Below are positions 1 to 59,594 of a stretch of 59,594 bases of DNA, piece by piece. The stretch comes from Eubacterium sp. (GTDB lineage: Bacteria; Bacillota; Clostridia; Lachnospirales; Lachnospiraceae), in contig JAFXZW010000109.1 of assembly GCA_017541035.1 (NCBI GenBank), positions 1 to 59,594 on the forward strand. Reading direction: 5' to 3'. Position 1 is the first letter of the stretch, and every line of letters starts with the position of its first letter. The position numbers and the translations under genes were made by a program. The notes under the pieces were generated by a model that saw nothing but the letters and a program-made list of their open reading frames with translations, ran no database searches and had not been told where the DNA came from.

Positions 1-1
1 G

Positions 2-574
2 CTGGTTCCCTGGAGCAAGGTCGGAAATAAGGACGGTACCCATCCCGACAACCCCGGCCATCAGCTGATCGCCCACCTCCTTACATCCTATTACAGGCGG
101 GTTCTCTCTGAGATCAATACGGCAAAGCCGGAGGAATACACCGTTCCTCCTCTCTCCGATTCCATGACCAGATGCCGTTACCTGAACGGAGATATCCTCT
201 ATTCGGATGAGCTGACACCCGATACGGCCGAGGGCTTTACCGCAGTGTCTGTCACGGGAATCCTTTCCTCCGACAAAGGCTGGAAGACCACCTCCGCCGG
301 CAGCATTTCCTTCACCGTTGAGGCCCAGGAAATCGGTGTGATCTGGCTGCAGAAAAACTCAGATCCTAAAGGGACCTGTGCGGATTATGAGCTTTTCATC
401 GACGGCGAATCCAAAGGAATTCTGAAGGGTGCCGCCACCTCCTGGGGCCCGCATCTGGAGTATAAGTCGGAAATCCTCGGCGATACCGCCGCTCCCCACA
501 CCGTTTCACTCCGCCCTGCAGCGGACAGCACGGGAACCGACTTTGAAATTCTGGGAATCGGAATATCCAAATGA
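2..574 (+). CDS. SGNH/GDSL-type hydrolase, C-terminal part (5' end outside window)
   Basis: The reading frame is open from the first bases of the window to TGA at 572-574, so the start lies upstream. Near its beginning it reads DGTHPDNPGH, which fits block V of SGNH/GDSL esterases (the catalytic Asp and His as D-x-x-H-P). About 135 further residues follow and look like a beta-rich accessory domain (alternating hydrophobic strands, no membrane segment). Members of the family are usually secreted or cytoplasmic carbohydrate/acetyl esterases; the substrate cannot be told from this piece. The catalytic Ser and oxyanion residues are off the window, so the assignment rests on one motif. Confidence 0.6.
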   Translation: MVPWSKVGNKDGTHPDNPGHQLIAHLLTSYYRRVLSEINTAKPEEYTVPPLSDSMTRCRYLNGDILYSDELTPDTAEGFTAVSVTGILSSDKGWKTTSAGSISFTVEAQEIGVIWLQKNSDPKGTCADYELFIDGESKGILKGAATSWGPHLEYKSEILGDTAAPHTVSLRPAADSTGTDFEILGIGISK

Positions 575-630
575 TTTTCCCTGTTCCAAACCGGCATCAA
601 ATGAAACATATGGTAAATGCCATGTGAAAA

Positions 631-639
631 TGATATACT
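631..639 (+). promoter_or_regulatory. Extended -10 promoter candidate for the ATP-grasp gene
   Basis: TGATATACT is an extended -10 (TG-n-TATACT) 34 bases before the ATG at 673. No good -35 lies at the proper distance, which is common for extended -10 promoters. Confidence 0.35.
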
Positions 640-672
640 GATAGATACCAATCACAAAAAAAGGAGTCCGAT

Positions 673-1692
673 ATGAGCAAAGCAGGTTATCTCTTCCGCG
701 TTCTGAAGGGCGGAAGCTTCAAGCGTTTTAAGGATGTTGTCGTGAGAACACACGAGAAATGCGGGCAGAACAATGTCAAGACCGTACTGGATATGCTGTG
801 GTGCTTCGTGCGCTACGGAGCCGGGGTGCATGATTATCTGATCTTCGCCTTCTACGATATGAACGGCCGTCAGCGCAACACCTACATCACCCGCCTCCGG
901 AACAAGCGGATGCTGGAAATGGTCAATGATGAAAGCAAGTCCTACATTTTCAACCGGAAGGATGTCTTCAACAAGCTTTACAAGGATTTTCTGCACCGGG
1001 ATTTCCTCTGCGTGGAGGATATGACACCGGAGAATTTTGCCAGGTTCATGGAGAATAAGGATGTGATCTTTGCCAAGCCCTCCACCAGTGAGAGCGGCAA
1101 GGGTATTGAGAAGCTGAAGAAGGCTGATTTTGCATCCGTTGAGGCAATGTACGATTACATCCGGCAGCCGGAGAAGGATTTCGGCGTACTGGAGGAAGAG
1201 ATCAGGCAGCATCATGATCTGGCGACTCTCTATCCCCTTTCCATCAACACCTACCGCATCGTCACACTGCTTGTGGACGGTAAGGCTCACTATGTCTATG
1301 GCGTGGCGAAAATGGGTAACGAGGGCAAATTCGTGGATAATCTTGAGAACGGTGGCTTAGGCTGCCCCATCGATCCGAAGACCGGTAAAATGTGCGGCGT
1401 TGCTCACACCTCTCCTCTGATCAACTACGATACACACCCCTATACCGGCGTAAAGCTGATCGGCTATCAGCTGCCCTATGTACGTGAAGCGATCAAGCTG
1501 TGCCTCAAGGCGGCACATGTTACTCCCGAGGTAGGCTATGTCGGCTGGGATGTGGCCGTAACCGAAGACGGACCGATCCTTGTCGAAGGCAACAACTATT
1601 CCGGCTACGATTTCTGGCAGCTGCCGGAATGGACGCCGAACAAGAGAGGTCTGTATCCCTACTTCCGGAAGATGATCAAGGGATACAAATAA
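673..1692 (+). CDS. Sugar-transfer-associated ATP-grasp family protein
   Basis: A 339-residue cytoplasmic protein. The start is supported by AGGAG seven bases upstream of ATG. The C-terminal half shows the ATP-grasp pattern: a strand-acid motif around residues 170-200 (EEEIRQHHDL, then INTYRIVT) and a metal-binding end, VGWDVAVTEDGPILVEGNN, near residues 289-307. This matches the ATP-grasp family often found with capsule or exopolysaccharide genes (sugar-transfer-associated ATP-grasp). ATP-grasp enzymes ligate a carboxylate to an amine or thiol through an acyl phosphate; the substrate here is unknown. It follows an SGNH hydrolase in the same direction, which would fit surface-glycan modification, but this is inference. 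Confidence 0.65.
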   Translation: MSKAGYLFRVLKGGSFKRFKDVVVRTHEKCGQNNVKTVLDMLWCFVRYGAGVHDYLIFAFYDMNGRQRNTYITRLRNKRMLEMVNDESKSYIFNRKDVFNKLYKDFLHRDFLCVEDMTPENFARFMENKDVIFAKPSTSESGKGIEKLKKADFASVEAMYDYIRQPEKDFGVLEEEIRQHHDLATLYPLSINTYRIVTLLVDGKAHYVYGVAKMGNEGKFVDNLENGGLGCPIDPKTGKMCGVAHTSPLINYDTHPYTGVKLIGYQLPYVREAIKLCLKAAHVTPEVGYVGWDVAVTEDGPILVEGNNYSGYDFWQLPEWTPNKRGLYPYFRKMIKGYK

Positions 1693-1697
1693 CGCAT

Positions 1698-1735
1698 CTC
1701 TGTCATTCTGAAGGAGTGCAGCGACTGAAGAATCT
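1698..1735. repeat. Dispersed GTCATTCTGA-type intergenic repeat
   Basis: Reads TGTCATTCTGAAGGAGTGCA then GCGACTGAAGAATCTCA. The same motif family occurs in reverse at 10990-11017 (GAGATCCTTCGCTTCGCTCA, then GGATGAC), and a short version lies near 43868-43886. It resembles the GTCATTCTGAGCGAAGCGAA-type elements scattered through many Firmicutes genomes. Confidence 0.5.
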
Positions 1736-1752
1736 CATACTCTGAAAAGAAA

Positions 1753-1793
1753 AGAGAGGAAGAATCCCATCCGCTTAGGGATTCTTCCTCTCT
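1753..1793. terminator. Perfect 16-bp hairpin between convergent genes
   Basis: AGAGAGGAAGAATCCC (1753-1768) pairs perfectly with GGGATTCTTCCTCTCT (1778-1793) around a 9-base loop. It lies between two convergent genes. The A-rich bases before it give a U-rich tail in the minus direction, so it best serves the leftward ABC exporter and probably both genes. Confidence 0.75.
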
Positions 1794-1812
1794 TCGTCCG
1801 TCATAACATCAT

Positions 1813-3768
1813 TTACTGAACCGGCTGTTCCTCCTTCTTCTCACTTCTCTCCGGTTCCCGCCACACATTTTCTCCTTCGGTATAGCCGCTGTGCTTTACG
1901 CGGAAATGCTGTCTCCTGCGTTTACGCTCTTCTTCCTCCTCGTCAGAGCCATGGTTGAACTGGGTATTATATAGCTCCGTATAAACTCCCCCCAGCTTCA
2001 CCAGTTCACTGTGCTTTCCTCTCTCCACGATCTCTCCGTCCTTCACCACCAGGATCTCGTCCGCGGCAAGGATCGTCGAAAGACGATGGGCGATGAGGAT
2101 GCTGGTCCGCTCCTTAATAATGGGCTCGATAGCTTCCTGGATCTTATTCTCGGAAATGGAATCCAGCGCCGAGGTTGCCTCATCGAAGATCAGAAGCTTC
2201 GGATCCTTCAGCAGTACCCGGGCGATGGAGATCCGCTGCTTCTCACCGCCGGACAGCTTCAGGCCCCGATTTCCCACCATGGCATCCAGTCCCAGCTCCT
2301 GCTTCTCCACAAAATCATAGACATTTGCCCTCTTCAGAGCAGAGATCATATCCTCCTCCGTAGCCTCCGGGCACGCGTAGAGCAGATTCTCGCGGATCGT
2401 CCCGTTAAAAAGATAGGTTTCCTGGGATACCACGCCGATCTGAGCCCGCAGGAAATGCAGATCCAGCTGGCGCACGTCCACCCCGTCATAGGTAACGCTT
2501 CCCGCTCCCACATCATACAGACGCGGGATCAGATTGATAATGGTACTCTTTCCCGAACCGGAGGGGCCCACGATGGCAATACTCCGCCCGCTTTCCAGCC
2601 GGAAGCTTACATCCTTCAGAATCTGGCGTTCCTCATCATAGGCAAAATCCACATGTGAGAATTCCACTTCCCCGCGGGAGGTGGCCGGAATCAGTGCATT
2701 TTCCGCATTCTTCACTTCCACGGGCATGTCGAAATATTCAAAGATACGGGTGAACAGAGCCATGGAACGCATCCAGTCCACCTGAATATTCAGCAGGCTG
2801 TTCACCGGCATGTAGGTCTTTCCCAGCAGTGCCACCAGTACCGTAATATCACCCACGGAAATGTCACTGTCGAATCTCATCATCAGGATACCACCCGCCA
2901 GATAAAGAAGCATGGGGCCGATACTGGTAACCGTATTCAGAATAACAAAGAACCAGCGGCCGGCCATTCTTTCCCTGATATTCAGCTTCACCATGCGGCC
3001 GTTGACCTCTTTATAACGCTCATACTCCTTTCCCTCCCGGCCGTAGAGCTTTACCAAAAGCTGACCGCTGACGGAAAGCGTCTCATTTAAGATCCCGTTC
3101 ACCTCATCATTGGTGTCCTGCGCCTCCCGGGTCAGTGTCCACCGGGTCTTTCCGGCCCGCCGGGTTGGCAGCACAAAGAGCGGTATCACAGCGATTCCCA
3201 GAAGTGCCATGATCCAGTTTTTCTGAAACATGGCTATGAGCGCCACTACCAGAGTGATGGAGTTGGAAAGAATGCTCTTAAATGTATTGGTAATGACCGA
3301 TTCCACCCCGTCGATATCAGAGGTCATCCTGGTGATGATATCGCCCTGGTTGTTCGTGGTAAAGAAACGCTGCGACATGGATGTAAGATGCTGAAACATC
3401 TGATTCCGCATATCAAAGGTAATATGCTGGGCGATCCATGTATTAATATAGCTCTCCGCAACACCGATCAGATTCGAAGCCAGTGTCAGCCCCAGAGAGA
3501 GCGCAATATAAATGATCAGCAGCCTCAGGTCTCTTCCGATCAGGCCTTCATCTATGATCTTCCCTGTCAGAATCGCGGGAAGCATTCCCAGACTGGCAGA
3601 AATGACGATGGCCAGAAATGTGAGAAACAGCTGGAGTTTATACGGCTTCAGGTATGAAAAAACTCTGGCCAGCAGTTCTTTCGTGATCTTAGGCTGGCTT
3701 TTCTTCTCTTCCTCGGTCATGTATCGGCCACCCATGTGGCCTCCCGGACCATGTCCTCCCGGCGGCAT
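1813..3768 (-). CDS. ABC exporter, fused membrane and ATPase domains (homodimer type)
   Basis: A 651-residue half-transporter. The N terminus is Gly/His-rich (PPGGHGPGGHMGG) and precedes six membrane helices (about residues 40-330). The nucleotide-binding domain has Walker A GPSGSGKST, signature LSGGEKQR, Walker B with catalytic Glu (LLIFDEATSALD) and H-loop AHRLST, all canonical, so it can work as a homodimer. The tail is highly charged (DEEEEERKRRRQ). AAGGAGG precedes the ATG. It is the closest relative in the window of the two-gene exporter at 11-15 kb but stands alone. The substrate (drug, lipid or peptide) is not predictable. Confidence 0.88.
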   Translation of the reverse strand: MPPGGHGPGGHMGGRYMTEEEKKSQPKITKELLARVFSYLKPYKLQLFLTFLAIVISASLGMLPAILTGKIIDEGLIGRDLRLLIIYIALSLGLTLASNLIGVAESYINTWIAQHITFDMRNQMFQHLTSMSQRFFTTNNQGDIITRMTSDIDGVESVITNTFKSILSNSITLVVALIAMFQKNWIMALLGIAVIPLFVLPTRRAGKTRWTLTREAQDTNDEVNGILNETLSVSGQLLVKLYGREGKEYERYKEVNGRMVKLNIRERMAGRWFFVILNTVTSIGPMLLYLAGGILMMRFDSDISVGDITVLVALLGKTYMPVNSLLNIQVDWMRSMALFTRIFEYFDMPVEVKNAENALIPATSRGEVEFSHVDFAYDEERQILKDVSFRLESGRSIAIVGPSGSGKSTIINLIPRLYDVGAGSVTYDGVDVRQLDLHFLRAQIGVVSQETYLFNGTIRENLLYACPEATEEDMISALKRANVYDFVEKQELGLDAMVGNRGLKLSGGEKQRISIARVLLKDPKLLIFDEATSALDSISENKIQEAIEPIIKERTSILIAHRLSTILAADEILVVKDGEIVERGKHSELVKLGGVYTELYNTQFNHGSDEEEEERKRRRQHFRVKHSGYTEGENVWREPERSEKKEEQPVQ

Positions 3769-3794
3769 ATGGCATCCTCCTTACAACTTATTTG

Positions 3795-3886
3795 GGTTTT
3801 GCGCCCTCCCTTTCTGCGGTTTTGCGCCATCACTTTTTGAGGTTTTGCCCCATCCCTTTCTGCGGTTTTGCTCCCTCTCTTTGTTC
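3795..3886. repeat. 23-bp tandem repeat, four units
   Basis: Units start at 3795, 3818, 3841 and 3864, each opening GGTTTTG followed by a C-rich stretch and a T-rich end. The period is exactly 23 bp. The unit is the head of the longer element that follows: a fifth, diverged version reads GGTATTGCCCCCTCACTTCG just before the second long copy. It sits directly 5' of the ABC exporter start. Confidence 0.8.
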
Positions 3887-4030
3887 GGCGGCCCGTCGCG
3901 GTCGGCGCGATTCCGGTTTCATGACTTCGTCATGAACGCGCTTTCTGTGGTATTGCCCCCTCACTTCGTTCGGCGGCTCGTCGGTCGGCGCGATTCCTAT
4001 TTCATGACTTCGTCATGAACGCGCCTCCCT
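3887..4030. repeat. Two copies of a GC-rich hairpin element (ATGACTTCGTCAT family)
   Basis: The two copies cover about 3887-3945 and 3970-4030. Each contains GTCGGCGCGATT, then TTCATGACTTCGTCATGAA, then CGCGC. The inner arms form a TCATGAC-TTC-GTCATGA hairpin, and the outer GCGCG/CGCGC bases extend the stem. Two further copies lie at 13078-13232, also just 5' of an ABC exporter gene. The stretch 3769-4184 has no gene: it holds the 23-bp array, these two elements and the HIT promoter. Confidence 0.75.
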
Positions 4031-4035
4031 CATCC

Positions 4036-4064
4036 TTGACACGTCCGGACACATGAAGTAACAT
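4036..4064 (+). promoter_or_regulatory. Promoter candidate for the HIT gene
   Basis: TTGACA at 4036-4041, 17-bp spacer, TAACAT at 4059-4064. The leader to the ATG at 4185 is about 115 bases. Confidence 0.5.
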
Positions 4065-4184
4065 AGAATCGTCCGATCCGGCGTCCTTTGGGGAACCGTC
4101 GGAATAACCTGTGATCCGGCGCATTCTGCATAATTGAAACCATCATGTCCACTGCGCCTCTGCCATTCAGAAAGGAATTAAGAA

Positions 4185-4604
4185 ATGATCAAAGACGACT
4201 GCATTTTCTGTAAGCTTGCAAACGGGGTATTCCCCACAAATAAAATCTATGAAGACGATGACTTCACCGTGATCCTGGACGCGGCACCCGCATCCCGCGG
4301 TCACGCCCTGATCCTTCCGAAGCAGCACTGTGACAACCTCTATGTTCTGCCGGATGAGATCGGTGCCAAAGTGATGCCCGTAGCAAAGAAGGTCGCTTCC
4401 GCCATGAAGAAGGCCTTGTCCTGCGACGGTGTCAATGTCGTACAGAATAATGAACCCGCTGCCGGCCAGACCGTGTTCCATTTCCATGTTCACGTGATCC
4501 CACGTATGGAGAAGGATCACATGGGCCTGGTATGGAAACCCGGTAAACCGACAGATGCAGAGCAGGCTGAGACCTGCCGTATCCTCTCGGATGCAATGAA
4601 ATAG
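4185..4604 (+). CDS. HIT family nucleotide hydrolase
   Basis: A 139-residue protein of normal length for the histidine-triad family. The zinc-like N-terminal pair DCIFC and the catalytic triad HFHVHVIPR (about residues 98-106) are both present. AAAGGAA lies 9 bases upstream of ATG. HIT proteins hydrolyse AMP-linked nucleotides (AMP-NH2, AMP-lysine, ApnA) in the cytoplasm. It is monocistronic, with its own promoter and a strong terminator. Confidence 0.92.
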   Translation: MIKDDCIFCKLANGVFPTNKIYEDDDFTVILDAAPASRGHALILPKQHCDNLYVLPDEIGAKVMPVAKKVASAMKKALSCDGVNVVQNNEPAAGQTVFHFHVHVIPRMEKDHMGLVWKPGKPTDAEQAETCRILSDAMK

Positions 4605-4686
4605 ATTCCAAATGTGTACCACATTGATTGTATACTAAAACCGGCTTTGCGAAAAGTAGCAAAATGCTCCGCATTCGCTTAAATAT

Positions 4687-4740
4687 AAAAACGATCCTGT
4701 TCCCGCCTCTCCTATGGAGATCGAAACAGGATCGTTTTTT
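4687..4740 (+). terminator. Rho-independent terminator of the HIT gene
   Basis: AAAAACGATCCTGTT (4687-4701) pairs with AACAGGATCGTTTTTT (4725-4740), ending in a T run. It can work in both directions and also faces the convergent small gene at 4780. Confidence 0.85.
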
Positions 4741-4779
4741 ACTCATAACCTCGTTCCCGGAGTTTGAGAATCAAACCTG

Positions 4780-5037
4780 TTATTTTACCCAGCAATGCCA
4801 GTCCGGTGCCTTCGGTAACGGCTCACCCTTAACAGCTGCCTTGATCGCCCGGAAATGAACTCCGATCAGGAATCCAAAGCAGATCAGCAAAAGGCCCTTA
4901 AAGATCCGGCATATACAGCAACACTTGCAGCATTTCTTTTCACCGCACTTCTCCTTCTTGCAGCACGCCTCTTCCTTAAAACACTCCTCAGCGGCAGCAG
5001 CCTCTTCCGCACAACAACACTTCTTCTCGTCACTCAT
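4780..5037 (-). CDS. Cysteine-rich small protein with one hydrophobic segment
   Basis: An 85-residue protein starting MSDEKKCCCAEE. The start at 5037 is chosen because AAGGAGG lies 9 bases upstream; an in-frame extension to 5172 has no such support and runs into a repeat. It has about 15 cysteines, most in the first 45 residues as CCC, CC and C-K-C-C-C-I-C clusters mixed with Glu and Lys. A hydrophobic stretch (IFKGLLLICFGFLIGVHF, about residues 45-62) follows, then a basic tail. The pattern suggests a membrane-tethered metal-binding or redox protein. The function is unknown. It lies next to thioredoxin reductase and thioredoxin on the same strand. Confidence 0.65.
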   Translation of the reverse strand: MSDEKKCCCAEEAAAAEECFKEEACCKKEKCGEKKCCKCCCICRIFKGLLLICFGFLIGVHFRAIKAAVKGEPLPKAPDWHCWVK

Positions 5038-5070
5038 GTTTCGATTCCTCCTTGTGAATGATATAATGAT

Positions 5071-5190
5071 ACCGGGGTCAAAAGGTATTTTGCCTTGATG
5101 ATTCTCAGCACGCACACTGCGTGTGCAATGTGCTGCGAGAACCCTCACGGCTCCCGTCATTTTGCTGTACAAAATGACTACGCCATCCTG
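5071..5190. repeat. Dispersed structured repeat, copy 1 (GTCAAAAGGTATTTTGCC family)
   Basis: Begins with GTCAAAAGGTATTTTGCC at 5077-5094. A hairpin with CAGCAC and GTGCTG arms follows, then CTCACGGCTCCCGTCA and an ATTTTG/CAAAAT hairpin. Copy 2 is at 8443-8560 with the same order of blocks. Both copies sit between the stop codon of one leftward gene and the start of the next. Confidence 0.75.
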
Positions 5191-5232
5191 AACTATGCTT
5201 TCCTATCCGAACTCCACAGGTGTGAAGGTTCT

Positions 5233-6138
5233 CTAACCCAGATACTGACAGGCGGCAAGAGCTGCCACTGCTCCGTCACTTGCGGCGGTGGTCAGCTGAC
5301 GGACTGTCTTCGTCCTGCAGTCGCCTGCCGTGAAAATGCCGGGAGTCTTCGTCCTGCAGTCTTCTCCGGCTGCGATATATCCGGCGCCATCCAATTCCAC
5401 CAGGTCCGCGAAAGCCCGGTTATCCGGTTCCTGACCGATGGCGATAAAAAGGCCATCCACCGGGATTTCCTTCTTTTCCCCGCTCAGCTTATCCGTCACT
5501 TCAACAGCGGAAAGCTTCGGTTCTCCGATCAGCGCCGTTACTGTTGCATTCAGAACAAATTCCACATTTTCCTTATTCCGGAGCGTTTCCAATATCGCCG
5601 GCTCCCCGCGGAAACCCTCTCTTCTGTGGATGATCGTAACCTTGCTGCAATAATTGGAGAGGAACAGAGCATCCTCGAGAGCTGTATTTCCTCCGCCATT
5701 TACTGCCACGGGTTTTCCCTTGAAGAAGGCTCCGTCACAGGTTGCGCAATAGGAAACGCCCCTTCCGGTCAGCTCCTCTTCTCTTCCGATGCCGAGATGT
5801 CGATTCTTCGCACCGGTTGCAAGGATCACGGCACGTGCCTTGTACTCCACGCCTCCCGTTGTCGTCACTTTCTTCATCTCGCCATCCGTCTCCAGCGTTT
5901 CAGCCCGGTCAAAGACGATCTCCGCTCCCAAAGCGGTCGCCTGCTCATACAAAGCCGTAGCAAAATCAAAGCCCGATATTTTAGCGATTCCGGGATAATT
6001 CTCCACTTCCGGAGTATTTACGATCTGTCCGCCATAGGTAAAGGCCTCCAGTACCAGTGCGGTTTTTCCGGCTCTCTGTACATAAATCGCTGCGGAAAGT
6101 CCCGCCGGACCGGCTCCGATAATGATCACATCTGCCAT
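5233..6138 (-). CDS. trxB: Thioredoxin-disulfide reductase
   Basis: 301 residues, a normal length. FAD-binding GAGPAGLSAAIY is at residues 8-19, the redox pair is SYCATCDG near residue 134, the NAD(P)H motif GGGNTALEDA is near residue 153, and the C-terminal FAD motif GIFTAGDCR is present. It transfers electrons from NADPH to thioredoxin in the cytoplasm. GGGAGAGG precedes ATG. Its partner trxA lies 107 bases upstream on the same strand, so the two are probably co-transcribed. Confidence 0.95.
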   Translation of the reverse strand: MADVIIIGAGPAGLSAAIYVQRAGKTALVLEAFTYGGQIVNTPEVENYPGIAKISGFDFATALYEQATALGAEIVFDRAETLETDGEMKKVTTTGGVEYKARAVILATGAKNRHLGIGREEELTGRGVSYCATCDGAFFKGKPVAVNGGGNTALEDALFLSNYCSKVTIIHRREGFRGEPAILETLRNKENVEFVLNATVTALIGEPKLSAVEVTDKLSGEKKEIPVDGLFIAIGQEPDNRAFADLVELDGAGYIAAGEDCRTKTPGIFTAGDCRTKTVRQLTTAASDGAVAALAACQYLG

Positions 6139-6245
6139 ACGCTACCTCTCCCATCTCTGATTTTCCCGTGAAGACTGATAGGCTCTTCGCCTTGCGCAGC
6201 CTTACGGGAAATCTCCTTCTTTTCTTACTTTAAGCCGCCTCCCGG

Positions 6246-6554
6246 TCAGCCAACAAACTCTGCGAGCTTCGGCTTCGGCTGGAAGCCTACCGAACGTCTT
6301 ACTTCCTGTCCGTTCTCGAAAAGGATCAGGCAGGGGATGGAGCTGATGCCGTATTTTACTGCATAACGCTCTGCATCATCCACATCAATTCCGACAAATT
6401 TCACATCTTTTTTCTCCTCGGAGAGCTGCTCCACTACCGGGGAAAGCATCTTGCAGGGTCCGCACCAGGAAGCCCAGAAATCCACAAGAACCTTGCCTTC
6501 TGCCTTCTCAACAACTTCTTCAAACTGATCTTCTTTAATCTGTAATACTGCCAT
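6246..6554 (-). CDS. trxA: Thioredoxin
   Basis: 102 residues with the WCGPC active site in FWASWCGPCKML and the conserved cis-Pro segment (GISSIPCLILF). An extra Cys follows the cis-Pro (SIPCL), where many thioredoxins have Thr. GAAAGGAG lies 7 bases before ATG. It reduces protein disulfides, using TrxB encoded directly downstream. Confidence 0.95.
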   Translation of the reverse strand: MAVLQIKEDQFEEVVEKAEGKVLVDFWASWCGPCKMLSPVVEQLSEEKKDVKFVGIDVDDAERYAVKYGISSIPCLILFENGQEVRRSVGFQPKPKLAEFVG

Positions 6555-6708
6555 ATTGGTCTCCTTTCTTTCGTGCTGTTACGCACCCTCTTGCTTCGTT
6601 CCTCAATGTGATTTCAAGTTAGTAACTATCCGCCTAACCTTCAATATAGATCACGAATCCTTTACCTGCAAAGCCCGACAGATTCTTTCAGAATAATACG
6701 TGGAGTTC

Positions 6709-7170
6709 TCAGTCAGGCAGCTTGTCCGATGCCGGAGTACCGTCTACATTTCCAAGCACCAGGTACAACAGACGGTACAGCTCGGCTGCATCTGCCGGGG
6801 AAAGCTTCACACACTGTCCCATCCTCGCCGGAATCGTAACCGCCTGCTCCTTCAGCTTCTCACCCGCCTCCGTAATCTCTACCACGAGATTCCTTTCATC
6901 CTCCGTAGACCTGTGCCGAGAGATATATCCCTTCTGCTCCAGCTTCTTCAAAACAGGCGTTAATGTCCCGGAATCCAGGTAAAGACACGCTCCCAGTTCC
7001 TTAACATTCGTTCTCTTCCGTTCCCACATCACCATCATGGCAATGTATTGTGTGTAGGTGAGATCCAGTTCATCCAGATACGGCTTGTACCTTCGAACGA
7101 TCTCCTTTGAACAGGCATATAGCGGAAAACAAAGCTGATTTCCTAATTTTAAGCAGTCGTACGACTCCAT
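6709..7170 (-). CDS. MarR-family peroxide sensor (OhrR-like)
   Basis: 153 residues with a central winged helix (NVKELGACLYLDSGTLTPVL, then a DERN wing near residue 95). The N terminus has LCFPLYA with Cys14, the position of the peroxide-sensing Cys in OhrR (LCFALYA in the family). One-Cys OhrR proteins leave DNA when this Cys is oxidised by organic hydroperoxide. No ohr gene lies next to it; the likely targets here are its own promoter and perhaps the thioredoxin or flavodoxin genes. A matching operator-like palindrome overlaps its promoter (7215-7226). Confidence 0.85.
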   Translation of the reverse strand: MESYDCLKLGNQLCFPLYACSKEIVRRYKPYLDELDLTYTQYIAMMVMWERKRTNVKELGACLYLDSGTLTPVLKKLEQKGYISRHRSTEDERNLVVEITEAGEKLKEQAVTIPARMGQCVKLSPADAAELYRLLYLVLGNVDGTPASDKLPD

Positions 7171-7214
7171 GTCCTGCGTCTCTCCTTCCGTGTTACTGTC
7201 GTCTGTGCTATTTG

Positions 7215-7257
7215 ATTGTTTACAATTTAATTATAGCCTATTTTTTTGTTTTGTCAA
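7215..7257 (-). promoter_or_regulatory. Promoter and OhrR-type operator of the MarR gene
   Basis: Read on the minus strand: TTGACA (7252-7257), 16-bp spacer, TATAAT (7230-7235), then ATTGTAAACAAT (7215-7226) at the expected transcription start. ATTGT-WW-ACAAT closely resembles the core of OhrR operators (AATTGTATACAATT in Bacillus). The placement fits steric autorepression. Confidence 0.7.
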
Positions 7258-7318
7258 GTATTTTCGATCATCCTTTTTCTATTCCTGAAAGACTTTATTT
7301 CAGGAATATCATATTTCT

Positions 7319-8422
7319 TTAATCCGTGCAGACAGGATGAAGCATTTCCATAAGCTGGTCTTTTTTTCCAAAGAGAACGCAGCCGCCCTTATGATCATCT
7401 TGCAGCAAACCTCCGTCGATCATCGCCCGGAATAATTTTGATTTCAATGCATCACGAAGGGACGTATCCCTTACATTGGTATCGGAGAACGGTGAAAATG
7501 GACAGGGTTCCGCGCCTCCATGGGAATTAATATGAAAAAACCCCCTTCCGGCTGCAATACACCCTCCGGAGCTTTTTTCATCTCCCGGAAAGGAAACAAA
7601 TACCATCTCCTGATGTTCTCTCCGAAGACGTTCCATTTCCATGCTCAGATATTCCCTCTCTTCATCACCCGGAGCAAGCTCCGCTTTCTCCTCCGTTACC
7701 GGAACGAACTCGACATAAATGACTGCCTTGCACCCTTTTTCCGACAGGTTAGCGATAAAGCTTTCCGATGCAACCTCCCGATAATTCTCTGTGGTGACTG
7801 TCACAGAGGCCCCAAAAATCAGTCCTCTTTGCATAAGCTCACCCATATTTGCCATGAGCTTATCATAGACGCCTGCTCCTCTTCTGGTATCCGTAATCCT
7901 TTTTTCGCCCTCAATGCTCATGATTGGAATGATATTCCGGCATCGGTCAAAAAGCTCATAATAGCTTTTATTCATAAATGTTCCGTTCGTAAAAACAGGA
8001 AAAAGGATATTCTTCTTCTCTCCCGCAGCTTCTATCACCTTACGACGAAGCAAAGGCTCCCCACCTGCAAGCAGGATAAAGCTGACGCCCAGCTCTTCCG
8101 CCTCTTCAAATACCCTCCTCCAATCCTGATCCGTCAGCTGGTTGATGGGGGCAGCATCAGTCGTTGCATGATTATGTCTTGAATAACAGCCTTCGCAATG
8201 CAGATTACAGCTGCTCGTAATACTTGCGATCAGAAAAGGAGGTATATGTTCACCCTTTTTCTCCATGGCCGTCCTTTTTCCGGAAGCTCTTTTGCTTGCC
8301 GCGGCAAACCTTGCCATGTAAGCACTCTCCCGTGGATTTCGAATGGTTGCTCTCAAAGCATCCTTCACAATCCGCTCCACTCCCCTGGTCATATATTCCT
8401 GAATATCAAATGCAGCTTCCAT
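7319..8422 (-). CDS. Radical SAM/SPASM-type protein
   Basis: 367 residues. The radical SAM cluster motif is CNLHCEGC (CX3CX2C) near residue 72, followed by the SAM-binding strand ILLAGGEPLL. The C-terminal part has further cysteines (CIAAGRGFFH, then AEPCPFSP, then GGCVLFGK), consistent with a SPASM or twitch-type auxiliary cluster. Such enzymes often modify peptides or assemble cofactors, but no precursor peptide is visible nearby. The flavodoxin gene just upstream on the same strand could supply electrons. The start has GAGAAGGG upstream. Confidence 0.8.
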   Translation of the reverse strand: MEAAFDIQEYMTRGVERIVKDALRATIRNPRESAYMARFAAASKRASGKRTAMEKKGEHIPPFLIASITSSCNLHCEGCYSRHNHATTDAAPINQLTDQDWRRVFEEAEELGVSFILLAGGEPLLRRKVIEAAGEKKNILFPVFTNGTFMNKSYYELFDRCRNIIPIMSIEGEKRITDTRRGAGVYDKLMANMGELMQRGLIFGASVTVTTENYREVASESFIANLSEKGCKAVIYVEFVPVTEEKAELAPGDEEREYLSMEMERLRREHQEMVFVSFPGDEKSSGGCIAAGRGFFHINSHGGAEPCPFSPFSDTNVRDTSLRDALKSKLFRAMIDGGLLQDDHKGGCVLFGKKDQLMEMLHPVCTD

Positions 8423-8442
8423 ATCATAACCCTTCTCACGAT

Positions 8443-8560
8443 GCCGGTGTCAAAAGGTATTTTGCCCCGGCTGATAATACGCAGCACACACTATGGGTAT
8501 ATGCTGCTAAAAACACTCACGACTCCCGTCAATTTGCAGGGAATACCGGTGAATCACTAC
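8443..8560. repeat. Dispersed structured repeat, copy 2 (GTCAAAAGGTATTTTGCC family)
   Basis: GTCAAAAGGTATTTTGCC at 8449-8466 is identical to copy 1. The AGCACA...TGCTGCT hairpin block and CTCACGACTCCCGTCA follow in the same order. It lies between the flavodoxin stop and the radical SAM start. Confidence 0.75.
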
Positions 8561-8578
8561 GATCTGTTCTTACAATCC

Positions 8579-8986
8579 TTATATGTACTGCCTTGCAAAT
8601 GCTGCTGCCGCCTTAAGGTCTTCTTCGTTCGGCCTACCCTTGTGAAAAGCCTTGAACTCACCCTTGCAATGGAATTCTTTTTCATCCATAGGGATTCCGA
8701 CCTTTTCGGCTACGGCCTTCACCTTCTTATATGTGGAATTCAGCATAGCTGCAGACCCGAAATTGACAATTTTCCCAACCTTACTCTTATCCAGTGAAGA
8801 CACAAATTCTCTTACCTCCGGGTCAATGGTAAAGGCATAATATGAGTTACCCAGAAACAACGCATCCACCGGTTCCGTAACGGGCTCGCTGATCGGCAGT
8901 GCCTCCACACCAAGTTCCTTTGCGATGGCCTCGGCCAGCCGCTTCGTATTTCCTGTCTTTGTGTAATACCTAACTGCAAATGTCAT
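8579..8986 (-). CDS. Flavodoxin-like FMN protein
   Basis: 135 residues starting MTFAVRYYTKTGNTKRLAEA. TKTGNTK is the FMN-phosphate loop, and the rest follows the flavodoxin fold (ALFLGNSYYAF strand). The start at 8986 is chosen for the AAGGAGG site 6 bases upstream; the 19-residue upstream extension lacks one. It probably carries low-potential electrons and is placed directly before the radical SAM gene, an enzyme type that needs such a donor. It has a consensus promoter. Confidence 0.85.
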   Translation of the reverse strand: MTFAVRYYTKTGNTKRLAEAIAKELGVEALPISEPVTEPVDALFLGNSYYAFTIDPEVREFVSSLDKSKVGKIVNFGSAAMLNSTYKKVKAVAEKVGIPMDEKEFHCKGEFKAFHKGRPNEEDLKAAAAFARQYI

Positions 8987-9014
8987 GACTGCTCCTCCTT
9001 TTCTCTTTTGTACT

Positions 9015-9060
9015 ATTATATTGTGCCCAATGTATTTTGTCAAGTCTTTTCGATCACCCT
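9015..9060 (-). promoter_or_regulatory. Consensus promoter of the flavodoxin gene
   Basis: On the minus strand: TTGACA (9038-9043), 17-bp spacer, TATAAT (9015-9020). The bases upstream of -35 (GGTGATCGAAAAGAC) nearly match those upstream of the OhrR-like gene's promoter (GGATGATCGAAAATAC). Confidence 0.75.
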
Positions 9061-9095
9061 TGCAAGTGACGAAGACCCGATTATTCGAATTTCCG

Positions 9096-9123
9096 GGATC
9101 ACCCCCGCATGCGCGGGGAAAAG
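9096..9123. repeat. Solitary type I-E CRISPR-repeat-like sequence
   Basis: A 28-bp sequence opening GGATCACCCCCGCATGCGCG and ending GGGAAAAG. Length, GGATCACCCC start, CCCCGC/GCGGGG stem and A-rich end match the type I-E repeat pattern. No second repeat follows at the expected 61-bp spacing on either side, and no cas gene is in the window. Confidence 0.45.
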
Positions 9124-9185
9124 TTCTGCTAGTATAGCATCTATCAATTAGATGTACGATTTTTATATTTCTTTACCCGTTTTAC

Positions 9186-9418
9186 CTACAATACCTTCCC
9201 GGGTTTCTTCATCTTCTTTGCGATATCGTTAGTTCCATTAAAAGACCGAGGCAGAAAAGCTTCGGGAATTTACAAATATCAACCACGAGTTGGTAAATAG
9301 CCATAGCATTATACATATTAGGATGCTCCTCATAATCGAGCAGAAGAGGGATTATTTCACTCCTGCTCGATTGTCGCATAAGGTGCCAAATGGGCATTCG
9401 CACAAGCACGACGACCAC
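9186..9418 (-). pseudogene. Frameshifted remnant of an unidentified gene
   Basis: On the minus strand one frame reads protein-like residues (EIIPLLLDYEEHPNMYNAMA, then IYQLVVDICKF), and the next frame continues as IPEAFLPRSFNGTNDIAKKM ending in TAG at 9186-9188. A single-base shift near 9260 would join them. No start with a ribosome-binding site exists, and the upstream end lies in a dispersed repeat. The family is not recognised. The rest of 9044-9485 holds a promoter, the CRISPR-like repeat, a dispersed repeat and a terminator. Confidence 0.35.
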
Positions 9419-9438
9419 CTGGCACCCTTATCGTGCAA
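9363..9438. repeat. Dispersed repeat family GCCAAATG...CAAGCACGAC, copy 1
   Basis: Contains TCGATTGTC, then GTGCCAAATGGGCATTCG, then CAAGCACGAC and a CCTTATC block. The same blocks in the same order occur at 23838-23919. Both copies lie next to the terminator at the end of a leftward gene. Confidence 0.7.
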
Positions 9439-9483
9439 AAAACCGGGGATGGTTCCCAACAGGTTGAGAACCGTCCCCGGTTT
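9439..9483 (-). terminator. Hairpin downstream of the zinc-ribbon gene
   Basis: AAACCGGGGATGGTTC pairs with GAACCGTCCCCGGTTT (one G-T pair). On the minus strand it is followed by U-rich bases (TTTTTTGCACG). The arms also resemble the 'ggggacggtt' structured repeats common in Clostridia intergenic DNA. Confidence 0.75.
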
Positions 9484-9485
9484 AT

Positions 9486-10256
9486 CTATTTTCTGGCAAA
9501 TACCAGATATGCACCGTTCATTTCCAGTGTGATCGTTCCGCTGCCGGCATCGAAGGTTCCATCGAGAGTTTCATTTCCGTTAACAAAAGATATTGTACTC
9601 CCGTCAACCTTCACATCACAGTCGGCGGTCCGGCCCATGTAACTGAATTTACCGTGTTTTCCATTGACTTCAAGAGTAAAGCCTTCAACATTCATTCCGC
9701 TTGCCTGCAGTTCCGCCTTTGAAACAGAAACCCCATTTGCCGTGGCATATGAAAATTCATAGGTTCCTTCCGCAGGAGTTTTTCTTCCTCTGAACAGAGC
9801 AAAGAAAATAAGGAATAACACGATACATATGGCTCCGCCGATCACTATGAACGTTATATTCGGGTTTGCGGATTTGGCCTGAGGTACGGGTTCCGCAGGC
9901 ATCGGTGGCTGATCATACGGGTTATATGAGGCACCCGGTGAACCATAGGGTGAAGCCTGAGGCTGATAATAAGCAGAAGGGCCGGATTCTCTCTGATCAT
10001 AAGCTGATGGCTCCATCATGACCGGAGCTGTTCTGGCAGCCACATTTTCAGGATCCGCACCAAAAGGATTGAAGGTTTCGCTATTCCCACCCACAAGCTG
10101 ATATTTGTTTTTGGATGTATCCGATGATGACTTTTCAGTCGTGCCGGATGAAGAGCCTGTTTTTGATGATACCGGATCATCCGTCACGGAAAAACCGCAG
10201 ATAGGGCATACAACTGTTCCCTCGGAAACCTCTCCTCCGCAGGTTCTACATTTCAT
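9486..10256 (-). CDS. Zinc-ribbon membrane protein with extracytoplasmic domain
   Basis: 256 residues. The N terminus is a zinc ribbon (C3-x2-C6 and C17-x2-C20), followed by a Ser/Thr- and then Pro/Tyr/Gly-rich linker (QPQASPYGSPGASYNPYDQP). One membrane helix lies at about residues 150-172 (ITFIVIGGAICIVLFLIFF). The last 80 residues form a small beta-rich domain outside the cell. It is a single-gene unit with its own terminator. The overall layout (cytosolic low-complexity Tyr-Gly-Asn part, one helix, external domain) resembles the 19.4-21.5 kb protein. The function is unknown. Confidence 0.75.
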   Translation of the reverse strand: MKCRTCGGEVSEGTVVCPICGFSVTDDPVSSKTGSSSGTTEKSSSDTSKNKYQLVGGNSETFNPFGADPENVAARTAPVMMEPSAYDQRESGPSAYYQPQASPYGSPGASYNPYDQPPMPAEPVPQAKSANPNITFIVIGGAICIVLFLIFFALFRGRKTPAEGTYEFSYATANGVSVSKAELQASGMNVEGFTLEVNGKHGKFSYMGRTADCDVKVDGSTISFVNGNETLDGTFDAGSGTITLEMNGAYLVFARK

Positions 10257-10324
10257 ATTGTTTTGCTCCTTCAGATATTTTGATCACATTCCAATTTATG
10301 AGCAATACTTACTCGCTTCCTGTC

Positions 10325-10972
10325 CTACGCCATCAGTATGCCCGGTATCTCCTCCGGTGTCTCCACGAAGCATTCTGCGCCTTCTGCAGTAAGCATATCC
10401 CTGTCCCGGAATCCCCACAGAACGGAAATGCATGGCAGTCCGGCCGCTCTTGCGGTGGCAAGATCCACCTCGGAGTCCCCGATATAAACCGCTTCTTCCA
10501 CAGTCACGCCCAGTTCCTTCATTGCCTGAAAAACGGTGTCCGGTGCAGGTTTTCTGCGTATCCCTGTCCTTTCACCGATCGCCACGGTGATTTCGGGGAA
10601 GAAGCGTTGCGCCAGTTCCTTCACCGCACCGTCCACTTTATTGGACACGATAGCCATCAGATATCCTTCCTCTTTGAGTTTCTTCACCAGTTCGGACACA
10701 CCACAATACGGGCGGGTATTATCCAGACAGTGCTGTTCGTAATACTCTTTGAACACACTCACCACTCCGGACAGTTCTTCTTCCGAAGCACCGGGTTCCG
10801 CCTGTCGTAAGGCATAAAGGATACCATTGCCGAAGAAGCGGCGCATTTCCGACAATGTATGTTGGCCGGAAAAGCCTTTTTGGTTCAGTGCATAGTTAAC
10901 TGCATTCTTCAGGTCCTCGAGTGTATCCAGCAGTGTTCCATCCAGGTCGAAAATGATTGCCTTATACTTCAT
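10325..10972 (-). CDS. HAD-family phosphatase, phosphoglycolate phosphatase-like
   Basis: 215 residues with the HAD motifs: nucleophile FDLDGTLLDTLEDL at residues 8-21, motif II VSNK, motif III Lys (RRKPAPD) and motif IV GDSEVDLATARAAGLP. A helical cap lies between motifs I and II as in Gph and PpaX. It dephosphorylates small phosphate esters in the cytoplasm; the exact substrate is uncertain. CGGAGG precedes ATG. Confidence 0.88.
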   Translation of the reverse strand: MKYKAIIFDLDGTLLDTLEDLKNAVNYALNQKGFSGQHTLSEMRRFFGNGILYALRQAEPGASEEELSGVVSVFKEYYEQHCLDNTRPYCGVSELVKKLKEEGYLMAIVSNKVDGAVKELAQRFFPEITVAIGERTGIRRKPAPDTVFQAMKELGVTVEEAVYIGDSEVDLATARAAGLPCISVLWGFRDRDMLTAEGAECFVETPEEIPGILMA

Positions 10973-10985
10973 GATTCCTCCGATG

Positions 10986-11100
10986 TACTAAGAGATCCTT
11001 CGCTTCGCTCAGGATGACGGGCAGAGCTCAGATGTCAGGTTGGGCTCAATGCCTCTCAGATGTAAGGTTGGACTTCCAATTTCAGATAGGGCTCCAGGTA
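10986..11100. repeat. Intergenic repeat region with GGATGAC motif and short direct repeats
   Basis: GAGATCCTTCGCTTCGCTCA plus GGATGAC is the reverse form of the element at 1698. It is followed by two related blocks, TCAGATGTCAGGTTGG and TCAGATGTAAGGTTGG, and a third partial one, TTTCAGATAGGG. Confidence 0.5.
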
Positions 11101-11106
11101 ACCGGG

Positions 11107-13038
11107 TTATGCCGTGAGGCCCGTATACAGGTGATAGTACCTGCCCTTCTCTGCCAGAAGCTCGTCGTGGGTTCCTTTCTCCACGATCTCACCATGCTCC
11201 AGTACCATAATGCAGTCACTGTTCTTGACTGTCGAAAGTCTGTGAGCGATGACAAATGTGGTCCGTCCTGCCATCAACCGATCCATACCTTCCTGCACGA
11301 TCTTCTCCGTCCGGGTATCAATGGAGGAGGTTGCCTCATCCAGAATCAATGCCGGCGGATTCGCCACCGCAGCCCGGGCAATAGCCAGGAGCTGGCGCTG
11401 TCCCTGGGAAAGGTTACCACCGTCTCCTGTGATCACCGTATCATAGCCCTCCGGCAGCTGACGGATAAAACCGTCCGCATTTGCCAGCTTTGCGGCTTCA
11501 ATGCACTCCTCATCCGTTGCGTCCAGACGGCCGTAACGGATATTTTCCATAACTGTAGCAGAGAAAAGATGCGTATCCTGCAATACCAACCCCAGGGAGC
11601 GACGAAGGTCACCCTTGCGGATCTTATTCACATTAATACCGTCATAGCGGATCTTACCATCCTGAATATCATAGAACCGGTTGATCAGATTGGTAATGGT
11701 AGTCTTTCCTGCACCGGTAGATCCCACAAATGCGATCTTCTGTCCTGGCTTGGCAAAAAGAGAAACCCCGTGCAGCACCATTTTCTCCGGAACATAGCCA
11801 AAATCCACATCGTCCATTACGATGTCGCCCTCCAGCCTTCTATACTCCACCTCACCGGATTCCTGATGCTGATGTTTCCATGCCCAAAGGCCTGTACGTT
11901 CCTCGCTCTCCACAAGGCTTCCATCCGGAAGCTCCTTCGCATTGACCAGCATGACATACCCGTCATCCTGTTCCTGTTCTTCATCCAGCAGCTTAAAGAC
12001 ACGATCCGCACCTGCCAGTGCCATTACAATGGCGTTCAGCTGCATGGATACCTGGTTGATCGGCATATTAAAGCTCTTATTGAACTGCAGAAATGCGAAG
12101 AGACTGCCCACCGAGAGAGGCGCGATTCCCGAGAATGCCGCTCCCTCCACTCCAAAATGGGATAAAATGAGCAGAGCCCCCACCACGGCACAGATCACGT
12201 AGCTCAGATTTCCCAGCTGAGCCATAGCCGGCATCAAAATGTTTGCATATTTATTTGCATTATTAGCACTTTCGAACAGCTGATCATTCAGTTTGTCGAA
12301 ATCCTCGATGCTCTTCTCCTCGTGACCGAAGACCTTGACAACCTTTTGTCCGGTCATCATTTCCTCGATAAAGCCGTTTACGGAGCCGATATCCTTCTGC
12401 TGGGCAACGAAATAAGCCCCGCTCTTCTTGGATATACCCATAGTCACTAACAGCATGACGACTACCATGATAAATGTTACTATGGTCAACGGAACGCTTT
12501 GAAGGATCATGCAGAAGGTCACTCCGAGTATGGTAATCCCACTGGAAAAAAGCTGCGGAATACTCTGACTGATCATCTGGCGGAGGGTGTCGATATCATT
12601 AGTATACATAGACATGATATCCCCACGGGTATGACTGTCGAAATACCGGATCGGCAATGTCTCCATATGGTTAAACATTTCCTCCCTGAGACGCTTCAGC
12701 GTACCCTGGGTTACATTTACCATGATCCGGTTCTGTGCATATACGGCGCCGATACCGATTGCATAAAATCCTGCCGTCCGCAGGATGGCCCCCAACAATG
12801 GCCCGAAATCCCTCGAGCCGGAAGTCAGCATGGGATCGATATAATCATCGATCAATACCTGCATGAACATAGTCCCCTGCAGGTTGGCCAAAACGCCGAC
12901 GATAATGCAGATAAATACAATGATCATATGTGGTTTGTAAAACCGGAACACATAACCCAGCAAACGTTTCAGTACCGCTCCCGGGTTCTCAATGGAGGGC
13001 TTCATCCCCCTCGCTCTCATTCTTCCTGGTGCCGGCAT
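11107..13038 (-). CDS. Heterodimeric ABC exporter subunit with canonical ATPase site
   Basis: 643 residues: six membrane helices, then an ATPase domain with Walker A GSTGAGKTT, signature LSQGQRQL, Walker B with Glu (ALILDEATSSID) and H-loop AHRLSTV. A polar insert (about residues 360-405, LLDEEQEQDDGYVM to GEVEYRRLEG) lies between membrane and ATPase parts. The N terminus is MPAPGRMRARG, with GGAGGTGAGG upstream. It follows the degenerate partner at 13217 by 178 bases. In the TM287/288 exporter class, the partner with intact catalytic Glu and His drives hydrolysis; that is this subunit. Confidence 0.9.
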   Translation of the reverse strand: MPAPGRMRARGMKPSIENPGAVLKRLLGYVFRFYKPHMIIVFICIIVGVLANLQGTMFMQVLIDDYIDPMLTSGSRDFGPLLGAILRTAGFYAIGIGAVYAQNRIMVNVTQGTLKRLREEMFNHMETLPIRYFDSHTRGDIMSMYTNDIDTLRQMISQSIPQLFSSGITILGVTFCMILQSVPLTIVTFIMVVVMLLVTMGISKKSGAYFVAQQKDIGSVNGFIEEMMTGQKVVKVFGHEEKSIEDFDKLNDQLFESANNANKYANILMPAMAQLGNLSYVICAVVGALLILSHFGVEGAAFSGIAPLSVGSLFAFLQFNKSFNMPINQVSMQLNAIVMALAGADRVFKLLDEEQEQDDGYVMLVNAKELPDGSLVESEERTGLWAWKHQHQESGEVEYRRLEGDIVMDDVDFGYVPEKMVLHGVSLFAKPGQKIAFVGSTGAGKTTITNLINRFYDIQDGKIRYDGINVNKIRKGDLRRSLGLVLQDTHLFSATVMENIRYGRLDATDEECIEAAKLANADGFIRQLPEGYDTVITGDGGNLSQGQRQLLAIARAAVANPPALILDEATSSIDTRTEKIVQEGMDRLMAGRTTFVIAHRLSTVKNSDCIMVLEHGEIVEKGTHDELLAEKGRYYHLYTGLTA

Positions 13039-13077
13039 CAGCCCTCACCTCCAATCAAAAAAAGTATGTAATCATGG

Positions 13078-13232
13078 TTTTGCCCCTCGCTTCGCTCACG
13101 GCTCGTCGGTCGGCGCGATTCAAATAATGACTTCGTCATTTCGCGCCTCCCGTCAATGTTTTGCCCCTCGCTTCGCTCACGGCCCGTCGGTCGGCGCGAT
13201 TCAAATAATGACTGCGTCATTTCGCGCCTCCC
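13078..13232. repeat. Two copies of the ATGACTTCGTCAT hairpin element
   Basis: Tandem copies 76 bp apart, each TTTTGCCCCTCGCTTCGCTC, then ACGGC(T/C)CGTCGGTCGGCGCG, then AATGACT(T/G)CGTCATT and CGCGCC. They belong to the family at 3887-4030. They lie between the two exporter genes, and the second overlaps the 3' end of the upstream gene. Confidence 0.8.
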
Positions 13233-14977
13233 TCATCAAAGTCTTTGCTTCCGCCTTGCTGAGATTCATAGACATCGCGATAAATTTCATTGGATTCCAA
13301 AAGCTCCTGATGCGTTCCGAAGCCGCTGATCCGGCCCTGTTCCATGACAATGATCCTGTCTGCATCCATTACACTGGATATTCTCTGGGCGATGATCAGT
13401 TTTGTGGTATCCGGGATGTATTCGCGGAAGCCTGCCCGGATCTTTGCATCTGTTGTAGTATCCACCGCACTGGTGCTGTCATCCAGAATGAGTATCTTCG
13501 GTTTCCTTAGCAGCGCCCGGGCGATGCAGAGTCTCTGCCTCTGACCGCCGGAGAGATTTGTCGCCCCCTGCTCCAGTTTGAAGTCGTAGCCATCACGAAG
13601 TTTATTGATGAACTCATCCGCGCAGGCAAGCCGACAGGCCTCCTGACAGTCCTCCAGTGTGGCATTCGGATTCCCCCAACGAAGATTCTCCAGGATCGTG
13701 CCGGAGAAAAGGACATTTTTCTGAAGCACCACAGCCACCTCACTGTGGAGCGTATCCATATCATAGGTGCGGACATCTTTGCCTCCCACGGATACGGTGC
13801 CGGACTCCACATCATACAAACGGCTTATCAGGGACACCAGACTGGACTTAGAGCTTCCGGTTCCACCGATAATACCGATGGTTTCCCCACTTCGAATGGA
13901 CAGGTTGATATCCTGCAGTACAGGAGCCTCCGAGGTATCGTTATAACGGAAAACCACATGGTCAAATGTAATGCTGCCATCCGTAATCTCATAATCCGGA
14001 TTCTCCGGATTCGTCAATGCGCTCTCCTCCTCCAGTACCTCCGCAATACGCTTGGCACTTGGCAGGGACATGGTAATCATAACCGCAACCATGGAAAGCA
14101 TCATTAGGCTCATCAGGATCTGCATACAGTAGGTCAGAAGCTGGGTCAGATTACCGGTTGTAAGGTCAATCTGGTTCGTATTTACTATGATCTTCGCGCC
14201 TACCCAGCTCACCATCAAAATGCAGAAGTAAACCGTTGTCTGCATAATGGGTGCAATAAAGGCCATCAGCCTTTCTGCCTTGCAGAAAATCTTATAGATC
14301 ATCAGGCTGGTGCGATTGAATTTTTCCTTCTCATGCTCCTCACGTACGAAGCCCTTTACCACACGGATTGCCGTAACATTTTCCTGCACGCTCTCATTCA
14401 TTTTGTCGTATTTCGGAAAAGCTTCAGAGAAGATCTTTGTCACTTTCCGGATCAGGAAAAAAGCGATGATTGCCAGGAAGATTACAGCTCCCAGATAAAC
14501 CAGGGACACTTCGGTGCTGATCATAAAGGCGGCCACCATACAGATGATCAGACTTGCCGGTGCACGTGTCAGCATCCGAAGAACCATCTGATAAGCATTC
14601 TGCACATTTGACACATCCGTGGTCATACGTGTCACCAGACTAGATGTGGAGAATTTATCAATATTGGCAAATGAATAAGTTTGGATCCTTCGATACATGG
14701 ATCGTCGCAGATTCCGGGCAAATCCGGTGGATGCCCTGGCGCCGTACTTTCCTCCCATTATGCCTGCCCACAGTGCGCCGCCGGCTAGTAGCAGCATGAT
14801 TCCACCGTACATCAACACGCGATCCATATCCACCTTATCCGCCTCCGAAAGATCTATGATCTTTCCCATGTATTGCGGAATCAGAACTTCAAAGATCACT
14901 TCAAGCACCATAAAAAGAGGTGTCAGAAAGGACACCATCTTAAATTCCTTTACTTCTTTCAGTATTCGTTTCAGCAT
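13217..14977 (-). CDS. Heterodimeric ABC exporter subunit with degenerate ATPase site
   Basis: 586 residues: six membrane helices and an ATPase domain with Walker A GGTGSSKSS (Ser for the usual Gly), intact signature LSGGQRQR, Walker B ILILDDSTSAVD with Asp instead of catalytic Glu, and AQRISS with Gln instead of the H-loop His. This set of changes is typical of the non-catalytic partner in heterodimeric exporters (TM287, BmrC, LmrC types). It is the first gene of the pair, with the catalytic partner next. The C terminus ends in the repeat that fills the gap. Confidence 0.9.
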   Translation of the reverse strand: MLKRILKEVKEFKMVSFLTPLFMVLEVIFEVLIPQYMGKIIDLSEADKVDMDRVLMYGGIMLLLAGGALWAGIMGGKYGARASTGFARNLRRSMYRRIQTYSFANIDKFSTSSLVTRMTTDVSNVQNAYQMVLRMLTRAPASLIICMVAAFMISTEVSLVYLGAVIFLAIIAFFLIRKVTKIFSEAFPKYDKMNESVQENVTAIRVVKGFVREEHEKEKFNRTSLMIYKIFCKAERLMAFIAPIMQTTVYFCILMVSWVGAKIIVNTNQIDLTTGNLTQLLTYCMQILMSLMMLSMVAVMITMSLPSAKRIAEVLEEESALTNPENPDYEITDGSITFDHVVFRYNDTSEAPVLQDINLSIRSGETIGIIGGTGSSKSSLVSLISRLYDVESGTVSVGGKDVRTYDMDTLHSEVAVVLQKNVLFSGTILENLRWGNPNATLEDCQEACRLACADEFINKLRDGYDFKLEQGATNLSGGQRQRLCIARALLRKPKILILDDSTSAVDTTTDAKIRAGFREYIPDTTKLIIAQRISSVMDADRIIVMEQGRISGFGTHQELLESNEIYRDVYESQQGGSKDFDEGGAK

Positions 14978-15115
14978 GTCAGAACCTCAAAAAAATAATA
15001 CTCCATACTTATCTTACCCGCGCCCCCTCCTCTTTTCAAGTCAAAAATCGTTTATCTACTCTGAAGGTGCGAAAACAGTGGGATCATCTGTAACGGAGGA
15101 ATTCTTCCAAAGTGG

Positions 15116-15202
15116 TACGGGGACAGGCTAAGTGCCACATGTGTAGCTGAAGTTTTTTATTCTTCAGATAGGCATGTGAACGTGTACCTGTCCCCGGATC
15201 AC
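15116..15202. repeat. Long imperfect inverted repeat (GGGGACAGG family)
   Basis: TACGGGGACAGG at the left pairs with CCTGTCCCCG at the right. CACATG/CATGTG and an inner CTGAAG/CTTCAG hairpin form further stems, for one rod of about 85 bases. It lies downstream of the Rpn fragment and upstream of the exporter pair. Similar GC-capped rods are common non-coding repeats in Clostridia; it could also act as a terminator. Confidence 0.6.
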
Positions 15203-15214
15203 TTTTCTTCCGCA

Positions 15215-15883
15215 TCACATCTGCGGCTCATACTGTGCCAAACGCTCAGATAGAAGGCGAATCAATTCATCCTTGCTCGCCAGCTCTTCATCCTTGCTCG
15301 TCAGCTCTTTATTCATGCTCGCCAGCTCTTTATTCATGCTCGCCAGCTCTTTATTCATGTTCGCCAGCTCCTCCGCTTTACTATCCAGTTGCTCCTCCAT
15401 TTCGATCATTTTGTCTATATATTCATCCATATCCAGTTCCAATGAATGATCCCGATCTCGCATTTCCTCGACCCCCTCTCGTATCTCATCATATTTGCGA
15501 TACAAATGATCCATGAGCATTCTCGTAAAACTCATTAGAGCCGTTTCGTCACTGCCTTTGATCTCTCCTGCCTGATAAGCCTGCGATATCGTGTTCATTA
15601 TATCATTTTTGTAGAGGTCGAGCAACTTTTGAATATCTTCCGGTTCCCGTTTCTCCGCCAGTAAAGATCGAAGACTAAGGAGCTTGAAAGGAAGCAGAAT
15701 CACCATACTTTTTTCCCTGATTTCTCTCGGTGTCTGCTCCTGAAACCGGATTACAGTAATATTCTGTTGATGCGGACATTGCACTTCCTGCAGATTTGAG
15801 CTTAGTATCCGGATCTGGAGAATACGGAACAGCTGCTCGTCACTTAAGAACCTGTCTTGGGAAAATGATTTGCTTTTTTGCAT
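15215..15883 (-). pseudogene. C-terminal fragment of an Rpn/PD-(D/E)XK-type nuclease (transposase-like)
   Basis: 222 residues. The part REIREKSMVILLPFKLLSLR and the following helices match the C-terminal half of Rpn-family putative transposase/nucleases. The N-terminal nuclease domain is absent: the frame starts at an ATG with no ribosome-binding site, 44 bases inside the 3' end of the next gene. The tail has 7-residue repeats (NKELASM, SKDELAS), predicted coiled coil, from a 21-bp tandem repeat at about 15280-15370. It is probably a remnant left by a deletion or insertion. Confidence 0.6.
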
Positions 15884-16898
15884 CCAAAACTACATATTCC
15901 ACTATCGCTTCCTCAGTCAGGGTAACCTTCACGATTACCTTCTGTCCGAAATAAGCACTGGGGATCCTGCAGGTTCCGATGGGATCATCGTTCTCCCGGT
16001 TACGGTAATTTCCGGAATAAAAGCAGAGGACATTGTCCGAAGAAACCGGAAGCTCCACTGTTTTTTGGGCCGGAAGAGGGGTATTTCTTCTGAAGAGTTC
16101 CAGCAACTCCCCGCCCACACCGGAACTGATACTGATCCCCTCGATACAGCAATCCACGGAAAAGCATTTTTTGATCAGTTCTTCTTTTTCGGAGTTCAGC
16201 TTCAGGAGATGTGCAAAGGCTCCTCTCGCCTGATCGTTATCGAAAGACACCGTTTCTTTACTGCAAAGGGCCTGCAATTCTTCAGTGAACAGGCGTTTCA
16301 AATACTCTGAACGTTCATCAAAGGTGATATAGAGTGCCTCGTTCCTCTCTCCGAATTCCAGGCCTGTCTCTTTGTACATTGCCCTTAATTCGGCTTCTAT
16401 TTTTCTCTTCAGTTTTTCCGGGTCAAGCCTTCCGGGATCCTTTTCATACTGAATTGAGGCAGAACTCATTACCGACAATACATCTCCGTCCACATCAAAC
16501 AGCAGGAATTCCGCATAATCCGGGCGAACGGAACTAAGCAAAATGGTTTTCCTTCCCAGTTCCTCATTCTGAAAAAGTCCGTAGGCCGATGCCAAAGCCC
16601 CCGTGATCAGCTTTTTTAGCTTGATTCCGCACTCTGTTGCAGCCCTCTTCACCCTTTCCCGTTGCGAATAGGTTACGTACTGGGGGAGCACACATATTGC
16701 TTCCGTGATCACGTCTCCCGCCGTAAGCTCAACCATATCCTTAACAACACGCATCAGCGCATTGATGGCCCCCTCGATCCGAAACAGATCCGAAGTCCGA
16801 AACCCGATGGTATTTCGGAGAGCTTCCGAAACGATCTCATTTCCGTCTGCACAGGCATAAGAAATGACATCTCCGGTAAGATCAATGGATACTAACAT
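15840..16898 (-). CDS. Short divergent Hsp70-like protein
   Basis: 352 residues (Hsp70 is about 600). The segment AICVLPQYVTYSQRERVKRA, then ATECGIKLKKLITGALASAYG, corresponds to the Hsp70 block 'VPAYFNDxQRxATxxAGxIAG ... INEPTAAALAYG'. A later part, GISISSGVGGELLELFRRNT, matches the junction where the substrate domain begins (G-(V/I)-x-x-x-GG-x-x-x-x-x-I-x-RNT). The phosphate-1 loop DLGTT is replaced by SIDLTGDVISY, and the EPT motif is TGA. ATPase activity is therefore doubtful. GAGGAGG lies before ATG. Its last codons overlap the Rpn fragment, so the C terminus may be truncated. Confidence 0.6.
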   Translation of the reverse strand: MLVSIDLTGDVISYACADGNEIVSEALRNTIGFRTSDLFRIEGAINALMRVVKDMVELTAGDVITEAICVLPQYVTYSQRERVKRAATECGIKLKKLITGALASAYGLFQNEELGRKTILLSSVRPDYAEFLLFDVDGDVLSVMSSASIQYEKDPGRLDPEKLKRKIEAELRAMYKETGLEFGERNEALYITFDERSEYLKRLFTEELQALCSKETVSFDNDQARGAFAHLLKLNSEKEELIKKCFSVDCCIEGISISSGVGGELLELFRRNTPLPAQKTVELPVSSDNVLCFYSGNYRNRENDDPIGTCRIPSAYFGQKVIVKVTLTEEAIVEYVVLDAKKQIIFPRQVLK

Positions 16899-17052
16899 AC
16901 TCTTCCTCCTCTGTTTGCATTGCTGCAGACTTTATCCTTGTCTTGCAAAACGATTATAACATATAATTTACCAGCAACGAAACACTATTTCCTTTGGAAT
17001 AATCATTCTGATTCCAAACCCCTTTCCCATTCGCCAAACTCTGAACCCCATT

Positions 17053-17315
17053 TTTTGCGAGTTACTATTCACGGGTTAACCGATAGCCCAGATCAAAAAG
17101 AAAATACATAGGTAAGGTAGATCCGGTAACGAAGGAGATCATTCCTTCACAAAAAAACAGCAAGCAGGAAAGTGAAAAAACAAGCCAGCAGCAGGATCGG
17201 AGCATTGAGTAATGCAGTGCTCCGATAAAAGCGGTGTATTTATGAGTGGGAGCAACTATGTGGCTGTTCCCGCTTTTTTATAGGGATCATAACCCGTGAA
17301 TTGTAACCTTTTGCG
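17053..17315. mobile_element. MITE-like element with terminal inverted repeats and 7-bp target duplication
   Basis: The element runs from 17060 to 17308. The left end AGTTACTATTCACGGGTTA and the right end (read in reverse) GGTTACAATTCACGGGTTA match at 17 of 19 positions. TTTTGCG flanks both ends directly (17053-17059 and 17309-17315). No transposase is encoded in the 249 bp. Inside are two hairpins: ATCGGAGCA/TGCTCCGAT, and a GTGGGAGCAAC/GTTCCCGC stem followed by a T run (17245-17280). The gene-free stretch 16899-17432 holds this element and the aroD promoter. Confidence 0.7.
17245..17280 (+). terminator. Hairpin with T run inside the MITE-like element
   Basis: GTGGGAGCAAC and GTTCCCGC form an imperfect stem, followed by TTTTTTA. 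It would stop rightward transcription within the element, or mark the end of a short RNA encoded by it. Confidence 0.5.
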
Positions 17316-17346
17316 ACATCTGAATAATCCTCAAAGCCAAAAATAA

Positions 17347-17375
17347 GTGACATTCCGTTTCTGCTGTGATAAAAT
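17347..17375 (+). promoter_or_regulatory. Promoter candidate for aroD
   Basis: GTGACA (17347-17352), 17-bp spacer, TAAAAT (17370-17375), 57 bases upstream of the ATG. It lies just outside the MITE-like element. Confidence 0.45.
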
Positions 17376-17432
17376 AATAGTATATATCTGTCATTGTCAG
17401 AAATCTCTTACAGAAAGGAAGGTGAGGCTTTC

Positions 17433-18230
17433 ATGGGAAAGTTTTCCATACGAAATGTCGTCTTCGGCGACAGAAATCCGAAGATCTGTGTTCCCATCGT
17501 CGGTCGCACCGATGAAGAGGTTCTGGCACAATCTGCCGCGATCCGGGAGGAATCTGACAGGATCCGAAAGCTCGGTCTCCGGCCGGGACCGGTTGTGGAT
17601 ATGATTGAATTCCGGGCGGATTACTATGACAATGTAACGAATCAGACACAGCTTACGGAGCTCCTTCGAAAGCTGCATAATGACCATCCGGAACGTCTGC
17701 TGCTCTTTACTTACCGCAGCGAGGAAGAAGGCGGCGAGCTTCGTCACGACCGTGCCGAGAATATGATCGATGATATCTCTGCCTGGGCCATGGTGAGCGG
17801 TGTTATCGATCTGATCGATATTGAACTGCTTTCCGGCAACTACCGGGTAGTGAGAAATGCCACAAAAGCCCGCGATCTGGGCATCGGTGTCGTGATGTCC
17901 TACCATAATTTTGAGAAGACACCTCATACGGACGAAATGGAGGAGCTACTCTGGGATATGGAGCAACTGGGAGGTGATATTCTGAAGCTTGCAGTAACGC
18001 CGCGTAATCATTTTGATGTAGACCGCGTACTGGAACTGACGGAGGCTGTCACCCGCGGAAGTGCCTCTCACCCCATTTCCCGTCCAGCGGTTTTGATTTC
18101 CATGCAGGAGGAGGGTGTGAAAACACGCACATCCTGCGCAAAAACAGGAAGCGCATTTACCTTTGCCACTATCGGTACGGGTTCAGCGCCCGGCCAGCTC
18201 AGTCTGGAAGAAATGGTAAAAGCACTTTAG
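17433..18230 (+). CDS. aroD: Type I 3-dehydroquinate dehydratase
   Basis: 265 residues. The start at 17433 is preferred for AAGGAAGGTGAGG upstream; an ATG 39 bases earlier lacks one. The class I fold is clear: EFRADYYD near residue 61, LFTYRSEEEGG, catalytic His in VMSYHNFEKTP, Schiff-base Lys in ILKLAVTP, and the C-terminal FATIGTGSAPGQLS. It converts 3-dehydroquinate to 3-dehydroshikimate in aromatic amino acid synthesis. It is a single-gene unit with its own promoter and terminator; no other shikimate gene is near. Confidence 0.95.
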   Translation: MGKFSIRNVVFGDRNPKICVPIVGRTDEEVLAQSAAIREESDRIRKLGLRPGPVVDMIEFRADYYDNVTNQTQLTELLRKLHNDHPERLLLFTYRSEEEGGELRHDRAENMIDDISAWAMVSGVIDLIDIELLSGNYRVVRNATKARDLGIGVVMSYHNFEKTPHTDEMEELLWDMEQLGGDILKLAVTPRNHFDVDRVLELTEAVTRGSASHPISRPAVLISMQEEGVKTRTSCAKTGSAFTFATIGTGSAPGQLSLEEMVKAL

Positions 18231-18236
18231 ATTATG

Positions 18237-18270
18237 AAAAACCACCCGAACGAATCGGGTGGTTTTTATT
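18237..18270 (+). terminator. Rho-independent terminator of aroD
   Basis: AAAAACCACCCGA pairs with TCGGGTGGTTTTT, with a short ACGAA loop. Confidence 0.9.
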
Positions 18271-18310
18271 AGGCGCCTACGGCGCTGGGTTTTTACGGAT
18301 CGCTTCCGCC

Positions 18311-19360
18311 TTAAACATTTCTTTTTGGGGGTTTTCGGTCTTCCGGCGGCTTCGGTCCTTTTTCATCGGGCTTCGGTTCATCCGGAAGAGGGAAACGAAG
18401 ATTCCAGGTGCTTCGCAGCGCATCCATAAAGCTTAAGGTCTGTGCTGTTTCAATATGCTTAACCTGTTCGGTCTCAATCTTTCCGGTAATGATAGCCTCA
18501 CGGGCAGCAAGGAATTCATACTCATATCCACTGATCTGATTATCCGGCTGTACATACTCTTCAAGAAGCTCTCCGTCCTTATCAAATACGGAAACAGCAG
18601 TCGGGTCATTGGTTCCTTCCACTTCAATTCTTCCGTCCGTGCCATAGATCACTGTCCGGTTATCCAGTTCTGTCATCATGGAGACAACAGCCGTGGCACC
18701 CTGTCCCTGAGGATAGGTCATCTGGATCGTTTCAAAAGCATCCACGCCTGTCGATGTACCGATCATGGAGGAAGCCATAGACTTCGGCATCATGCCAATA
18801 GCCAGATTCGCCATATAAAGCGGATAGACACCCAGATCAAGCAACGCACCGCCGGCAAGATCCGGGCGGAGCAGTCGCTCCTTATCCCGCAGATTATAGC
18901 CCAGGGATGTCGTCACATAACGGACTATACCTATGGTCTTCTTGGCCAGTATTTCACGCAGGCGATCCATCAATGGTACAAAACGGGTCCACATGGCCTC
19001 CCCGATGAATACACCCTTATCACGCGCATACTGGATCACCTTGGTAGCCGTTGCGGAATTATAGGAAAAAGGTTTTTCCACCAGCACCGGTTTCCCGGCG
19101 TCAATACATTTCTTTGCCCAAAGTGCATGATTGGAATTGACCGTAGCCACATATATCAGTTCCACTTCCTCATCCTTCAGCAGTTCATCATAGGAACCAT
19201 ACGCCTTCGGGATCTCATACTTCTCAGCGAACTCCTTTGCGCGGGAGTCTTCTCTTGCCGCAACCGCGGCGATTCGAAAGCCATCCAGTGCGTTGATGGT
19301 CTCCGCAACCTTTCCGGCTATGTGTCCCGCTCCCAGAATTCCGATACTGAATTCAATCAT
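18311..19360 (-). CDS. Gfo/Idh/MocA family oxidoreductase
   Basis: 349 residues from the ATG at 19360 (AAAGGAA upstream; a longer in-frame start overlaps the preceding gene and lacks a site). The N-terminal Rossmann motif is IGILGAGHIAGKVA, and the conserved VEKPFSYN (EKP motif) lies near residue 95. The substrate domain has the typical DLGVYPLYMANL segment. The last 20 residues are Pro/Lys/Glu-rich (PKPDEKGPKPPEDRKPPK), an unusual unstructured tail. It uses NAD(P) to oxidise or reduce a sugar, inositol or dihydrodiol; the substrate is unknown. Confidence 0.9.
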   Translation of the reverse strand: MIEFSIGILGAGHIAGKVAETINALDGFRIAAVAAREDSRAKEFAEKYEIPKAYGSYDELLKDEEVELIYVATVNSNHALWAKKCIDAGKPVLVEKPFSYNSATATKVIQYARDKGVFIGEAMWTRFVPLMDRLREILAKKTIGIVRYVTTSLGYNLRDKERLLRPDLAGGALLDLGVYPLYMANLAIGMMPKSMASSMIGTSTGVDAFETIQMTYPQGQGATAVVSMMTELDNRTVIYGTDGRIEVEGTNDPTAVSVFDKDGELLEEYVQPDNQISGYEYEFLAAREAIITGKIETEQVKHIETAQTLSFMDALRSTWNLRFPLPDEPKPDEKGPKPPEDRKPPKRNV

Positions 19361-19385
19361 ATCATTTCCTTTCTTTATCCGGCTC

Positions 19386-21476
19386 TTAAAAATCTTCCTC
19401 TGTTGTGATCTCCGTGAAATCAGGAATCGGCTGACCACCGGTCAGTTTTTTAATGCGCTCCATAAACTTCTTATATCCCTCGCTTGTGGAATCGATCAGT
19501 TTTTCCAGCTGATCCTGGGTTCCCGTAGCAAGGCTTACCGATGTTTTTCCACTGTCAACCGGCTTGATCTCTATGCCGGCTGACTTAGTCTTCAGTGTCA
19601 CATCACCGGAAACACGAAGAGATCCCTTTCCCTGTTCCGCTGTAAGGGCAACTTCATCAAAATGCAGCTTCAGCATTTTGCCCTTTTCCTTCTCGGCAAC
19701 CTTTCCATTGACGGTTAGATTTAATGTCTTCGAATTGCTCAGGGAAAAAGAGCCGCTGCCCTGGAAGGTCTGGTCTGCTTTTGTATAGCTCTGATCATAA
19801 GAAGCAGACATGATATCCCTGCCCAGCACGGATGCACTCATGGTGGCCTGTGTCTTGTAAGCTCCCCCTTCATCCTTTGTATTAATTCCAAGATCGAAGG
19901 TGATGGACTGCCCCATCAGATTGATGTCAGCCTTCAGCCTGGTTATCGTCTGAGAATCTGCTGAAATAGAGGTATAATTCAGTTCCGCACCAATCGTGTA
20001 GGTCATCAGCGCAATGTTGATATTTGCCTTAATCCCTACAACCTTATCATCTTTGATATACACATAGTATACCAGGTCATCCTTGAAAAGGTTCTTTGCC
20101 AATGCCTTGATCTGCACGGAATACTGTGCAGGATCAATGCCTGATAATCCGGGGATATTTGCGGTAATACCGGTGGATGTGATCGACTCCAGCGACTTAT
20201 CAACCGCCTCACTTATCATTTCCTGAATGGTTTCCTTCGGGATCGTTACGCTGTACTTCTTTGCACTGACGGAAATGTCCCCTGCATACAGCGTTTCACT
20301 TCCTTCCCGACTGACCTTGGAATCCTTCCAAAGCTTGTTATCATCAGAGAATAAACCATCGGTCAAACCAAGATTGTTACCGGAGAATAAATTCAGATCA
20401 AAATCCGGGATCATCGACAAAGCCTGCTTTACCTTGTCATCCTTGATCAAAGGAGAATTCTTGAGGGATGAGAGCACGTTCTTATTATTGAGCACGAGAT
20501 ATCCCGTCATCAGATCCTCAACCGTAAGATAGGTCTGATTCTCATCCGCAAAGACTTCCGCATCAATCAGTTCCGTATCATCACTCTTCAGTTCGAGGTC
20601 TCCCGACAGCTGCTTGCCTGCTTTATCAATCGCAACGTCTGCCTTCAGGTCCATACTCTTTCCGGTATCATTCGTACCGCCTGTTACCGTAAGATCTGCG
20701 ATGACTTCACCGCCTTCCGATCCGAAGGACTTCGCTATATCGTCCAGTCCGAATTCCGAAGCCAGAAGTGACTGTTCAAAAAGCTTATCTCCCGCGGTCA
20801 TGTTCTCCATGGCCTCTTTCACAACTTTTTTGGCCGGGAAGAATACATAGACACAAAGGAAATATGCTGCTACCGCCGCAACTGCCAGACCGATACCGCT
20901 GAAAATGAGCACCTTTGCCTTTTTGGACATTTTTTTCTTCGGCGGCTTCGGAGGCTGTCCGTAACCGGCGCCACTCGTACCGTAAGGATTCGCGGCAGGT
21001 GCTGTTCCGTAGGGGCTCTGTACTCCGTTTGTTCCGTAAGGACCGCGTGCAGCTGCATCATACTGACTCTGAGAGCTGTTTGTTCCATATGGACTCTGCG
21101 CACTGTTTGTTTCATACGGGCTTTGGGTTCCGTTTGTTCCATACGGACTCTGGGCGCTGTTTGATCCATACGGGTTCTGGGTACTGTTCGTTCCATACGG
21201 ACTTTGAGTACCGTTTGTTCCATACGGACTCTGGGTGCTATTTGTTCCATACGGACTCTGGGTGCTATTTGTTCCATACGGACTCTGGGTGCTGTTTGCT
21301 CCATACGGACTCTGCGCACTGTTTGTTCCATACGGACTTTGGGTACCGTTTGTCCCATATGGATTCTGGATATCATTCGTTCCGTACGGATCCTGTGCAT
21401 TATTATTCATTGCATAGGGATCCCGAGGTGTATTCGGATCCTGTGTTCCATAAGGATTCTGATTCTGTTCGTCCAT
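19386..21476 (-). CDS. Single-pass membrane protein with N-terminal PYGTNSTQ repeats
   Basis: 696 residues. Residues about 5-165 are low complexity with a 9-residue unit (S-P-Y-G-T-N-S-T-Q), around twelve contiguous copies. A Lys-rich stop (KPPKKKMSKKAK) and one helix follow (VLIFSGIGLAVAAVAAYFLC, about residues 188-212). The remaining 480 residues, outside the cell, are rich in beta-strand and Lys/Asp/Ser, without Cys or a known catalytic motif. By layout the repeats are on the cytoplasmic side. It lies 25 bases upstream of the Gfo/Idh gene on the same strand. The function is not recognised. Confidence 0.75.
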   Translation of the reverse strand: MDEQNQNPYGTQDPNTPRDPYAMNNNAQDPYGTNDIQNPYGTNGTQSPYGTNSAQSPYGANSTQSPYGTNSTQSPYGTNSTQSPYGTNGTQSPYGTNSTQNPYGSNSAQSPYGTNGTQSPYETNSAQSPYGTNSSQSQYDAAARGPYGTNGVQSPYGTAPAANPYGTSGAGYGQPPKPPKKKMSKKAKVLIFSGIGLAVAAVAAYFLCVYVFFPAKKVVKEAMENMTAGDKLFEQSLLASEFGLDDIAKSFGSEGGEVIADLTVTGGTNDTGKSMDLKADVAIDKAGKQLSGDLELKSDDTELIDAEVFADENQTYLTVEDLMTGYLVLNNKNVLSSLKNSPLIKDDKVKQALSMIPDFDLNLFSGNNLGLTDGLFSDDNKLWKDSKVSREGSETLYAGDISVSAKKYSVTIPKETIQEMISEAVDKSLESITSTGITANIPGLSGIDPAQYSVQIKALAKNLFKDDLVYYVYIKDDKVVGIKANINIALMTYTIGAELNYTSISADSQTITRLKADINLMGQSITFDLGINTKDEGGAYKTQATMSASVLGRDIMSASYDQSYTKADQTFQGSGSFSLSNSKTLNLTVNGKVAEKEKGKMLKLHFDEVALTAEQGKGSLRVSGDVTLKTKSAGIEIKPVDSGKTSVSLATGTQDQLEKLIDSTSEGYKKFMERIKKLTGGQPIPDFTEITTEEDF
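21060..21400. repeat. 27-bp coding tandem repeat
   Basis: The unit CCATACGGACTCTGGGTGCT plus (A/G)TTTGTT repeats with a 27-bp period and about ten well-preserved copies, encoding the SPYGTNSTQ array on the minus strand. High identity between neighbours suggests recent expansion or slippage. Confidence 0.85.
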
Positions 21477-21505
21477 TCTGTTACCCCCTTTACTGCTGGG
21501 TCTTT

Positions 21506-22570
21506 CTAATACTCTTTCGCTTCCTCTTCCCCGTTCATCACACGGAGTGCTCCCTGTGCAAGGGCAAGAAGTTCATCCTCACCGGGGTAAATCGTTACCG
21601 GTGCGATGAATTTTACATGGTCTGCAATCTGTTCCGTCACATATTTTCCATATGCGATGCCGCCTGTCAGAATGATCTGGTCCACCTTGCCGGATAGAAC
21701 TGCCGCCATGGATCCGATGTCCTTGGCTACCTGCAGGATGAAGGCATCAAATACCGTCTTTGCGTAAGCATCCTCCTCAGCCATCTTAGCCACCTCACGG
21801 GCATCGTTGGTATGCAGGTACGCATTGAAACCGCCGTTACCGATGAGCATCTTCATGATTTCCTTCTTCTCATACTTGCCGGAGAAGCAAAGGTCAACCA
21901 GTGCTCCCGGAGGAACGGCGCCTGCGCGTTCCGGTGAAAATGCGCCGTCACCCGACAAAGCGTTGAATACATCCACAACCTTTCCGTCCGTATGTGCTCC
22001 GACGGATACGCCGCCGCCCATGTGAACCACGATCAGGTTCAGCTCCGGATAAGGCTTGCCCACCTCCTTTGCATAACGCTTTGCGACAGCCTTCTGATTC
22101 AGTGCATGGAAGATGCTGACACGGGGAAGCTCCGGAACACCGGAGATCCGTGCTGTATCCATCAGTTCATCCACAACTACCGGATCAACGATATAGGAAG
22201 GAACTCCGATTTCGTCTGCGATCTCGCGTGCCAGGATACCTCCAAGATTGGAAGCATGCTCACCGCCGCGAGCGATCTCAAGATCATGGAGCAGATCATC
22301 CGTTACAGCATAGGTTCCGCTGGGAATCGGCTTCAGAAGTCCGCCACGGCCTACGATCACGTTGAAGCTCTTTACATCCACATCCTTTGCCTGAAGGAAA
22401 TCCAGGATCATTTTCTTACGGAAATCCTTCTGATCAACAATCTTGTCAAACTGCGCGATCTCCTCAGTGGTATGGCGCAGTGTTTCTTCAAAAAGCAGGG
22501 ACTCATCCTCGAAGATACCAAGCTTGGTGGAGGTAGAACCCGGATTAATAATAAGGGATTTGATTGCCAT
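21506..22570 (-). CDS. buk: Butyrate kinase
   Basis: 354 residues from the ATG at 22570 (AAAAGGAG upstream). The acetate/butyrate kinase phosphate loops are visible: [10 protein letters not shown] at residues 8-17, [12 protein letters not shown] near residue 177 and [10 protein letters not shown] near residue 297. It converts butyryl phosphate plus ADP to butyrate plus ATP, the last step of butyrate fermentation, in the cytoplasm. Its partner ptb lies 114 bases upstream on the same strand. Confidence 0.95.
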
Positions 22571-22602
22571 TGTTTTTCTCCTTTTATTCTCCAATCATTC
22601 CG

Positions 22603-22681
22603 GCAAATGCACTGTCATCCTTGCAAATGCCCATGCGCTGTCATCCTTGCAAATGTACATGTACCGCCATCCTGACGAATG
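22603..22681. repeat. 26-bp tandem repeat between ptb and buk
   Basis: GCAAATG blocks start at 22603, 22623, 22649 and (as ACGAATG) 22675, separated by CTGTCATCCTT-type blocks. The last three have a 26-bp period. The array lies in the ptb-buk spacer and could set the relative expression of the two genes. Confidence 0.65.
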
Positions 22682-22684
22682 TAC

Positions 22685-23608
22685 TTACTGTGCATTTTTC
22701 TTCAGTGAATCAGCCACCAGTGCGCCAAGCGCCAGGCTGTTTACCTTTACTTCAAAGGAATCGGAGCGGGATGTCAGAATAACCGGTGCTGCCGTTCCCG
22801 TGATCAGGTTGCCATTCTTTACCTTTGCAAAATGTACCAGTCCCTTGTAAAGGATATTTCCTGCATGGATATCAGGGAAAAGCAGGACGTCTGCATCACC
22901 GACGATCTTACGTCCGGTAGCGCCCTTATGCTGAGCGGCCTCCGGGCAAGTTGCCAGATCCAGGGAAAGAGGGCCGTCCACGATGCAACCTGTGATTTCT
23001 CCTGCTTCGTTCATTTTTGTGAGTTCACCCGCCTCAACGGTAGCAGGCATCTTGGGATTTACCACCTCCACCGCAGCCAGAGGAGCCACCTTCGGATTCT
23101 CGATACCGCAGGCATTACAGATTTCAACGGTATTCCGGATGATATTTGCCTTATCCTCCAGTGTGGGATAAGGAACAAATGCCACATCCGTCAGGAAAAG
23201 CAGATGATCCACGCCTTCCATCTCAAAGACACAGACATGAGACAGCGGACGTCCCGTGCGGAGACCAACTTCCTTATCCAGTACACTGCGGAGGAAATCC
23301 TTGGTATCGATCAGGCCCTTCATGTACATATCCGCCTTGCCGTCATGCACCTGCTTTACAGCAACCTTTGATGCTTCGATGGGATCCTTTACGTCAATGA
23401 TCTCATAATCGGAAAGATCCATATTCAGTTCCTTTGCGATGACGGAGATTTTGTCCAGATCGCCTACCAGCACGCTGTCCGCGATCCCCTGCTCCTTGGC
23501 AGCCTTTACTGCCAGAAGTACTTCGTTATCCTGTGCAACCGCTACGGAAACCTTCTTCTTCGGGCACTGCTTTACCCGATCCAGTAAATCGTTAAATGTC
23601 TTGCTCAT
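22685..23608 (-). CDS. ptb: Phosphate butyryltransferase
   Basis: 307 residues, a typical length. The phosphotransacetylase/phosphotransbutyrylase signature regions are present: KGLIDTKDFLRSVLDKEVGL, VALVP-type strand FVPYPTLEDK, and VDGPLSLDLA with DVLLFPDIHAGN near residues 225-265. It converts butyryl-CoA plus phosphate to butyryl phosphate plus CoA, feeding butyrate kinase. GAGGAAGGAAG lies before ATG. It is first in a ptb-buk operon with a recognisable promoter. Confidence 0.95.
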   Translation of the reverse strand: MSKTFNDLLDRVKQCPKKKVSVAVAQDNEVLLAVKAAKEQGIADSVLVGDLDKISVIAKELNMDLSDYEIIDVKDPIEASKVAVKQVHDGKADMYMKGLIDTKDFLRSVLDKEVGLRTGRPLSHVCVFEMEGVDHLLFLTDVAFVPYPTLEDKANIIRNTVEICNACGIENPKVAPLAAVEVVNPKMPATVEAGELTKMNEAGEITGCIVDGPLSLDLATCPEAAQHKGATGRKIVGDADVLLFPDIHAGNILYKGLVHFAKVKNGNLITGTAAPVILTSRSDSFEVKVNSLALGALVADSLKKNAQ

Positions 23609-23657
23609 TTTCTTCTTCCTTCCTCATTTTATGCAATAAAAGCACATAGTTATATGG

Positions 23658-23686
23658 ATTTTATCATTTTCCACCTTTCTATGCAA
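23658..23686 (-). promoter_or_regulatory. Promoter candidate of ptb-buk
   Basis: On the minus strand: TTGCAT (23681-23686), 17-bp spacer, TAAAAT (23658-23663). The gene-free stretch 23609-23951 holds this promoter, a dispersed repeat and the BCCT terminator. Confidence 0.5.
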
Positions 23687-23837
23687 GAAGATTTCATACT
23701 GCCGCCCCGTTGTGAGTCCCCGGGGTATGGTTATGTCTTGTTTTACTGCTATGGTTGCATTCATATTTCGGCCTTTCGTGCCGGATGAAGGGTGATAGAG
23801 ACACGAAGAACTCCGGCAGGAGGGAAAGATTCCCCAC

Positions 23838-23919
23838 CTATTCGATTGTCACGTCGGTTGCCAAATGAGTATTCGTGCAAGCACGACACCCGCTTTGCGA
23901 CCTTATCATACACACAAAA
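23838..23919. repeat. Dispersed repeat family GCCAAATG...CAAGCACGAC, copy 2
   Basis: TTCGATTGTC, GTTGCCAAATGAGTATTCGT, GCAAGCACGAC and CCTTATC blocks occur in the same order as at 9363-9438. The terminator of the BCCT gene follows immediately. Confidence 0.7.
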
Positions 23920-23944
23920 ATCCCCCCGGAATTCCGGGAGGATT
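23919..23944 (-). terminator. Rho-independent terminator after the BCCT gene
   Basis: AATCCTCCCGGAA and TTCCGGGGGGATT (minus strand) pair and are followed by TTTTTGTG. It ends the long leftward unit that begins with the LicC-LicA gene. Confidence 0.85.
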
Positions 23945-23951
23945 GTGATAT

Positions 23952-25583
23952 TTACAGCATCGCATTCATGCGTTCGATTGCCTTGCTGCGTTCTTCTTTT
24001 TCTTCGTCTGTCTCGAAATAAGCTGTGATCTGCTCTCTGGTCATTCCGCCGAAATCCCTGAGGATCCATTTTGTCGAACCGATAATGGCGATCACTACCA
24101 GGAAGACGACGGGGATCGCCGTCAGGATCACGACAGCCGTACAGCTCGAAGTTCCCGCGCCCGCTCCGAGGATGCAAAGCGGAGATACGGAAAGCAGCAG
24201 AGCCCAGAAGAGACGCAATCTCTTCTTCGGATCATCATTCACTCCCAATCCCTTCTGGGTGGCCGCAGCCATGGTATAGGCGGATGAATCCATGGTGGTA
24301 ACTAGCAGAATAAATGTACCCACCAGCCATACGCCGATCACCAGCTTCGGCACATCTACCGTGGCAGCCAGTGTATCACTGATCAGCGCAAATTCATCCC
24401 AGGTATTGTAGAATGCATCCAGTGGAGTACTTCCCTGTCCCAGGGTTGACCAGTCGAAATCCTTGTACAGACTGAGTCCGTTGCCGGAGATCACGCCGAA
24501 GAAAAGCACATCTGCCGCAACTCCGGCACCGATCACGGTCAGAATGATACTCCGGATAGTACGTCCGCGGGAACATTTTGCAATAAAGATCCACATAACA
24601 GGGGCAAGGCCGATCCACCATGCCCAGTAAAATACCGTCCACTCCATGGCAAAATTCGTACCCGGCTCCGTTTGCCCCGGTCCCACATTAAAGAGCATGG
24701 AGAAGAAATTCTGGAACTGACTTCCGATAGACTGTGTGGTGCTGTTGATAATATATCCGGTATTTCCAAGGATCAGGATCAGCCCCAGCATCACGCCGCA
24801 GAGTATGATGCACAGCTTGGAGAGATACAGGATTCCCTTCTCGATTCCGGACAGAGCGCTCCAGGTAAAGAGCGCCGTCAGGGCCAGGATCAGGATCACA
24901 TCAATGGCGTAATTCTCCGGCGTTCCGAAAACGTTGTGCAGGAAATTCGCCAACATGGGAATACCGGTTCCGTAGGTAATGGTCAATCCGCCCAAGATAC
25001 CCAGGATGAAGATGATATTGATCACTGTTCCCAGAGGACCCTTTACTGCTTTTTCACCGAATACGCCTTCACATCCGCCCTGGATGGTAAGACCGGGCTT
25101 TTTCATTACGTAATACCGGTAGCCGATGGGTACGATACCTGCCGCATAGATCGCCCATGCAGGAATTCCCCAGTGGAAGAAGCTGTAGGAAAGGGAGTTC
25201 TCTGCCATTTCCTCCACGCCCCAGCCAAATGGCCAGACATCCGTCCAGCAAATGTACTCCGCATACTCAACGGAAGGCCAGAAGATCATACTGGAGCCCA
25301 TGGCCGCGCAGAAGATCATGGCGGCATAACCGAACCAGCCGAATTTCGGCTTCTCACGTCCCATGCGGATACTTCCGTACTTGGAGAAGGCCAGCCACAG
25401 CACATAAAAGAGGATTGCGGCTACAAGAATGATAAAAAGCCAGCCGAATTTATAGATCACAAAATTCTTTGCATTTCCCAGCCCGGAGATCACACTGTCC
25501 CCGGCAAAAATGGTTCCGATCACCAACGCAGCCATAAGTCCGAGGCTGACCACTATCGTTACGACATCATACTTCTTTGTCAT
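23952..25583 (-). CDS. BCCT-family transporter (choline, betaine or carnitine type)
   Basis: 543 residues with about 12 membrane helices. The BCCT signature is present as EWTVFYWAWWIGLAPVMWIF near residue 305, and GMGSSMIFWPSVEYAEY (about residues 85-101) fits the substrate-cavity region. The start at 25583 has GAAAGG upstream; the alternative 24 bases earlier has none. BCCT carriers import trimethylammonium compounds with Na+ or H+, or by exchange. It is the last gene of the unit with choline kinase/cytidylyltransferase, so choline is the attractive substrate, by inference. Confidence 0.9.
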   Translation of the reverse strand: MTKKYDVVTIVVSLGLMAALVIGTIFAGDSVISGLGNAKNFVIYKFGWLFIILVAAILFYVLWLAFSKYGSIRMGREKPKFGWFGYAAMIFCAAMGSSMIFWPSVEYAEYICWTDVWPFGWGVEEMAENSLSYSFFHWGIPAWAIYAAGIVPIGYRYYVMKKPGLTIQGGCEGVFGEKAVKGPLGTVINIIFILGILGGLTITYGTGIPMLANFLHNVFGTPENYAIDVILILALTALFTWSALSGIEKGILYLSKLCIILCGVMLGLILILGNTGYIINSTTQSIGSQFQNFFSMLFNVGPGQTEPGTNFAMEWTVFYWAWWIGLAPVMWIFIAKCSRGRTIRSIILTVIGAGVAADVLFFGVISGNGLSLYKDFDWSTLGQGSTPLDAFYNTWDEFALISDTLAATVDVPKLVIGVWLVGTFILLVTTMDSSAYTMAAATQKGLGVNDDPKKRLRLFWALLLSVSPLCILGAGAGTSSCTAVVILTAIPVVFLVVIAIIGSTKWILRDFGGMTREQITAYFETDEEKEERSKAIERMNAML

Positions 25584-25615
25584 GACATTTCCTTTCACAA
25601 CTCCCAAAGGAGATA

Positions 25616-27001
25616 CTACTTGTTCTCACTCTTTGTAATAAGGCTGAGAACTCGGAAACCATAATACGGAGACGGCAGGCAGATCACGCCCAGCTCCTGA
25701 AGCTGCTCAACTGCTTCCTGATTTCGGGTATTGGACATAAAGGACATGATGAAGATCGGTTTCATCCGGTCTCCCAGTCTTTCCCTGACAATTTTGAATG
25801 CCTCGATCATATAGTTGATGCAGGGATCATCTATGTGTAACAACAGCGTGTAGCCGAAAAGGATCATATCGATCTGTTCCTGCTCCATTACGGTAACCAG
25901 CGCATCCGCCAGCATATCCGCATCATAGGACAGTGTCACTGTCATATCCAGCGGGTTGGAAATGTTCGCATAATCCGGAAGTCTGTCCTTCAGATACTTC
26001 GTCACCTCCGGCGTGAAGTCCGGGAATTCCAATGGAAATGTAGCCGAAGCCTCCCCCACGATGGCAGCCTCTCCTCCGGACAGATTCAGGGACGCCACAC
26101 GGTTTCCCGCCGGCAGCTTCTCATAGTAAGAGCAGGTGATCAGGACATAGATGAATTCCTCCAGATCCCGGCAGCGGATCACTCCTGTTTCATGAAGCAA
26201 AGCATTAAAATCATCATCCGAGAAGCTTTCCACGCTTCCGGTATGATTTTTCGTCAGGATCCGTGTTTTTTCGTTGGAGCCGGACTTGATGAGAGCTACC
26301 GGCTTCTTCGACCTTGCGTAAGCCACTGCCTCCCGGAAGGCCGGAAGATCCTTGATCCCATCGATATAAAGGCCGATCACCTTCGTAGCCTCATCATCTG
26401 CCAGATACCGGATCAGCATCGGCATGGTAAGGGAATTGGCATTTCCGCAGGAAATGACATAGGAAAACCGGGTGTTCTGATTATCGATCAGCGAGAGACC
26501 GATCATTCCGCTCTGGGAAATGATCCCGATATTTCCTTTTCTTTCTCTCTTCTCGGAGAGAAAAGCAAAGGCATTGATATTGTCACGGAAATTACTGAAG
26601 CCTGCGCAGTTCGGCCCCAGGATCGTGATGTCCAGTTCCTCTGCGGTGCGGACCAGCTCCTCCTCCAGAGCAACATCCTCCGGCTTCCCGGTCTCACTGA
26701 AACCGCTGGCAAAAAGGATTGCTGCCTTTGCATTCTTTTCGTGCCCCTCCTTCAGAAGAGAAATCACTGTTTTTTTATTCGTCGCTATGATCAGAAGATC
26801 GATATCGCAGGGAAGCTCTGAAATGCTGTGATAACAGGTTTTTCCATACAATACGTCTCGCTTAGGGTTTACATAATATACCCTCTCCGGATCATCGATC
26901 ATTGACGCAAGATTCTTACAAACCGCTCCGCCAAAGCCCTCCGACTCATTTGCGCCGATCACGGCTATGGTTTTCGGTCGAAACAGTTCCTCGTAGTTCA
27001 T
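25616..27001 (-). CDS. Acyl-CoA synthetase (ADP-forming) alpha-like protein without ATP-grasp domain
   Basis: 461 residues. The N-terminal CoA-binding domain is KTIAVIGANESEGFGGA, the ligase domains follow (ILGPNCAGF, GIISQSGMIG), and the phospho-His segment is NHTGSVESF near residue 250. This is the alpha-type half of ADP-forming acetyl/acyl-CoA synthetases, which turn acyl-CoA, ADP and Pi into acid, CoA and ATP. The beta half (ATP-grasp) is neither fused nor anywhere in this window, so activity needs a partner encoded elsewhere or the role is different. AGGGAGG precedes ATG; it follows the gamma subunit by 21 bases. Confidence 0.85.
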   Translation of the reverse strand: MNYEELFRPKTIAVIGANESEGFGGAVCKNLASMIDDPERVYYVNPKRDVLYGKTCYHSISELPCDIDLLIIATNKKTVISLLKEGHEKNAKAAILFASGFSETGKPEDVALEEELVRTAEELDITILGPNCAGFSNFRDNINAFAFLSEKRERKGNIGIISQSGMIGLSLIDNQNTRFSYVISCGNANSLTMPMLIRYLADDEATKVIGLYIDGIKDLPAFREAVAYARSKKPVALIKSGSNEKTRILTKNHTGSVESFSDDDFNALLHETGVIRCRDLEEFIYVLITCSYYEKLPAGNRVASLNLSGGEAAIVGEASATFPLEFPDFTPEVTKYLKDRLPDYANISNPLDMTVTLSYDADMLADALVTVMEQEQIDMILFGYTLLLHIDDPCINYMIEAFKIVRERLGDRMKPIFIMSFMSNTRNQEAVEQLQELGVICLPSPYYGFRVLSLITKSENK

Positions 27002-27022
27002 TTCCTTCCTCCCTCACCCCGG

Positions 27023-27469
27023 CTATTCCGCCAGATAGATCTCTGCTTTCTTCTCGTAGACGGCTTCCTTCGGGAATTTCTCCCGGAGTGCCCGCAGCAT
27101 GGTCTCTTCATCAAAAAGACCTGTATCGCTGATATATCTTCTGAGCATTTTCAGATTCAGATTCTTATCGTTCCCCTCCGGAGCCTCATAAAAATGAGCA
27201 GATTCCGCGGCAAAACGTCTGTATTTTTCAAAAAAACGGTCACTCAGGATGATAAAATCATCCGGTTCATTGATCGTGGGGTTGGCAATCTCCCCGCCTT
27301 CCGTATCCAGCTTCACGACACAACCTGCTTCGCCGCCCCTCATCTGGGAGCCGTAGAACGGGTAAAAGGATACGGAATAGCCCTTGCTGTTCCCGGCGTA
27401 ACACAGGATCTCCCCCACCGTAAGAGCTCCCTGTCCTCCGATCCCTATGATGAATATTTCCTTCAGCAT
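27023..27469 (-). CDS. 2-oxoacid:ferredoxin oxidoreductase gamma subunit (short)
   Basis: 148 residues with the gamma-subunit motif IGIGGQGALTVGEIL at residues 7-21 and the conserved SQMRGGEAGCVV. It is shorter than usual (about 180). It starts 7 bases inside the end of the upstream alpha-beta gene, with AGGAG within that gene, so the two are translationally coupled. With the fused subunit it forms an enzyme that decarboxylates a 2-oxoacid to acyl-CoA with ferredoxin reduction. Confidence 0.88.
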   Translation of the reverse strand: MLKEIFIIGIGGQGALTVGEILCYAGNSKGYSVSFYPFYGSQMRGGEAGCVVKLDTEGGEIANPTINEPDDFIILSDRFFEKYRRFAAESAHFYEAPEGNDKNLNLKMLRRYISDTGLFDEETMLRALREKFPKEAVYEKKAEIYLAE

Positions 27470-29253
27470 CTTAACTCTCCTGTATGATAAACGGTTGACA
27501 TATAGTCGTTGATCAGATCCGTCATTTCCTTCGGACTGCGTTTGTAATTCGTGGGACAGGGTGACAGGAGCTCCACCATGTGGAAGCCTCCCTCCCTGAG
27601 ATAGCCGTCCAGTGCCCTCTCCAGATAAAGCCTGGCCTCATCAATATGCGGCCTGTCACTGAGGGCTGCCCTTGCCAGATAACGGATCGGGAGCTTTCCG
27701 ATCACATTCTCCACCAGGAAACCTGCCTCCGCATCTTCCGTTCCGGTACCGATATACGCCGGTGAGATCTGTCCGCCGGTCATGGAGAAAAGGCCGTTAT
27801 TGATCACAACGATAAATGCATCATCATTTCTGCGTGCTGCGTGGATCAGCTCTTCGATGCCGATGGCGTAAGCTGCGCCGTCTCCCATGTAGGAGATCAC
27901 CACATTCAGCTTCCGGGTTTCCTTATATCCTTTAGTCACATCCAGAACCCGGCCATGAGCGCACATAACCGAATCGTATTCCACGTCATCGATCATCAAG
28001 GAGCAGCAGGCCACATCCAGCATCAGGGTTACCCTCTCTGCCAGTCCCTTCTTCCGGATGATATCATCCAGCAGCATCATCGCTGTCCTGTGACCGCAGC
28101 CCGCACAGAGCATATTATAGTTCCCGGAACGGGGCAGAACCTGTACTTCCGGCATTTTCCACTCACCCGGCAGTACCTTGCTGACCTCAGCCGGCACAGC
28201 AGCCGGAGCGGGAAGTTCCGTATCCTTCTGCTCACCGATCACCTCCAGGATATCCAGCACCGTCGGACAGGTGGACATACTGCTTACGGAATCATAGGTG
28301 TAACGGAAACGGGTGTAATACTCCACATCTCTCCTGAGCTGCCGAAGGATGCTCAACTCCACCACAATGATCCTGCGGCAGTTCGGGATATTCCGGAATG
28401 CTTTCTCCGGGAAAGGATACAGGGTTACGGGAACGATCAGGCCGACCTTCAGGCCTTTCGCCCTGGCTCTCTTCACCACGTCTCTGCAGACTCTCGCACA
28501 GATGGAGTAGGCTACAAGGATCACCTCCGCATCCTCTGTTTCATAGCACCGGTACCGCTGCTCATTCTGTTCGATCAGCGCATATTTCTCCGCCATATCA
28601 CGGGTAAAATCCGGGTCATGGTAATTCACATTCTGTACCAGCTTCGGCGCTCCCGTGGAATTTCCCTTCAGGGTATAATCCAGTCTGTCGATATCATTCA
28701 GTCTCGCAGGCAGGATCTCCACGCTTTCCCGGGTGTGAGCGATATCGCTGTCGTAGGTTACGATCACGGGATTCCGGTATTTTTCCGCAAGTTCATAGGC
28801 CAGCTCCGGCATTTCCATGCAGTCCCGGATGCTTGAGCAGGAAAGCACGATGGCATGATAGTCGCCATTTCCGCCGCCCTTTGTCATCTGATCATAATCG
28901 CCCTGACTCCTCGGAATATCTCCCAGTCCCGCTCCTTCGCGCATGACATTCAGGATAACACAGGGCACAAAATCCGCTGCCATGTAGGAAATGGCCTCCT
29001 GCATCAGAGAGAAGCCACAGCCCGATGTTACGGTAAGCGCCCTGGCTCCCGCCGTGCTGGCTCCCATGATCATATTCGCTGCCGAGATCTCGGAGCTGGC
29101 GTGTACAAATGTCACTCCGTATTTCTCATGCTCCGCTTCCAGCAGTTCATAGACGTCAGTGGACGGCGTGATGGGATAACCTGCGTAAAAATTCAGTCCC
29201 GCTGCCAGCGCCCCGTGGGCAAATGCTTCATTTCCGTTCAGTATCTTTTTCAT
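27463..29253 (-). CDS. Fused alpha-beta subunit of 2-oxoacid:ferredoxin oxidoreductase (KorA-KorB/Vor type)
   Basis: 596 residues. The alpha part (1-350) has GYPITPSTDVYELL and the SQGDYDQM region. The beta part (380-596) has CAGCGHR, DVACCS, the TPP motif GDGAAYAIG...NNGLFSMTGGQ and SPCPTNY; those Cys positions match the four ligands of the single [4Fe-4S] cluster in KorB-type subunits. There is no two-cluster ferredoxin domain, so an outside ferredoxin accepts electrons. Branched-chain, aromatic or 2-oxoglutarate-type substrates are all possible. It overlaps the LicC-LicA gene end by 26 bases. Confidence 0.88.
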   Translation of the reverse strand: MKKILNGNEAFAHGALAAGLNFYAGYPITPSTDVYELLEAEHEKYGVTFVHASSEISAANMIMGASTAGARALTVTSGCGFSLMQEAISYMAADFVPCVILNVMREGAGLGDIPRSQGDYDQMTKGGGNGDYHAIVLSCSSIRDCMEMPELAYELAEKYRNPVIVTYDSDIAHTRESVEILPARLNDIDRLDYTLKGNSTGAPKLVQNVNYHDPDFTRDMAEKYALIEQNEQRYRCYETEDAEVILVAYSICARVCRDVVKRARAKGLKVGLIVPVTLYPFPEKAFRNIPNCRRIIVVELSILRQLRRDVEYYTRFRYTYDSVSSMSTCPTVLDILEVIGEQKDTELPAPAAVPAEVSKVLPGEWKMPEVQVLPRSGNYNMLCAGCGHRTAMMLLDDIIRKKGLAERVTLMLDVACCSLMIDDVEYDSVMCAHGRVLDVTKGYKETRKLNVVISYMGDGAAYAIGIEELIHAARRNDDAFIVVINNGLFSMTGGQISPAYIGTGTEDAEAGFLVENVIGKLPIRYLARAALSDRPHIDEARLYLERALDGYLREGGFHMVELLSPCPTNYKRSPKEMTDLINDYMSTVYHTGELRC

Positions 29254-31006
29254 GATGATATTCTTCCTCGAAGATCTTATAAAATTCCTTGGCGTAACGG
29301 TAAACGGTAATGGCGAACTCCCCCGTTTCGATCCCCAGGCGCCGCCGGTACTCGCACCAATTGCTGAAATACAATCCCCAAAGGGCGATATAGCAGTAAA
29401 TCAGAAGACGTGTCTCCTCCGTGCATCCCTCGGGATAGTACGCATCGATCACCTGATCCGCAAAAGCCCTGTCGTGCATGTGGTATGTAATGAAGGCTGC
29501 AATATCCGTCAGGGGATCGGCCACGGCCGAATACTCCCAGTCGATGAGATTGACCTTCATCTCCCCGTCATTTCCGTAGGAAACAAGGAAATTATCCGGA
29601 TTCATGTCCCCATGGGCCCGAACGGGCTTGTGGGCATGTGCCTTCACATAAGACCGGAGCGACATGCAATGCTCCTTCGTTCGTTCATAATCTTTATATT
29701 CGGAGGGCTTCCCCTCTCTCTTATCCTCGTAATACTGGATCATTTCAAAAAGGTCCAATCGGTCCCTGCCCGGCAGCCCCAGCTCATGAAATGTTCTGGC
29801 CAGCTTCATGCAGGCGGCAACCTCTTTTGGATTCGTTTCATCCACGGCGCGGGAGTTTTCGATAAACTTTGAGATCTTATATCCCTTCTCCGGGTCAAGA
29901 TAGACCACTTCCTCGGAGAGTCCCTTTCCGGCAAGACCATCATATATTTCTTTTTCCGCCTTGCGGTCTATGAATTCCTCGGTTCCGTCGCCGGGAACCC
30001 GCATGATGTATTTCTCCCCTTTGATGGTGAACAGGAAGGAACGATTCGTTACTCCCTTTTTCAGGACCTGAATATCCTTTATATCCTCCATCTTTACGTG
30101 GAAGACCTCCCGGATGATACGACTGGTATCGTTCTGCAGGATGGGAGCGTAATATTCAATCTCCCGCAGCTGCTGATAGGTATTGATCTCCACAGCGTCC
30201 TCCGGACCGAAGAGTCTTGCAGTCAGAGTCATTTGCTTCCCCTCGGAAGCAGCCGCCTCCCAGAAGAGTCTCCTGTTCTTTCCCTCCCGGGTGAGTTCCT
30301 CCAGCCTTTTTCTTACGGCTATTCCTTCTTCCTTTGTCAGGTAGGCAATGCCTATGACGCGATTGCCGGTGGAATCTTCATCCGTAAGAAGAACTTCTCT
30401 TCCGCGGGTAACATAGATTCCGGAGCCCTCTGCCATATCCTTTCCTGCCAGATACCAGGGATAGAATTCCACGGGATGGAAGGGATTTCTGTAACAGTAA
30501 ATGTCACTGGGAACGATATAAGCCTCCTCCAGATAATCCTTTGCCGCTGCCAGAGAATACAGATTGTTTCTTGTGGCATAATCGCGGCAGACCACCAGCT
30601 TTACTCCAAATTCCTCCGTCAGGTATTCATACCTTTCCAGCATAAAGCCGACTGCAACAACGATCTCCTTTACCCCGACCTTTCGAAGCTGCCGGATCGT
30701 ATGCTCGATCAGCACCTCTCCATGAACCGTAAGAAGGCCCTTCGGGCATTCCGGCTGCACGGGGATCATCCTCATTCCGTACCCTGCCGCCAGGATCACA
30801 GCCCGCTTCGGACGGCTGTTCTTCGCCAGCTTCTCAGCTTTTTCCGTTACATGATATCCATCATCAACGTATCCTTCTTCCTTCAACGTCTTCAGGGAGC
30901 GGTTCACGATGCCGATGGAGCATCCGCTCAGCTCCGCGATCTTCCGCTGATTCTCCGGATGGCCGGATAAGATTGCCTGCAGGATATCCATTTCCTGATA
31001 ATTCAC
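29228..31006 (-). CDS. HTH-cytidylyltransferase (LicC)-choline kinase (LicA) fusion
   Basis: 592 residues from a GTG at 31006 with GAGAGGAGG 6 bases upstream; a TTG farther up (31054) lacks a site. Domains: winged helix (about residues 1-60, NQRKIAELSGCSIGIVNRSL); nucleotidyltransferase (65-285, AVILAAGYGMRMIP, CPKGLL); aminoglycoside/choline-kinase fold (295-590, catalytic HGDMNPDNF and IDWEYSA). In pneumococcus, LicA phosphorylates choline and LicC makes CDP-choline for surface decoration. Here both steps sit on one chain that may also bind DNA. It leads an operon with KorAB, KorG, an acyl-CoA synthetase and a BCCT carrier. Confidence 0.85.
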   Translation of the reverse strand: MNYQEMDILQAILSGHPENQRKIAELSGCSIGIVNRSLKTLKEEGYVDDGYHVTEKAEKLAKNSRPKRAVILAAGYGMRMIPVQPECPKGLLTVHGEVLIEHTIRQLRKVGVKEIVVAVGFMLERYEYLTEEFGVKLVVCRDYATRNNLYSLAAAKDYLEEAYIVPSDIYCYRNPFHPVEFYPWYLAGKDMAEGSGIYVTRGREVLLTDEDSTGNRVIGIAYLTKEEGIAVRKRLEELTREGKNRRLFWEAAASEGKQMTLTARLFGPEDAVEINTYQQLREIEYYAPILQNDTSRIIREVFHVKMEDIKDIQVLKKGVTNRSFLFTIKGEKYIMRVPGDGTEEFIDRKAEKEIYDGLAGKGLSEEVVYLDPEKGYKISKFIENSRAVDETNPKEVAACMKLARTFHELGLPGRDRLDLFEMIQYYEDKREGKPSEYKDYERTKEHCMSLRSYVKAHAHKPVRAHGDMNPDNFLVSYGNDGEMKVNLIDWEYSAVADPLTDIAAFITYHMHDRAFADQVIDAYYPEGCTEETRLLIYCYIALWGLYFSNWCEYRRRLGIETGEFAITVYRYAKEFYKIFEEEYHHEKDTERK

Positions 31007-31153
31007 AACCAGCCTCCTCTCATGTAGACTCAAACTGTGAATGGTTTTTTCCAAACGTTATCAGCCGTATTTTTCACACAACTTTTTTAAGACTTTTCGT
31101 ATCTCCGGGCTTTCGCCCGAAAAATCCTTTTCTCTCTGAATCGTTAATGGCTT

Positions 31154-31873
31154 TTATGCTTTGACAAGCGTGCTGTAGGATGCGTCCCATACGGAAATCT
31201 CTTCCACACTGTCCAGTTCCACATGGGAGTCTCCGTCCGTTGGACGGACATACAGGTCAAAATCCTCCGGATGGCTGAGAAGAGGGATCGTGTCCCAGAA
31301 GGTGTCATAATTCTTATTCTTTTCGAACTCAACCTCCAGCCATTTCTTCAGCATACGGCCACCCTCAGGAGTCCAGCGGGAAACGCCGTAGGTGACATAG
31401 CCTTTTCCACCGTTTTCCACATGACAGTCCGTGATCTTCAGGTTGGGATCCGTATCCACTACCCAGGGCATTCCCGGTTCGTCACTCCAGACCGCATTGT
31501 ATTCCGAGTGTTCGAAATCCCTCATGAGAACAGCTCCGGAGAGGAAATACTGATCCCCTTCCAGGATCATGGCTTCTTCCAGATAATCCCGTGCTGCATA
31601 GATGGAGGAAATGTTATTTGCCTTATCATGCCAGGGATTCTCGATCAGCTTCACCTGCGGCCAGTCCTTCGCCACCTCCTGAAATCTTTCCTTCAGATAT
31701 CCCACCACGATAATGATCTCTTCGATTCCATTCTCCAGAAGGCCTTTGATTGCCGTATCGATCATCCGTACTCCGTTAACCTTCAGCATGGGTTTGGGGG
31801 TATCCTCTGTCAGCTCCCTCATCCGCGAACCGCGTCCTGCCGCCATGATGATCGCTCTTTTTACCTGATACAT
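31154..31873 (-). CDS. LicC-like choline-phosphate cytidylyltransferase
   Basis: 239 residues, single nucleotidyltransferase domain: IIMAAGRGSRMRELTEDTPK at residues 8-27, the KPML motif, and the acceptor-site segment ENPWHDKANNISSIYAARDY resembling LicC (choline-phosphate pocket). It is a paralogue of the middle domain of the neighbouring fusion. ACAGGAG precedes ATG. It would make CDP-choline or a similar CDP-alcohol from CTP. Two LicC domains side by side suggest two substrates or a backup. Confidence 0.82.
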   Translation of the reverse strand: MYQVKRAIIMAAGRGSRMRELTEDTPKPMLKVNGVRMIDTAIKGLLENGIEEIIIVVGYLKERFQEVAKDWPQVKLIENPWHDKANNISSIYAARDYLEEAMILEGDQYFLSGAVLMRDFEHSEYNAVWSDEPGMPWVVDTDPNLKITDCHVENGGKGYVTYGVSRWTPEGGRMLKKWLEVEFEKNKNYDTFWDTIPLLSHPEDFDLYVRPTDGDSHVELDSVEEISVWDASYSTLVKA

Positions 31874-31885
31874 GTTCTGCTCCTG

Positions 31886-32032
31886 TCATTGATTTATGAT
31901 CTTCTGTTTCCCGATAATCCGCAGGACCTGGACCATGTTCTGCGGATCTAAATCCGTTTTTAACATTACCGATGAAGTTTCTCCGGTATTCTGTTCATGG
32001 ATTTTTATATTTGCGATTTCGTGAACGTCCAT
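31886..32032 (-). CDS. Possible 48-residue leader peptide before licC-like gene
   Basis: Reads MDVHEIANIKIHEQNTGETS then SVMLKTDLDPQNMVQVLRII GKQKIINQ: balanced, protein-like composition ending 12 bases before the licC-like start. There is no clear ribosome-binding site, and a terminator-like hairpin lies just upstream. A second hairpin (ATCCGCAG/CTGCGGAT, about 31913-31948) lies inside it. It may be a remnant of a longer gene or a real small protein. The rest of 31874-32235 holds only these hairpins. Confidence 0.3.
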   Translation of the reverse strand: MDVHEIANIKIHEQNTGETSSVMLKTDLDPQNMVQVLRIIGKQKIINQ

Positions 32033-32036
32033 TCCG

Positions 32037-32068
32037 TGAAAAAAGCCGGTATTACCGGCCTTTTTTCG
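32037..32068. terminator. Bidirectional hairpin between flippase and licC-like gene
   Basis: GAAAAAAGCCGGTA and TACCGGCCTTTTTTC form a short GC stem with A and T runs on both sides. It should stop leftward transcription from the flippase gene and could act as an attenuator for the licC-like gene. Confidence 0.75.
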
Positions 32069-32235
32069 ACTGCTCTTCATATAAAAGCACATTTTCACGA
32101 ATATGTCAATATGCAATTTCGTGAACATGCATTTTTGAAAAGATTGTTTTTGATTTCGGTACCCAACAGCTCCGAATGCTATCTCTGAAGATTCCTTTAT
32201 CCCCGGAAGGTATTCTTTTAAAGATGCAACCTTTC

Positions 32236-33696
32236 TTAGTCTTCCTTCTTCATCAAGTGGCAGATGGTCAGAATTCCGGCGATGTCCTTCTTCCTGAGGC
32301 ATGCTTTCAGCTCCTTCCTCCGCCTGTACAGGAAGATTATGAGGAAGCCCCCACAGGCGCCGACCAGAAGATACCGGAGAATGGACAGGGGGTAGAGGAA
32401 GCTTACGCCGATTCCCAGGGCCAGCGAGCCTGCCAGTACCATGACATTGAACTTCATATCATAGATATCCTGCTTGCCGATCCGGCGAACGAAGCTGTAA
32501 TGAATGAAAAGCAGCGCGACATACCCGGCCAGCGTGGTATAAGCCGCAGCAGCATAACCGAAAAGGTTGATGAAGATCACATTCAGCACCACATTGATAG
32601 CCGCGGCAATCATGGTTCCCAGCATGATCTGCTTCTGCTTCTTGTGATAATATTCGATATTAACATACAGGGTATACAGCATTTGCGCCACATATCCCAA
32701 CATGACCGGTGCCACAACGGGAAGCGCCGGCATATATTTCTCTCCTCCCATTAAAAGAAGCAGTTCCGGTGCCAGCAGAATGACCAGAATAACCACACCT
32801 GCAAAGACCAGGATGATGGGGCGGGCTACCCGGCCGATATCCTTATCCTCTCCCCTGTGCATTTTCTCATAGCACCAGGGGCCCCAGGCCTGATTCACGG
32901 AAGTCCAGAGCACAGCCACAACCATGGCGCAGCTATAGGCTACGGAATAAAGAGCTGCTTCCGTATCACCGCACATTTTCTTGATCATGACCCTGTCACT
33001 GGAGGACAGGATCGTATTTGACAGAGTATGGAGGATGAGAGGAAGGGCAACGGGCAGGGCGAACTTTACATATTCCAGCTTAAAACAACGCCCCTTCAGG
33101 ACAACATACAGGAAAATGCCCGCGGATGCGAGGATCCACACGCCGTAGTAACCGGTCACGCGTGCGTTCAGTTTGTCCTTCTCCTCCGACAACACCACCA
33201 TCAGTACAGCTGTCAGGATTGAGAAGATCGCCGGCAGAAGGGATGTGATAAGGGTATATTTGTACTGCAGATAGATCCGGAATTTGGAATGCAGGATTGA
33301 CACAGCCGGACTGACAATAAAGTAAATGAACATGACGTGCATCATATACTCGGAGATGCCCAGCACCTCCGTCACCTGATCCCTGAACAGGACACAGATC
33401 CCGTAAAGCACAGCAGAAACGAGAGACCCCATCAGGGTTATGGTAGACATGAACTCCTTCAGCCGGTCCTTATACTCAAAATGTGCGAGGCTGACGGAGG
33501 TGTAGAGATCCAGCGTGGCCACACTGGTGAGGATGGTGACCCATGCCGCAAAATTGGCATAGCTTCCCACAGCCTCCTCGCTCATCAGACGGGTAAAGAT
33601 CGGTGTCGTGATAAAGGTGAGGCCCTTCAGGATAAATGTGCAGATTGTGTACCAGGTTCCGGCTTTTAATGCCTTTCGCCCTACCGTCTCGTCCAT
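32236..33696 (-). CDS. Oligosaccharide/teichoic-acid flippase (Wzx/TacF-like)
   Basis: 486 residues with about 14 membrane helices and the polysaccharide-flippase N terminus (KAGTWYTICTFILKGLTFIT, then TPIFTRLMSEEAVGSYA). It moves lipid-linked glycan repeat units across the membrane. In pneumococcus the related TacF, which exports choline-bearing teichoic acid units, is encoded beside licA and licC; the same neighbourhood here suggests an analogous role. It is a monocistronic leftward gene ending at the hairpin near 32050. The substrate is inferred from context only. Confidence 0.85.
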   Translation of the reverse strand: MDETVGRKALKAGTWYTICTFILKGLTFITTPIFTRLMSEEAVGSYANFAAWVTILTSVATLDLYTSVSLAHFEYKDRLKEFMSTITLMGSLVSAVLYGICVLFRDQVTEVLGISEYMMHVMFIYFIVSPAVSILHSKFRIYLQYKYTLITSLLPAIFSILTAVLMVVLSEEKDKLNARVTGYYGVWILASAGIFLYVVLKGRCFKLEYVKFALPVALPLILHTLSNTILSSSDRVMIKKMCGDTEAALYSVAYSCAMVVAVLWTSVNQAWGPWCYEKMHRGEDKDIGRVARPIILVFAGVVILVILLAPELLLLMGGEKYMPALPVVAPVMLGYVAQMLYTLYVNIEYYHKKQKQIMLGTMIAAAINVVLNVIFINLFGYAAAAYTTLAGYVALLFIHYSFVRRIGKQDIYDMKFNVMVLAGSLALGIGVSFLYPLSILRYLLVGACGGFLIIFLYRRRKELKACLRKKDIAGILTICHLMKKED

Positions 33697-33851
33697 TTAG
33701 GGAGCTCCTTCGCAGGTAATGCTTTTTGCATTATTCTTTAGAGTGTATCAAAAAAGCACAGTCTTTTCAATCCCGGAATATTTTCTTCAGCCTGCCCAAA
33801 ATCCTTCTCCCGCATCAAAATAAGGGGGGTAATACGTTCAAATATTTCCTG

Positions 33852-33880
33852 TTGTCTCACATATCAGGATTCGCTAAAAT
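33852..33880 (+). promoter_or_regulatory. Promoter candidate for the GH26-like gene
   Basis: TTGTCT (33852-33857), 17-bp spacer, TAAAAT (33875-33880), about 70 bases before the ATG. Confidence 0.45.
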
Positions 33881-33950
33881 GGTGGCAGGGTTTTAGACCC
33901 GGCATCATACAATTGCCTTTATAGGATCATTTATAAGGAGAACACGGCAC

Positions 33951-35603
33951 ATGAAGCTTCAGAAGCTTTCCATCGATTATTCCCATTTTACACGTAAGGA
34001 GATCCTGTCCGTAAAGAAGGTCCGCCTTACTCCGGCCGGCTGCGCTCTGGATCTGGGCGACGGCAGCGAACGGGGCGAATACGTCAATCAAGATTATATC
34101 CTGCATCGTCTCGGCCGCCCGGTACGCGCCATCAATCTCATGTACACCTATTATCCTCTTGACCCGGAATGGCCATCCCGCAGCAGCGAAGCCCATCCGG
34201 ACATGGAGGTTCACGGACAGTGGGACTATCCCTATGATGATTATTTCCCCTACGGCGGAGGAACCGGGGGCGATCGGAACGCCAAGGTTTTTCAGGAGAT
34301 GCGTGACATCCGCCGGCACGGAGAGGATATCCTGCTCACCCTCACCACGGACTGCAGGATCCCAGACGAGGAGATCATCGCCATTGCCAGGGATCTGAAG
34401 CCCTTCGGGCGTCTCAAACTGCGTATGAATCACGAATGTGCCGGCCGCTGGTTCACTCATAACCGCAGATACAGCTACGAAGAGGTTGGTGTATTTTTCG
34501 TGCGTTTCAGTCGGATCATCAAGGAATATGCTCCGAATATCTCTATGATCTTCTGCTCCGGTTTTATTGGTGCCGATGGCAAGATGGAAAAGGAGGATGC
34601 ATTTTGGGATGCCTTCCGTGCTGCAGACATCTGGTCGGGAGACCGGTACTTCACTCTGCATTTCGGCTGGCCGTTCAATGTGTGTGAGACCGGCGACCTC
34701 ACTTATGCAGTAAATCCGGTAGACGATTATATCGATGGAATGAACAAAACCGTAAAACGTCTCACAGAAATCTGTGACGGCAGGCAGAAGCCCTTCTCTG
34801 CTTCAGAGTTTAATGTGGACGGCGATGTGACGGGGCCTGTACTTCAAGGCGACAGTCTGATTCGCTTTGCGGACTACATGGAGCAGAACCGTCCTGACTG
34901 GAAATACAGTCTCTCCCTCTATCAGTTCCGTGACCGTGGCCGTCTGGGATTGGAGATTGAGGACCCCAATAACCCGGAGGTGGGGATCCCTCAGCCATTG
35001 ATGGAGGATTTCAAAAAACTGCTGAAAAGGCCCTTCTTCTCTCCGGGATTGGAGGAAGATGAGACACTCTACATAAAGAATGATGCTGATCAGAAGGAGG
35101 ATGGAGAATCCGCTCTAAAAGCTGATGGATCCGGAATTAAGGAGGATGGATCTGCTAGAAACGAAGTTTGTGCACAGATAGACAGTACTGCTTTCCCGCA
35201 AGGGATGGATGAAGGAAGAACGCCCGATACCCTTACGGATCTTCCTCTGCGCTGGGGCGGTTCCGAGGACGCAGACGGATTGGAACTCACTTTCCGTCTT
35301 GAGAAAACCCCCGTCTTCTTCGAGGTTCTTTTCCCTGAGGAAGCAAATATCATGCTGTCGATCAACGGAAGATGGTTCTACAAGGCTCCGGGTGTCAGGA
35401 TGATCGACCTCATGCCTGCCTTCTTCAGCCCCGATGCACCGACAGTTATCCCGGGACAGGAACTTAAGGTACTGCTCTTCGCACCTCCGGCTGATGGAGA
35501 AAATCCGGAAACGGATGAAGCCGACTGGGCGGAAAACTACTGCACGACTCTTGCGGAGCTGCCAAGGTTCCGGATCCGTTATGCCCCGGTAGCTGAGGTG
35601 TAA
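33951..35603 (+). CDS. GH26-like glycoside hydrolase with C-terminal accessory domain
   Basis: 550 residues. The centre (residues 155-180) reads KLRMNHECAGRWFTHNRRYS, like the acid/base region of clan-A family 26 enzymes (H-E-x-x-G-x-W-F). ASEFNVDG near residue 285 could carry the nucleophile. A repetitive charged linker (residues 375-405, KEDGESALKADGS and GSGIKEDGSA) leads to a beta-rich domain. There is no signal peptide, so it should act in the cytoplasm or leave by another route. AAGGAG precedes ATG. Family assignment is from motifs only; a related clan-A family is possible. Confidence 0.6.
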   Translation: MKLQKLSIDYSHFTRKEILSVKKVRLTPAGCALDLGDGSERGEYVNQDYILHRLGRPVRAINLMYTYYPLDPEWPSRSSEAHPDMEVHGQWDYPYDDYFPYGGGTGGDRNAKVFQEMRDIRRHGEDILLTLTTDCRIPDEEIIAIARDLKPFGRLKLRMNHECAGRWFTHNRRYSYEEVGVFFVRFSRIIKEYAPNISMIFCSGFIGADGKMEKEDAFWDAFRAADIWSGDRYFTLHFGWPFNVCETGDLTYAVNPVDDYIDGMNKTVKRLTEICDGRQKPFSASEFNVDGDVTGPVLQGDSLIRFADYMEQNRPDWKYSLSLYQFRDRGRLGLEIEDPNNPEVGIPQPLMEDFKKLLKRPFFSPGLEEDETLYIKNDADQKEDGESALKADGSGIKEDGSARNEVCAQIDSTAFPQGMDEGRTPDTLTDLPLRWGGSEDADGLELTFRLEKTPVFFEVLFPEEANIMLSINGRWFYKAPGVRMIDLMPAFFSPDAPTVIPGQELKVLLFAPPADGENPETDEADWAENYCTTLAELPRFRIRYAPVAEV

Positions 35604-35671
35604 AAAGCCTTCAAAATGGTTTCATTCACCTGCAGGCACGGAGAGCTTGAAAACCGCATTGCACAAAACAA

Positions 35672-35703
35672 CAAGGTCCGGTAATTGTACCGGACCTTGC
35701 TTA
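35672..35703. terminator. Terminator hairpin after the GH26-like gene
   Basis: CAAGGTCCGGTA and TACCGGACCTTG pair perfectly (12 bp, 4-base loop), followed by CTTAATACT. Confidence 0.75.
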
Positions 35704-35717
35704 ATACTATCTTCACC

Positions 35718-35840
35718 TCAGTCTCTTCTCTGTGCCTTCATGGCCACCTTATCTTCATACATCGCGCTGTCGGCTTTTGCAAATACCTCCTCAACGCTGC
35801 TGAATTCTTCAGGATTATAAACCGCCATTCCGAAAAAGTC
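35718..35840 (-). pseudogene. C-terminal remnant of a GGDEF domain
   Basis: On the minus strand this reads DFFGMAVYNPEEFSSVEEVF then AKADSAMYEDKVAMKAQRRD and a stop. 'ADSAMYEDK' is the typical closing helix of diguanylate cyclase domains. Only the last 40 residues remain, an in-frame TGA lies just upstream, and the choline-binding gene begins 10 bases away, so a GGDEF gene was cut here. Confidence 0.7.
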
Positions 35841-35850
35841 ACGTCATCAT

Positions 35851-37383
35851 CTACGGATTCAGACAGATGCCGGAGTTGTCAAACTGATAAGTCTTTCCGC
35901 TGATGGCCTTGCTGCCTGTTGCCATGCTGCCGTCACTGTTAAAGTAATACCACTTTCCGCCGGATTTCAGCCAGCCCGTCTTCATTGCGCCTTCCTTGAA
36001 GAAGTACCATTTTCCGGAGAGCTTCTTCCAGCCGGTCTGCATAACGCCGCCCTTGAAGTAGTACCATTTACCGCTGATCTTCTGCCAACCCGTTGCCATA
36101 ACCCCGGTACTCTTGTCGAAGAAATACCATTTACCGCTGATCTTCTGCCAATCAGTTGCCTTATTACCGTTTGCGTCAATGTAATACCATTTTCCGCCTT
36201 CGCTCTTCCATTCAGCTTTTGCAGCAGATGAGCCGCCGAGCGACAGCGCTGCCGAGTGCCATACTTTACGCGGATTCTGATTGCCCAGGAATGAATCATT
36301 CAAGGAAGAATCAGAAGCCAGCTTCTGATTTGCCTTGCTGTTATTTACAAAATCACCCTTTGTCTTTGATATTTCGCTCTGAACCTTCTCGTCCTTTACC
36401 AAATCGGAAATGAATTTTGCCGCATCAACGCCCTGCGTTCCCGTGTCCTTTACGTAGAGGAAGGTTCCACCATACAAGTAAGGTACAGGTCCCTCGCAGA
36501 CCCTGAAAGCACCGGGTTTTCCGTTGTTACCCTCAATGACTCCCTCCATCCAGTTTGTTCCGAAATAACCAAATACCGTTCCGTTTGTGAAGCCAGCACT
36601 CCATTTTTCATCCCACATCCCGGCGCCGTTGTCATATGATTTTGCATCATAGGAATTCAGAAGAACGGATAATTTGGAATAAATATTCTCTGTATAGGAA
36701 ACATATTTCAGATTTTCATCAATGGCCTTCTTATTAACCCCGGAGGTCATATAATAGCCTTTTTCTTTCATCTTCTTCGCAACGTCGTTGAACTTCTGCG
36801 GAGTCGAGATCATCTCCTGAACCGCCTCGGGATCATCGGTTCCGAGAACACTCTTTGCAATGGCTGCGTTATAGAAAAAGCTGTTTGGGCAGAGCTGCCA
36901 GCATATGGCACGGAGTTCTCCATTTACCAATCCCATTTTCTTTGTGATCTCATATGCATCAGCGTAATCCGCCTCATTAAATCCGATCTTCTTCAGTGCG
37001 TCTGCTTTTTTGACAAGCTCCGCTACATCGCCGATATCCGATGCGAAAATAAAGGTATATCCTGTGTATTTTCCGTCCAGGATTGCTTTATACGCCTTCG
37101 TTGCATCCGAGGACATGACGCCAAGGTTGATCACGTTGATCTTCGAGGAAAGCTCCGGATAATTCTTCAGTACGATATTGACTGTTATCACCAGATCGTT
37201 ATCCCACGCTATGATATTTACCTTATCTTTTCTGATTGATTTATCCATCAATGGATAAATATGCTCGCTTAGAATATCATACCCGGAATCCGCCTCAACC
37301 CGATTTCCGGATGCTGCACCGGCGATAAAAAACATCATCACCAGCGTTATTACCAATAACAATCTGCCTCTTCTTTGCTTCAT
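35851..37383 (-). CDS. Secreted solute-binding-like protein with C-terminal choline-binding repeats
   Basis: 510 residues from the ATG at 37383 (GAAGGGAG upstream). Signal peptide: KQRRGR then LLLVITLVMMFFIAGAA, with no lipobox Cys. Residues about 35-385 resemble family-1 extracellular solute-binding proteins (YPLMDKS...INVINLGVMSSDATKAY). Residues 395-510 contain six cell-wall/choline-binding repeats (GGKWYYIDANGNKATDW, SGKWYFFDKSTGVMATGW and so on, G-K-W-Y-Y/F-F). Such repeats bind choline on teichoic acids. A binding protein held to surface choline rather than by a lipid is unusual. It lies 2 kb from the licC/licA/flippase genes. Confidence 0.82.
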   Translation of the reverse strand: MKQRRGRLLLVITLVMMFFIAGAASGNRVEADSGYDILSEHIYPLMDKSIRKDKVNIIAWDNDLVITVNIVLKNYPELSSKINVINLGVMSSDATKAYKAILDGKYTGYTFIFASDIGDVAELVKKADALKKIGFNEADYADAYEITKKMGLVNGELRAICWQLCPNSFFYNAAIAKSVLGTDDPEAVQEMISTPQKFNDVAKKMKEKGYYMTSGVNKKAIDENLKYVSYTENIYSKLSVLLNSYDAKSYDNGAGMWDEKWSAGFTNGTVFGYFGTNWMEGVIEGNNGKPGAFRVCEGPVPYLYGGTFLYVKDTGTQGVDAAKFISDLVKDEKVQSEISKTKGDFVNNSKANQKLASDSSLNDSFLGNQNPRKVWHSAALSLGGSSAAKAEWKSEGGKWYYIDANGNKATDWQKISGKWYFFDKSTGVMATGWQKISGKWYYFKGGVMQTGWKKLSGKWYFFKEGAMKTGWLKSGGKWYYFNSDGSMATGSKAISGKTYQFDNSGICLNP

Positions 37384-37504
37384 AGTCCGCTCCCTTCTTT
37401 TGCTGTGAAAGATTAATAACCAAGGCTTTTCACATGGTTTAACCCAATAAGTGCAAAGCATTAGTCAGTGATAATATTGCACGTAATCATTGTAGCACCT
37501 TCGT

Positions 37505-37768
37505 TTATATACTACAATAGTGATTCCGATTTAAAACAGGCTTAGCTAATTGTCCGATTCTGGTACTTGTTGTTATAATGCCCTCAATTCTATTAGATGA
37601 TTCAATAGACTGGACCTTTGCGACCTCTACAAGTTTTTCCATTTCAACAGGTTTCTGCCTCAAAAACAGCTCCTGTTTCCCTTTGTATTCATGTATCTGA
37701 GAAAGGTAATTCAGGATTTCATTATCCCAACGATATGTTTTGTATTTTTTGTAATCAAACTGTCTCAT
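37505..37768 (-). pseudogene. N-terminal fragment of a Fic-family protein
   Basis: Reads MRQFDYKKYKTYRWDNEILN and continues with EMEKLVEVAKVQSIESSNRI then EGI, the N-terminal helices and the (S/T)xxxE(G/N)-type inhibitory helix region of Fic proteins. It stops after about 85 residues; the HPFxxGNGR AMPylation core is missing. It is therefore a truncated remnant. It could start at 37768 or at an ATG at 37789. Confidence 0.65.
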
Positions 37769-37791
37769 ACTGCACCTACGCCCCTCCATAC

Positions 37792-37820
37792 TCCTAAATT
37801 ATACTCATTAATAGGAGAAA
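37792..37820. promoter_or_regulatory. Palindromic control site upstream of the Fic remnant
   Basis: CTCCTAAATTATACTCATTA then ATAGGAG: the ends CTCCTA/TAGGAG are inverted repeats, and TATAAT on the minus strand lies inside. It looks like an operator over a -10 box. The same GTAGGAG motif recurs 15 bases to the right. Confidence 0.35.
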
Positions 37821-37921
37821 GTCAATGCGTAGGAGATAATTGTTTACAATTATTTATGTTTTCAATCCTGCGCCTTGAAGCCTCCCTCTGTTCCTCGGAT
37901 ATCCTTCTAGGCTTACGGTAA

Positions 37922-38152
37922 GTAACGGCAGATACAGAGCGCCTCGCTGCTACTTCTGATATTGCTGATTGCATGGGCTTAACGCAAAACAAACTAAGCA
38001 GGCCGAGGGCATATCTTATTAATCATGGAATCATCGCCGCTCCGGAACGCGGCAAAGTAATGTTTTGCATTCCTTATCTCGCTGATTATGTGAAAAAAAT
38101 CGATGAGCAGGAAACAAATGTGGTTAAGGTTGCAAGACAGAGAAGGGTGTGA
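37922..38152 (+). pseudogene. C-terminal winged-helix fragment of an AAA-type ATPase
   Basis: Reads ADTERLAATSDIADCMGLTQ, NKLSRPRAYLINHGIIAAPE, RGKVMFCIPYLADYV and a stop at 38150. This matches the C-terminal helix-turn-helix of the archaeal-type AAA ATPases linked to mobile elements (S-x-x-R-x-x-L-I-x-x-G-I-I-x-x-P-x-x-G-x-x-x-F-x-x-P). No start codon or ATPase core precedes it. The gene-poor stretch 37769-38563 consists of such fragments. Confidence 0.55.
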
Positions 38153-38303
38153 CTGTCCCAAGGGTTATAAGCGCGAAATAGTAAATATATGCCCGAGTAT
38201 CAGTGAAAAGTCCGTAGAAGCAGCGATGAAGAAGCTTTTAGACGAGGGATATATAGTAAAACATGGTTCAGGGAAAGGTACTTTTTATTCTAAAAAGTTT
38301 TAG
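38103..38303 (+). pseudogene. Winged-helix C-terminal fragment (possibly from a Fic-type protein)
   Basis: The informative part, from about 38165, reads KREIVNICPSISEKSVEAAM KKLLDEGYIVKHGSGKGTFY, a winged helix with a G-S-G-K-G-T wing like those ending some Fic proteins. The frame overlaps the AAA fragment in its first 50 bases and has no ribosome-binding site. It may be the displaced 3' end of the Fic gene at 37505, now on the other strand. Confidence 0.35.
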
Positions 38304-38422
38304 CTTCTCCTATAATCAAGAAAAAAATAGGCGAAAAGTATTGACAGATATATATGAGGAGGTAATCATCTTGACAGACAGACAGGGTACCCTTCTGTAG
38401 ATAAGCCATGGTTGAAATCAGA

Positions 38423-38460
38423 GCGGTTGTACATAGCAATCAGTACAACCGCCCTTTTTC
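38423..38460 (+). terminator. Hairpin terminator
   Basis: GCGGTTGTAC and GTACAACCGC pair, followed by CCTTTTTC. Just upstream are TTGACA (38340) and GAGGAGG with a 9-codon frame (38371-38400), so a very short transcript could end here. Confidence 0.7.
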
Positions 38461-38563
38461 ATGTTTGAAGTATCCTGAACAAATATGATCATTTTGCCCG
38501 TTTCATAACTTCAAAAATCCCTTATCACCAAATTGATACAACCATCCGCCGAAGCGTTTCAAT

Positions 38564-41263
38564 TTACTCCACATTTTTCAATGCCTCATCCATGGGTACT
38601 CTCCGGATCCGCAGGTAGTCGAAGATCATAACCACCAGATAGGCTCCGAAGGTAATCCCGATGATACTGAGATAGTCAACTGCTCCGAAATGTACCGGCA
38701 GCCAGCCATCCATTCTATTCATGTATGCCACCCAGATTCCTCCCAGTGCCCATACGCCCACAAAAGCCATGATCACCGCGGAGAGGAAAACAAACCAGGT
38801 GGTGCTGATGAGATACAGAGATGCGATCTCTTTATTCTCATAACCCAGGATCTTTACCATGGAGATAGCGTTTTCATTTCTTTCGACGATCACCTTCGTC
38901 AGCATGTAGATCAGGATGATAGCCAGAACAAAGCATACCACCTGGAAGATCTTCATATAGTTTCCCATAGAGTGATTCAACTGGCGGGAGATCTTCAGAA
39001 CATCCTCCTCCGTGATGGAGGCTGCTATATCCTTTTGGGGGATATCCGTGATCTCCTCATCCGAGAGAAATCCATTGAAGGATCCCTCCTTGAATCCGAA
39101 GGTCTGATTGAAATGTGACAGTGGCATCACCACGATCAGGCCACCCGTATAATCCAGGAATCCGGCCACGCGGAAGGTAAATCTGTCGTCCGCAAAGGGC
39201 TTTTTCAGGGTAATGCTGTCCCCCTGCTTCAGCCGGAATTTGTCACGGTAAGCAGTGGAGATATATACTTCATCCTCTGCAAGACCGGAAGGAACAGTAA
39301 GATAGTTACTGCCCTCCAACACGCCGTAAGTCGTGATGGACTCTCCGATCCTGGGACCATCGGTGGTCTTCAGATCTGTCATACTGAATTTCTCCGCGCC
39401 GGGCGTCCCGGTGGTCAGCTCATTTCCGTCCTCATCCTCAGTGGTCTTCAGGATATACTGATTCTTAACGAACATCTCATCCGTAACTGATTCCGTATAG
39501 CTTTTCAAAGTGGCCGGAAGTCCGAAGGAAAAGGCCAGAAGTACCATGACAAAAGCCAGCCCGAAGAACAGCACCAGATAGTTCGGAATATTCTGAAGGA
39601 TAACCCGGATACGGAATCTGTGGAAGAAGGAGAAATGTGGCAGCTTCACCGCTTTTTTCCGCTTTGAGGTTCTCAGGTCATGTCGAAGGAAGCGGAGCGG
39701 TGAAAACCGCATGCTTCTCCGGATCACGATCCATGTCACCAGGATCATAATGGCCACAGGAACCAGCGTCGTCCGGACAAATGCCTCCGGATTCCAGATC
39801 GTTACATATGTGGGAAGACTGTAGCTGTTATAGTACATACCCACAACAATGAACTTGAAAGCCGTATAACCAAGGATATTTCCGACAATGGAGGACACCA
39901 GCGTTACAATCACCGGGACCGCCATATAATGCCTTACCAGTTCTCCCTTTGTGTACCCGGAGGCCCTGAGGGTACCGATGGCAGAGGACTCCTTCGTAAT
40001 GGTACTGGTGGTCGTCACTCCGAATATAAATGCGATCATGACGATCAGGATATAGAGCAGGATTCCGGCCATGACCTCGTCGCCGCTCAGGTCATTTTTA
40101 GCAAAATTCGTAGCGTTATTGCCGTACCGCGGCACATAGTCCTTCAACTCATTTTCAGCCACCGCGCTTTGCGTTGCCACAGCCAGCATGTAATTATCGG
40201 AAAGCTTCTTCTCCTGGTCCTTCTGGTCATCCTCGGAAGCGGAAAGATCAATGGCCTTGTCTCCTAGCTTCTCCCGGTCATACATCCAGGCATAGGTGTA
40301 GTGTGTCCCGACATCAAAGCTGTCGAAGGCTTCCGGCAGCACCAGTCCCACATCAAATGTGATCGCGTCAAACATGGAATCCGTATTATTCTCATACAGC
40401 GTGGAATAGCTCACCATGGCGATGAGCCCGGACACCTTAAAATCCTTTCCCTGAATACGGATGGTGTCTCCCACCTTGATCTTCCGGTTGTCTGCATGCA
40501 TACGATCGATGGCAACTTCCGACGCTTTCTCCGGAAGTTTACCCTCCATCAGACAGGAATGATTCACTTCATCGGTCGTCTGATAGAGACGTACCTTTCC
40601 GTCCTTTACTCCGTCACTGTCGGAATCCTCTTCCAGATCCTTGTTGAAATTCTCATACAGTCGGACAGGAACCGCAAAGAAATTCTCCTCTAATTTCTTC
40701 TGTTCCTCCGATTTTTTGGCTTCCTGCTTATCCCGTTCTTCACCGATCTTCTTATCGATCTCGGCATACGCCTCCTTCCGGGCTTCCTCTACGGCATTGA
40801 CAAACTCATTGGATTCAAGAACCTTCTGCAGGACGTCTTTGTAAGCTTCATCCAATGCCTTCTTCGTTGCTTCGTCATACGGCTCCGCCACGCCTTTATA
40901 TACGGCATCGTGTGCCTGCTGCTCTGCCTGCTCGCGGGATTTCTTCTCTATCTCCTCATCTGCTTCTTTTCTCGCCTTGGCTAATGCCTCTTCCCAGACG
41001 TCTGCCTTCTCGCCGCTCTCCAGCTTCCGGATCAGTTCTTCATCCGCTTTCTGATTCAGCTCGAAATGTCCGTATTCCAAAGTATATTTAATCACCGCAT
41101 CGGATTCTGCTTCCAGCATGCTGTAATTTGCCACATACATACCGGAGACAAACCCAATGGTGATGCTAAGGAGAAGGAAGAGAACCAGATATTTTCTCCA
41201 CTCTCCGATCAATTCCTTCGGAACTCTCTTCTGAAGAGGATTCCGCATTTTCTTCTTGTCCAC
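38564..41263 (-). CDS. FtsX/MacB-type ABC transporter permease with large coiled-coil extracellular region
   Basis: 899 residues. A first helix (YLVLFLLLSITIGFVSGMYV, about residues 25-45) is followed by a long charged helical segment (about residues 65-190, rich in Glu, Lys and Ala, predicted coiled coil) and a MacB-like periplasmic-type domain. Three helices (about 395-520), a second external domain and three C-terminal helices follow, giving a duplicated FtsX architecture. Such permeases use ATP for mechanical work on lipids, peptides or cell-wall hydrolases. The ATPase lies 73 bases upstream. Confidence 0.88.
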   Translation of the reverse strand: MDKKKMRNPLQKRVPKELIGEWRKYLVLFLLLSITIGFVSGMYVANYSMLEAESDAVIKYTLEYGHFELNQKADEELIRKLESGEKADVWEEALAKARKEADEEIEKKSREQAEQQAHDAVYKGVAEPYDEATKKALDEAYKDVLQKVLESNEFVNAVEEARKEAYAEIDKKIGEERDKQEAKKSEEQKKLEENFFAVPVRLYENFNKDLEEDSDSDGVKDGKVRLYQTTDEVNHSCLMEGKLPEKASEVAIDRMHADNRKIKVGDTIRIQGKDFKVSGLIAMVSYSTLYENNTDSMFDAITFDVGLVLPEAFDSFDVGTHYTYAWMYDREKLGDKAIDLSASEDDQKDQEKKLSDNYMLAVATQSAVAENELKDYVPRYGNNATNFAKNDLSGDEVMAGILLYILIVMIAFIFGVTTTSTITKESSAIGTLRASGYTKGELVRHYMAVPVIVTLVSSIVGNILGYTAFKFIVVGMYYNSYSLPTYVTIWNPEAFVRTTLVPVAIMILVTWIVIRRSMRFSPLRFLRHDLRTSKRKKAVKLPHFSFFHRFRIRVILQNIPNYLVLFFGLAFVMVLLAFSFGLPATLKSYTESVTDEMFVKNQYILKTTEDEDGNELTTGTPGAEKFSMTDLKTTDGPRIGESITTYGVLEGSNYLTVPSGLAEDEVYISTAYRDKFRLKQGDSITLKKPFADDRFTFRVAGFLDYTGGLIVVMPLSHFNQTFGFKEGSFNGFLSDEEITDIPQKDIAASITEEDVLKISRQLNHSMGNYMKIFQVVCFVLAIILIYMLTKVIVERNENAISMVKILGYENKEIASLYLISTTWFVFLSAVIMAFVGVWALGGIWVAYMNRMDGWLPVHFGAVDYLSIIGITFGAYLVVMIFDYLRIRRVPMDEALKNVE

Positions 41264-41336
41264 TTTATACTCCTCTCGTTCAGGTAAGCAGGGCAGCCGT
41301 CCGAAGCTGCCCGCGGATCATCTGTTGATTCTCCCG

Positions 41337-42053
41337 CTACCAGTCAAGTTCCATCGCTGATATCTTGTTCTCATTAATGTTGTTATGCCGTACCACGCCA
41401 TCACGCAGCTTGATCACATGATCCGCCATATGCCGGATTGCTTCGTTATGTGTAACCATAATGATCGTATTTCCGTATTTCTGATTGACTTCCTCGATCA
41501 GCTTCAGGATCTCCTTACTTGTGTTATAATCCAGTGCTCCGGTAGGCTCATCGCAGAGCAGGATGTCCGGATTCTTCACGATTGCCCTGCCGATGGACAC
41601 ACGCTGCTGCTGTCCTCCGGAGAGCTGATTCGGAAGCTTATGCCGATGCTCATACAGCCCCAGTGTCTTCAGGAGCTCATCGATCTCCAGAGGCTTGTCA
41701 GAAAGGTACGCTCCTACCTCCACATTCTCCTTCACGTTCAGATTCGGGATCAGATTGTACATCTGGAAGACATAACCCAGATGCTTTCTGCGATACCGGG
41801 TCAATCCCTTTTCTCCCATCTCTTCCAGCTTATCCCCATTAATGGAAATGTACCCGCTGTCCGGATTATCAATACCTCCGATGATATTCAGAAGTGTGGA
41901 CTTACCGGAACCGGAGGGCCCCAACAGTACGCAAAACTCTCCTTTTGCCACGGAAAAATTCATGCCCCGCAGAACCTCCTGGCGGGTTTCCCCCGATCCG
42001 AAGCCCTTTTTCAGATCCACAATCTCTAAAAACAGCCTTTCTTCTTCTGACAT
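41337..42053 (-). CDS. ABC transporter ATP-binding protein (MacB/LolD type)
   Basis: 238 residues: Walker A GPSGSGKST, Q-loop VFQMYNLIPNL, signature LSGGQQQR, Walker B ILLCDEPTGALD and H-loop VTHNEA. These are typical of the LolD/FtsE/MacB group and pair with the FtsX-type permease downstream. GGGAGG precedes ATG. The gene is headed by an unusually elaborate control region (42065-42300), pointing to induction by a signal such as an antimicrobial peptide. Confidence 0.92.
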   Translation of the reverse strand: MSEEERLFLEIVDLKKGFGSGETRQEVLRGMNFSVAKGEFCVLLGPSGSGKSTLLNIIGGIDNPDSGYISINGDKLEEMGEKGLTRYRRKHLGYVFQMYNLIPNLNVKENVEVGAYLSDKPLEIDELLKTLGLYEHRHKLPNQLSGGQQQRVSIGRAIVKNPDILLCDEPTGALDYNTSKEILKLIEEVNQKYGNTIIMVTHNEAIRHMADHVIKLRDGVVRHNNINENKISAMELDW

Positions 42054-42064
42054 ATTGACCTCCC

Positions 42065-42300
42065 AGTCTTACAAGAACCCTGAAAATCGAACAGGAGGGT
42101 AGTCCCTCCTGTGAATTAGATGCATCTAATATTTGTTAGTTATGTCCAATTCCCAGCCTCTTTTCAGTCATCTTTTGTGAATTTTGTATGCTCATATGTG
42201 CAACTCTTCATATGATATCGCAAGTATACTACTGTTTTTCTGTTCTGTCAATCCCTATTTGAACAAATACGTATCCCGATTTGAACAAATACGTATCCTG
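42065..42300 (-). promoter_or_regulatory. Control region of the MacB-type exporter
   Basis: On the minus strand: TTGACA (42246-42251), 17-bp spacer, TATACT (42223-42228). Upstream of -35 are two perfect copies of ATTTGAACAAATACGTATCC (42257-42276 and 42279-42298) at 22-bp spacing, i.e. on the same face of the helix. Downstream, in the leader, are a perfect 16-bp palindrome ATTAGATGCATCTAAT (42115-42130) and a hairpin ACAGGAGGG/CCCTCCTGT (42090-42112). This is a two-site pattern: an activator above the promoter, a repressor below. The gene-free stretch 42054-42371 is filled by these sites. Confidence 0.6.
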
Positions 42301-42371
42301 TGATTCCTGTGAAATATGTGAAAAGGCCGCCATATCGGATTGTTTACCGAAATGGCAGCCTTCAATGCTCC

Positions 42372-43838
42372 TTACTTCCTATCCAGTTCCCTGCGAATCT
42401 CCGACAGTGTCTTTCCTTCTCTTTCTGCAATCATCGCAAGATCATCATATTCCCACTTTGCCTTCTCCACACCGTAACCGAATGAAATCTTACGTCTTAC
42501 CGGCCCGTATGGAGTTTCTACCATTTCCATCCTGCGGTCCAGAACGTACCGTCCCAACTCCTGCTCACGAATACCGATGGTCGTGGTATCTTTGAAAATC
42601 AGAGAAACCATTTTTTCTTTTTCCTGTTGCGTTGTCACCACCTGAAGCAGCATACCCGGACGGGACTTTTTCATGGTGACCGGGATACAGAAAGCTTCTC
42701 TCGCACCATTATCCATCAGATGTGAAATGGCATAACCCATTTCCTCCGCTGTCATATCATCCACATTGCAGGAAAGCAGGATCACGGTATCCACCTTTTC
42801 TTCCGTCTCGCCCCAGATGGCACGCACACAATTGGCTACCCGGAAATCCTTTTTTCCCATGCCGTATCCGATAGCGGAGGTTCGGATAACCGGCATTGCA
42901 GAGAATCGTTTTGCAAAATGTTTGAGCAGTGCCGCTCCTGTAGGGGTACACAGTTCGCTGCGTATCTCTCCTCCATAGATCGGCACCTCCCGCAGGATAT
43001 ATGCCGTTGCCGGTGCAGGCACTGGGAGAATTCCATGGGCACAGCGTACCTGTCCGCTTCCCACGTGAACGGGCGATGCCACGATTTCATCTGGTTTCAG
43101 CTCATGTAATATAAGACACACTGCTGCCACATCCGCCACCGCATCCATGGTACCCACCTCATGAAAATGGATCTCCTCCACCGGCTTCCCATGTACATGC
43201 CCTTCTGCCTCTGCTATCAGCGTGTAGACAGCTAAAATATCCTTCTTCACAGTATCTTCCACCGGGAACGTTGCCACGATCTCCCGGATCTCCTGCAGTC
43301 TGCGATGCGAGTGATGGTGGTGATCATGGTTGTGGTCATGGCCGTCATGATCATGATGGTGGTCATGGTCCTCGTGATCGTGATGATGTTCATGGCCCTC
43401 ATGATCGTGGTCTTGTTGATGGTCATCGCCATCATGGTGGTGGTCATGGCCCTCGTGATCATGGTAATGATGGTGGTCATGGTCGTCGTAATCATGATGA
43501 TGTTCATGGCCCTCATGATCGTGGTCTTGTTGATGGTCATCGCCATCATGGTGGTGCTCATGGTCATGGTGGTGGTCATCGCCATCATGATCATGAAAAT
43601 GCTCATGATTGTGATGATGTCCCTCATCACCTTCTTCCACACCATGCACGAGAATCCTCACTTGCGTCCCTGTAATGCCGCATTTCTCAGCCTTCTCCAT
43701 CCGGTATTCCACATCCGGAATGCCCAATCCGTTCAGACGGTCGATCATTCCCTCCGGATCCGGCAGAAGTTCCAGAAGTGCCGCAGTCAGCATATCACCC
43801 GCGGCCCCCATCCCACAATCCAGATAAAGTGTTTTCAT
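42372..43838 (-). CDS. larC: Nickel-pincer cofactor nickel-insertion protein LarC with His-rich insert
   Basis: 488 residues. The N terminus KTLYLDCGMGAAGDML is the LarC start, and HFHEVGTMDAVADV near residue 235 and CNVDDMTAEEMG near residue 368 are conserved LarC blocks. LarC adds nickel to the pyridinium dithiocarboxylate nucleotide used by lactate racemase and related enzymes. Residues about 73-180 hold an insert with some fifty His mixed with Asp and Glu, far larger than usual; it probably stores or sequesters Ni2+. It is one continuous frame, unlike the frameshifted larC1/larC2 of Lactobacillus. A second ATG at 43841 is possible. Confidence 0.93.
   Translation of the reverse strand: MKTLYLDCGMGAAGDMLTAALLELLPDPEGMIDRLNGLGIPDVEYRMEKAEKCGITGTQVRILVHGVEEGDEGHHHNHEHFHDHDGDDHHHDHEHHHDGDDHQQDHDHEGHEHHHDYDDHDHHHYHDHEGHDHHHDGDDHQQDHDHEGHEHHHDHEDHDHHHDHDGHDHNHDHHHHSHRRLQEIREIVATFPVEDTVKKDILAVYTLIAEAEGHVHGKPVEEIHFHEVGTMDAVADVAAVCLILHELKPDEIVASPVHVGSGQVRCAHGILPVPAPATAYILREVPIYGGEIRSELCTPTGAALLKHFAKRFSAMPVIRTSAIGYGMGKKDFRVANCVRAIWGETEEKVDTVILLSCNVDDMTAEEMGYAISHLMDNGAREAFCIPVTMKKSRPGMLLQVVTTQQEKEKMVSLIFKDTTTIGIREQELGRYVLDRRMEMVETPYGPVRRKISFGYGVEKAKWEYDDLAMIAEREGKTLSEIRRELDRK
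43300..43625. repeat. Coding repeat encoding the His/Asp-rich LarC insert
   Basis: CAT/CAC and GAT/GAC-type codons dominate. The block GDDHQQDHDHEGHEHHHD occurs twice, 38 residues (114 bp) apart, with near-identical DNA, showing recent duplication. Long antisense frames across it are artefacts of the skewed composition. Confidence 0.85.
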
Positions 43839-43917
43839 CATAATCCTCCCCATCCTGTATCTGACAGGATTCTTCTTCAGAATGACAGGTATCAGTCATC
43901 TTCCGTGTAAAGACTCT

Positions 43918-44673
43918 CTATGCTTTCACCTTCATATGATTGATCCTGCTTGCGGTAAATGCCGCTCCGAAGCCGTTATCAATATTAACCACAGACACTC
44001 CTGCCGCGCAGGAATTCAACATCGAAAGCAATGCTGAAAGACCATGGAAGGATGCTCCGTAACCCACACTTGTGGGAACAGCGATTACGGGACAATCCAC
44101 CAGACCGCCCACCACACTGGCCAGTGCGCCTTCCATTCCCGCAAGCACGATCACCACACTTGCCTGCATGAGTTCGTCTAAATGCTCCAGCAGACGGTGA
44201 AGACCGGCTACTCCCACATCATAGAGACGGGTAACCTGATTTCCCAGAAACTCTGCCGTACGAGCAGCCTCCTCCGCAACAGGAATATCACTGGTTCCTC
44301 CCGTTGCGATCACAATAGGTCCCAGCCCGTCCGGTTCGGGCATGGATCCGTAAACACCGATTTTTGCCTCGGGAAAATAGGAAATGGAATACTCCCTGCT
44401 CACCGCTTCCGCCGCTTCTGCCGAAAAACGGGTGATCAGCACCTTCTCCTCCCCGGCCTCTGTCAGGTTCTTCAAAATCCCGGCGATCTGCTCCGGTGTT
44501 TTCCCGGCACCGTAGATCACCTCTGACACTCCCTGCCGGAGCCGCCTGTGGAGATCAACCTTTGCATATCCCAGATCAGTAAAAGGCTGCTTTTTCAGAG
44601 CAAGAAGCGCCTCCTCCACAGATAAGGCCCCCTCCTTCACCCTCTCCAGAATATCTCTTTCATCCTGTTTCAT
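43918..44673 (-). CDS. larB: Nickel-pincer cofactor biosynthesis protein LarB
   Basis: 251 residues from the ATG at 44673 (GGGAGG upstream). The PurE-like core is visible: IVIATGGTSDIPVAEEAART near residue 122, YDVGVAGLHRLLEHL, VVIVLAGMEGALASVVGGLV and VPTSVGYGASFHGLSALLSM. LarB carboxylates and hydrolyses nicotinate adenine dinucleotide in the first step of the pathway. It stands upstream of larC on the same strand, 79 bases apart. The sulfur-transfer enzyme LarE and any racemase are not in the window. Confidence 0.93.
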   Translation of the reverse strand: MKQDERDILERVKEGALSVEEALLALKKQPFTDLGYAKVDLHRRLRQGVSEVIYGAGKTPEQIAGILKNLTEAGEEKVLITRFSAEAAEAVSREYSISYFPEAKIGVYGSMPEPDGLGPIVIATGGTSDIPVAEEAARTAEFLGNQVTRLYDVGVAGLHRLLEHLDELMQASVVIVLAGMEGALASVVGGLVDCPVIAVPTSVGYGASFHGLSALLSMLNSCAAGVSVVNIDNGFGAAFTASRINHMKVKA

Positions 44674-44828
44674 TATCTTACCTCCCGATAGCGATCCTCT
44701 CACCTGACAATCGGATTACCTTCCTCTCCATTAGCCAAAGAAAGCGATCCTTCATTAAGAAGAACCGCCTTCTTTTGTAACCGTTCACGTTATCCAGGAT
44801 GGTTCCATCGTCCGCGAATCACAGATTA

Positions 44829-45146
44829 TTAGCTTGCTTTTCTGAAAAGAGCCCTTTTCACTCTTCCCCGCGGATCCTTGATCAAAAGATAGACCAGCCA
44901 GACAACCAGTGCAAGGGCGATCACAGAAAAACCAAGGAAGGTGTCATTCAGCATATCCTGCAGGGAAGGAGAAAAATACTCTGCCCCCAGCTCTTTATAT
45001 TCAAAGATTGCATCCACCAGCCACATCAGAGATGCACCCCAAAACAACCAACAGAGGAAACCCACCTTCATATCATTTTCCGGATCCCGGCGATACCAGA
45101 TCACTGTGCTGATTACCGCTGCGAAAATAGTTATTAAGAGTGTCAT
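44829..45146 (-). CDS. Small membrane protein, unknown
   Basis: 105 residues with three likely helices (LLITIFAAVISTVIW; VGFLCWLFWGASLMWLVDAI; LGFSVIALALVVWLVYLLI) and a basic tail (RGRVKRALFRK). AAGGAGG lies before ATG. It starts 12 bases after the next small membrane gene, so both probably form one unit with the P-type ATPase upstream. The family is not recognised. Confidence 0.65.
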   Translation of the reverse strand: MTLLITIFAAVISTVIWYRRDPENDMKVGFLCWLFWGASLMWLVDAIFEYKELGAEYFSPSLQDMLNDTFLGFSVIALALVVWLVYLLIKDPRGRVKRALFRKAS

Positions 45147-45158
45147 TTTGCTACCTCC

Positions 45159-45575
45159 TTACTGTTCATCCGTCTTCGGAGCCATAGCTTTCTTCTCCAT
45201 AATAGAAGATACGGCAACCATGCCGCCCCAGATCACTGTCACCAGCACCGTCATCGAAACGCCCACCGTGGACATCTCGTTCAGCATTTCCGTTGTACTG
45301 TCCGGGCTTTCCATTGCGGTCAGGAAAGGTGCCCAGGGTACTACCTCTCCATGCCATAAATGCTCAAACGCAAGAAGACCGGACCCGCCCCAGAGCAGAT
45401 GGTTCAGCCATTTCATCTTTGTCGAGAATGGTTGCTTCTCTACTGTCTCATACTGTTCACCATCCAGCTTGACCTGAAGCTTCTCAGGTGTTTTTGCTTT
45501 TTCTTTTTTTTGCATTACCTTTGTTGCAATCGTGGTAATGACAGCCTCTGCTGCCGGGACAAGAAAACATGCCAT
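45159..45575 (-). CDS. Membrane protein, unknown, next to P-type ATPase
   Basis: 138 residues from the ATG at 45575 (AAGGAGGG upstream; a 41-residue longer frame has no site). The N-terminal amphipathic/hydrophobic part (ACFLVPAAEAVITTIATKVM) is followed by a charged Lys/Glu segment and two helices (WLNHLLWGGSGLLAFEHLWH; VSMTVLVTVIWGGMVAVSSI). Its order, ATPase - this - small membrane protein, suggests the three work together, perhaps as accessory subunits; this is inference. Confidence 0.65.
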   Translation of the reverse strand: MACFLVPAAEAVITTIATKVMQKKEKAKTPEKLQVKLDGEQYETVEKQPFSTKMKWLNHLLWGGSGLLAFEHLWHGEVVPWAPFLTAMESPDSTTEMLNEMSTVGVSMTVLVTVIWGGMVAVSSIMEKKAMAPKTDEQ

Positions 45576-45694
45576 CTTTGTACCCTCCTTGTATATGGAT
45601 TGAAATAAAACATGCAGGTGAACTCTCCATCCGGAAGACTCTGCCAATCTCATACAGTATATCACATCAGCGTTGATAATGCCATATCGACGTA

Positions 45695-48025
45695 TCATTT
45701 TGCTTCAGCATTCTGAAGCTTTTTTCCCCCTCTGTCCAGCAACGAAGTGACACACCAGGCCAGCGCTGCAACTCCGACAGCAAGTCCGATCGCAATCCAC
45801 GCCGCCTTACCGGTAATCTCTGCATGCATGAACATATCCCAGAATACGGTAATCGTAAAGATCATACCGATGATACAGATCAGGAATACGCCGATCCGGT
45901 ATTTATTCAACGGTTGGATCAGCCTCCAAAGAAGAGCAAAGCCAATTGCCGTCAGCATAAACATACCAGTTACAGACACTTCATCTTCCGTCAGTCCGGA
46001 TGCCGGTCCGGCAATCATCAGGACTGCCACGGAAATGAAACCGATCAGTGAAGATGGCAATGCCCCTTTCAACGTCCTGTGGATCAGACGCCCATGCTGC
46101 CGCTTTGTATTATTCTCCATGGCCAGCAGGAATCCGGGCAGTCCGATATTGAAGCCGGAGATGAGAGAGATCTGCGTCGGCTTCACCGGATACTGCAGGG
46201 AAAGAATGATAGCAAAGACAGCCAGAAGCAGGGAGAAAATGTTCTTATACAGGAAGAGTATACCTGATCGTGTGATATTATTGATGATCCGGCGTCCCTC
46301 TGTCACAATCTGCATCATGTGGGAAAAATCCGAATCCATTAAAACAACCTGTGCTGCCTGACGGGCCGCGTCACTTCCTCCACCCATGGCGATGGAGCAG
46401 TCTGCTTCCTTCATCGCAAGAATATCATTGACACCATCTCCGGTCATGGCTACCTTTAATCCATTTGCCTTCATGGCAAGAACCAGCGATTTCTTCTGTT
46501 CCGGTTTCACTCTTCCGAAAACCGTATATTTATTAACCGCTTCCCGGTAATCCTCTTCCTTTTCCAGTGTGGATGCATCCACGTAGTTTTCCGCCCCATC
46601 GATCCCCGCTTCTATGGCAACCCTTGAAACAGTCAGCGGATTATCTCCGGAAATCACCTTGATCGCAACGCCCTGTTCTTTGAAATATCTGAATGTGGAC
46701 GGAGCTGTTTCCCTTATCTCATTTGCCAGGCTGACGAAAAGGAAGGGTTCATCATTTAACGTCATGGCAAGCACTCTCTGACCGCGTCCCGTCCAGGCTT
46801 CGATTGCCTCTCTGTTTGCAGTCATCTGTTCGTTTGAAAGCAAAAATTCCGGTGCTCCAAGGCGATATACATCCTTTTCTGTCTGAATCTCCGAATATTT
46901 AGTCTTGGAACTGAAAGGACGGATCTCCTTTGTCTGAAGTACTTCCCCTTCCGGATACTTTGCCCGCAGAGCCACCATGGTGATATTATCATCCGGAACC
47001 GTGTGGATATACCGTGTCAGCATCCTTTCTCTGTCTGAAAGTACTCCTGTATCCTCCCCTGTCTCTCCGGCCGGAAGAAAAAGGGACGTAACCGTCATCA
47101 CCTCATTTGTGATGGTTCCTGTCTTATCCACACAAAGCACGTCCACGCGTGCAAGTGTCTCAATACTCTTCATATCATGCAGCAGAACCTTGTTCCTGGC
47201 CAGCCTGGCCGCACTCATGGTAAGGGCTACCGTAAGCAGCAGGTAAAGTCCTTCCGGGATCATACCCACCACAGCACCAACCATGGAAACCACGCCCTCC
47301 TGGAGCGTATGGCCGCTATGAAGCGAGCCCCAGAGAAGGAGTCCTCCCACAGGAATGATCACGATGCCGGCAACGAGAATGATCCGTTCGATATCGCGGA
47401 TCATTTCCGATTTTTTATTCTTTACTTCCTTTGCCTTTGCCGTCAGCTGCGCCGCATAGGATTCATTTCCGACACGCGTCAGCCGGGCTATGCAGCTTCC
47501 GGATACCACAAAGCTTCCCGACATCAGCTCCGCGCCTGGGTTCTTCTCCACTTCATCGGACTCACCGGTGAGAAGCGCTTCATTGGCGTAGATCTGTCCG
47601 GATACCACTTCCGCATCTGCCGGGATCTGCTGTCCGGAGGAAAGAAGGATCGTATCCCCCAGTACCAGCCGTTCCATGGCGATCGATCGTTCCTTTCCGT
47701 CCCGGATCACCGTATATTCCGTCACGTCCAGCAAAGACAGGCTGTCCAGCACCTTCTTCGCCCGCAGCTGCTGTACGATACCGATGATCATATTGGCAAT
47801 GACCACCGGAAGGAACAGAAGATTCCGATAAGCGCCAACGCTGATCACCAGAATTCCCAATCCGAAGAAAATGGCATTAAAATAAGTGCAGACATTTCCA
47901 ATGATGATGGATGACACGCTTTGGGAACTCTGATCCGGAAGGCGGTTTGACTTTCCTTCCTTCTCAAGCCGCAAGGCCTCTGCCTCTGATAAACCTTTTA
48001 TTTTTCCTGTTTCTTCAAAAGCCAT
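45695..48025 (-). CDS. P-type cation ATPase (CtpE/Ca2+-like)
   Basis: 776 residues. The actuator motif LLTGES, the membrane motif MIPEGLYLLL in helix 4, the phosphorylation site DKTGTITNE, the nucleotide region and the hinge TGDGVNDILAMKEADCSIAM are all intact. There is no heavy-metal domain or CPC motif; PEGL in helix 4 is found in Ca2+/Mg2+-type and CtpE-like pumps. It transports a cation across the membrane at the cost of ATP. Two small membrane genes follow on the same strand. Confidence 0.9.
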   Translation of the reverse strand: MAFEETGKIKGLSEAEALRLEKEGKSNRLPDQSSQSVSSIIIGNVCTYFNAIFFGLGILVISVGAYRNLLFLPVVIANMIIGIVQQLRAKKVLDSLSLLDVTEYTVIRDGKERSIAMERLVLGDTILLSSGQQIPADAEVVSGQIYANEALLTGESDEVEKNPGAELMSGSFVVSGSCIARLTRVGNESYAAQLTAKAKEVKNKKSEMIRDIERIILVAGIVIIPVGGLLLWGSLHSGHTLQEGVVSMVGAVVGMIPEGLYLLLTVALTMSAARLARNKVLLHDMKSIETLARVDVLCVDKTGTITNEVMTVTSLFLPAGETGEDTGVLSDRERMLTRYIHTVPDDNITMVALRAKYPEGEVLQTKEIRPFSSKTKYSEIQTEKDVYRLGAPEFLLSNEQMTANREAIEAWTGRGQRVLAMTLNDEPFLFVSLANEIRETAPSTFRYFKEQGVAIKVISGDNPLTVSRVAIEAGIDGAENYVDASTLEKEEDYREAVNKYTVFGRVKPEQKKSLVLAMKANGLKVAMTGDGVNDILAMKEADCSIAMGGGSDAARQAAQVVLMDSDFSHMMQIVTEGRRIINNITRSGILFLYKNIFSLLLAVFAIILSLQYPVKPTQISLISGFNIGLPGFLLAMENNTKRQHGRLIHRTLKGALPSSLIGFISVAVLMIAGPASGLTEDEVSVTGMFMLTAIGFALLWRLIQPLNKYRIGVFLICIIGMIFTITVFWDMFMHAEITGKAAWIAIGLAVGVAALAWCVTSLLDRGGKKLQNAEAK

Positions 48026-48051
48026 TTTATATCCCCTGTTTGTATTGTGAA

Positions 48052-48729
48052 CTACCCCTGATAAGAGATGACACCCATCTCATTGAGCCTTCTTTGCACC
48101 TCCGCCAGCGGCAATCCCACAACATTATTGTAATCTCCTTCGATCCGTTCCACCAGACGTGCTCCCAGTCCCTGGATCCCGTAAGCTCCTGCCTTATCCA
48201 TGGGCTCGCCTGAAACTACATAATCAAGGATCTCCGTTTCAGAAAGCGGATAGAACTTCACTCCGGTACGAACTGAAAATGTAACCGAGCTCTGTTTGGC
48301 AGAGAGCAGAGTCACTCCGGTATAAACCTCGTGCGTCTTTCCCGAGAGCTCCCGCAGCATACGTACAGCGTCCTCTTCATCCGACGGTTTCCCCAGAATA
48401 TCACCATCCATTGCAACGATGGTATCTGCAGCCAGTATCCACGAAGCATCCATACTTGACTGGCGTCCCTTAAGCAGGAAGTCTTTTCCTTCTGCCTCAG
48501 ACACCTTTTTCCGTTCCTTTTCTCTATTCTCCTTCTCCGTCCGAAGCCTCTCCGCCACTGCCAGAGCCTTCCTGCGGGAAAGCTCCTCCACGATCCGCGC
48601 CGGTTCCTTCTCTGTGGGCGTCTCATCCACATCTGCTGTCACGATTACAAAATTAAGACCTGCCTGCGTGAGAAGCTCCTTTCTGCGGGGAGATCCCGAA
48701 GCCAGAATAATATTTTCTGTCTGTATCAT
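48052..48729 (-). CDS. maf: Maf-like nucleotide pyrophosphatase with charged insert
   Basis: 225 residues (the family is about 190). LASGSPRRKELL at residues 9-20, the catalytic Asp in ILAADTIVAMDG, and FYPLSETEI with GDYNNVVGLPL are Maf hallmarks. The extra length is a charged insert at about residues 62-90 (EKENREKERKKVSEAEGKD). Maf enzymes hydrolyse non-canonical or modified nucleoside triphosphates to monophosphates, cleaning the pool. It lies 27 bases downstream-to-start from the P-type ATPase on the same strand. Confidence 0.9.
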   Translation of the reverse strand: MIQTENIILASGSPRRKELLTQAGLNFVIVTADVDETPTEKEPARIVEELSRRKALAVAERLRTEKENREKERKKVSEAEGKDFLLKGRQSSMDASWILAADTIVAMDGDILGKPSDEEDAVRMLRELSGKTHEVYTGVTLLSAKQSSVTFSVRTGVKFYPLSETEILDYVVSGEPMDKAGAYGIQGLGARLVERIEGDYNNVVGLPLAEVQRRLNEMGVISYQG

Positions 48730-48795
48730 CTTATTGCCCCTGTCTCACATCACCTGATAGTTGTGATTCCGCACTCCATGAACTATGAAACAATA

Positions 48796-49425
48796 TCACT
48801 TTGTTCCGAATATCCTATCGCCCGCATCTCCCAGACCCGGACAGATATAACAATCCTGATTCAGTTCACGATCCACATTCCCGGCATAGATCTCTATGTC
48901 CGGATGCTCCTCAGATAGTCTCTTAAGTCCATTGGGAGCAGCTATGATGCACATGAATTTAATTTGCTTTCCTCCCGCCTTTTTTACACAATTGACTGCA
49001 TCTACAGCAGATCCACCGGTTGCCAGCATCGGATCCAAAATAACAGACAAACGTTGATCAATCTGCTCCGGCAGCTTGCAAAAATATTCCTGGGGCTCAT
49101 GTGTTTCCGGATCCCGGCAAATCCCGATATGTCCCACCTTAGCGGAAGGAACCAATGCATGCACGCCGTTTACCATGCCGATTCCCGCACGCAGGATCGG
49201 AATAATCGCCATTTTCTTTCCATCGATCATCGGAGACATGCAGGTTTCAATCGGTGTTTTCACCTCCACATCTGTGAGCGGGAGATCCCTGAATGCCTCA
49301 TATGCCTCCAGCATGGCGATTTCTTCAACCAGATGGCGAAACTCGGAAGTTCCTGTATTTTCATCCCTAAGAAGTGTGATCTTGTGTTTGATCAGCGGGT
49401 GTTCCATGATGTGTACATTATGCAT
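48796..49425 (-). CDS. upp: Uracil phosphoribosyltransferase
   Basis: 209 residues, a typical length. [11 protein letters not shown] near residue 80 and the PRPP loop [14 protein letters not shown] near residues 131-144 are diagnostic; the C-terminal uracil site is [18 protein letters not shown]. It makes UMP from uracil and PRPP (pyrimidine salvage). GGAGAGG precedes ATG. Cytidine deaminase, another salvage enzyme, lies 1.4 kb upstream on the same strand. Confidence 0.97.
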
Positions 49426-49453
49426 TTTTCTATCCTCTCCTTCTTATGTTATT

Positions 49454-50725
49454 TCATTCTCCTGTCGGAATTTCATCCAGATTTGATCTGGTATAAAGAA
49501 CAACCTCATCCCCGATACGGAAGACAAAATCACCCTTCGGTACGATATTTCGGCCGCTGCGGCGCACCATGATGACAAAGGTCTGCCGGGAGATGTCCAG
49601 ATCCCTCAGCGCTGTCCCGTTCCAGGAGTGATTCCTGTCTATGATAACCTCTTTGGTATTCATGGGGATATCCTGTTTCGGAGAATCAGCGCCGATGAGA
49701 AGGGTGTCTCCCGCTTCTAGCACCACATTTCCATTGGGGATGATCGTGTCCCTCCCCCGCTGTATAACCGCTATCAGAACGCCGTGAGGCAGTTGGGTAT
49801 CCTTAACCTGTCTGCCGACCCATGCATCCTTCGCATTCAGTTTTATGCGAATGAACCGGATTCCTTCCTCCACCGCCAGCTCACCGATCTTCTTCAGACG
49901 GGTATACTGCTCAACGAATCCGGCGGAAATGATACCTGTCGGGATGGCAACCATGCCGACGCCCAGGAAGGTGATGACGATTCCCAGTATTTTCCCCATG
50001 GTTGTAATGGGATAAATATCCCCATAGCCTACCGTCAACAGCGTAGAGGCAGCCCACCAGATACCGGAAAATGCATTTTCAAAAACATTCGGCTGCGCTG
50101 CATTTTCCACACTGTACATACAGAGACTGGAGGCGATCATCAGTACAAGGATGATGAAAACCGAGGAAACAAGCTGCATTTTCTTACTGGAAAGCACCTC
50201 TGTTATTACGTTCAGTGAATCATAATATGCGTTGATCCGGAACAGTCTCATGATCCTTGCCACCCGGAAGAACCGGAAGACAGATGCTCCGCTGGGGAAG
50301 AATATGGGCAGATAGAAGGGTGCAAAGGACAGGAAATCAATGATCCCCGCGAATGAAAAAACATACTTTATCTGTGCCTTCACCGGGGAAAGATCCGGAT
50401 ACAGATAGGGTGCAGAATACACACGCAGGACATAATCCACGGCAAAGAAAAATACCGTCACATGCTCCAGCACCAGAAGGAGTGTATCATACCTTTCCTG
50501 TATCCCGCTAAAGGTATTTAATATCATGACTGCAAGGTTCACGATCAGCGCCACCGTGGAGATTACGTCATATGCCTGATTCACCGGTTCATCCACAACA
50601 CCCACGGATACCATACGAAAAATGTGATACCGCAGCCGGTCTCCCTTCGGGAGCTCAGAGTCCGGGAGCCTGTCATCCGGTGTTTCCGCTGCACTGTGAT
50701 TAGGAATGTCTTTTTTTCTGCTCAT
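49454..50725 (-). CDS. Voltage-gated-type potassium channel with TrkA-C regulatory domains
   Basis: 423 residues with six helices in the first 270. The fourth helix has spaced arginines (FRFFRVARIMRLFRINAY), like a voltage sensor. The pore has TLLTVGYGDIYPIT, the K+ selectivity filter. The C-terminal part (about residues 285-423) has two TrkA-C-like blocks (VLIAVIQRGRDTIIPNGNVV, FVIMVRRSGRNIVPKGDFVF, LEAGDTLLI), which in such proteins bind nucleotides or c-di-AMP. It probably gates K+ flux with membrane potential. GAGTAAAAAAG precedes ATG. Confidence 0.9.
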   Translation of the reverse strand: MSRKKDIPNHSAAETPDDRLPDSELPKGDRLRYHIFRMVSVGVVDEPVNQAYDVISTVALIVNLAVMILNTFSGIQERYDTLLLVLEHVTVFFFAVDYVLRVYSAPYLYPDLSPVKAQIKYVFSFAGIIDFLSFAPFYLPIFFPSGASVFRFFRVARIMRLFRINAYYDSLNVITEVLSSKKMQLVSSVFIILVLMIASSLCMYSVENAAQPNVFENAFSGIWWAASTLLTVGYGDIYPITTMGKILGIVITFLGVGMVAIPTGIISAGFVEQYTRLKKIGELAVEEGIRFIRIKLNAKDAWVGRQVKDTQLPHGVLIAVIQRGRDTIIPNGNVVLEAGDTLLIGADSPKQDIPMNTKEVIIDRNHSWNGTALRDLDISRQTFVIMVRRSGRNIVPKGDFVFRIGDEVVLYTRSNLDEIPTGE

Positions 50726-50814
50726 TCTTTTTTACTCCAACTATCAGGTTATCCGCGTTTCTATCAATCTCAGGAGTCTTCTCTGTCAGGCATTTCTTTA
50801 CCCTTGTACTTTAT

Positions 50815-51213
50815 TTACAGCATAAACCCATGTGGCAGGAGTTCCTTCAATCTGAACTCTTCTGTCTCCTCGTCTCCATCAACCATTACAACGTATACCG
50901 GCATATCCGGACTGTCTGCAAACTCCGTCATAACCTGTCTGCAGGCCCCGCAGGGATAAGGCGGACTTCCCGCTCCGGATATCGCAATGGCGCAGATCCT
51001 CCGTGCCCCATGGCTCACTGCCGTAAAAATGGCAGTCCGTTCGGCACAGTTGGTAAGACCATAGGAAGCATTCTCCACGTTACAGCCGGTTACAACTTCT
51101 CCTGTATCCGTCAGTACCGCTGCTCCTACCGCATATTTTGAGTAGGGACAGTAAGCATTCTCCCTTGCTTTAACCGCCGCTTTTATCAAACTTATTTTTA
51201 CTTCCTGATTCAT
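50815..51213 (-). CDS. cdd: Cytidine deaminase
   Basis: 132 residues. The zinc site is complete: NCAERTAIF (Cys, catalytic Glu) at about residues 54-62 and PCGACRQV near residue 89. CPYSKYAVGAAV and GCNVENASYG bind the nucleoside. It converts cytidine and deoxycytidine to uridine forms. It fits with upp in pyrimidine salvage, although the channel gene separates them. Confidence 0.96.
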   Translation of the reverse strand: MNQEVKISLIKAAVKARENAYCPYSKYAVGAAVLTDTGEVVTGCNVENASYGLTNCAERTAIFTAVSHGARRICAIAISGAGSPPYPCGACRQVMTEFADSPDMPVYVVMVDGDEETEEFRLKELLPHGFML

Positions 51214-51331
51214 CTTTCACCTCGTATCATTCAAATCGACATATCAAAATATTATGATGCCGAGGCCAAGTAAGGTCTCCTGTGATTGCGCAAACGCATC
51301 GCACGGACCTTTTGCCCCTGTCATCATATTA

Positions 51332-53992
51332 TCAGAGTCTATACTGCTCCCGCAGTTCTTCCTTCTTCATCCTGACCGCATCCCTCAGATCTCTTGCGGA
51401 AAGCAGTCTGGCATCAGCCCCCCGTATGATCAGCTGTATCATGCCGTCGGATGTGGCTACCGTTATATCATACTTCTTCTCATGCTCTGTGGCAAATCGG
51501 GCGATATACTGATCCGCAGTCTCCGCCTCCCTGGTAAATACAACATGCAGATTTCCGTAATCCATGGCCTCCGTCCGGTGTCCCGGAACCCTGTAGGCAT
51601 CAAAAACCACAATGATCTCCGGCGTCGTCACTGCCCGGTAATCCGTCAGCATATCCAGCAGAACTCCCCTGGCCGCAGTGAGATCCGTCTGAACCAGCTC
51701 CCGGGTCTCCTCCCAGGCATGCAGGATATTATATCCATCCACCAGTAGATACGGCTTCCTCTCCAGTACTGCCTTTCGCGCTGTCTTCTGGGACTTCTCC
51801 CCGTCTCCGCGCCCGTCAGAGTCCCGTCGTCCATTTGCCCGCGCCCAGCGGTTTCTCCGCTCGGAAGCATGCTCCTTACTTTCATTGGCATGGGTTGCCT
51901 GCTGCAATATGGCATCGATCTCATCTGTTCCGATTGCCTCCAGCCTTTCGGAAAGAGGCATCCGCGGCCTCACTTCCTTTTGTTCCTCTTCCCCCGGATA
52001 AAATGTCTCATACCGCGGTTCGATATGCATCCATTCCGGAGCATCCTGCCAGGAAATGAGTGCCGCAGCTCCATGATCCACAAAAACCGAACTCGCAGGA
52101 TGCAGAAGGTCTCTCTCCGCATCATAACCACATGCTTCGATCACATCTTCCGGATTTGCACAACGATCATACCCGTCATACAGCATCCGGAACAACCCCT
52201 CTCCGTGGGTGTAGGTCCGCACCTCTGCCATATAATTTCTCAGCTTTGACAGAGCTCCTCTGCCCTCCAGCGTCGTCTCCTTTTCTGTCTGCTCCGTGAT
52301 CCTGCTCTCCTCAGCCAGCTGTCCCATATCATAAAGGGCACGACCTGCCGCTTCCTGCGGAACCGTCAGCGTAAAACGAACATAAGGTTCCAGAAGCATC
52401 GGCTTCCCGGCCATCAGTCCCTGACGGATCGCCCGAAGCGCTGCCTCCCGGAAATCGCCGCCCTCCGTATGCTTCTTATGAGCGCGCCCTGCAGCCAGCG
52501 TGATCCGGAGATCTGTCAGCCGGGCATTGGTAAGCACTCCTGTCAACGGCTCATTTTCCACCGCAGAAAGGATCGTCTGTTGCCAGCTTCTGTCCAGTTC
52601 ATCCGTGGAAAGACTGCTTTCCAGAAGAATCCCGGTTCCCCGCGGAAGGGGTTCCAGCAGGAAATGTACCTCCGCATAATGCCGCAGCGGTTCAAAATGT
52701 CCCACTCCATAGGATGGTTCCTCCAGTGTTTCCCGGTAAACTACCGAACCCTCATCAAATGATACCGTGATGCCGCATCGCTCCCGGATCCTCTCCGTCA
52801 AAATCTCTTTCTGCACCTCTCCGTAAAGTGCAACCGTGATCTCCTCATGCCCTTCGCTCCAGTCAAAAGCAAGGGTGGGTTCTTCCTCCTCCAGCACCCG
52901 AAGTTTCTGAAGAAACGGTCTGGGATCCGTTCCCTCCGGCAGGATGAGCCGGAATCGCAGCATGGGACGACTTGACTCCGGATGTGCGGAAGGCGCAGCC
53001 CCCAATCCGCTTCCCGGGGACACAGCAGAAAGTCCTGTCACGGCAACGATCTCACCCTTTTCCGCCGACGGAAGCGCCTCATATGAGGCACCGTCATATC
53101 GCCGGAGCTGAGTTACTTTTTCAGAGAACGCTTCGTCCTTCGCAATATAATTCACTGTCTCGCGGACAGACAGCTTCCCGCTGAGGATTTTTATAAAACA
53201 CTGCTTCTGTCCCGAAGCGTCATAAAGCACCTTATAACAATAAGCGCCGAAGGATTCCTCCGCGCTTTTCCGTTCCGCTTTCTCTCCGCAGACATCGGCC
53301 GGAATAATATCTGCTGTCTGATCATCCAGCAGTTTCCCCAGCATTCCCAGCAATTCATCGATTCCTTCACCCTGCAGTGCAGATCCGAAGCAACAGGGGT
53401 GAAATGTACCCCGCCGAAAAAGGCGGCAAAAATCACTTTCCAAAAGACTGCCTTCCCGAAGATACCGTTCCAGTACTTCCTCATCCAGCACTGCCGCGGC
53501 TTCCGCACGTTCAGCAGGATCGCCGTACCAATCCGCGAAGCCTTCTCCCAGGGTGTCTGTCAGCTGCTGCAAAAGTCCCTTTCTGTCTGCACCGGGGAGA
53601 TCCATTTTGTTAAAAAAGATTGCAGTCGGAATCCCCCGCTCCTGAAGCAGGCGGAAGAGATACCTGGCATGAGCCGGTATTTTCTCTCCCGCTCCGATCA
53701 GAAGAACCGCCGTATTAAGAACAGGCAGAACCCGTTCGGATTCTGCCGTAAAATCCACATGCCCCGGGGTATCCAGCACAGTCAGCATCAGATTCCCGAG
53801 GGGCAAATGGCACATTTTCGAAGTGATCGTGATCCCTCTGGCCCGCTCCTGCGCATCGGTATCCAGAAAGGAGGTCCCGTGGTCCACACGACCGGCCTCT
53901 TTTCTCCTCCCGGAAGCCACCAGCAGCTGTTCGATCAACGTGGTTTTTCCTGCGTCCACATGAGCAAGGACGCCGATGGTGAGATTCTTCAT
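51332..53992 (-). CDS. TetM-like ribosomal GTPase fused to a Rae1/YacP-type NYN nuclease
   Basis: 886 residues from the ATG at 53992 (AGGTGG upstream; a GTG nine bases earlier is possible). G domain: AHVDAGKTTL, ARGITITSK, DTPGHVDF and NKMD. EF-G-like domains follow to about residue 640, as in Tet(M)/Tet(O), but the domain-IV loop that in Tet(M) reads YSPVSTPA is different (AGRAHKKHTEGGDF). After a polar linker (about 690-740) comes a NYN/YacP domain (746-886): LLVDGYNILHAW, VVFDAYRV, FTREAETADQYI, VATSDGMIQ, a close match to Rae1, which cleaves mRNA in the ribosomal A site. It follows the GGDEF/EAL gene by 9 bases. Confidence 0.88.
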   Translation of the reverse strand: MKNLTIGVLAHVDAGKTTLIEQLLVASGRRKEAGRVDHGTSFLDTDAQERARGITITSKMCHLPLGNLMLTVLDTPGHVDFTAESERVLPVLNTAVLLIGAGEKIPAHARYLFRLLQERGIPTAIFFNKMDLPGADRKGLLQQLTDTLGEGFADWYGDPAERAEAAAVLDEEVLERYLREGSLLESDFCRLFRRGTFHPCCFGSALQGEGIDELLGMLGKLLDDQTADIIPADVCGEKAERKSAEESFGAYCYKVLYDASGQKQCFIKILSGKLSVRETVNYIAKDEAFSEKVTQLRRYDGASYEALPSAEKGEIVAVTGLSAVSPGSGLGAAPSAHPESSRPMLRFRLILPEGTDPRPFLQKLRVLEEEEPTLAFDWSEGHEEITVALYGEVQKEILTERIRERCGITVSFDEGSVVYRETLEEPSYGVGHFEPLRHYAEVHFLLEPLPRGTGILLESSLSTDELDRSWQQTILSAVENEPLTGVLTNARLTDLRITLAAGRAHKKHTEGGDFREAALRAIRQGLMAGKPMLLEPYVRFTLTVPQEAAGRALYDMGQLAEESRITEQTEKETTLEGRGALSKLRNYMAEVRTYTHGEGLFRMLYDGYDRCANPEDVIEACGYDAERDLLHPASSVFVDHGAAALISWQDAPEWMHIEPRYETFYPGEEEQKEVRPRMPLSERLEAIGTDEIDAILQQATHANESKEHASERRNRWARANGRRDSDGRGDGEKSQKTARKAVLERKPYLLVDGYNILHAWEETRELVQTDLTAARGVLLDMLTDYRAVTTPEIIVVFDAYRVPGHRTEAMDYGNLHVVFTREAETADQYIARFATEHEKKYDITVATSDGMIQLIIRGADARLLSARDLRDAVRMKKEELREQYRL

Positions 53993-54001
53993 ATCCGCCA
54001 C

Positions 54002-56650
54002 CTATGATTCCGCTAACTCCCGATAATGAGAGTCTTCCATTCTCTTCTCAAATTCCTCACGCGGCATCGGCCGGTCAAAGAAGAAGCCCTGCGCCTGATC
54101 ACAATGGCTCTCCTGCATCAGCTTCAGCTGTGCCTTCGTCTCCACGCCTTCGACGATACTTTCCATGCCAAGTCCCTGTGCCATGGATACAACGGTCCGG
54201 AACATGATATTCTTCTTCTGCTCCTCCGGCTCCCCCTCCACGGGAAGGAAGCTGCGGTCGATCTTCAGCACATCCCAGGGAAGATCACGGATCAGTGTCA
54301 GCGAAGAGAATCCGATACCGAAATCATCTACCGCCGTCTTAACACCGCTTTCCTGCAGTCCGGAAACGATACGGCGAAGATCTACAAAATGCGAATCCGT
54401 CGTAGTTTCTGTCAACTCGATCTCCACATATTCATGTGGCACCTGATTCCTGTCGATTACCTCAAGGATATGCCGTAAAATGTCTACATCCGCCAGATTC
54501 CGCCTTGACAGATTCACGGATACCCGCGGAACCTCCCGCCCCTCGTCCAGCCAGCGGCGGATATCCCTGCAGACATGATCCAGCATGTACATATCCAGCG
54601 CACAGATATCCATGCTCTGCTCCAAATGAGGAATAAAATCTCCCGGAGGAATCATTCCGGTACCCTTGAACCAGCGACAAAGTGCCTCTGCACCCACCAG
54701 CTTATAGGTACGCATATCCACCTTCGGCTGGTAGAATACCCGGAACTCTTCATTCTCCAGTGCATCGTGGAAGGAGGTTTCCACCTCCATTTCACGTTCC
54801 GTAGATTTTACCATAGCCGCATCAAAATAAACGATCGCTGTGTCCTTACTTGCCTTCGCCCGCGAAGCTGCCCGGGTGACGCGGTCCATAATCTCCCCGC
54901 GCAAATGCAGCGATCCATCATCCGGAATCTGATAAACACCCACGGAAGCACCCACCCGGATCCGGTCACCGGTTTCATCATTGTACACGATGATGGACTC
55001 TTCCAGCATATCCAGGATATCATCCTCATGATCCTTATCTACCAGAAGCACAAAATTATCCCCGCCCAGGCGGCAGATCATTTCATCTCCCGACAGCTGG
55101 GAAGCGATCTCATCTACAAACCGCTTCATTACCAGATCGCCCAGCTTATGCCCGATCTGCTGATTCACAGCCGTAAAACGTCTCATATTGATACGCATGG
55201 CCGTATAATCAGACAGCTTGCGCTCATGTGCCAGTCGTCCGAGTACGCCAAAATAATACTTCACATTGCGGATTCCCATGTCCTGATCATAAAAGCTGAG
55301 GCGCTCCGCGATCTCCTGCAGACGTTTCCTCCCATTGAATACAAAACACATCCGGAGCAGAAGATCCACACGATCCCTCTCCAGCGTCTGCCAGTCCGGC
55401 TCACCCTCTCTGATCACGGCACGGTAATAGGCAATATTAAAACCGCCCGTCACATATCTGCGTTCGATATAACGGGTTTCATCCGTACTCCCACAGTTAT
55501 AGATATCAAAGCTGCTGCCTTCTCCGTAATGTTCCTTCTCCTGACTGTCGAAATACTGCACACCGATACGTCCGACCCGCAGATACTCCGCCAGCTCCTT
55601 CAACTGCGGTGTGTAATCTCTGGCCAGAATATGGCCCGAACGGCGAACTGCGGGATCTTCATCCATTTTAATGAAAGCCTCCCGGAATACATTCAGGATC
55701 TTCCTGACATCCTCCGGTTCCCTGTCAAGCTGCAGAGCCGCTTTCTTTTTTTCGTGATGTACGCGCTTTACCTCATACATCCGCATATCGCCTTCCCGGA
55801 GGAACTCATCCACATCCTTGATCTCGCCACGGCGGGATACAATTCCCACACTGATAGTCAGCAGCTCCGGGCGTTCCGGGATCAGTGTCTGCACTTCTCC
55901 CTCCAGCTGAGCGATCTTATCATTCAATAGATCCGAATGATACTCTTCTTCCAGAAGAACCGCGAATTCATCTCCTCCCAGACGGATATTGATACCATAG
56001 GGAAATATCTGATCCAGAATCGATGCAACCCTTTTCAGTATTTCATCACCCCGTGAATGCCCGAAAACATCATTGACGTTATGAAAATTATCAAGGTCCA
56101 TATAGAGCAGAGTCCACATCAATGCGGATTTCTCATGCAGATAATTCAGAAAATATCTCCGGTTGTAAAGTCCTGTCAGATCATCCGTCATGGCGATCCG
56201 CATGATATCCTTCTCAAATGACCGGGCTGTTGCGATGCTCTGTGGGATCCCGTAGCCCTCCGGAACCTTCCCGAAATACCGCATCGTCTCCTGCTCAGCC
56301 TTAAGGACATGAAGCAAAGCCTGGAAATAGGTCTTCAGATCAACAACGGAATCCAGCTGCGGCCAGATTACCGCTGAATAGAGGATATCCTCTTTGAGCG
56401 TCTCCTCCTTCCTGCCTTTCCCCTTTAGTGTGATCCCCACACCCACAATGAGATAATCCAGTCTCTCTGCCTTTTCCAGCAGGTAACGGTTCGAAGAAAT
56501 GAATACCGGAAGCGCATCCGATATTCTGACCGGATCCTCGTCCCAATATTCCACTGAAAATTCAACACCTTCCTCAGGAACAACTTCCCGGAAAGCATCG
56601 ATCGCGTCTTCACCCAAATCTGTAAATATCCTAATCTTCAGTTCAAACAT
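54002..56650 (-). CDS. Dual-GGDEF and EAL cyclic-di-GMP protein
   Basis: 882 residues from the ATG at 56650 (GGAG upstream); a start 39 bases earlier is possible. The N-terminal 130 residues are receiver-like without an obvious phospho-Asp. First GGDEF (about 165-305): RLGGDEFAVLL, intact. A middle region of about 150 residues follows. The second GGDEF has RLGGDNFVLLV (GGDNF), so it is probably inactive or GTP-sensing. EAL domain (630-875): GAEALCRW, IELTET, VDDFGIGFSS, KIDRSFL and EGVET are all present, so phosphodiesterase activity is likely. It is cytoplasmic and translationally linked to the ribosomal GTPase-nuclease. Confidence 0.9.
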   Translation of the reverse strand: MFELKIRIFTDLGEDAIDAFREVVPEEGVEFSVEYWDEDPVRISDALPVFISSNRYLLEKAERLDYLIVGVGITLKGKGRKEETLKEDILYSAVIWPQLDSVVDLKTYFQALLHVLKAEQETMRYFGKVPEGYGIPQSIATARSFEKDIMRIAMTDDLTGLYNRRYFLNYLHEKSALMWTLLYMDLDNFHNVNDVFGHSRGDEILKRVASILDQIFPYGINIRLGGDEFAVLLEEEYHSDLLNDKIAQLEGEVQTLIPERPELLTISVGIVSRRGEIKDVDEFLREGDMRMYEVKRVHHEKKKAALQLDREPEDVRKILNVFREAFIKMDEDPAVRRSGHILARDYTPQLKELAEYLRVGRIGVQYFDSQEKEHYGEGSSFDIYNCGSTDETRYIERRYVTGGFNIAYYRAVIREGEPDWQTLERDRVDLLLRMCFVFNGRKRLQEIAERLSFYDQDMGIRNVKYYFGVLGRLAHERKLSDYTAMRINMRRFTAVNQQIGHKLGDLVMKRFVDEIASQLSGDEMICRLGGDNFVLLVDKDHEDDILDMLEESIIVYNDETGDRIRVGASVGVYQIPDDGSLHLRGEIMDRVTRAASRAKASKDTAIVYFDAAMVKSTEREMEVETSFHDALENEEFRVFYQPKVDMRTYKLVGAEALCRWFKGTGMIPPGDFIPHLEQSMDICALDMYMLDHVCRDIRRWLDEGREVPRVSVNLSRRNLADVDILRHILEVIDRNQVPHEYVEIELTETTTDSHFVDLRRIVSGLQESGVKTAVDDFGIGFSSLTLIRDLPWDVLKIDRSFLPVEGEPEEQKKNIMFRTVVSMAQGLGMESIVEGVETKAQLKLMQESHCDQAQGFFFDRPMPREEFEKRMEDSHYRELAES

Positions 56651-56864
56651 TTCTTTTCTCCGCTCTGCATTTTCTTGCCTGACTATCATGCCTGTACTGC
56701 TTGTCGAAAGCTGATCCCGTCTTTCCGGACAGACTTCCCCGGCATCGGATACCCTACGTCGCCTATTTTTACCCGGTATTGTACCCTATAAAAATCCACA
56801 AGTATCATACCATAAAACAGGCATAAATGCCACATTTATAATTCCGAAAAAAGTCGTGCAAAAA

Positions 56865-56894
56865 GAACCCCGCAGCTTATTTACTGCGGGGTTC
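56865..56894 (-). terminator. Terminator of the surface protein gene
   Basis: GAACCCCGCAG and CTGCGGGGTTC pair perfectly (11 bp). On the minus strand a T-rich tail follows after GCACGAC (TTTTTTC). Confidence 0.88.
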
Positions 56895-56908
56895 CGGATT
56901 GTTAATCG

Positions 56909-59593
56909 TTATTTCTTTGCTTTTTTCTTCTTCAGAACGACACCTGCAAATCCACCTGCAGAGATCATCATCAGAATAAACAGCATGGTGATCGGGGTCT
57001 CATCACCTGTCTGAGCCGTCTTATCCGACGGCGGCCGACGTGTAGAGGTATCTGTTGTGACTATCTCAGCGACATGATGCTTAACCTGATCCGTCTCAAC
57101 GATCTCGGTCTTTGTCTGTCCGGTTGTTACGGTATAACCATCCGGAACACGGATTACCGTGATCTTGTACTCACCGGTCTTTGCCAGATAGCGACCCTTC
57201 TCATCCGTCTTTGTCAGCTCGGTAACCATACCATTTTCATCTGTGATGAAGGTATGTGTAGAGCCATCCGGATAGATCACTTCTACAGTTGCTCCGGGAA
57301 CCGGTTCCTTCGTCTTCTCATCGATAACCTTGATATCAAGTCCGCCGGTAGAAGGAGCGATCTTTGCTTCCAGCTCAGTGAGTTCATTTACGAATACTTC
57401 GCCTGTCTGCTTCTCGCCAACTGTTACATGATAGCCCTCAGGAACCTTAACAACGGTGTACTCATACTCACCGGGTTCAGCTACATAATTACCGAACTCA
57501 TCGGTCTTGGCATACTCGGTAACCTGTCCGTTCTCATCAGTTACAAAGGTCTTCTTCACGCCTTCAGAAGTGATAACAACTACTTCTGCTCCTTCAACAG
57601 GCTCTTCCGTATCCTCGTCAAGAACTGTGATGATGATAGCACCCTTCGCCGTAGCGATCACTGCATCATGATGTCCTTCGCCGTCCTTCGGAACAGTTAC
57701 CGTTCCGACTTCACCGGTTTTAACATCATAACCCGTCGGTACTTCAGATACTGTAACAGTATACTTGCCGGCCGGAACAACAGGGATCTTTCCATCCTTA
57801 TCAACGATCACACCGTCTTCATTTGTAGCATAAGTTCTGGTTGTACCATCTTCATCCGTGATCACAACCTTGGCATACGGTACATCCTTTCCGGATTTTT
57901 CCTCGATCACGTGTACAGAGATCTTTCCGGTCTCCTCCACAGGCTTCTCAGGATACTCATTGTCAAATGCTACCGTTACGGTCTTTCCGGCTTCAACTGT
58001 TACTCCTGCTGTCTCGCTTACCGTCTTCTTACCGCCGTTCAGCTTATAGCTTACAGTAACAGCCGCACCACTTGCCTCATTGTAATTCTTCTCGGTAATG
58101 GTGTAATCGCCAAGATCCTCTTCGGAAATCGTAATCTCCTTCGTGTAAACGCCGCCACTCTCGGTAAAGTCACTCAGCTTATACGTTGTGGAAGCGCCGG
58201 TCTTGGTATTGGTAACTACGAAGCAAAGCGTCTTCTTATCAGCTTCAACCACCGGACCACCAAAGGTCTTGGTGATAACCAGCTTGCCTTCCTTCGGAGG
58301 CTCAACCGGCTCAACCGGCTTTACAGGATACTCATCGTTAAATGCTACCGTTACGGTCTTGCCATCCTCAACAGTTACTCCTGCTGTCTCATTTACGGTC
58401 TTTACACCGCCGTTAATCTTGTAGCTGACCTCAACCTTCGCACCGCTTACCTGATTGTAATTCTTCTCGGTAATCGTGTAATCTCCGAGCTCCTCTTCCT
58501 CCAGATCCAGAGTCAGGGTAAATTCATGTGTCAGCGGATTCTCATCAAACGCGCTCAGCTTATACTCTGTACTTACACCTGTTGCCGTGTTCTTCACTTC
58601 GAAGGAAAGGGTCTCCTTGTCTTCATCAACAACGTCACCACCAAAGGTCTTGGTAATGATAAGCTTGCCGGACTTCTTCATGGGTTCAGGCTGCTTACCG
58701 GGATACTCGTTGTTAAATGCTACCGTGATCTCATCCTTATCTCCGATGGAAACAGATGCGGAATCACTCTCTGCCTTCAGACCGCCATTGATCTTGTAGG
58801 AAACCTCAACATCCGCGCCACTGATCTCGTTATAGTTCTTCTCAGTAACGGTATATTTGCCAAGCTCGGTTCCTGTCAGCTCAATCTCGCAGATCCAGGT
58901 ATCACCAACCGGCGTGAAATCATCCTTCAGAGTATAGGTCTTTCCGGAGATATCACCATCCTTCTTGACGATAAACTTCAGATAATCAAAGTCTGCTTCT
59001 ACCACTTCACCGCCAAAAGTCTTGGTGATGATGAGCTTGCCCTTCTGCGGAGCATTCTTCAGGATGATAACACCGTCTTCAAAATCAACTACACCTTCGA
59101 TGGTCTCAATAAGTACTTTTCCATCATTATCTACGGTAAACTTGATCTCAGTATTAACCTTCTCATAACCAACCGGTGCTGCTGTTTCCTGGAAATAGTA
59201 AGTTCCTGCTTCTAATTCAAAGGTCTTTGCCGTTGCGCCGGATGTCCAGCTCTCAAGCTGCTTCTTATCCGCATCCTTAAGAACGATCACGGCACCGGAT
59301 ACTGCTGTTCCGCCAAGATCTGTCTTGCTGATGGATACCGGATACTTCTTCGGTGCATTCTTCGGTGCATCCTTCAGGATGATTACTCCGTCCTTCAGTT
59401 CTACACTACCGGATACAGTTACAACATTAACCTTTCCGTCATTCGCTACTGTAAACTCGATTTCTGTATCAACCTTCTCATATCCTTGCGGTGCTGCTGT
59501 TTCCTTGAATAAATAGGTTCCTGCTTCAAGTGACAGTGTCTTCGCTGTCTTTTCGGATGTCCATGTTGTCTTTTCAGTTTCACCCTTCTTCCA
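56909..59593 (-). CDS. Repetitive Cna_B/SpaA-like cell-wall-anchored surface protein (5' end outside window)
   Basis: 894 residues are visible; the frame is open to the window edge, so the GTG at 59290 is not the true start. Domain order: two SpaA-like units (TFELEAGTYYFQETAAPVGY type), three about 95-residue units (KLIITKTFGG ... YTITEKNYN ... KTVTVAFNNEYP), then four Cna_B units (DIKVIDEKTKEPVPGATVEV type). The end is DKTAQTGDE, a hydrophobic helix (MLFILMMISAGGFAGVVL) and KKKKAKK: a sorting signal with AQTGD in place of LPxTG. Such proteins are pilins or adhesins stabilised by isopeptide bonds, linked to peptidoglycan by sortase. Confidence 0.85.
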   Translation of the reverse strand, partial: WKKGETEKTTWTSEKTAKTLSLEAGTYLFKETAAPQGYEKVDTEIEFTVANDGKVNVVTVSGSVELKDGVIILKDAPKNAPKKYPVSISKTDLGGTAVSGAVIVLKDADKKQLESWTSGATAKTFELEAGTYYFQETAAPVGYEKVNTEIKFTVDNDGKVLIETIEGVVDFEDGVIILKNAPQKGKLIITKTFGGEVVEADFDYLKFIVKKDGDISGKTYTLKDDFTPVGDTWICEIELTGTELGKYTVTEKNYNEISGADVEVSYKINGGLKAESDSASVSIGDKDEITVAFNNEYPGKQPEPMKKSGKLIITKTFGGDVVDEDKETLSFEVKNTATGVSTEYKLSAFDENPLTHEFTLTLDLEEEELGDYTITEKNYNQVSGAKVEVSYKINGGVKTVNETAGVTVEDGKTVTVAFNDEYPVKPVEPVEPPKEGKLVITKTFGGPVVEADKKTLCFVVTNTKTGASTTYKLSDFTESGGVYTKEITISEEDLGDYTITEKNYNEASGAAVTVSYKLNGGKKTVSETAGVTVEAGKTVTVAFDNEYPEKPVEETGKISVHVIEEKSGKDVPYAKVVITDEDGTTRTYATNEDGVIVDKDGKIPVVPAGKYTVTVSEVPTGYDVKTGEVGTVTVPKDGEGHHDAVIATAKGAIIITVLDEDTEEPVEGAEVVVITSEGVKKTFVTDENGQVTEYAKTDEFGNYVAEPGEYEYTVVKVPEGYHVTVGEKQTGEVFVNELTELEAKIAPSTGGLDIKVIDEKTKEPVPGATVEVIYPDGSTHTFITDENGMVTELTKTDEKGRYLAKTGEYKITVIRVPDGYTVTTGQTKTEIVETDQVKHHVAEIVTTDTSTRRPPSDKTAQTGDETPITMLFILMMISAGGFAGVVLKKKKAKK
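57870..59040. repeat. Three long coding repeats in the surface protein
   Basis: Three units of about 95-100 codons start at KLIITKTFGG, KLIITKTFGG and KLVITKTFGG (reading leftwards from about 59040, 58680 and 58300). They share the block NGG-K-T-V-x-E-T-A-G-V-T-V and end in (N/D)EYP. The second and third are nearly identical over long DNA stretches, pointing to recent duplication or recombination. Confidence 0.8.
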
Positions 59594-59594
59594 C

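Follow-up and report, generated by a model that had tools for sequence, protein, structure and literature searches.

A gene joining an EF-G/Tet-like GTPase and a Rae1/YacP-type NYN nuclease domain in one reading frame is best read as encoding a chromosomal housekeeping endoribonuclease directed to the ribosome, in effect a Rae1 tethered to its own GTPase and replacing the stand-alone Rae1 in its lineage, a reading to which we give a probability of about one half. The gene lies in a window of 59,594 nucleotides, by which we mean the whole stretch of DNA analysed. The fusion put forward by a first-pass annotation is real, although as a novelty it does not stand, since a report from 2015 already described Tet proteins of ten clostridial species that had gained a YacP-like NYN RNase domain (Atkinson 2015, BMC Genomics 16:78, PMC4342817). 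These Tet-NYN fusions of Clostridiales share the architecture of the window gene, i.e. a Tet-type GTPase followed at its C terminus by a YacP-like NYN domain, and the accessible portions of that report propose a new resistance mechanism and list RNase ability as a property to be tested. No other paper was recognised as treating the fusion in the fusion-directed literature and in the part of the Rae1 literature covered. The architecture was therefore known; what is added here is that the fused copy seems largely to have replaced free rae1, that the fused GTPases group in a single clade and that their tip motif is conserved.

Reading frame, domains and nuclease residues

In the open reading frame listing, the minus-strand frame 51332-54001 is uninterrupted and amounts to 889 aa if read from GTG 54001. 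The most likely true start, judging from the sequence, is ATG 53992 (residue 4 of this frame), because the alignment of most homologues starts there and AGGTGG stands directly 5' of it, overlapping the stop of the upstream GGDEF/EAL gene. The earlier placement of a GTPase and a Rae1/YacP-type NYN domain in a single frame is borne out by the intact 886-aa frame and its Pfam domains (Table 1), among which NYN_YacP scores 145.6 bits against a cut-off of 24.6.

Table 1. The fused gene, its parts and its upstream neighbour in the window (residues numbered in the 889-aa frame)
Feature	Position	Strand	Remarks
Fused gene	51332..53992	-	886 aa counted from ATG 53992 to stop 51332
G domain (GTP_EFTU), aa 6-224	53330..53986	-	Pfam 3.6e-41
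EFG_III, aa 354-415			Pfam 3.6e-4, 21 bits, below its cut-off of 27
EF-G domain IV (EFG_IV), aa 419-531	52409..52747	-	Pfam 6e-14
Domain-IV tip H508-D516 (HKKHTEGGD)	52454..52480	-	replaces Tet(M)-type YSPVST
EF-G domain V (EFG_C), aa 536-616	52154..52396	-	Pfam 1.1e-12
C-terminal cap, aa 617-661	52019..52153	-	common to unfused sister GTPases, whose ends fall here
Linker, aa 662-748	51758..52018	-	between cap and NYN_YacP
Short conserved linker motif near E694 and I698	51896..51922	-	
NYN_YacP (Rae1-type) nuclease domain, aa 752-887	51341..51748	-	Pfam 1.8e-42
GGDEF/EAL gene	54002..56689	-	895 aa; stop overlaps the start region of the fused gene

Domain IV is the best conserved domain of the fused proteins, with a median identity between the window protein and the others of 57.9%, followed by the NYN domain (51.1%), the G domain (44.7%) and the linker (16.7%). 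The linker has an aligned length of 64-139 aa and shows little conservation beyond E694 (E in 44 of 46 fused proteins) and I698 (I in 42 of 46); its second half is basic, with a net positive charge in 45 of 46, and it may form a flexible, RNA-hugging tether. A structure prediction of the fusion from three sequences reached a pLDDT of only 36 and contributes nothing to our conclusions.

The four nuclease motifs picked out beforehand are all present in the translation (DGYN 755-758, FDAYR 800-804, ETADQYI 827-833 and ATSDG 849-853). The NYN part matches the solved Bacillus subtilis YacP/Rae1 chains 5mq8 and 5mq9 (E 4.3e-18), with which it shares the NYN_YacP domain and its acidic residues, D755, N758, D801, E827, D830 and D852 being identical in the window protein. 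Among the 46 intact fused proteins, N758, T828, A829 and Q856 are invariant, as are D755, D801, D830 and D852, while position 827 is E in 29 and Q in 17; loss of acidic NYN residues, named in advance as counter-evidence, is not seen as a rule, position 827 being the exception.

Distribution and ancestry of the fusion

Two named MAGs carry the fusion with 66-67% identity to the window protein, and the fusion was found again in every larger sample. We scored it by the length of the NYN_YacP-bearing frame, both the GTPase and the NYN domain being searched only in the class sample. In the family sample, NYN_YacP occurred in 118 of 130 genomes, within frames of at least 840 aa in 106, of 516-690 aa in three and of less than 400 aa in nine. 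The order sample had NYN in 122 of 137 genomes, 50 of them counted as fused, including three with shorter frames (G276, with the GTPase confirmed, and G203 and G263, scored on the frame only), and 72 with stand-alone frames only. Within the class sample, where a GTPase was assigned to the clade on its profile score and on a match extending to the cap (G427, with 577 bits and ending at 600, was left out and the contig-cut G452 kept in), NYN was present in 133 of 196 genomes and a GTPase of this clade in 84, the latter comprising 69 intact fusions, six separate pairs, four broken or ambiguous cases and five genomes in which no NYN was found; a further 54 genomes had NYN without this GTPase. At the phylum level, frames of 877-914 aa were present in 12 of 110 NYN genomes, nine of which lie outside the class. 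Since long fused frames recur in most NYN-bearing genomes of the family and again in other orders and classes, an assembly join or frameshift artefact was ruled out.

A frameshift or two separate genes, which had been anticipated as signs of such an error, are likewise absent as a rule. The fusion appears as two adjoining frames in two genomes only, split inside the linker at L135 (4017-6699) and in domain V at L169 (3133-5759, minus strand), each being either a true split or a sequence error; both were left unmended and excluded from residue counts.

The GTPase phylogeny was a quick tree with SH-aLRT support only, in which fused proteins were truncated at 700 aa and columns less than 60% filled were dropped. 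It placed the 46 fused and two split proteins in one clade (SH-aLRT 100), separate from 29 unfused relatives, and set these 77 off from ten Tet-like and two EF-G-like frames with a support of 99. Duplicates and cut or broken frames (L012, L013, L018, L058, L080, L081, L083/L136, L087 and L097) were omitted from the trees, as was L067, by choice of rows. In the NYN tree, whose bootstrap had not settled, nine fused rows stand apart, so that two changes are needed, and a single change was recovered in no bootstrap tree; holding all 48 fused or split NYN domains together was not rejected (p-AU 0.22). A single origin of the fusion is thus well supported by the GTPase sequences and unsettled by those of the nuclease domain, and a later exchange of the NYN domain is possible. 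Four GTPases of the clade (L161, L162, L163 and L164) branch near the split between fused and unfused proteins, and no NYN_YacP was found in their genomes.

Probable displacement of free rae1 and genomic context

Seven loci were viewed for the neighbourhood of stand-alone rae1, with L120, L121 and L124 left out; the gene lies between rlmB-like and sigH-like frames, named by eye, at L119, L122, L127 and L128, and not at L123. Two fused genomes (G214 and G056) retain in the rlmB-sigH gap decayed, internally deleted stretches of rae1 (best E 3e-45 and 9e-13), and the close kin G292 and G276 have an intact rae1 in that gap plus a fused copy. In the class sample, each of the 69 genomes with a fusion has a single NYN match above the cut-off; second matches were weak and below it in G418 and G469, and a piece at a contig edge in G090 of the family sample. 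In the genome of the window, an assembly 95% complete, the check suggested by the first-pass annotation found no separate rae1/yacP, the fused copy being the sole NYN_YacP. Its rlmB-sigH gap was sought and not found, the sole match being a SpoU-type methylase frame beside a DNA polymerase III-like frame, both named by eye. Whereas Rae1 of Bacillus subtilis is a stand-alone protein, the nuclease of the window is fused to a GTPase and has neighbours other than rlmB and sigH, a context that is no strict criterion, as L123 also lacks it. The fusions look like one old event, which would have largely displaced free Rae1.

No conserved operon partner was found for the fused gene: leaving aside its own family, no family of neighbouring genes recurs in more than three of 31 loci, GGDEF/EAL being likewise unconserved. 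The gap on the upstream side has a median of 146 nt, and at seven of 32 loci the upstream gene is close and runs in the same direction. In the window, the overlap between the stop of the GGDEF/EAL gene and the start of the fused gene suggests a possible translational coupling of this pair in the window. Upstream of both, positions 56909-59290 on the minus strand hold a large repetitive frame of surface-protein type with an LPxTG-like end (QTGDE), named by eye. An Rfam scan gave no match near the fused gene; elsewhere in the window it identified two GA-cis RNAs (RF02987; 3945-4032 and 13072-13154, minus strand; 71.8 and 53.6 bits). Promoter and terminator scans gave matches to consensus only and were not used as evidence.

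Monoglobus pectinilyticus and Agathobacter rectalis have full-length or nearly full-length matches on large secondary replicons, and such matches are also carried by two unannotated 'Bacteriophage sp.' faecal scaffolds that are possibly bacterial DNA; on one unannotated and unverified scaffold of this name (L178, MT835514.1), positions 15001-17517 match the fusion over its full length. Rae1-like NYN-domain genes were found on 97-99 kb plasmid records of Clostridioides difficile (H29 and H30), 12 such records being matched. The query also matches 33 Ligilactobacillus plasmid records, and on a megaplasmid of Ligilactobacillus salivarius an unfused sister-like GTPase (L177, 4986-6920) adjoins a second rpsN (S14).

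Proposed function and alternative readings

In the proposed mechanism, the GTP form would bind paused 70S ribosomes whose A site is free, and domain IV, with its conserved HxKHT tip, would go into the decoding site. GTP hydrolysis would release domain IV while the basic tether holds the nuclease at the ribosome; the tethered nuclease would sample and then cut the exposed A-site codon, and the shortened mRNA would pass to rescue and decay. Both modules need the A site and must therefore act in turn, and the simplest use of the fusion would be for the GTPase to pick out ribosomes in which the A site is free and to pass them on to the tethered nuclease. We infer the ribosome binding, the GTPase and RNase activities, the preference for an empty A site, the order of events and the cleavage itself. 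The model is favoured by the conservation of the G and NYN domains, the identity to the Rae1 chains, the fixed tip, the loss of rae1 and the single GTPase clade, and also by what is reported of Rae1, whose dependence on translation and action at the A site fit a factor with an EF-G-like tip that would enter the same site. Against it stand the substitution of E827, the extra NYN matches in G276, G292, G090, G418 and G469, a NYN tree that does not itself give one origin for the fused domain, an association between GTPase and free NYN seen in the family sample only, and the Rae1 of B. subtilis, which, in the parts of the literature consulted, apparently works without such a GTPase.

We tentatively consider a further possibility, a one-chain A-site surveillance nuclease clocked by GTP, in which domain IV would sense an A site left empty for long (by a drug, a hungry codon or a pause), hydrolysis would time the hand-over to the Rae1 domain, and the protein would stand in for free Rae1 in much of Clostridia. 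Such surveillance would make the fusion a bacterial counterpart, in a single polypeptide, to the pairing of a recognition GTPase with a no-go nuclease.

It is less likely that the nuclease fills the role of free Rae1 while the GTPase merely parks it on ribosomes or serves an independent function, delivery not being driven by GTP. Free Rae1 of B. subtilis acting without a fused GTPase is in keeping with this alternative, as are the class genomes with NYN and without this GTPase, and those with an unfused GTPase in which no NYN was found. Among genomes without the fusion, GTPase and free NYN were associated in the family sample (5/0 vs 2/12, p 0.0018; the broken fusions G138 and G093 excluded), more weakly in the order sample (16/0 vs 56/13, p 0.12; G245 and G272, GTPase fragments at contig ends, excluded together with fused genomes) and not in the class sample (6/5 vs 53/58, p 0.76; excluding the four broken or ambiguous cases and G479, whose 451-aa NYN frame is probably a cut fusion). 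The raw class value (p 7.6e-13) was set aside because it is driven by the fusions themselves. We therefore abandoned the idea that the GTPase strictly depends on NYN; the missing association in the class sample weakens the case that both always worked together and, with the five genomes lacking a detected NYN, implies that the GTPase also acts in its own right. The alternative is opposed by the invariance of the GTPase residues in all 46 fused rows, in which D16, G18, K19, T20, T58, D77, G80, H81, N131, K132 and D134 are retained throughout, and H14 in 43.

More doubtful is a protein protecting ribosomes from tetracycline or another drug, with the NYN domain adding RNase activity, as suggested in the available portions of PMC4342817. 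The GTPase part aligns end to end with TetO/TetM, the EF-G-like domain order is common to the window protein and Tet(M)/Tet(O)/Tet(W), and some members are labelled TetM/TetW/TetO/TetS family by NCBI (H2). However, the window protein differs from these in its domain-IV tip, its separate clade and its added cap and NYN domain. The YSPVST tip occurs in none of the 75 clade rows (0/46 fused, 0/29 relatives) and in three of ten Tet-like controls. In its place, the pattern H.[KQE][HY][TS] is present in 44 of 46 fused, 25 of 25 unfused and 4 of 4 GTPase-only rows, compared with one of ten Tet-like and neither of two EF-G-like rows outside the clade. The HxKHT motif is not wholly private, as its HT part is also found in the Tet-like L084, L085 and L098, and His508 falls in the column of a His present in both EF-G-like frames. 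Since the tip residue Pro509 of Tet(M) overlaps tetracycline (PMC7456112, as far as its accessible text goes), Tet(M)-style tetracycline protection by the fusion seems unlikely, in agreement with the earlier argument that the altered loop, here seen to be a conserved feature of the clade, speaks against simple tetracycline resistance.

Family profiles point the same way less sharply: the window protein scores 383 bits and the other scanned clade members 391-512 with NCBIfam tet_protect (NF012153), below its cut-off of 775, which is no sharp test since four of five scanned Tet-like controls also miss it (L084, L085, L090 and L098; L093 passes with 830). Among the 69 class genomes with a fusion, at least four (G190, G330, G342 and G432) also have Tet-like frames of 643-644 aa, recognised by length and score only. 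With NCBIfam EF-G (TIGR00484), the window protein reaches 217.6 bits against a cut-off of 659.4, and the same genome has longer EF-G-like frames at other loci (L002 and L008). Unfused clostridial sister GTPases have the same tip and cap as the fused proteins, but no NYN domain; the 'translation factor GTPase family protein' of the Ligilactobacillus salivarius megaplasmid shows about 38% identity over aa 1-672.

Least probable is a target in rRNA or tRNA maturation or turnover, which was the original NYN-domain proposal (cited in the accessible part of PMC4342817) and would suit the rlmB-like ancestral neighbour, an rRNA methylase gene named by eye, but Rae1, the characterised relative, requires translation for its activity, is said to attack mRNA at the A site and has been suggested to gain access to ribosomes that have stalled (PMC10100781, PMC12320835 and PMC6613710, in the sections available).

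If the reading of the fusion as a Rae1 tethered to its own GTPase is true, many clostridia would possess an mRNA nuclease that is coupled to translation and brings its own motor for binding the ribosome. Databases label part of these proteins as tetracycline resistance, and the annotation of chromosomal genes of commensals as resistance genes would then need correcting. The fusion would also point to the ribosome state recognised by Rae1, one open to an EF-G-like factor, and would offer a natural tethered system for A-site cleavage.
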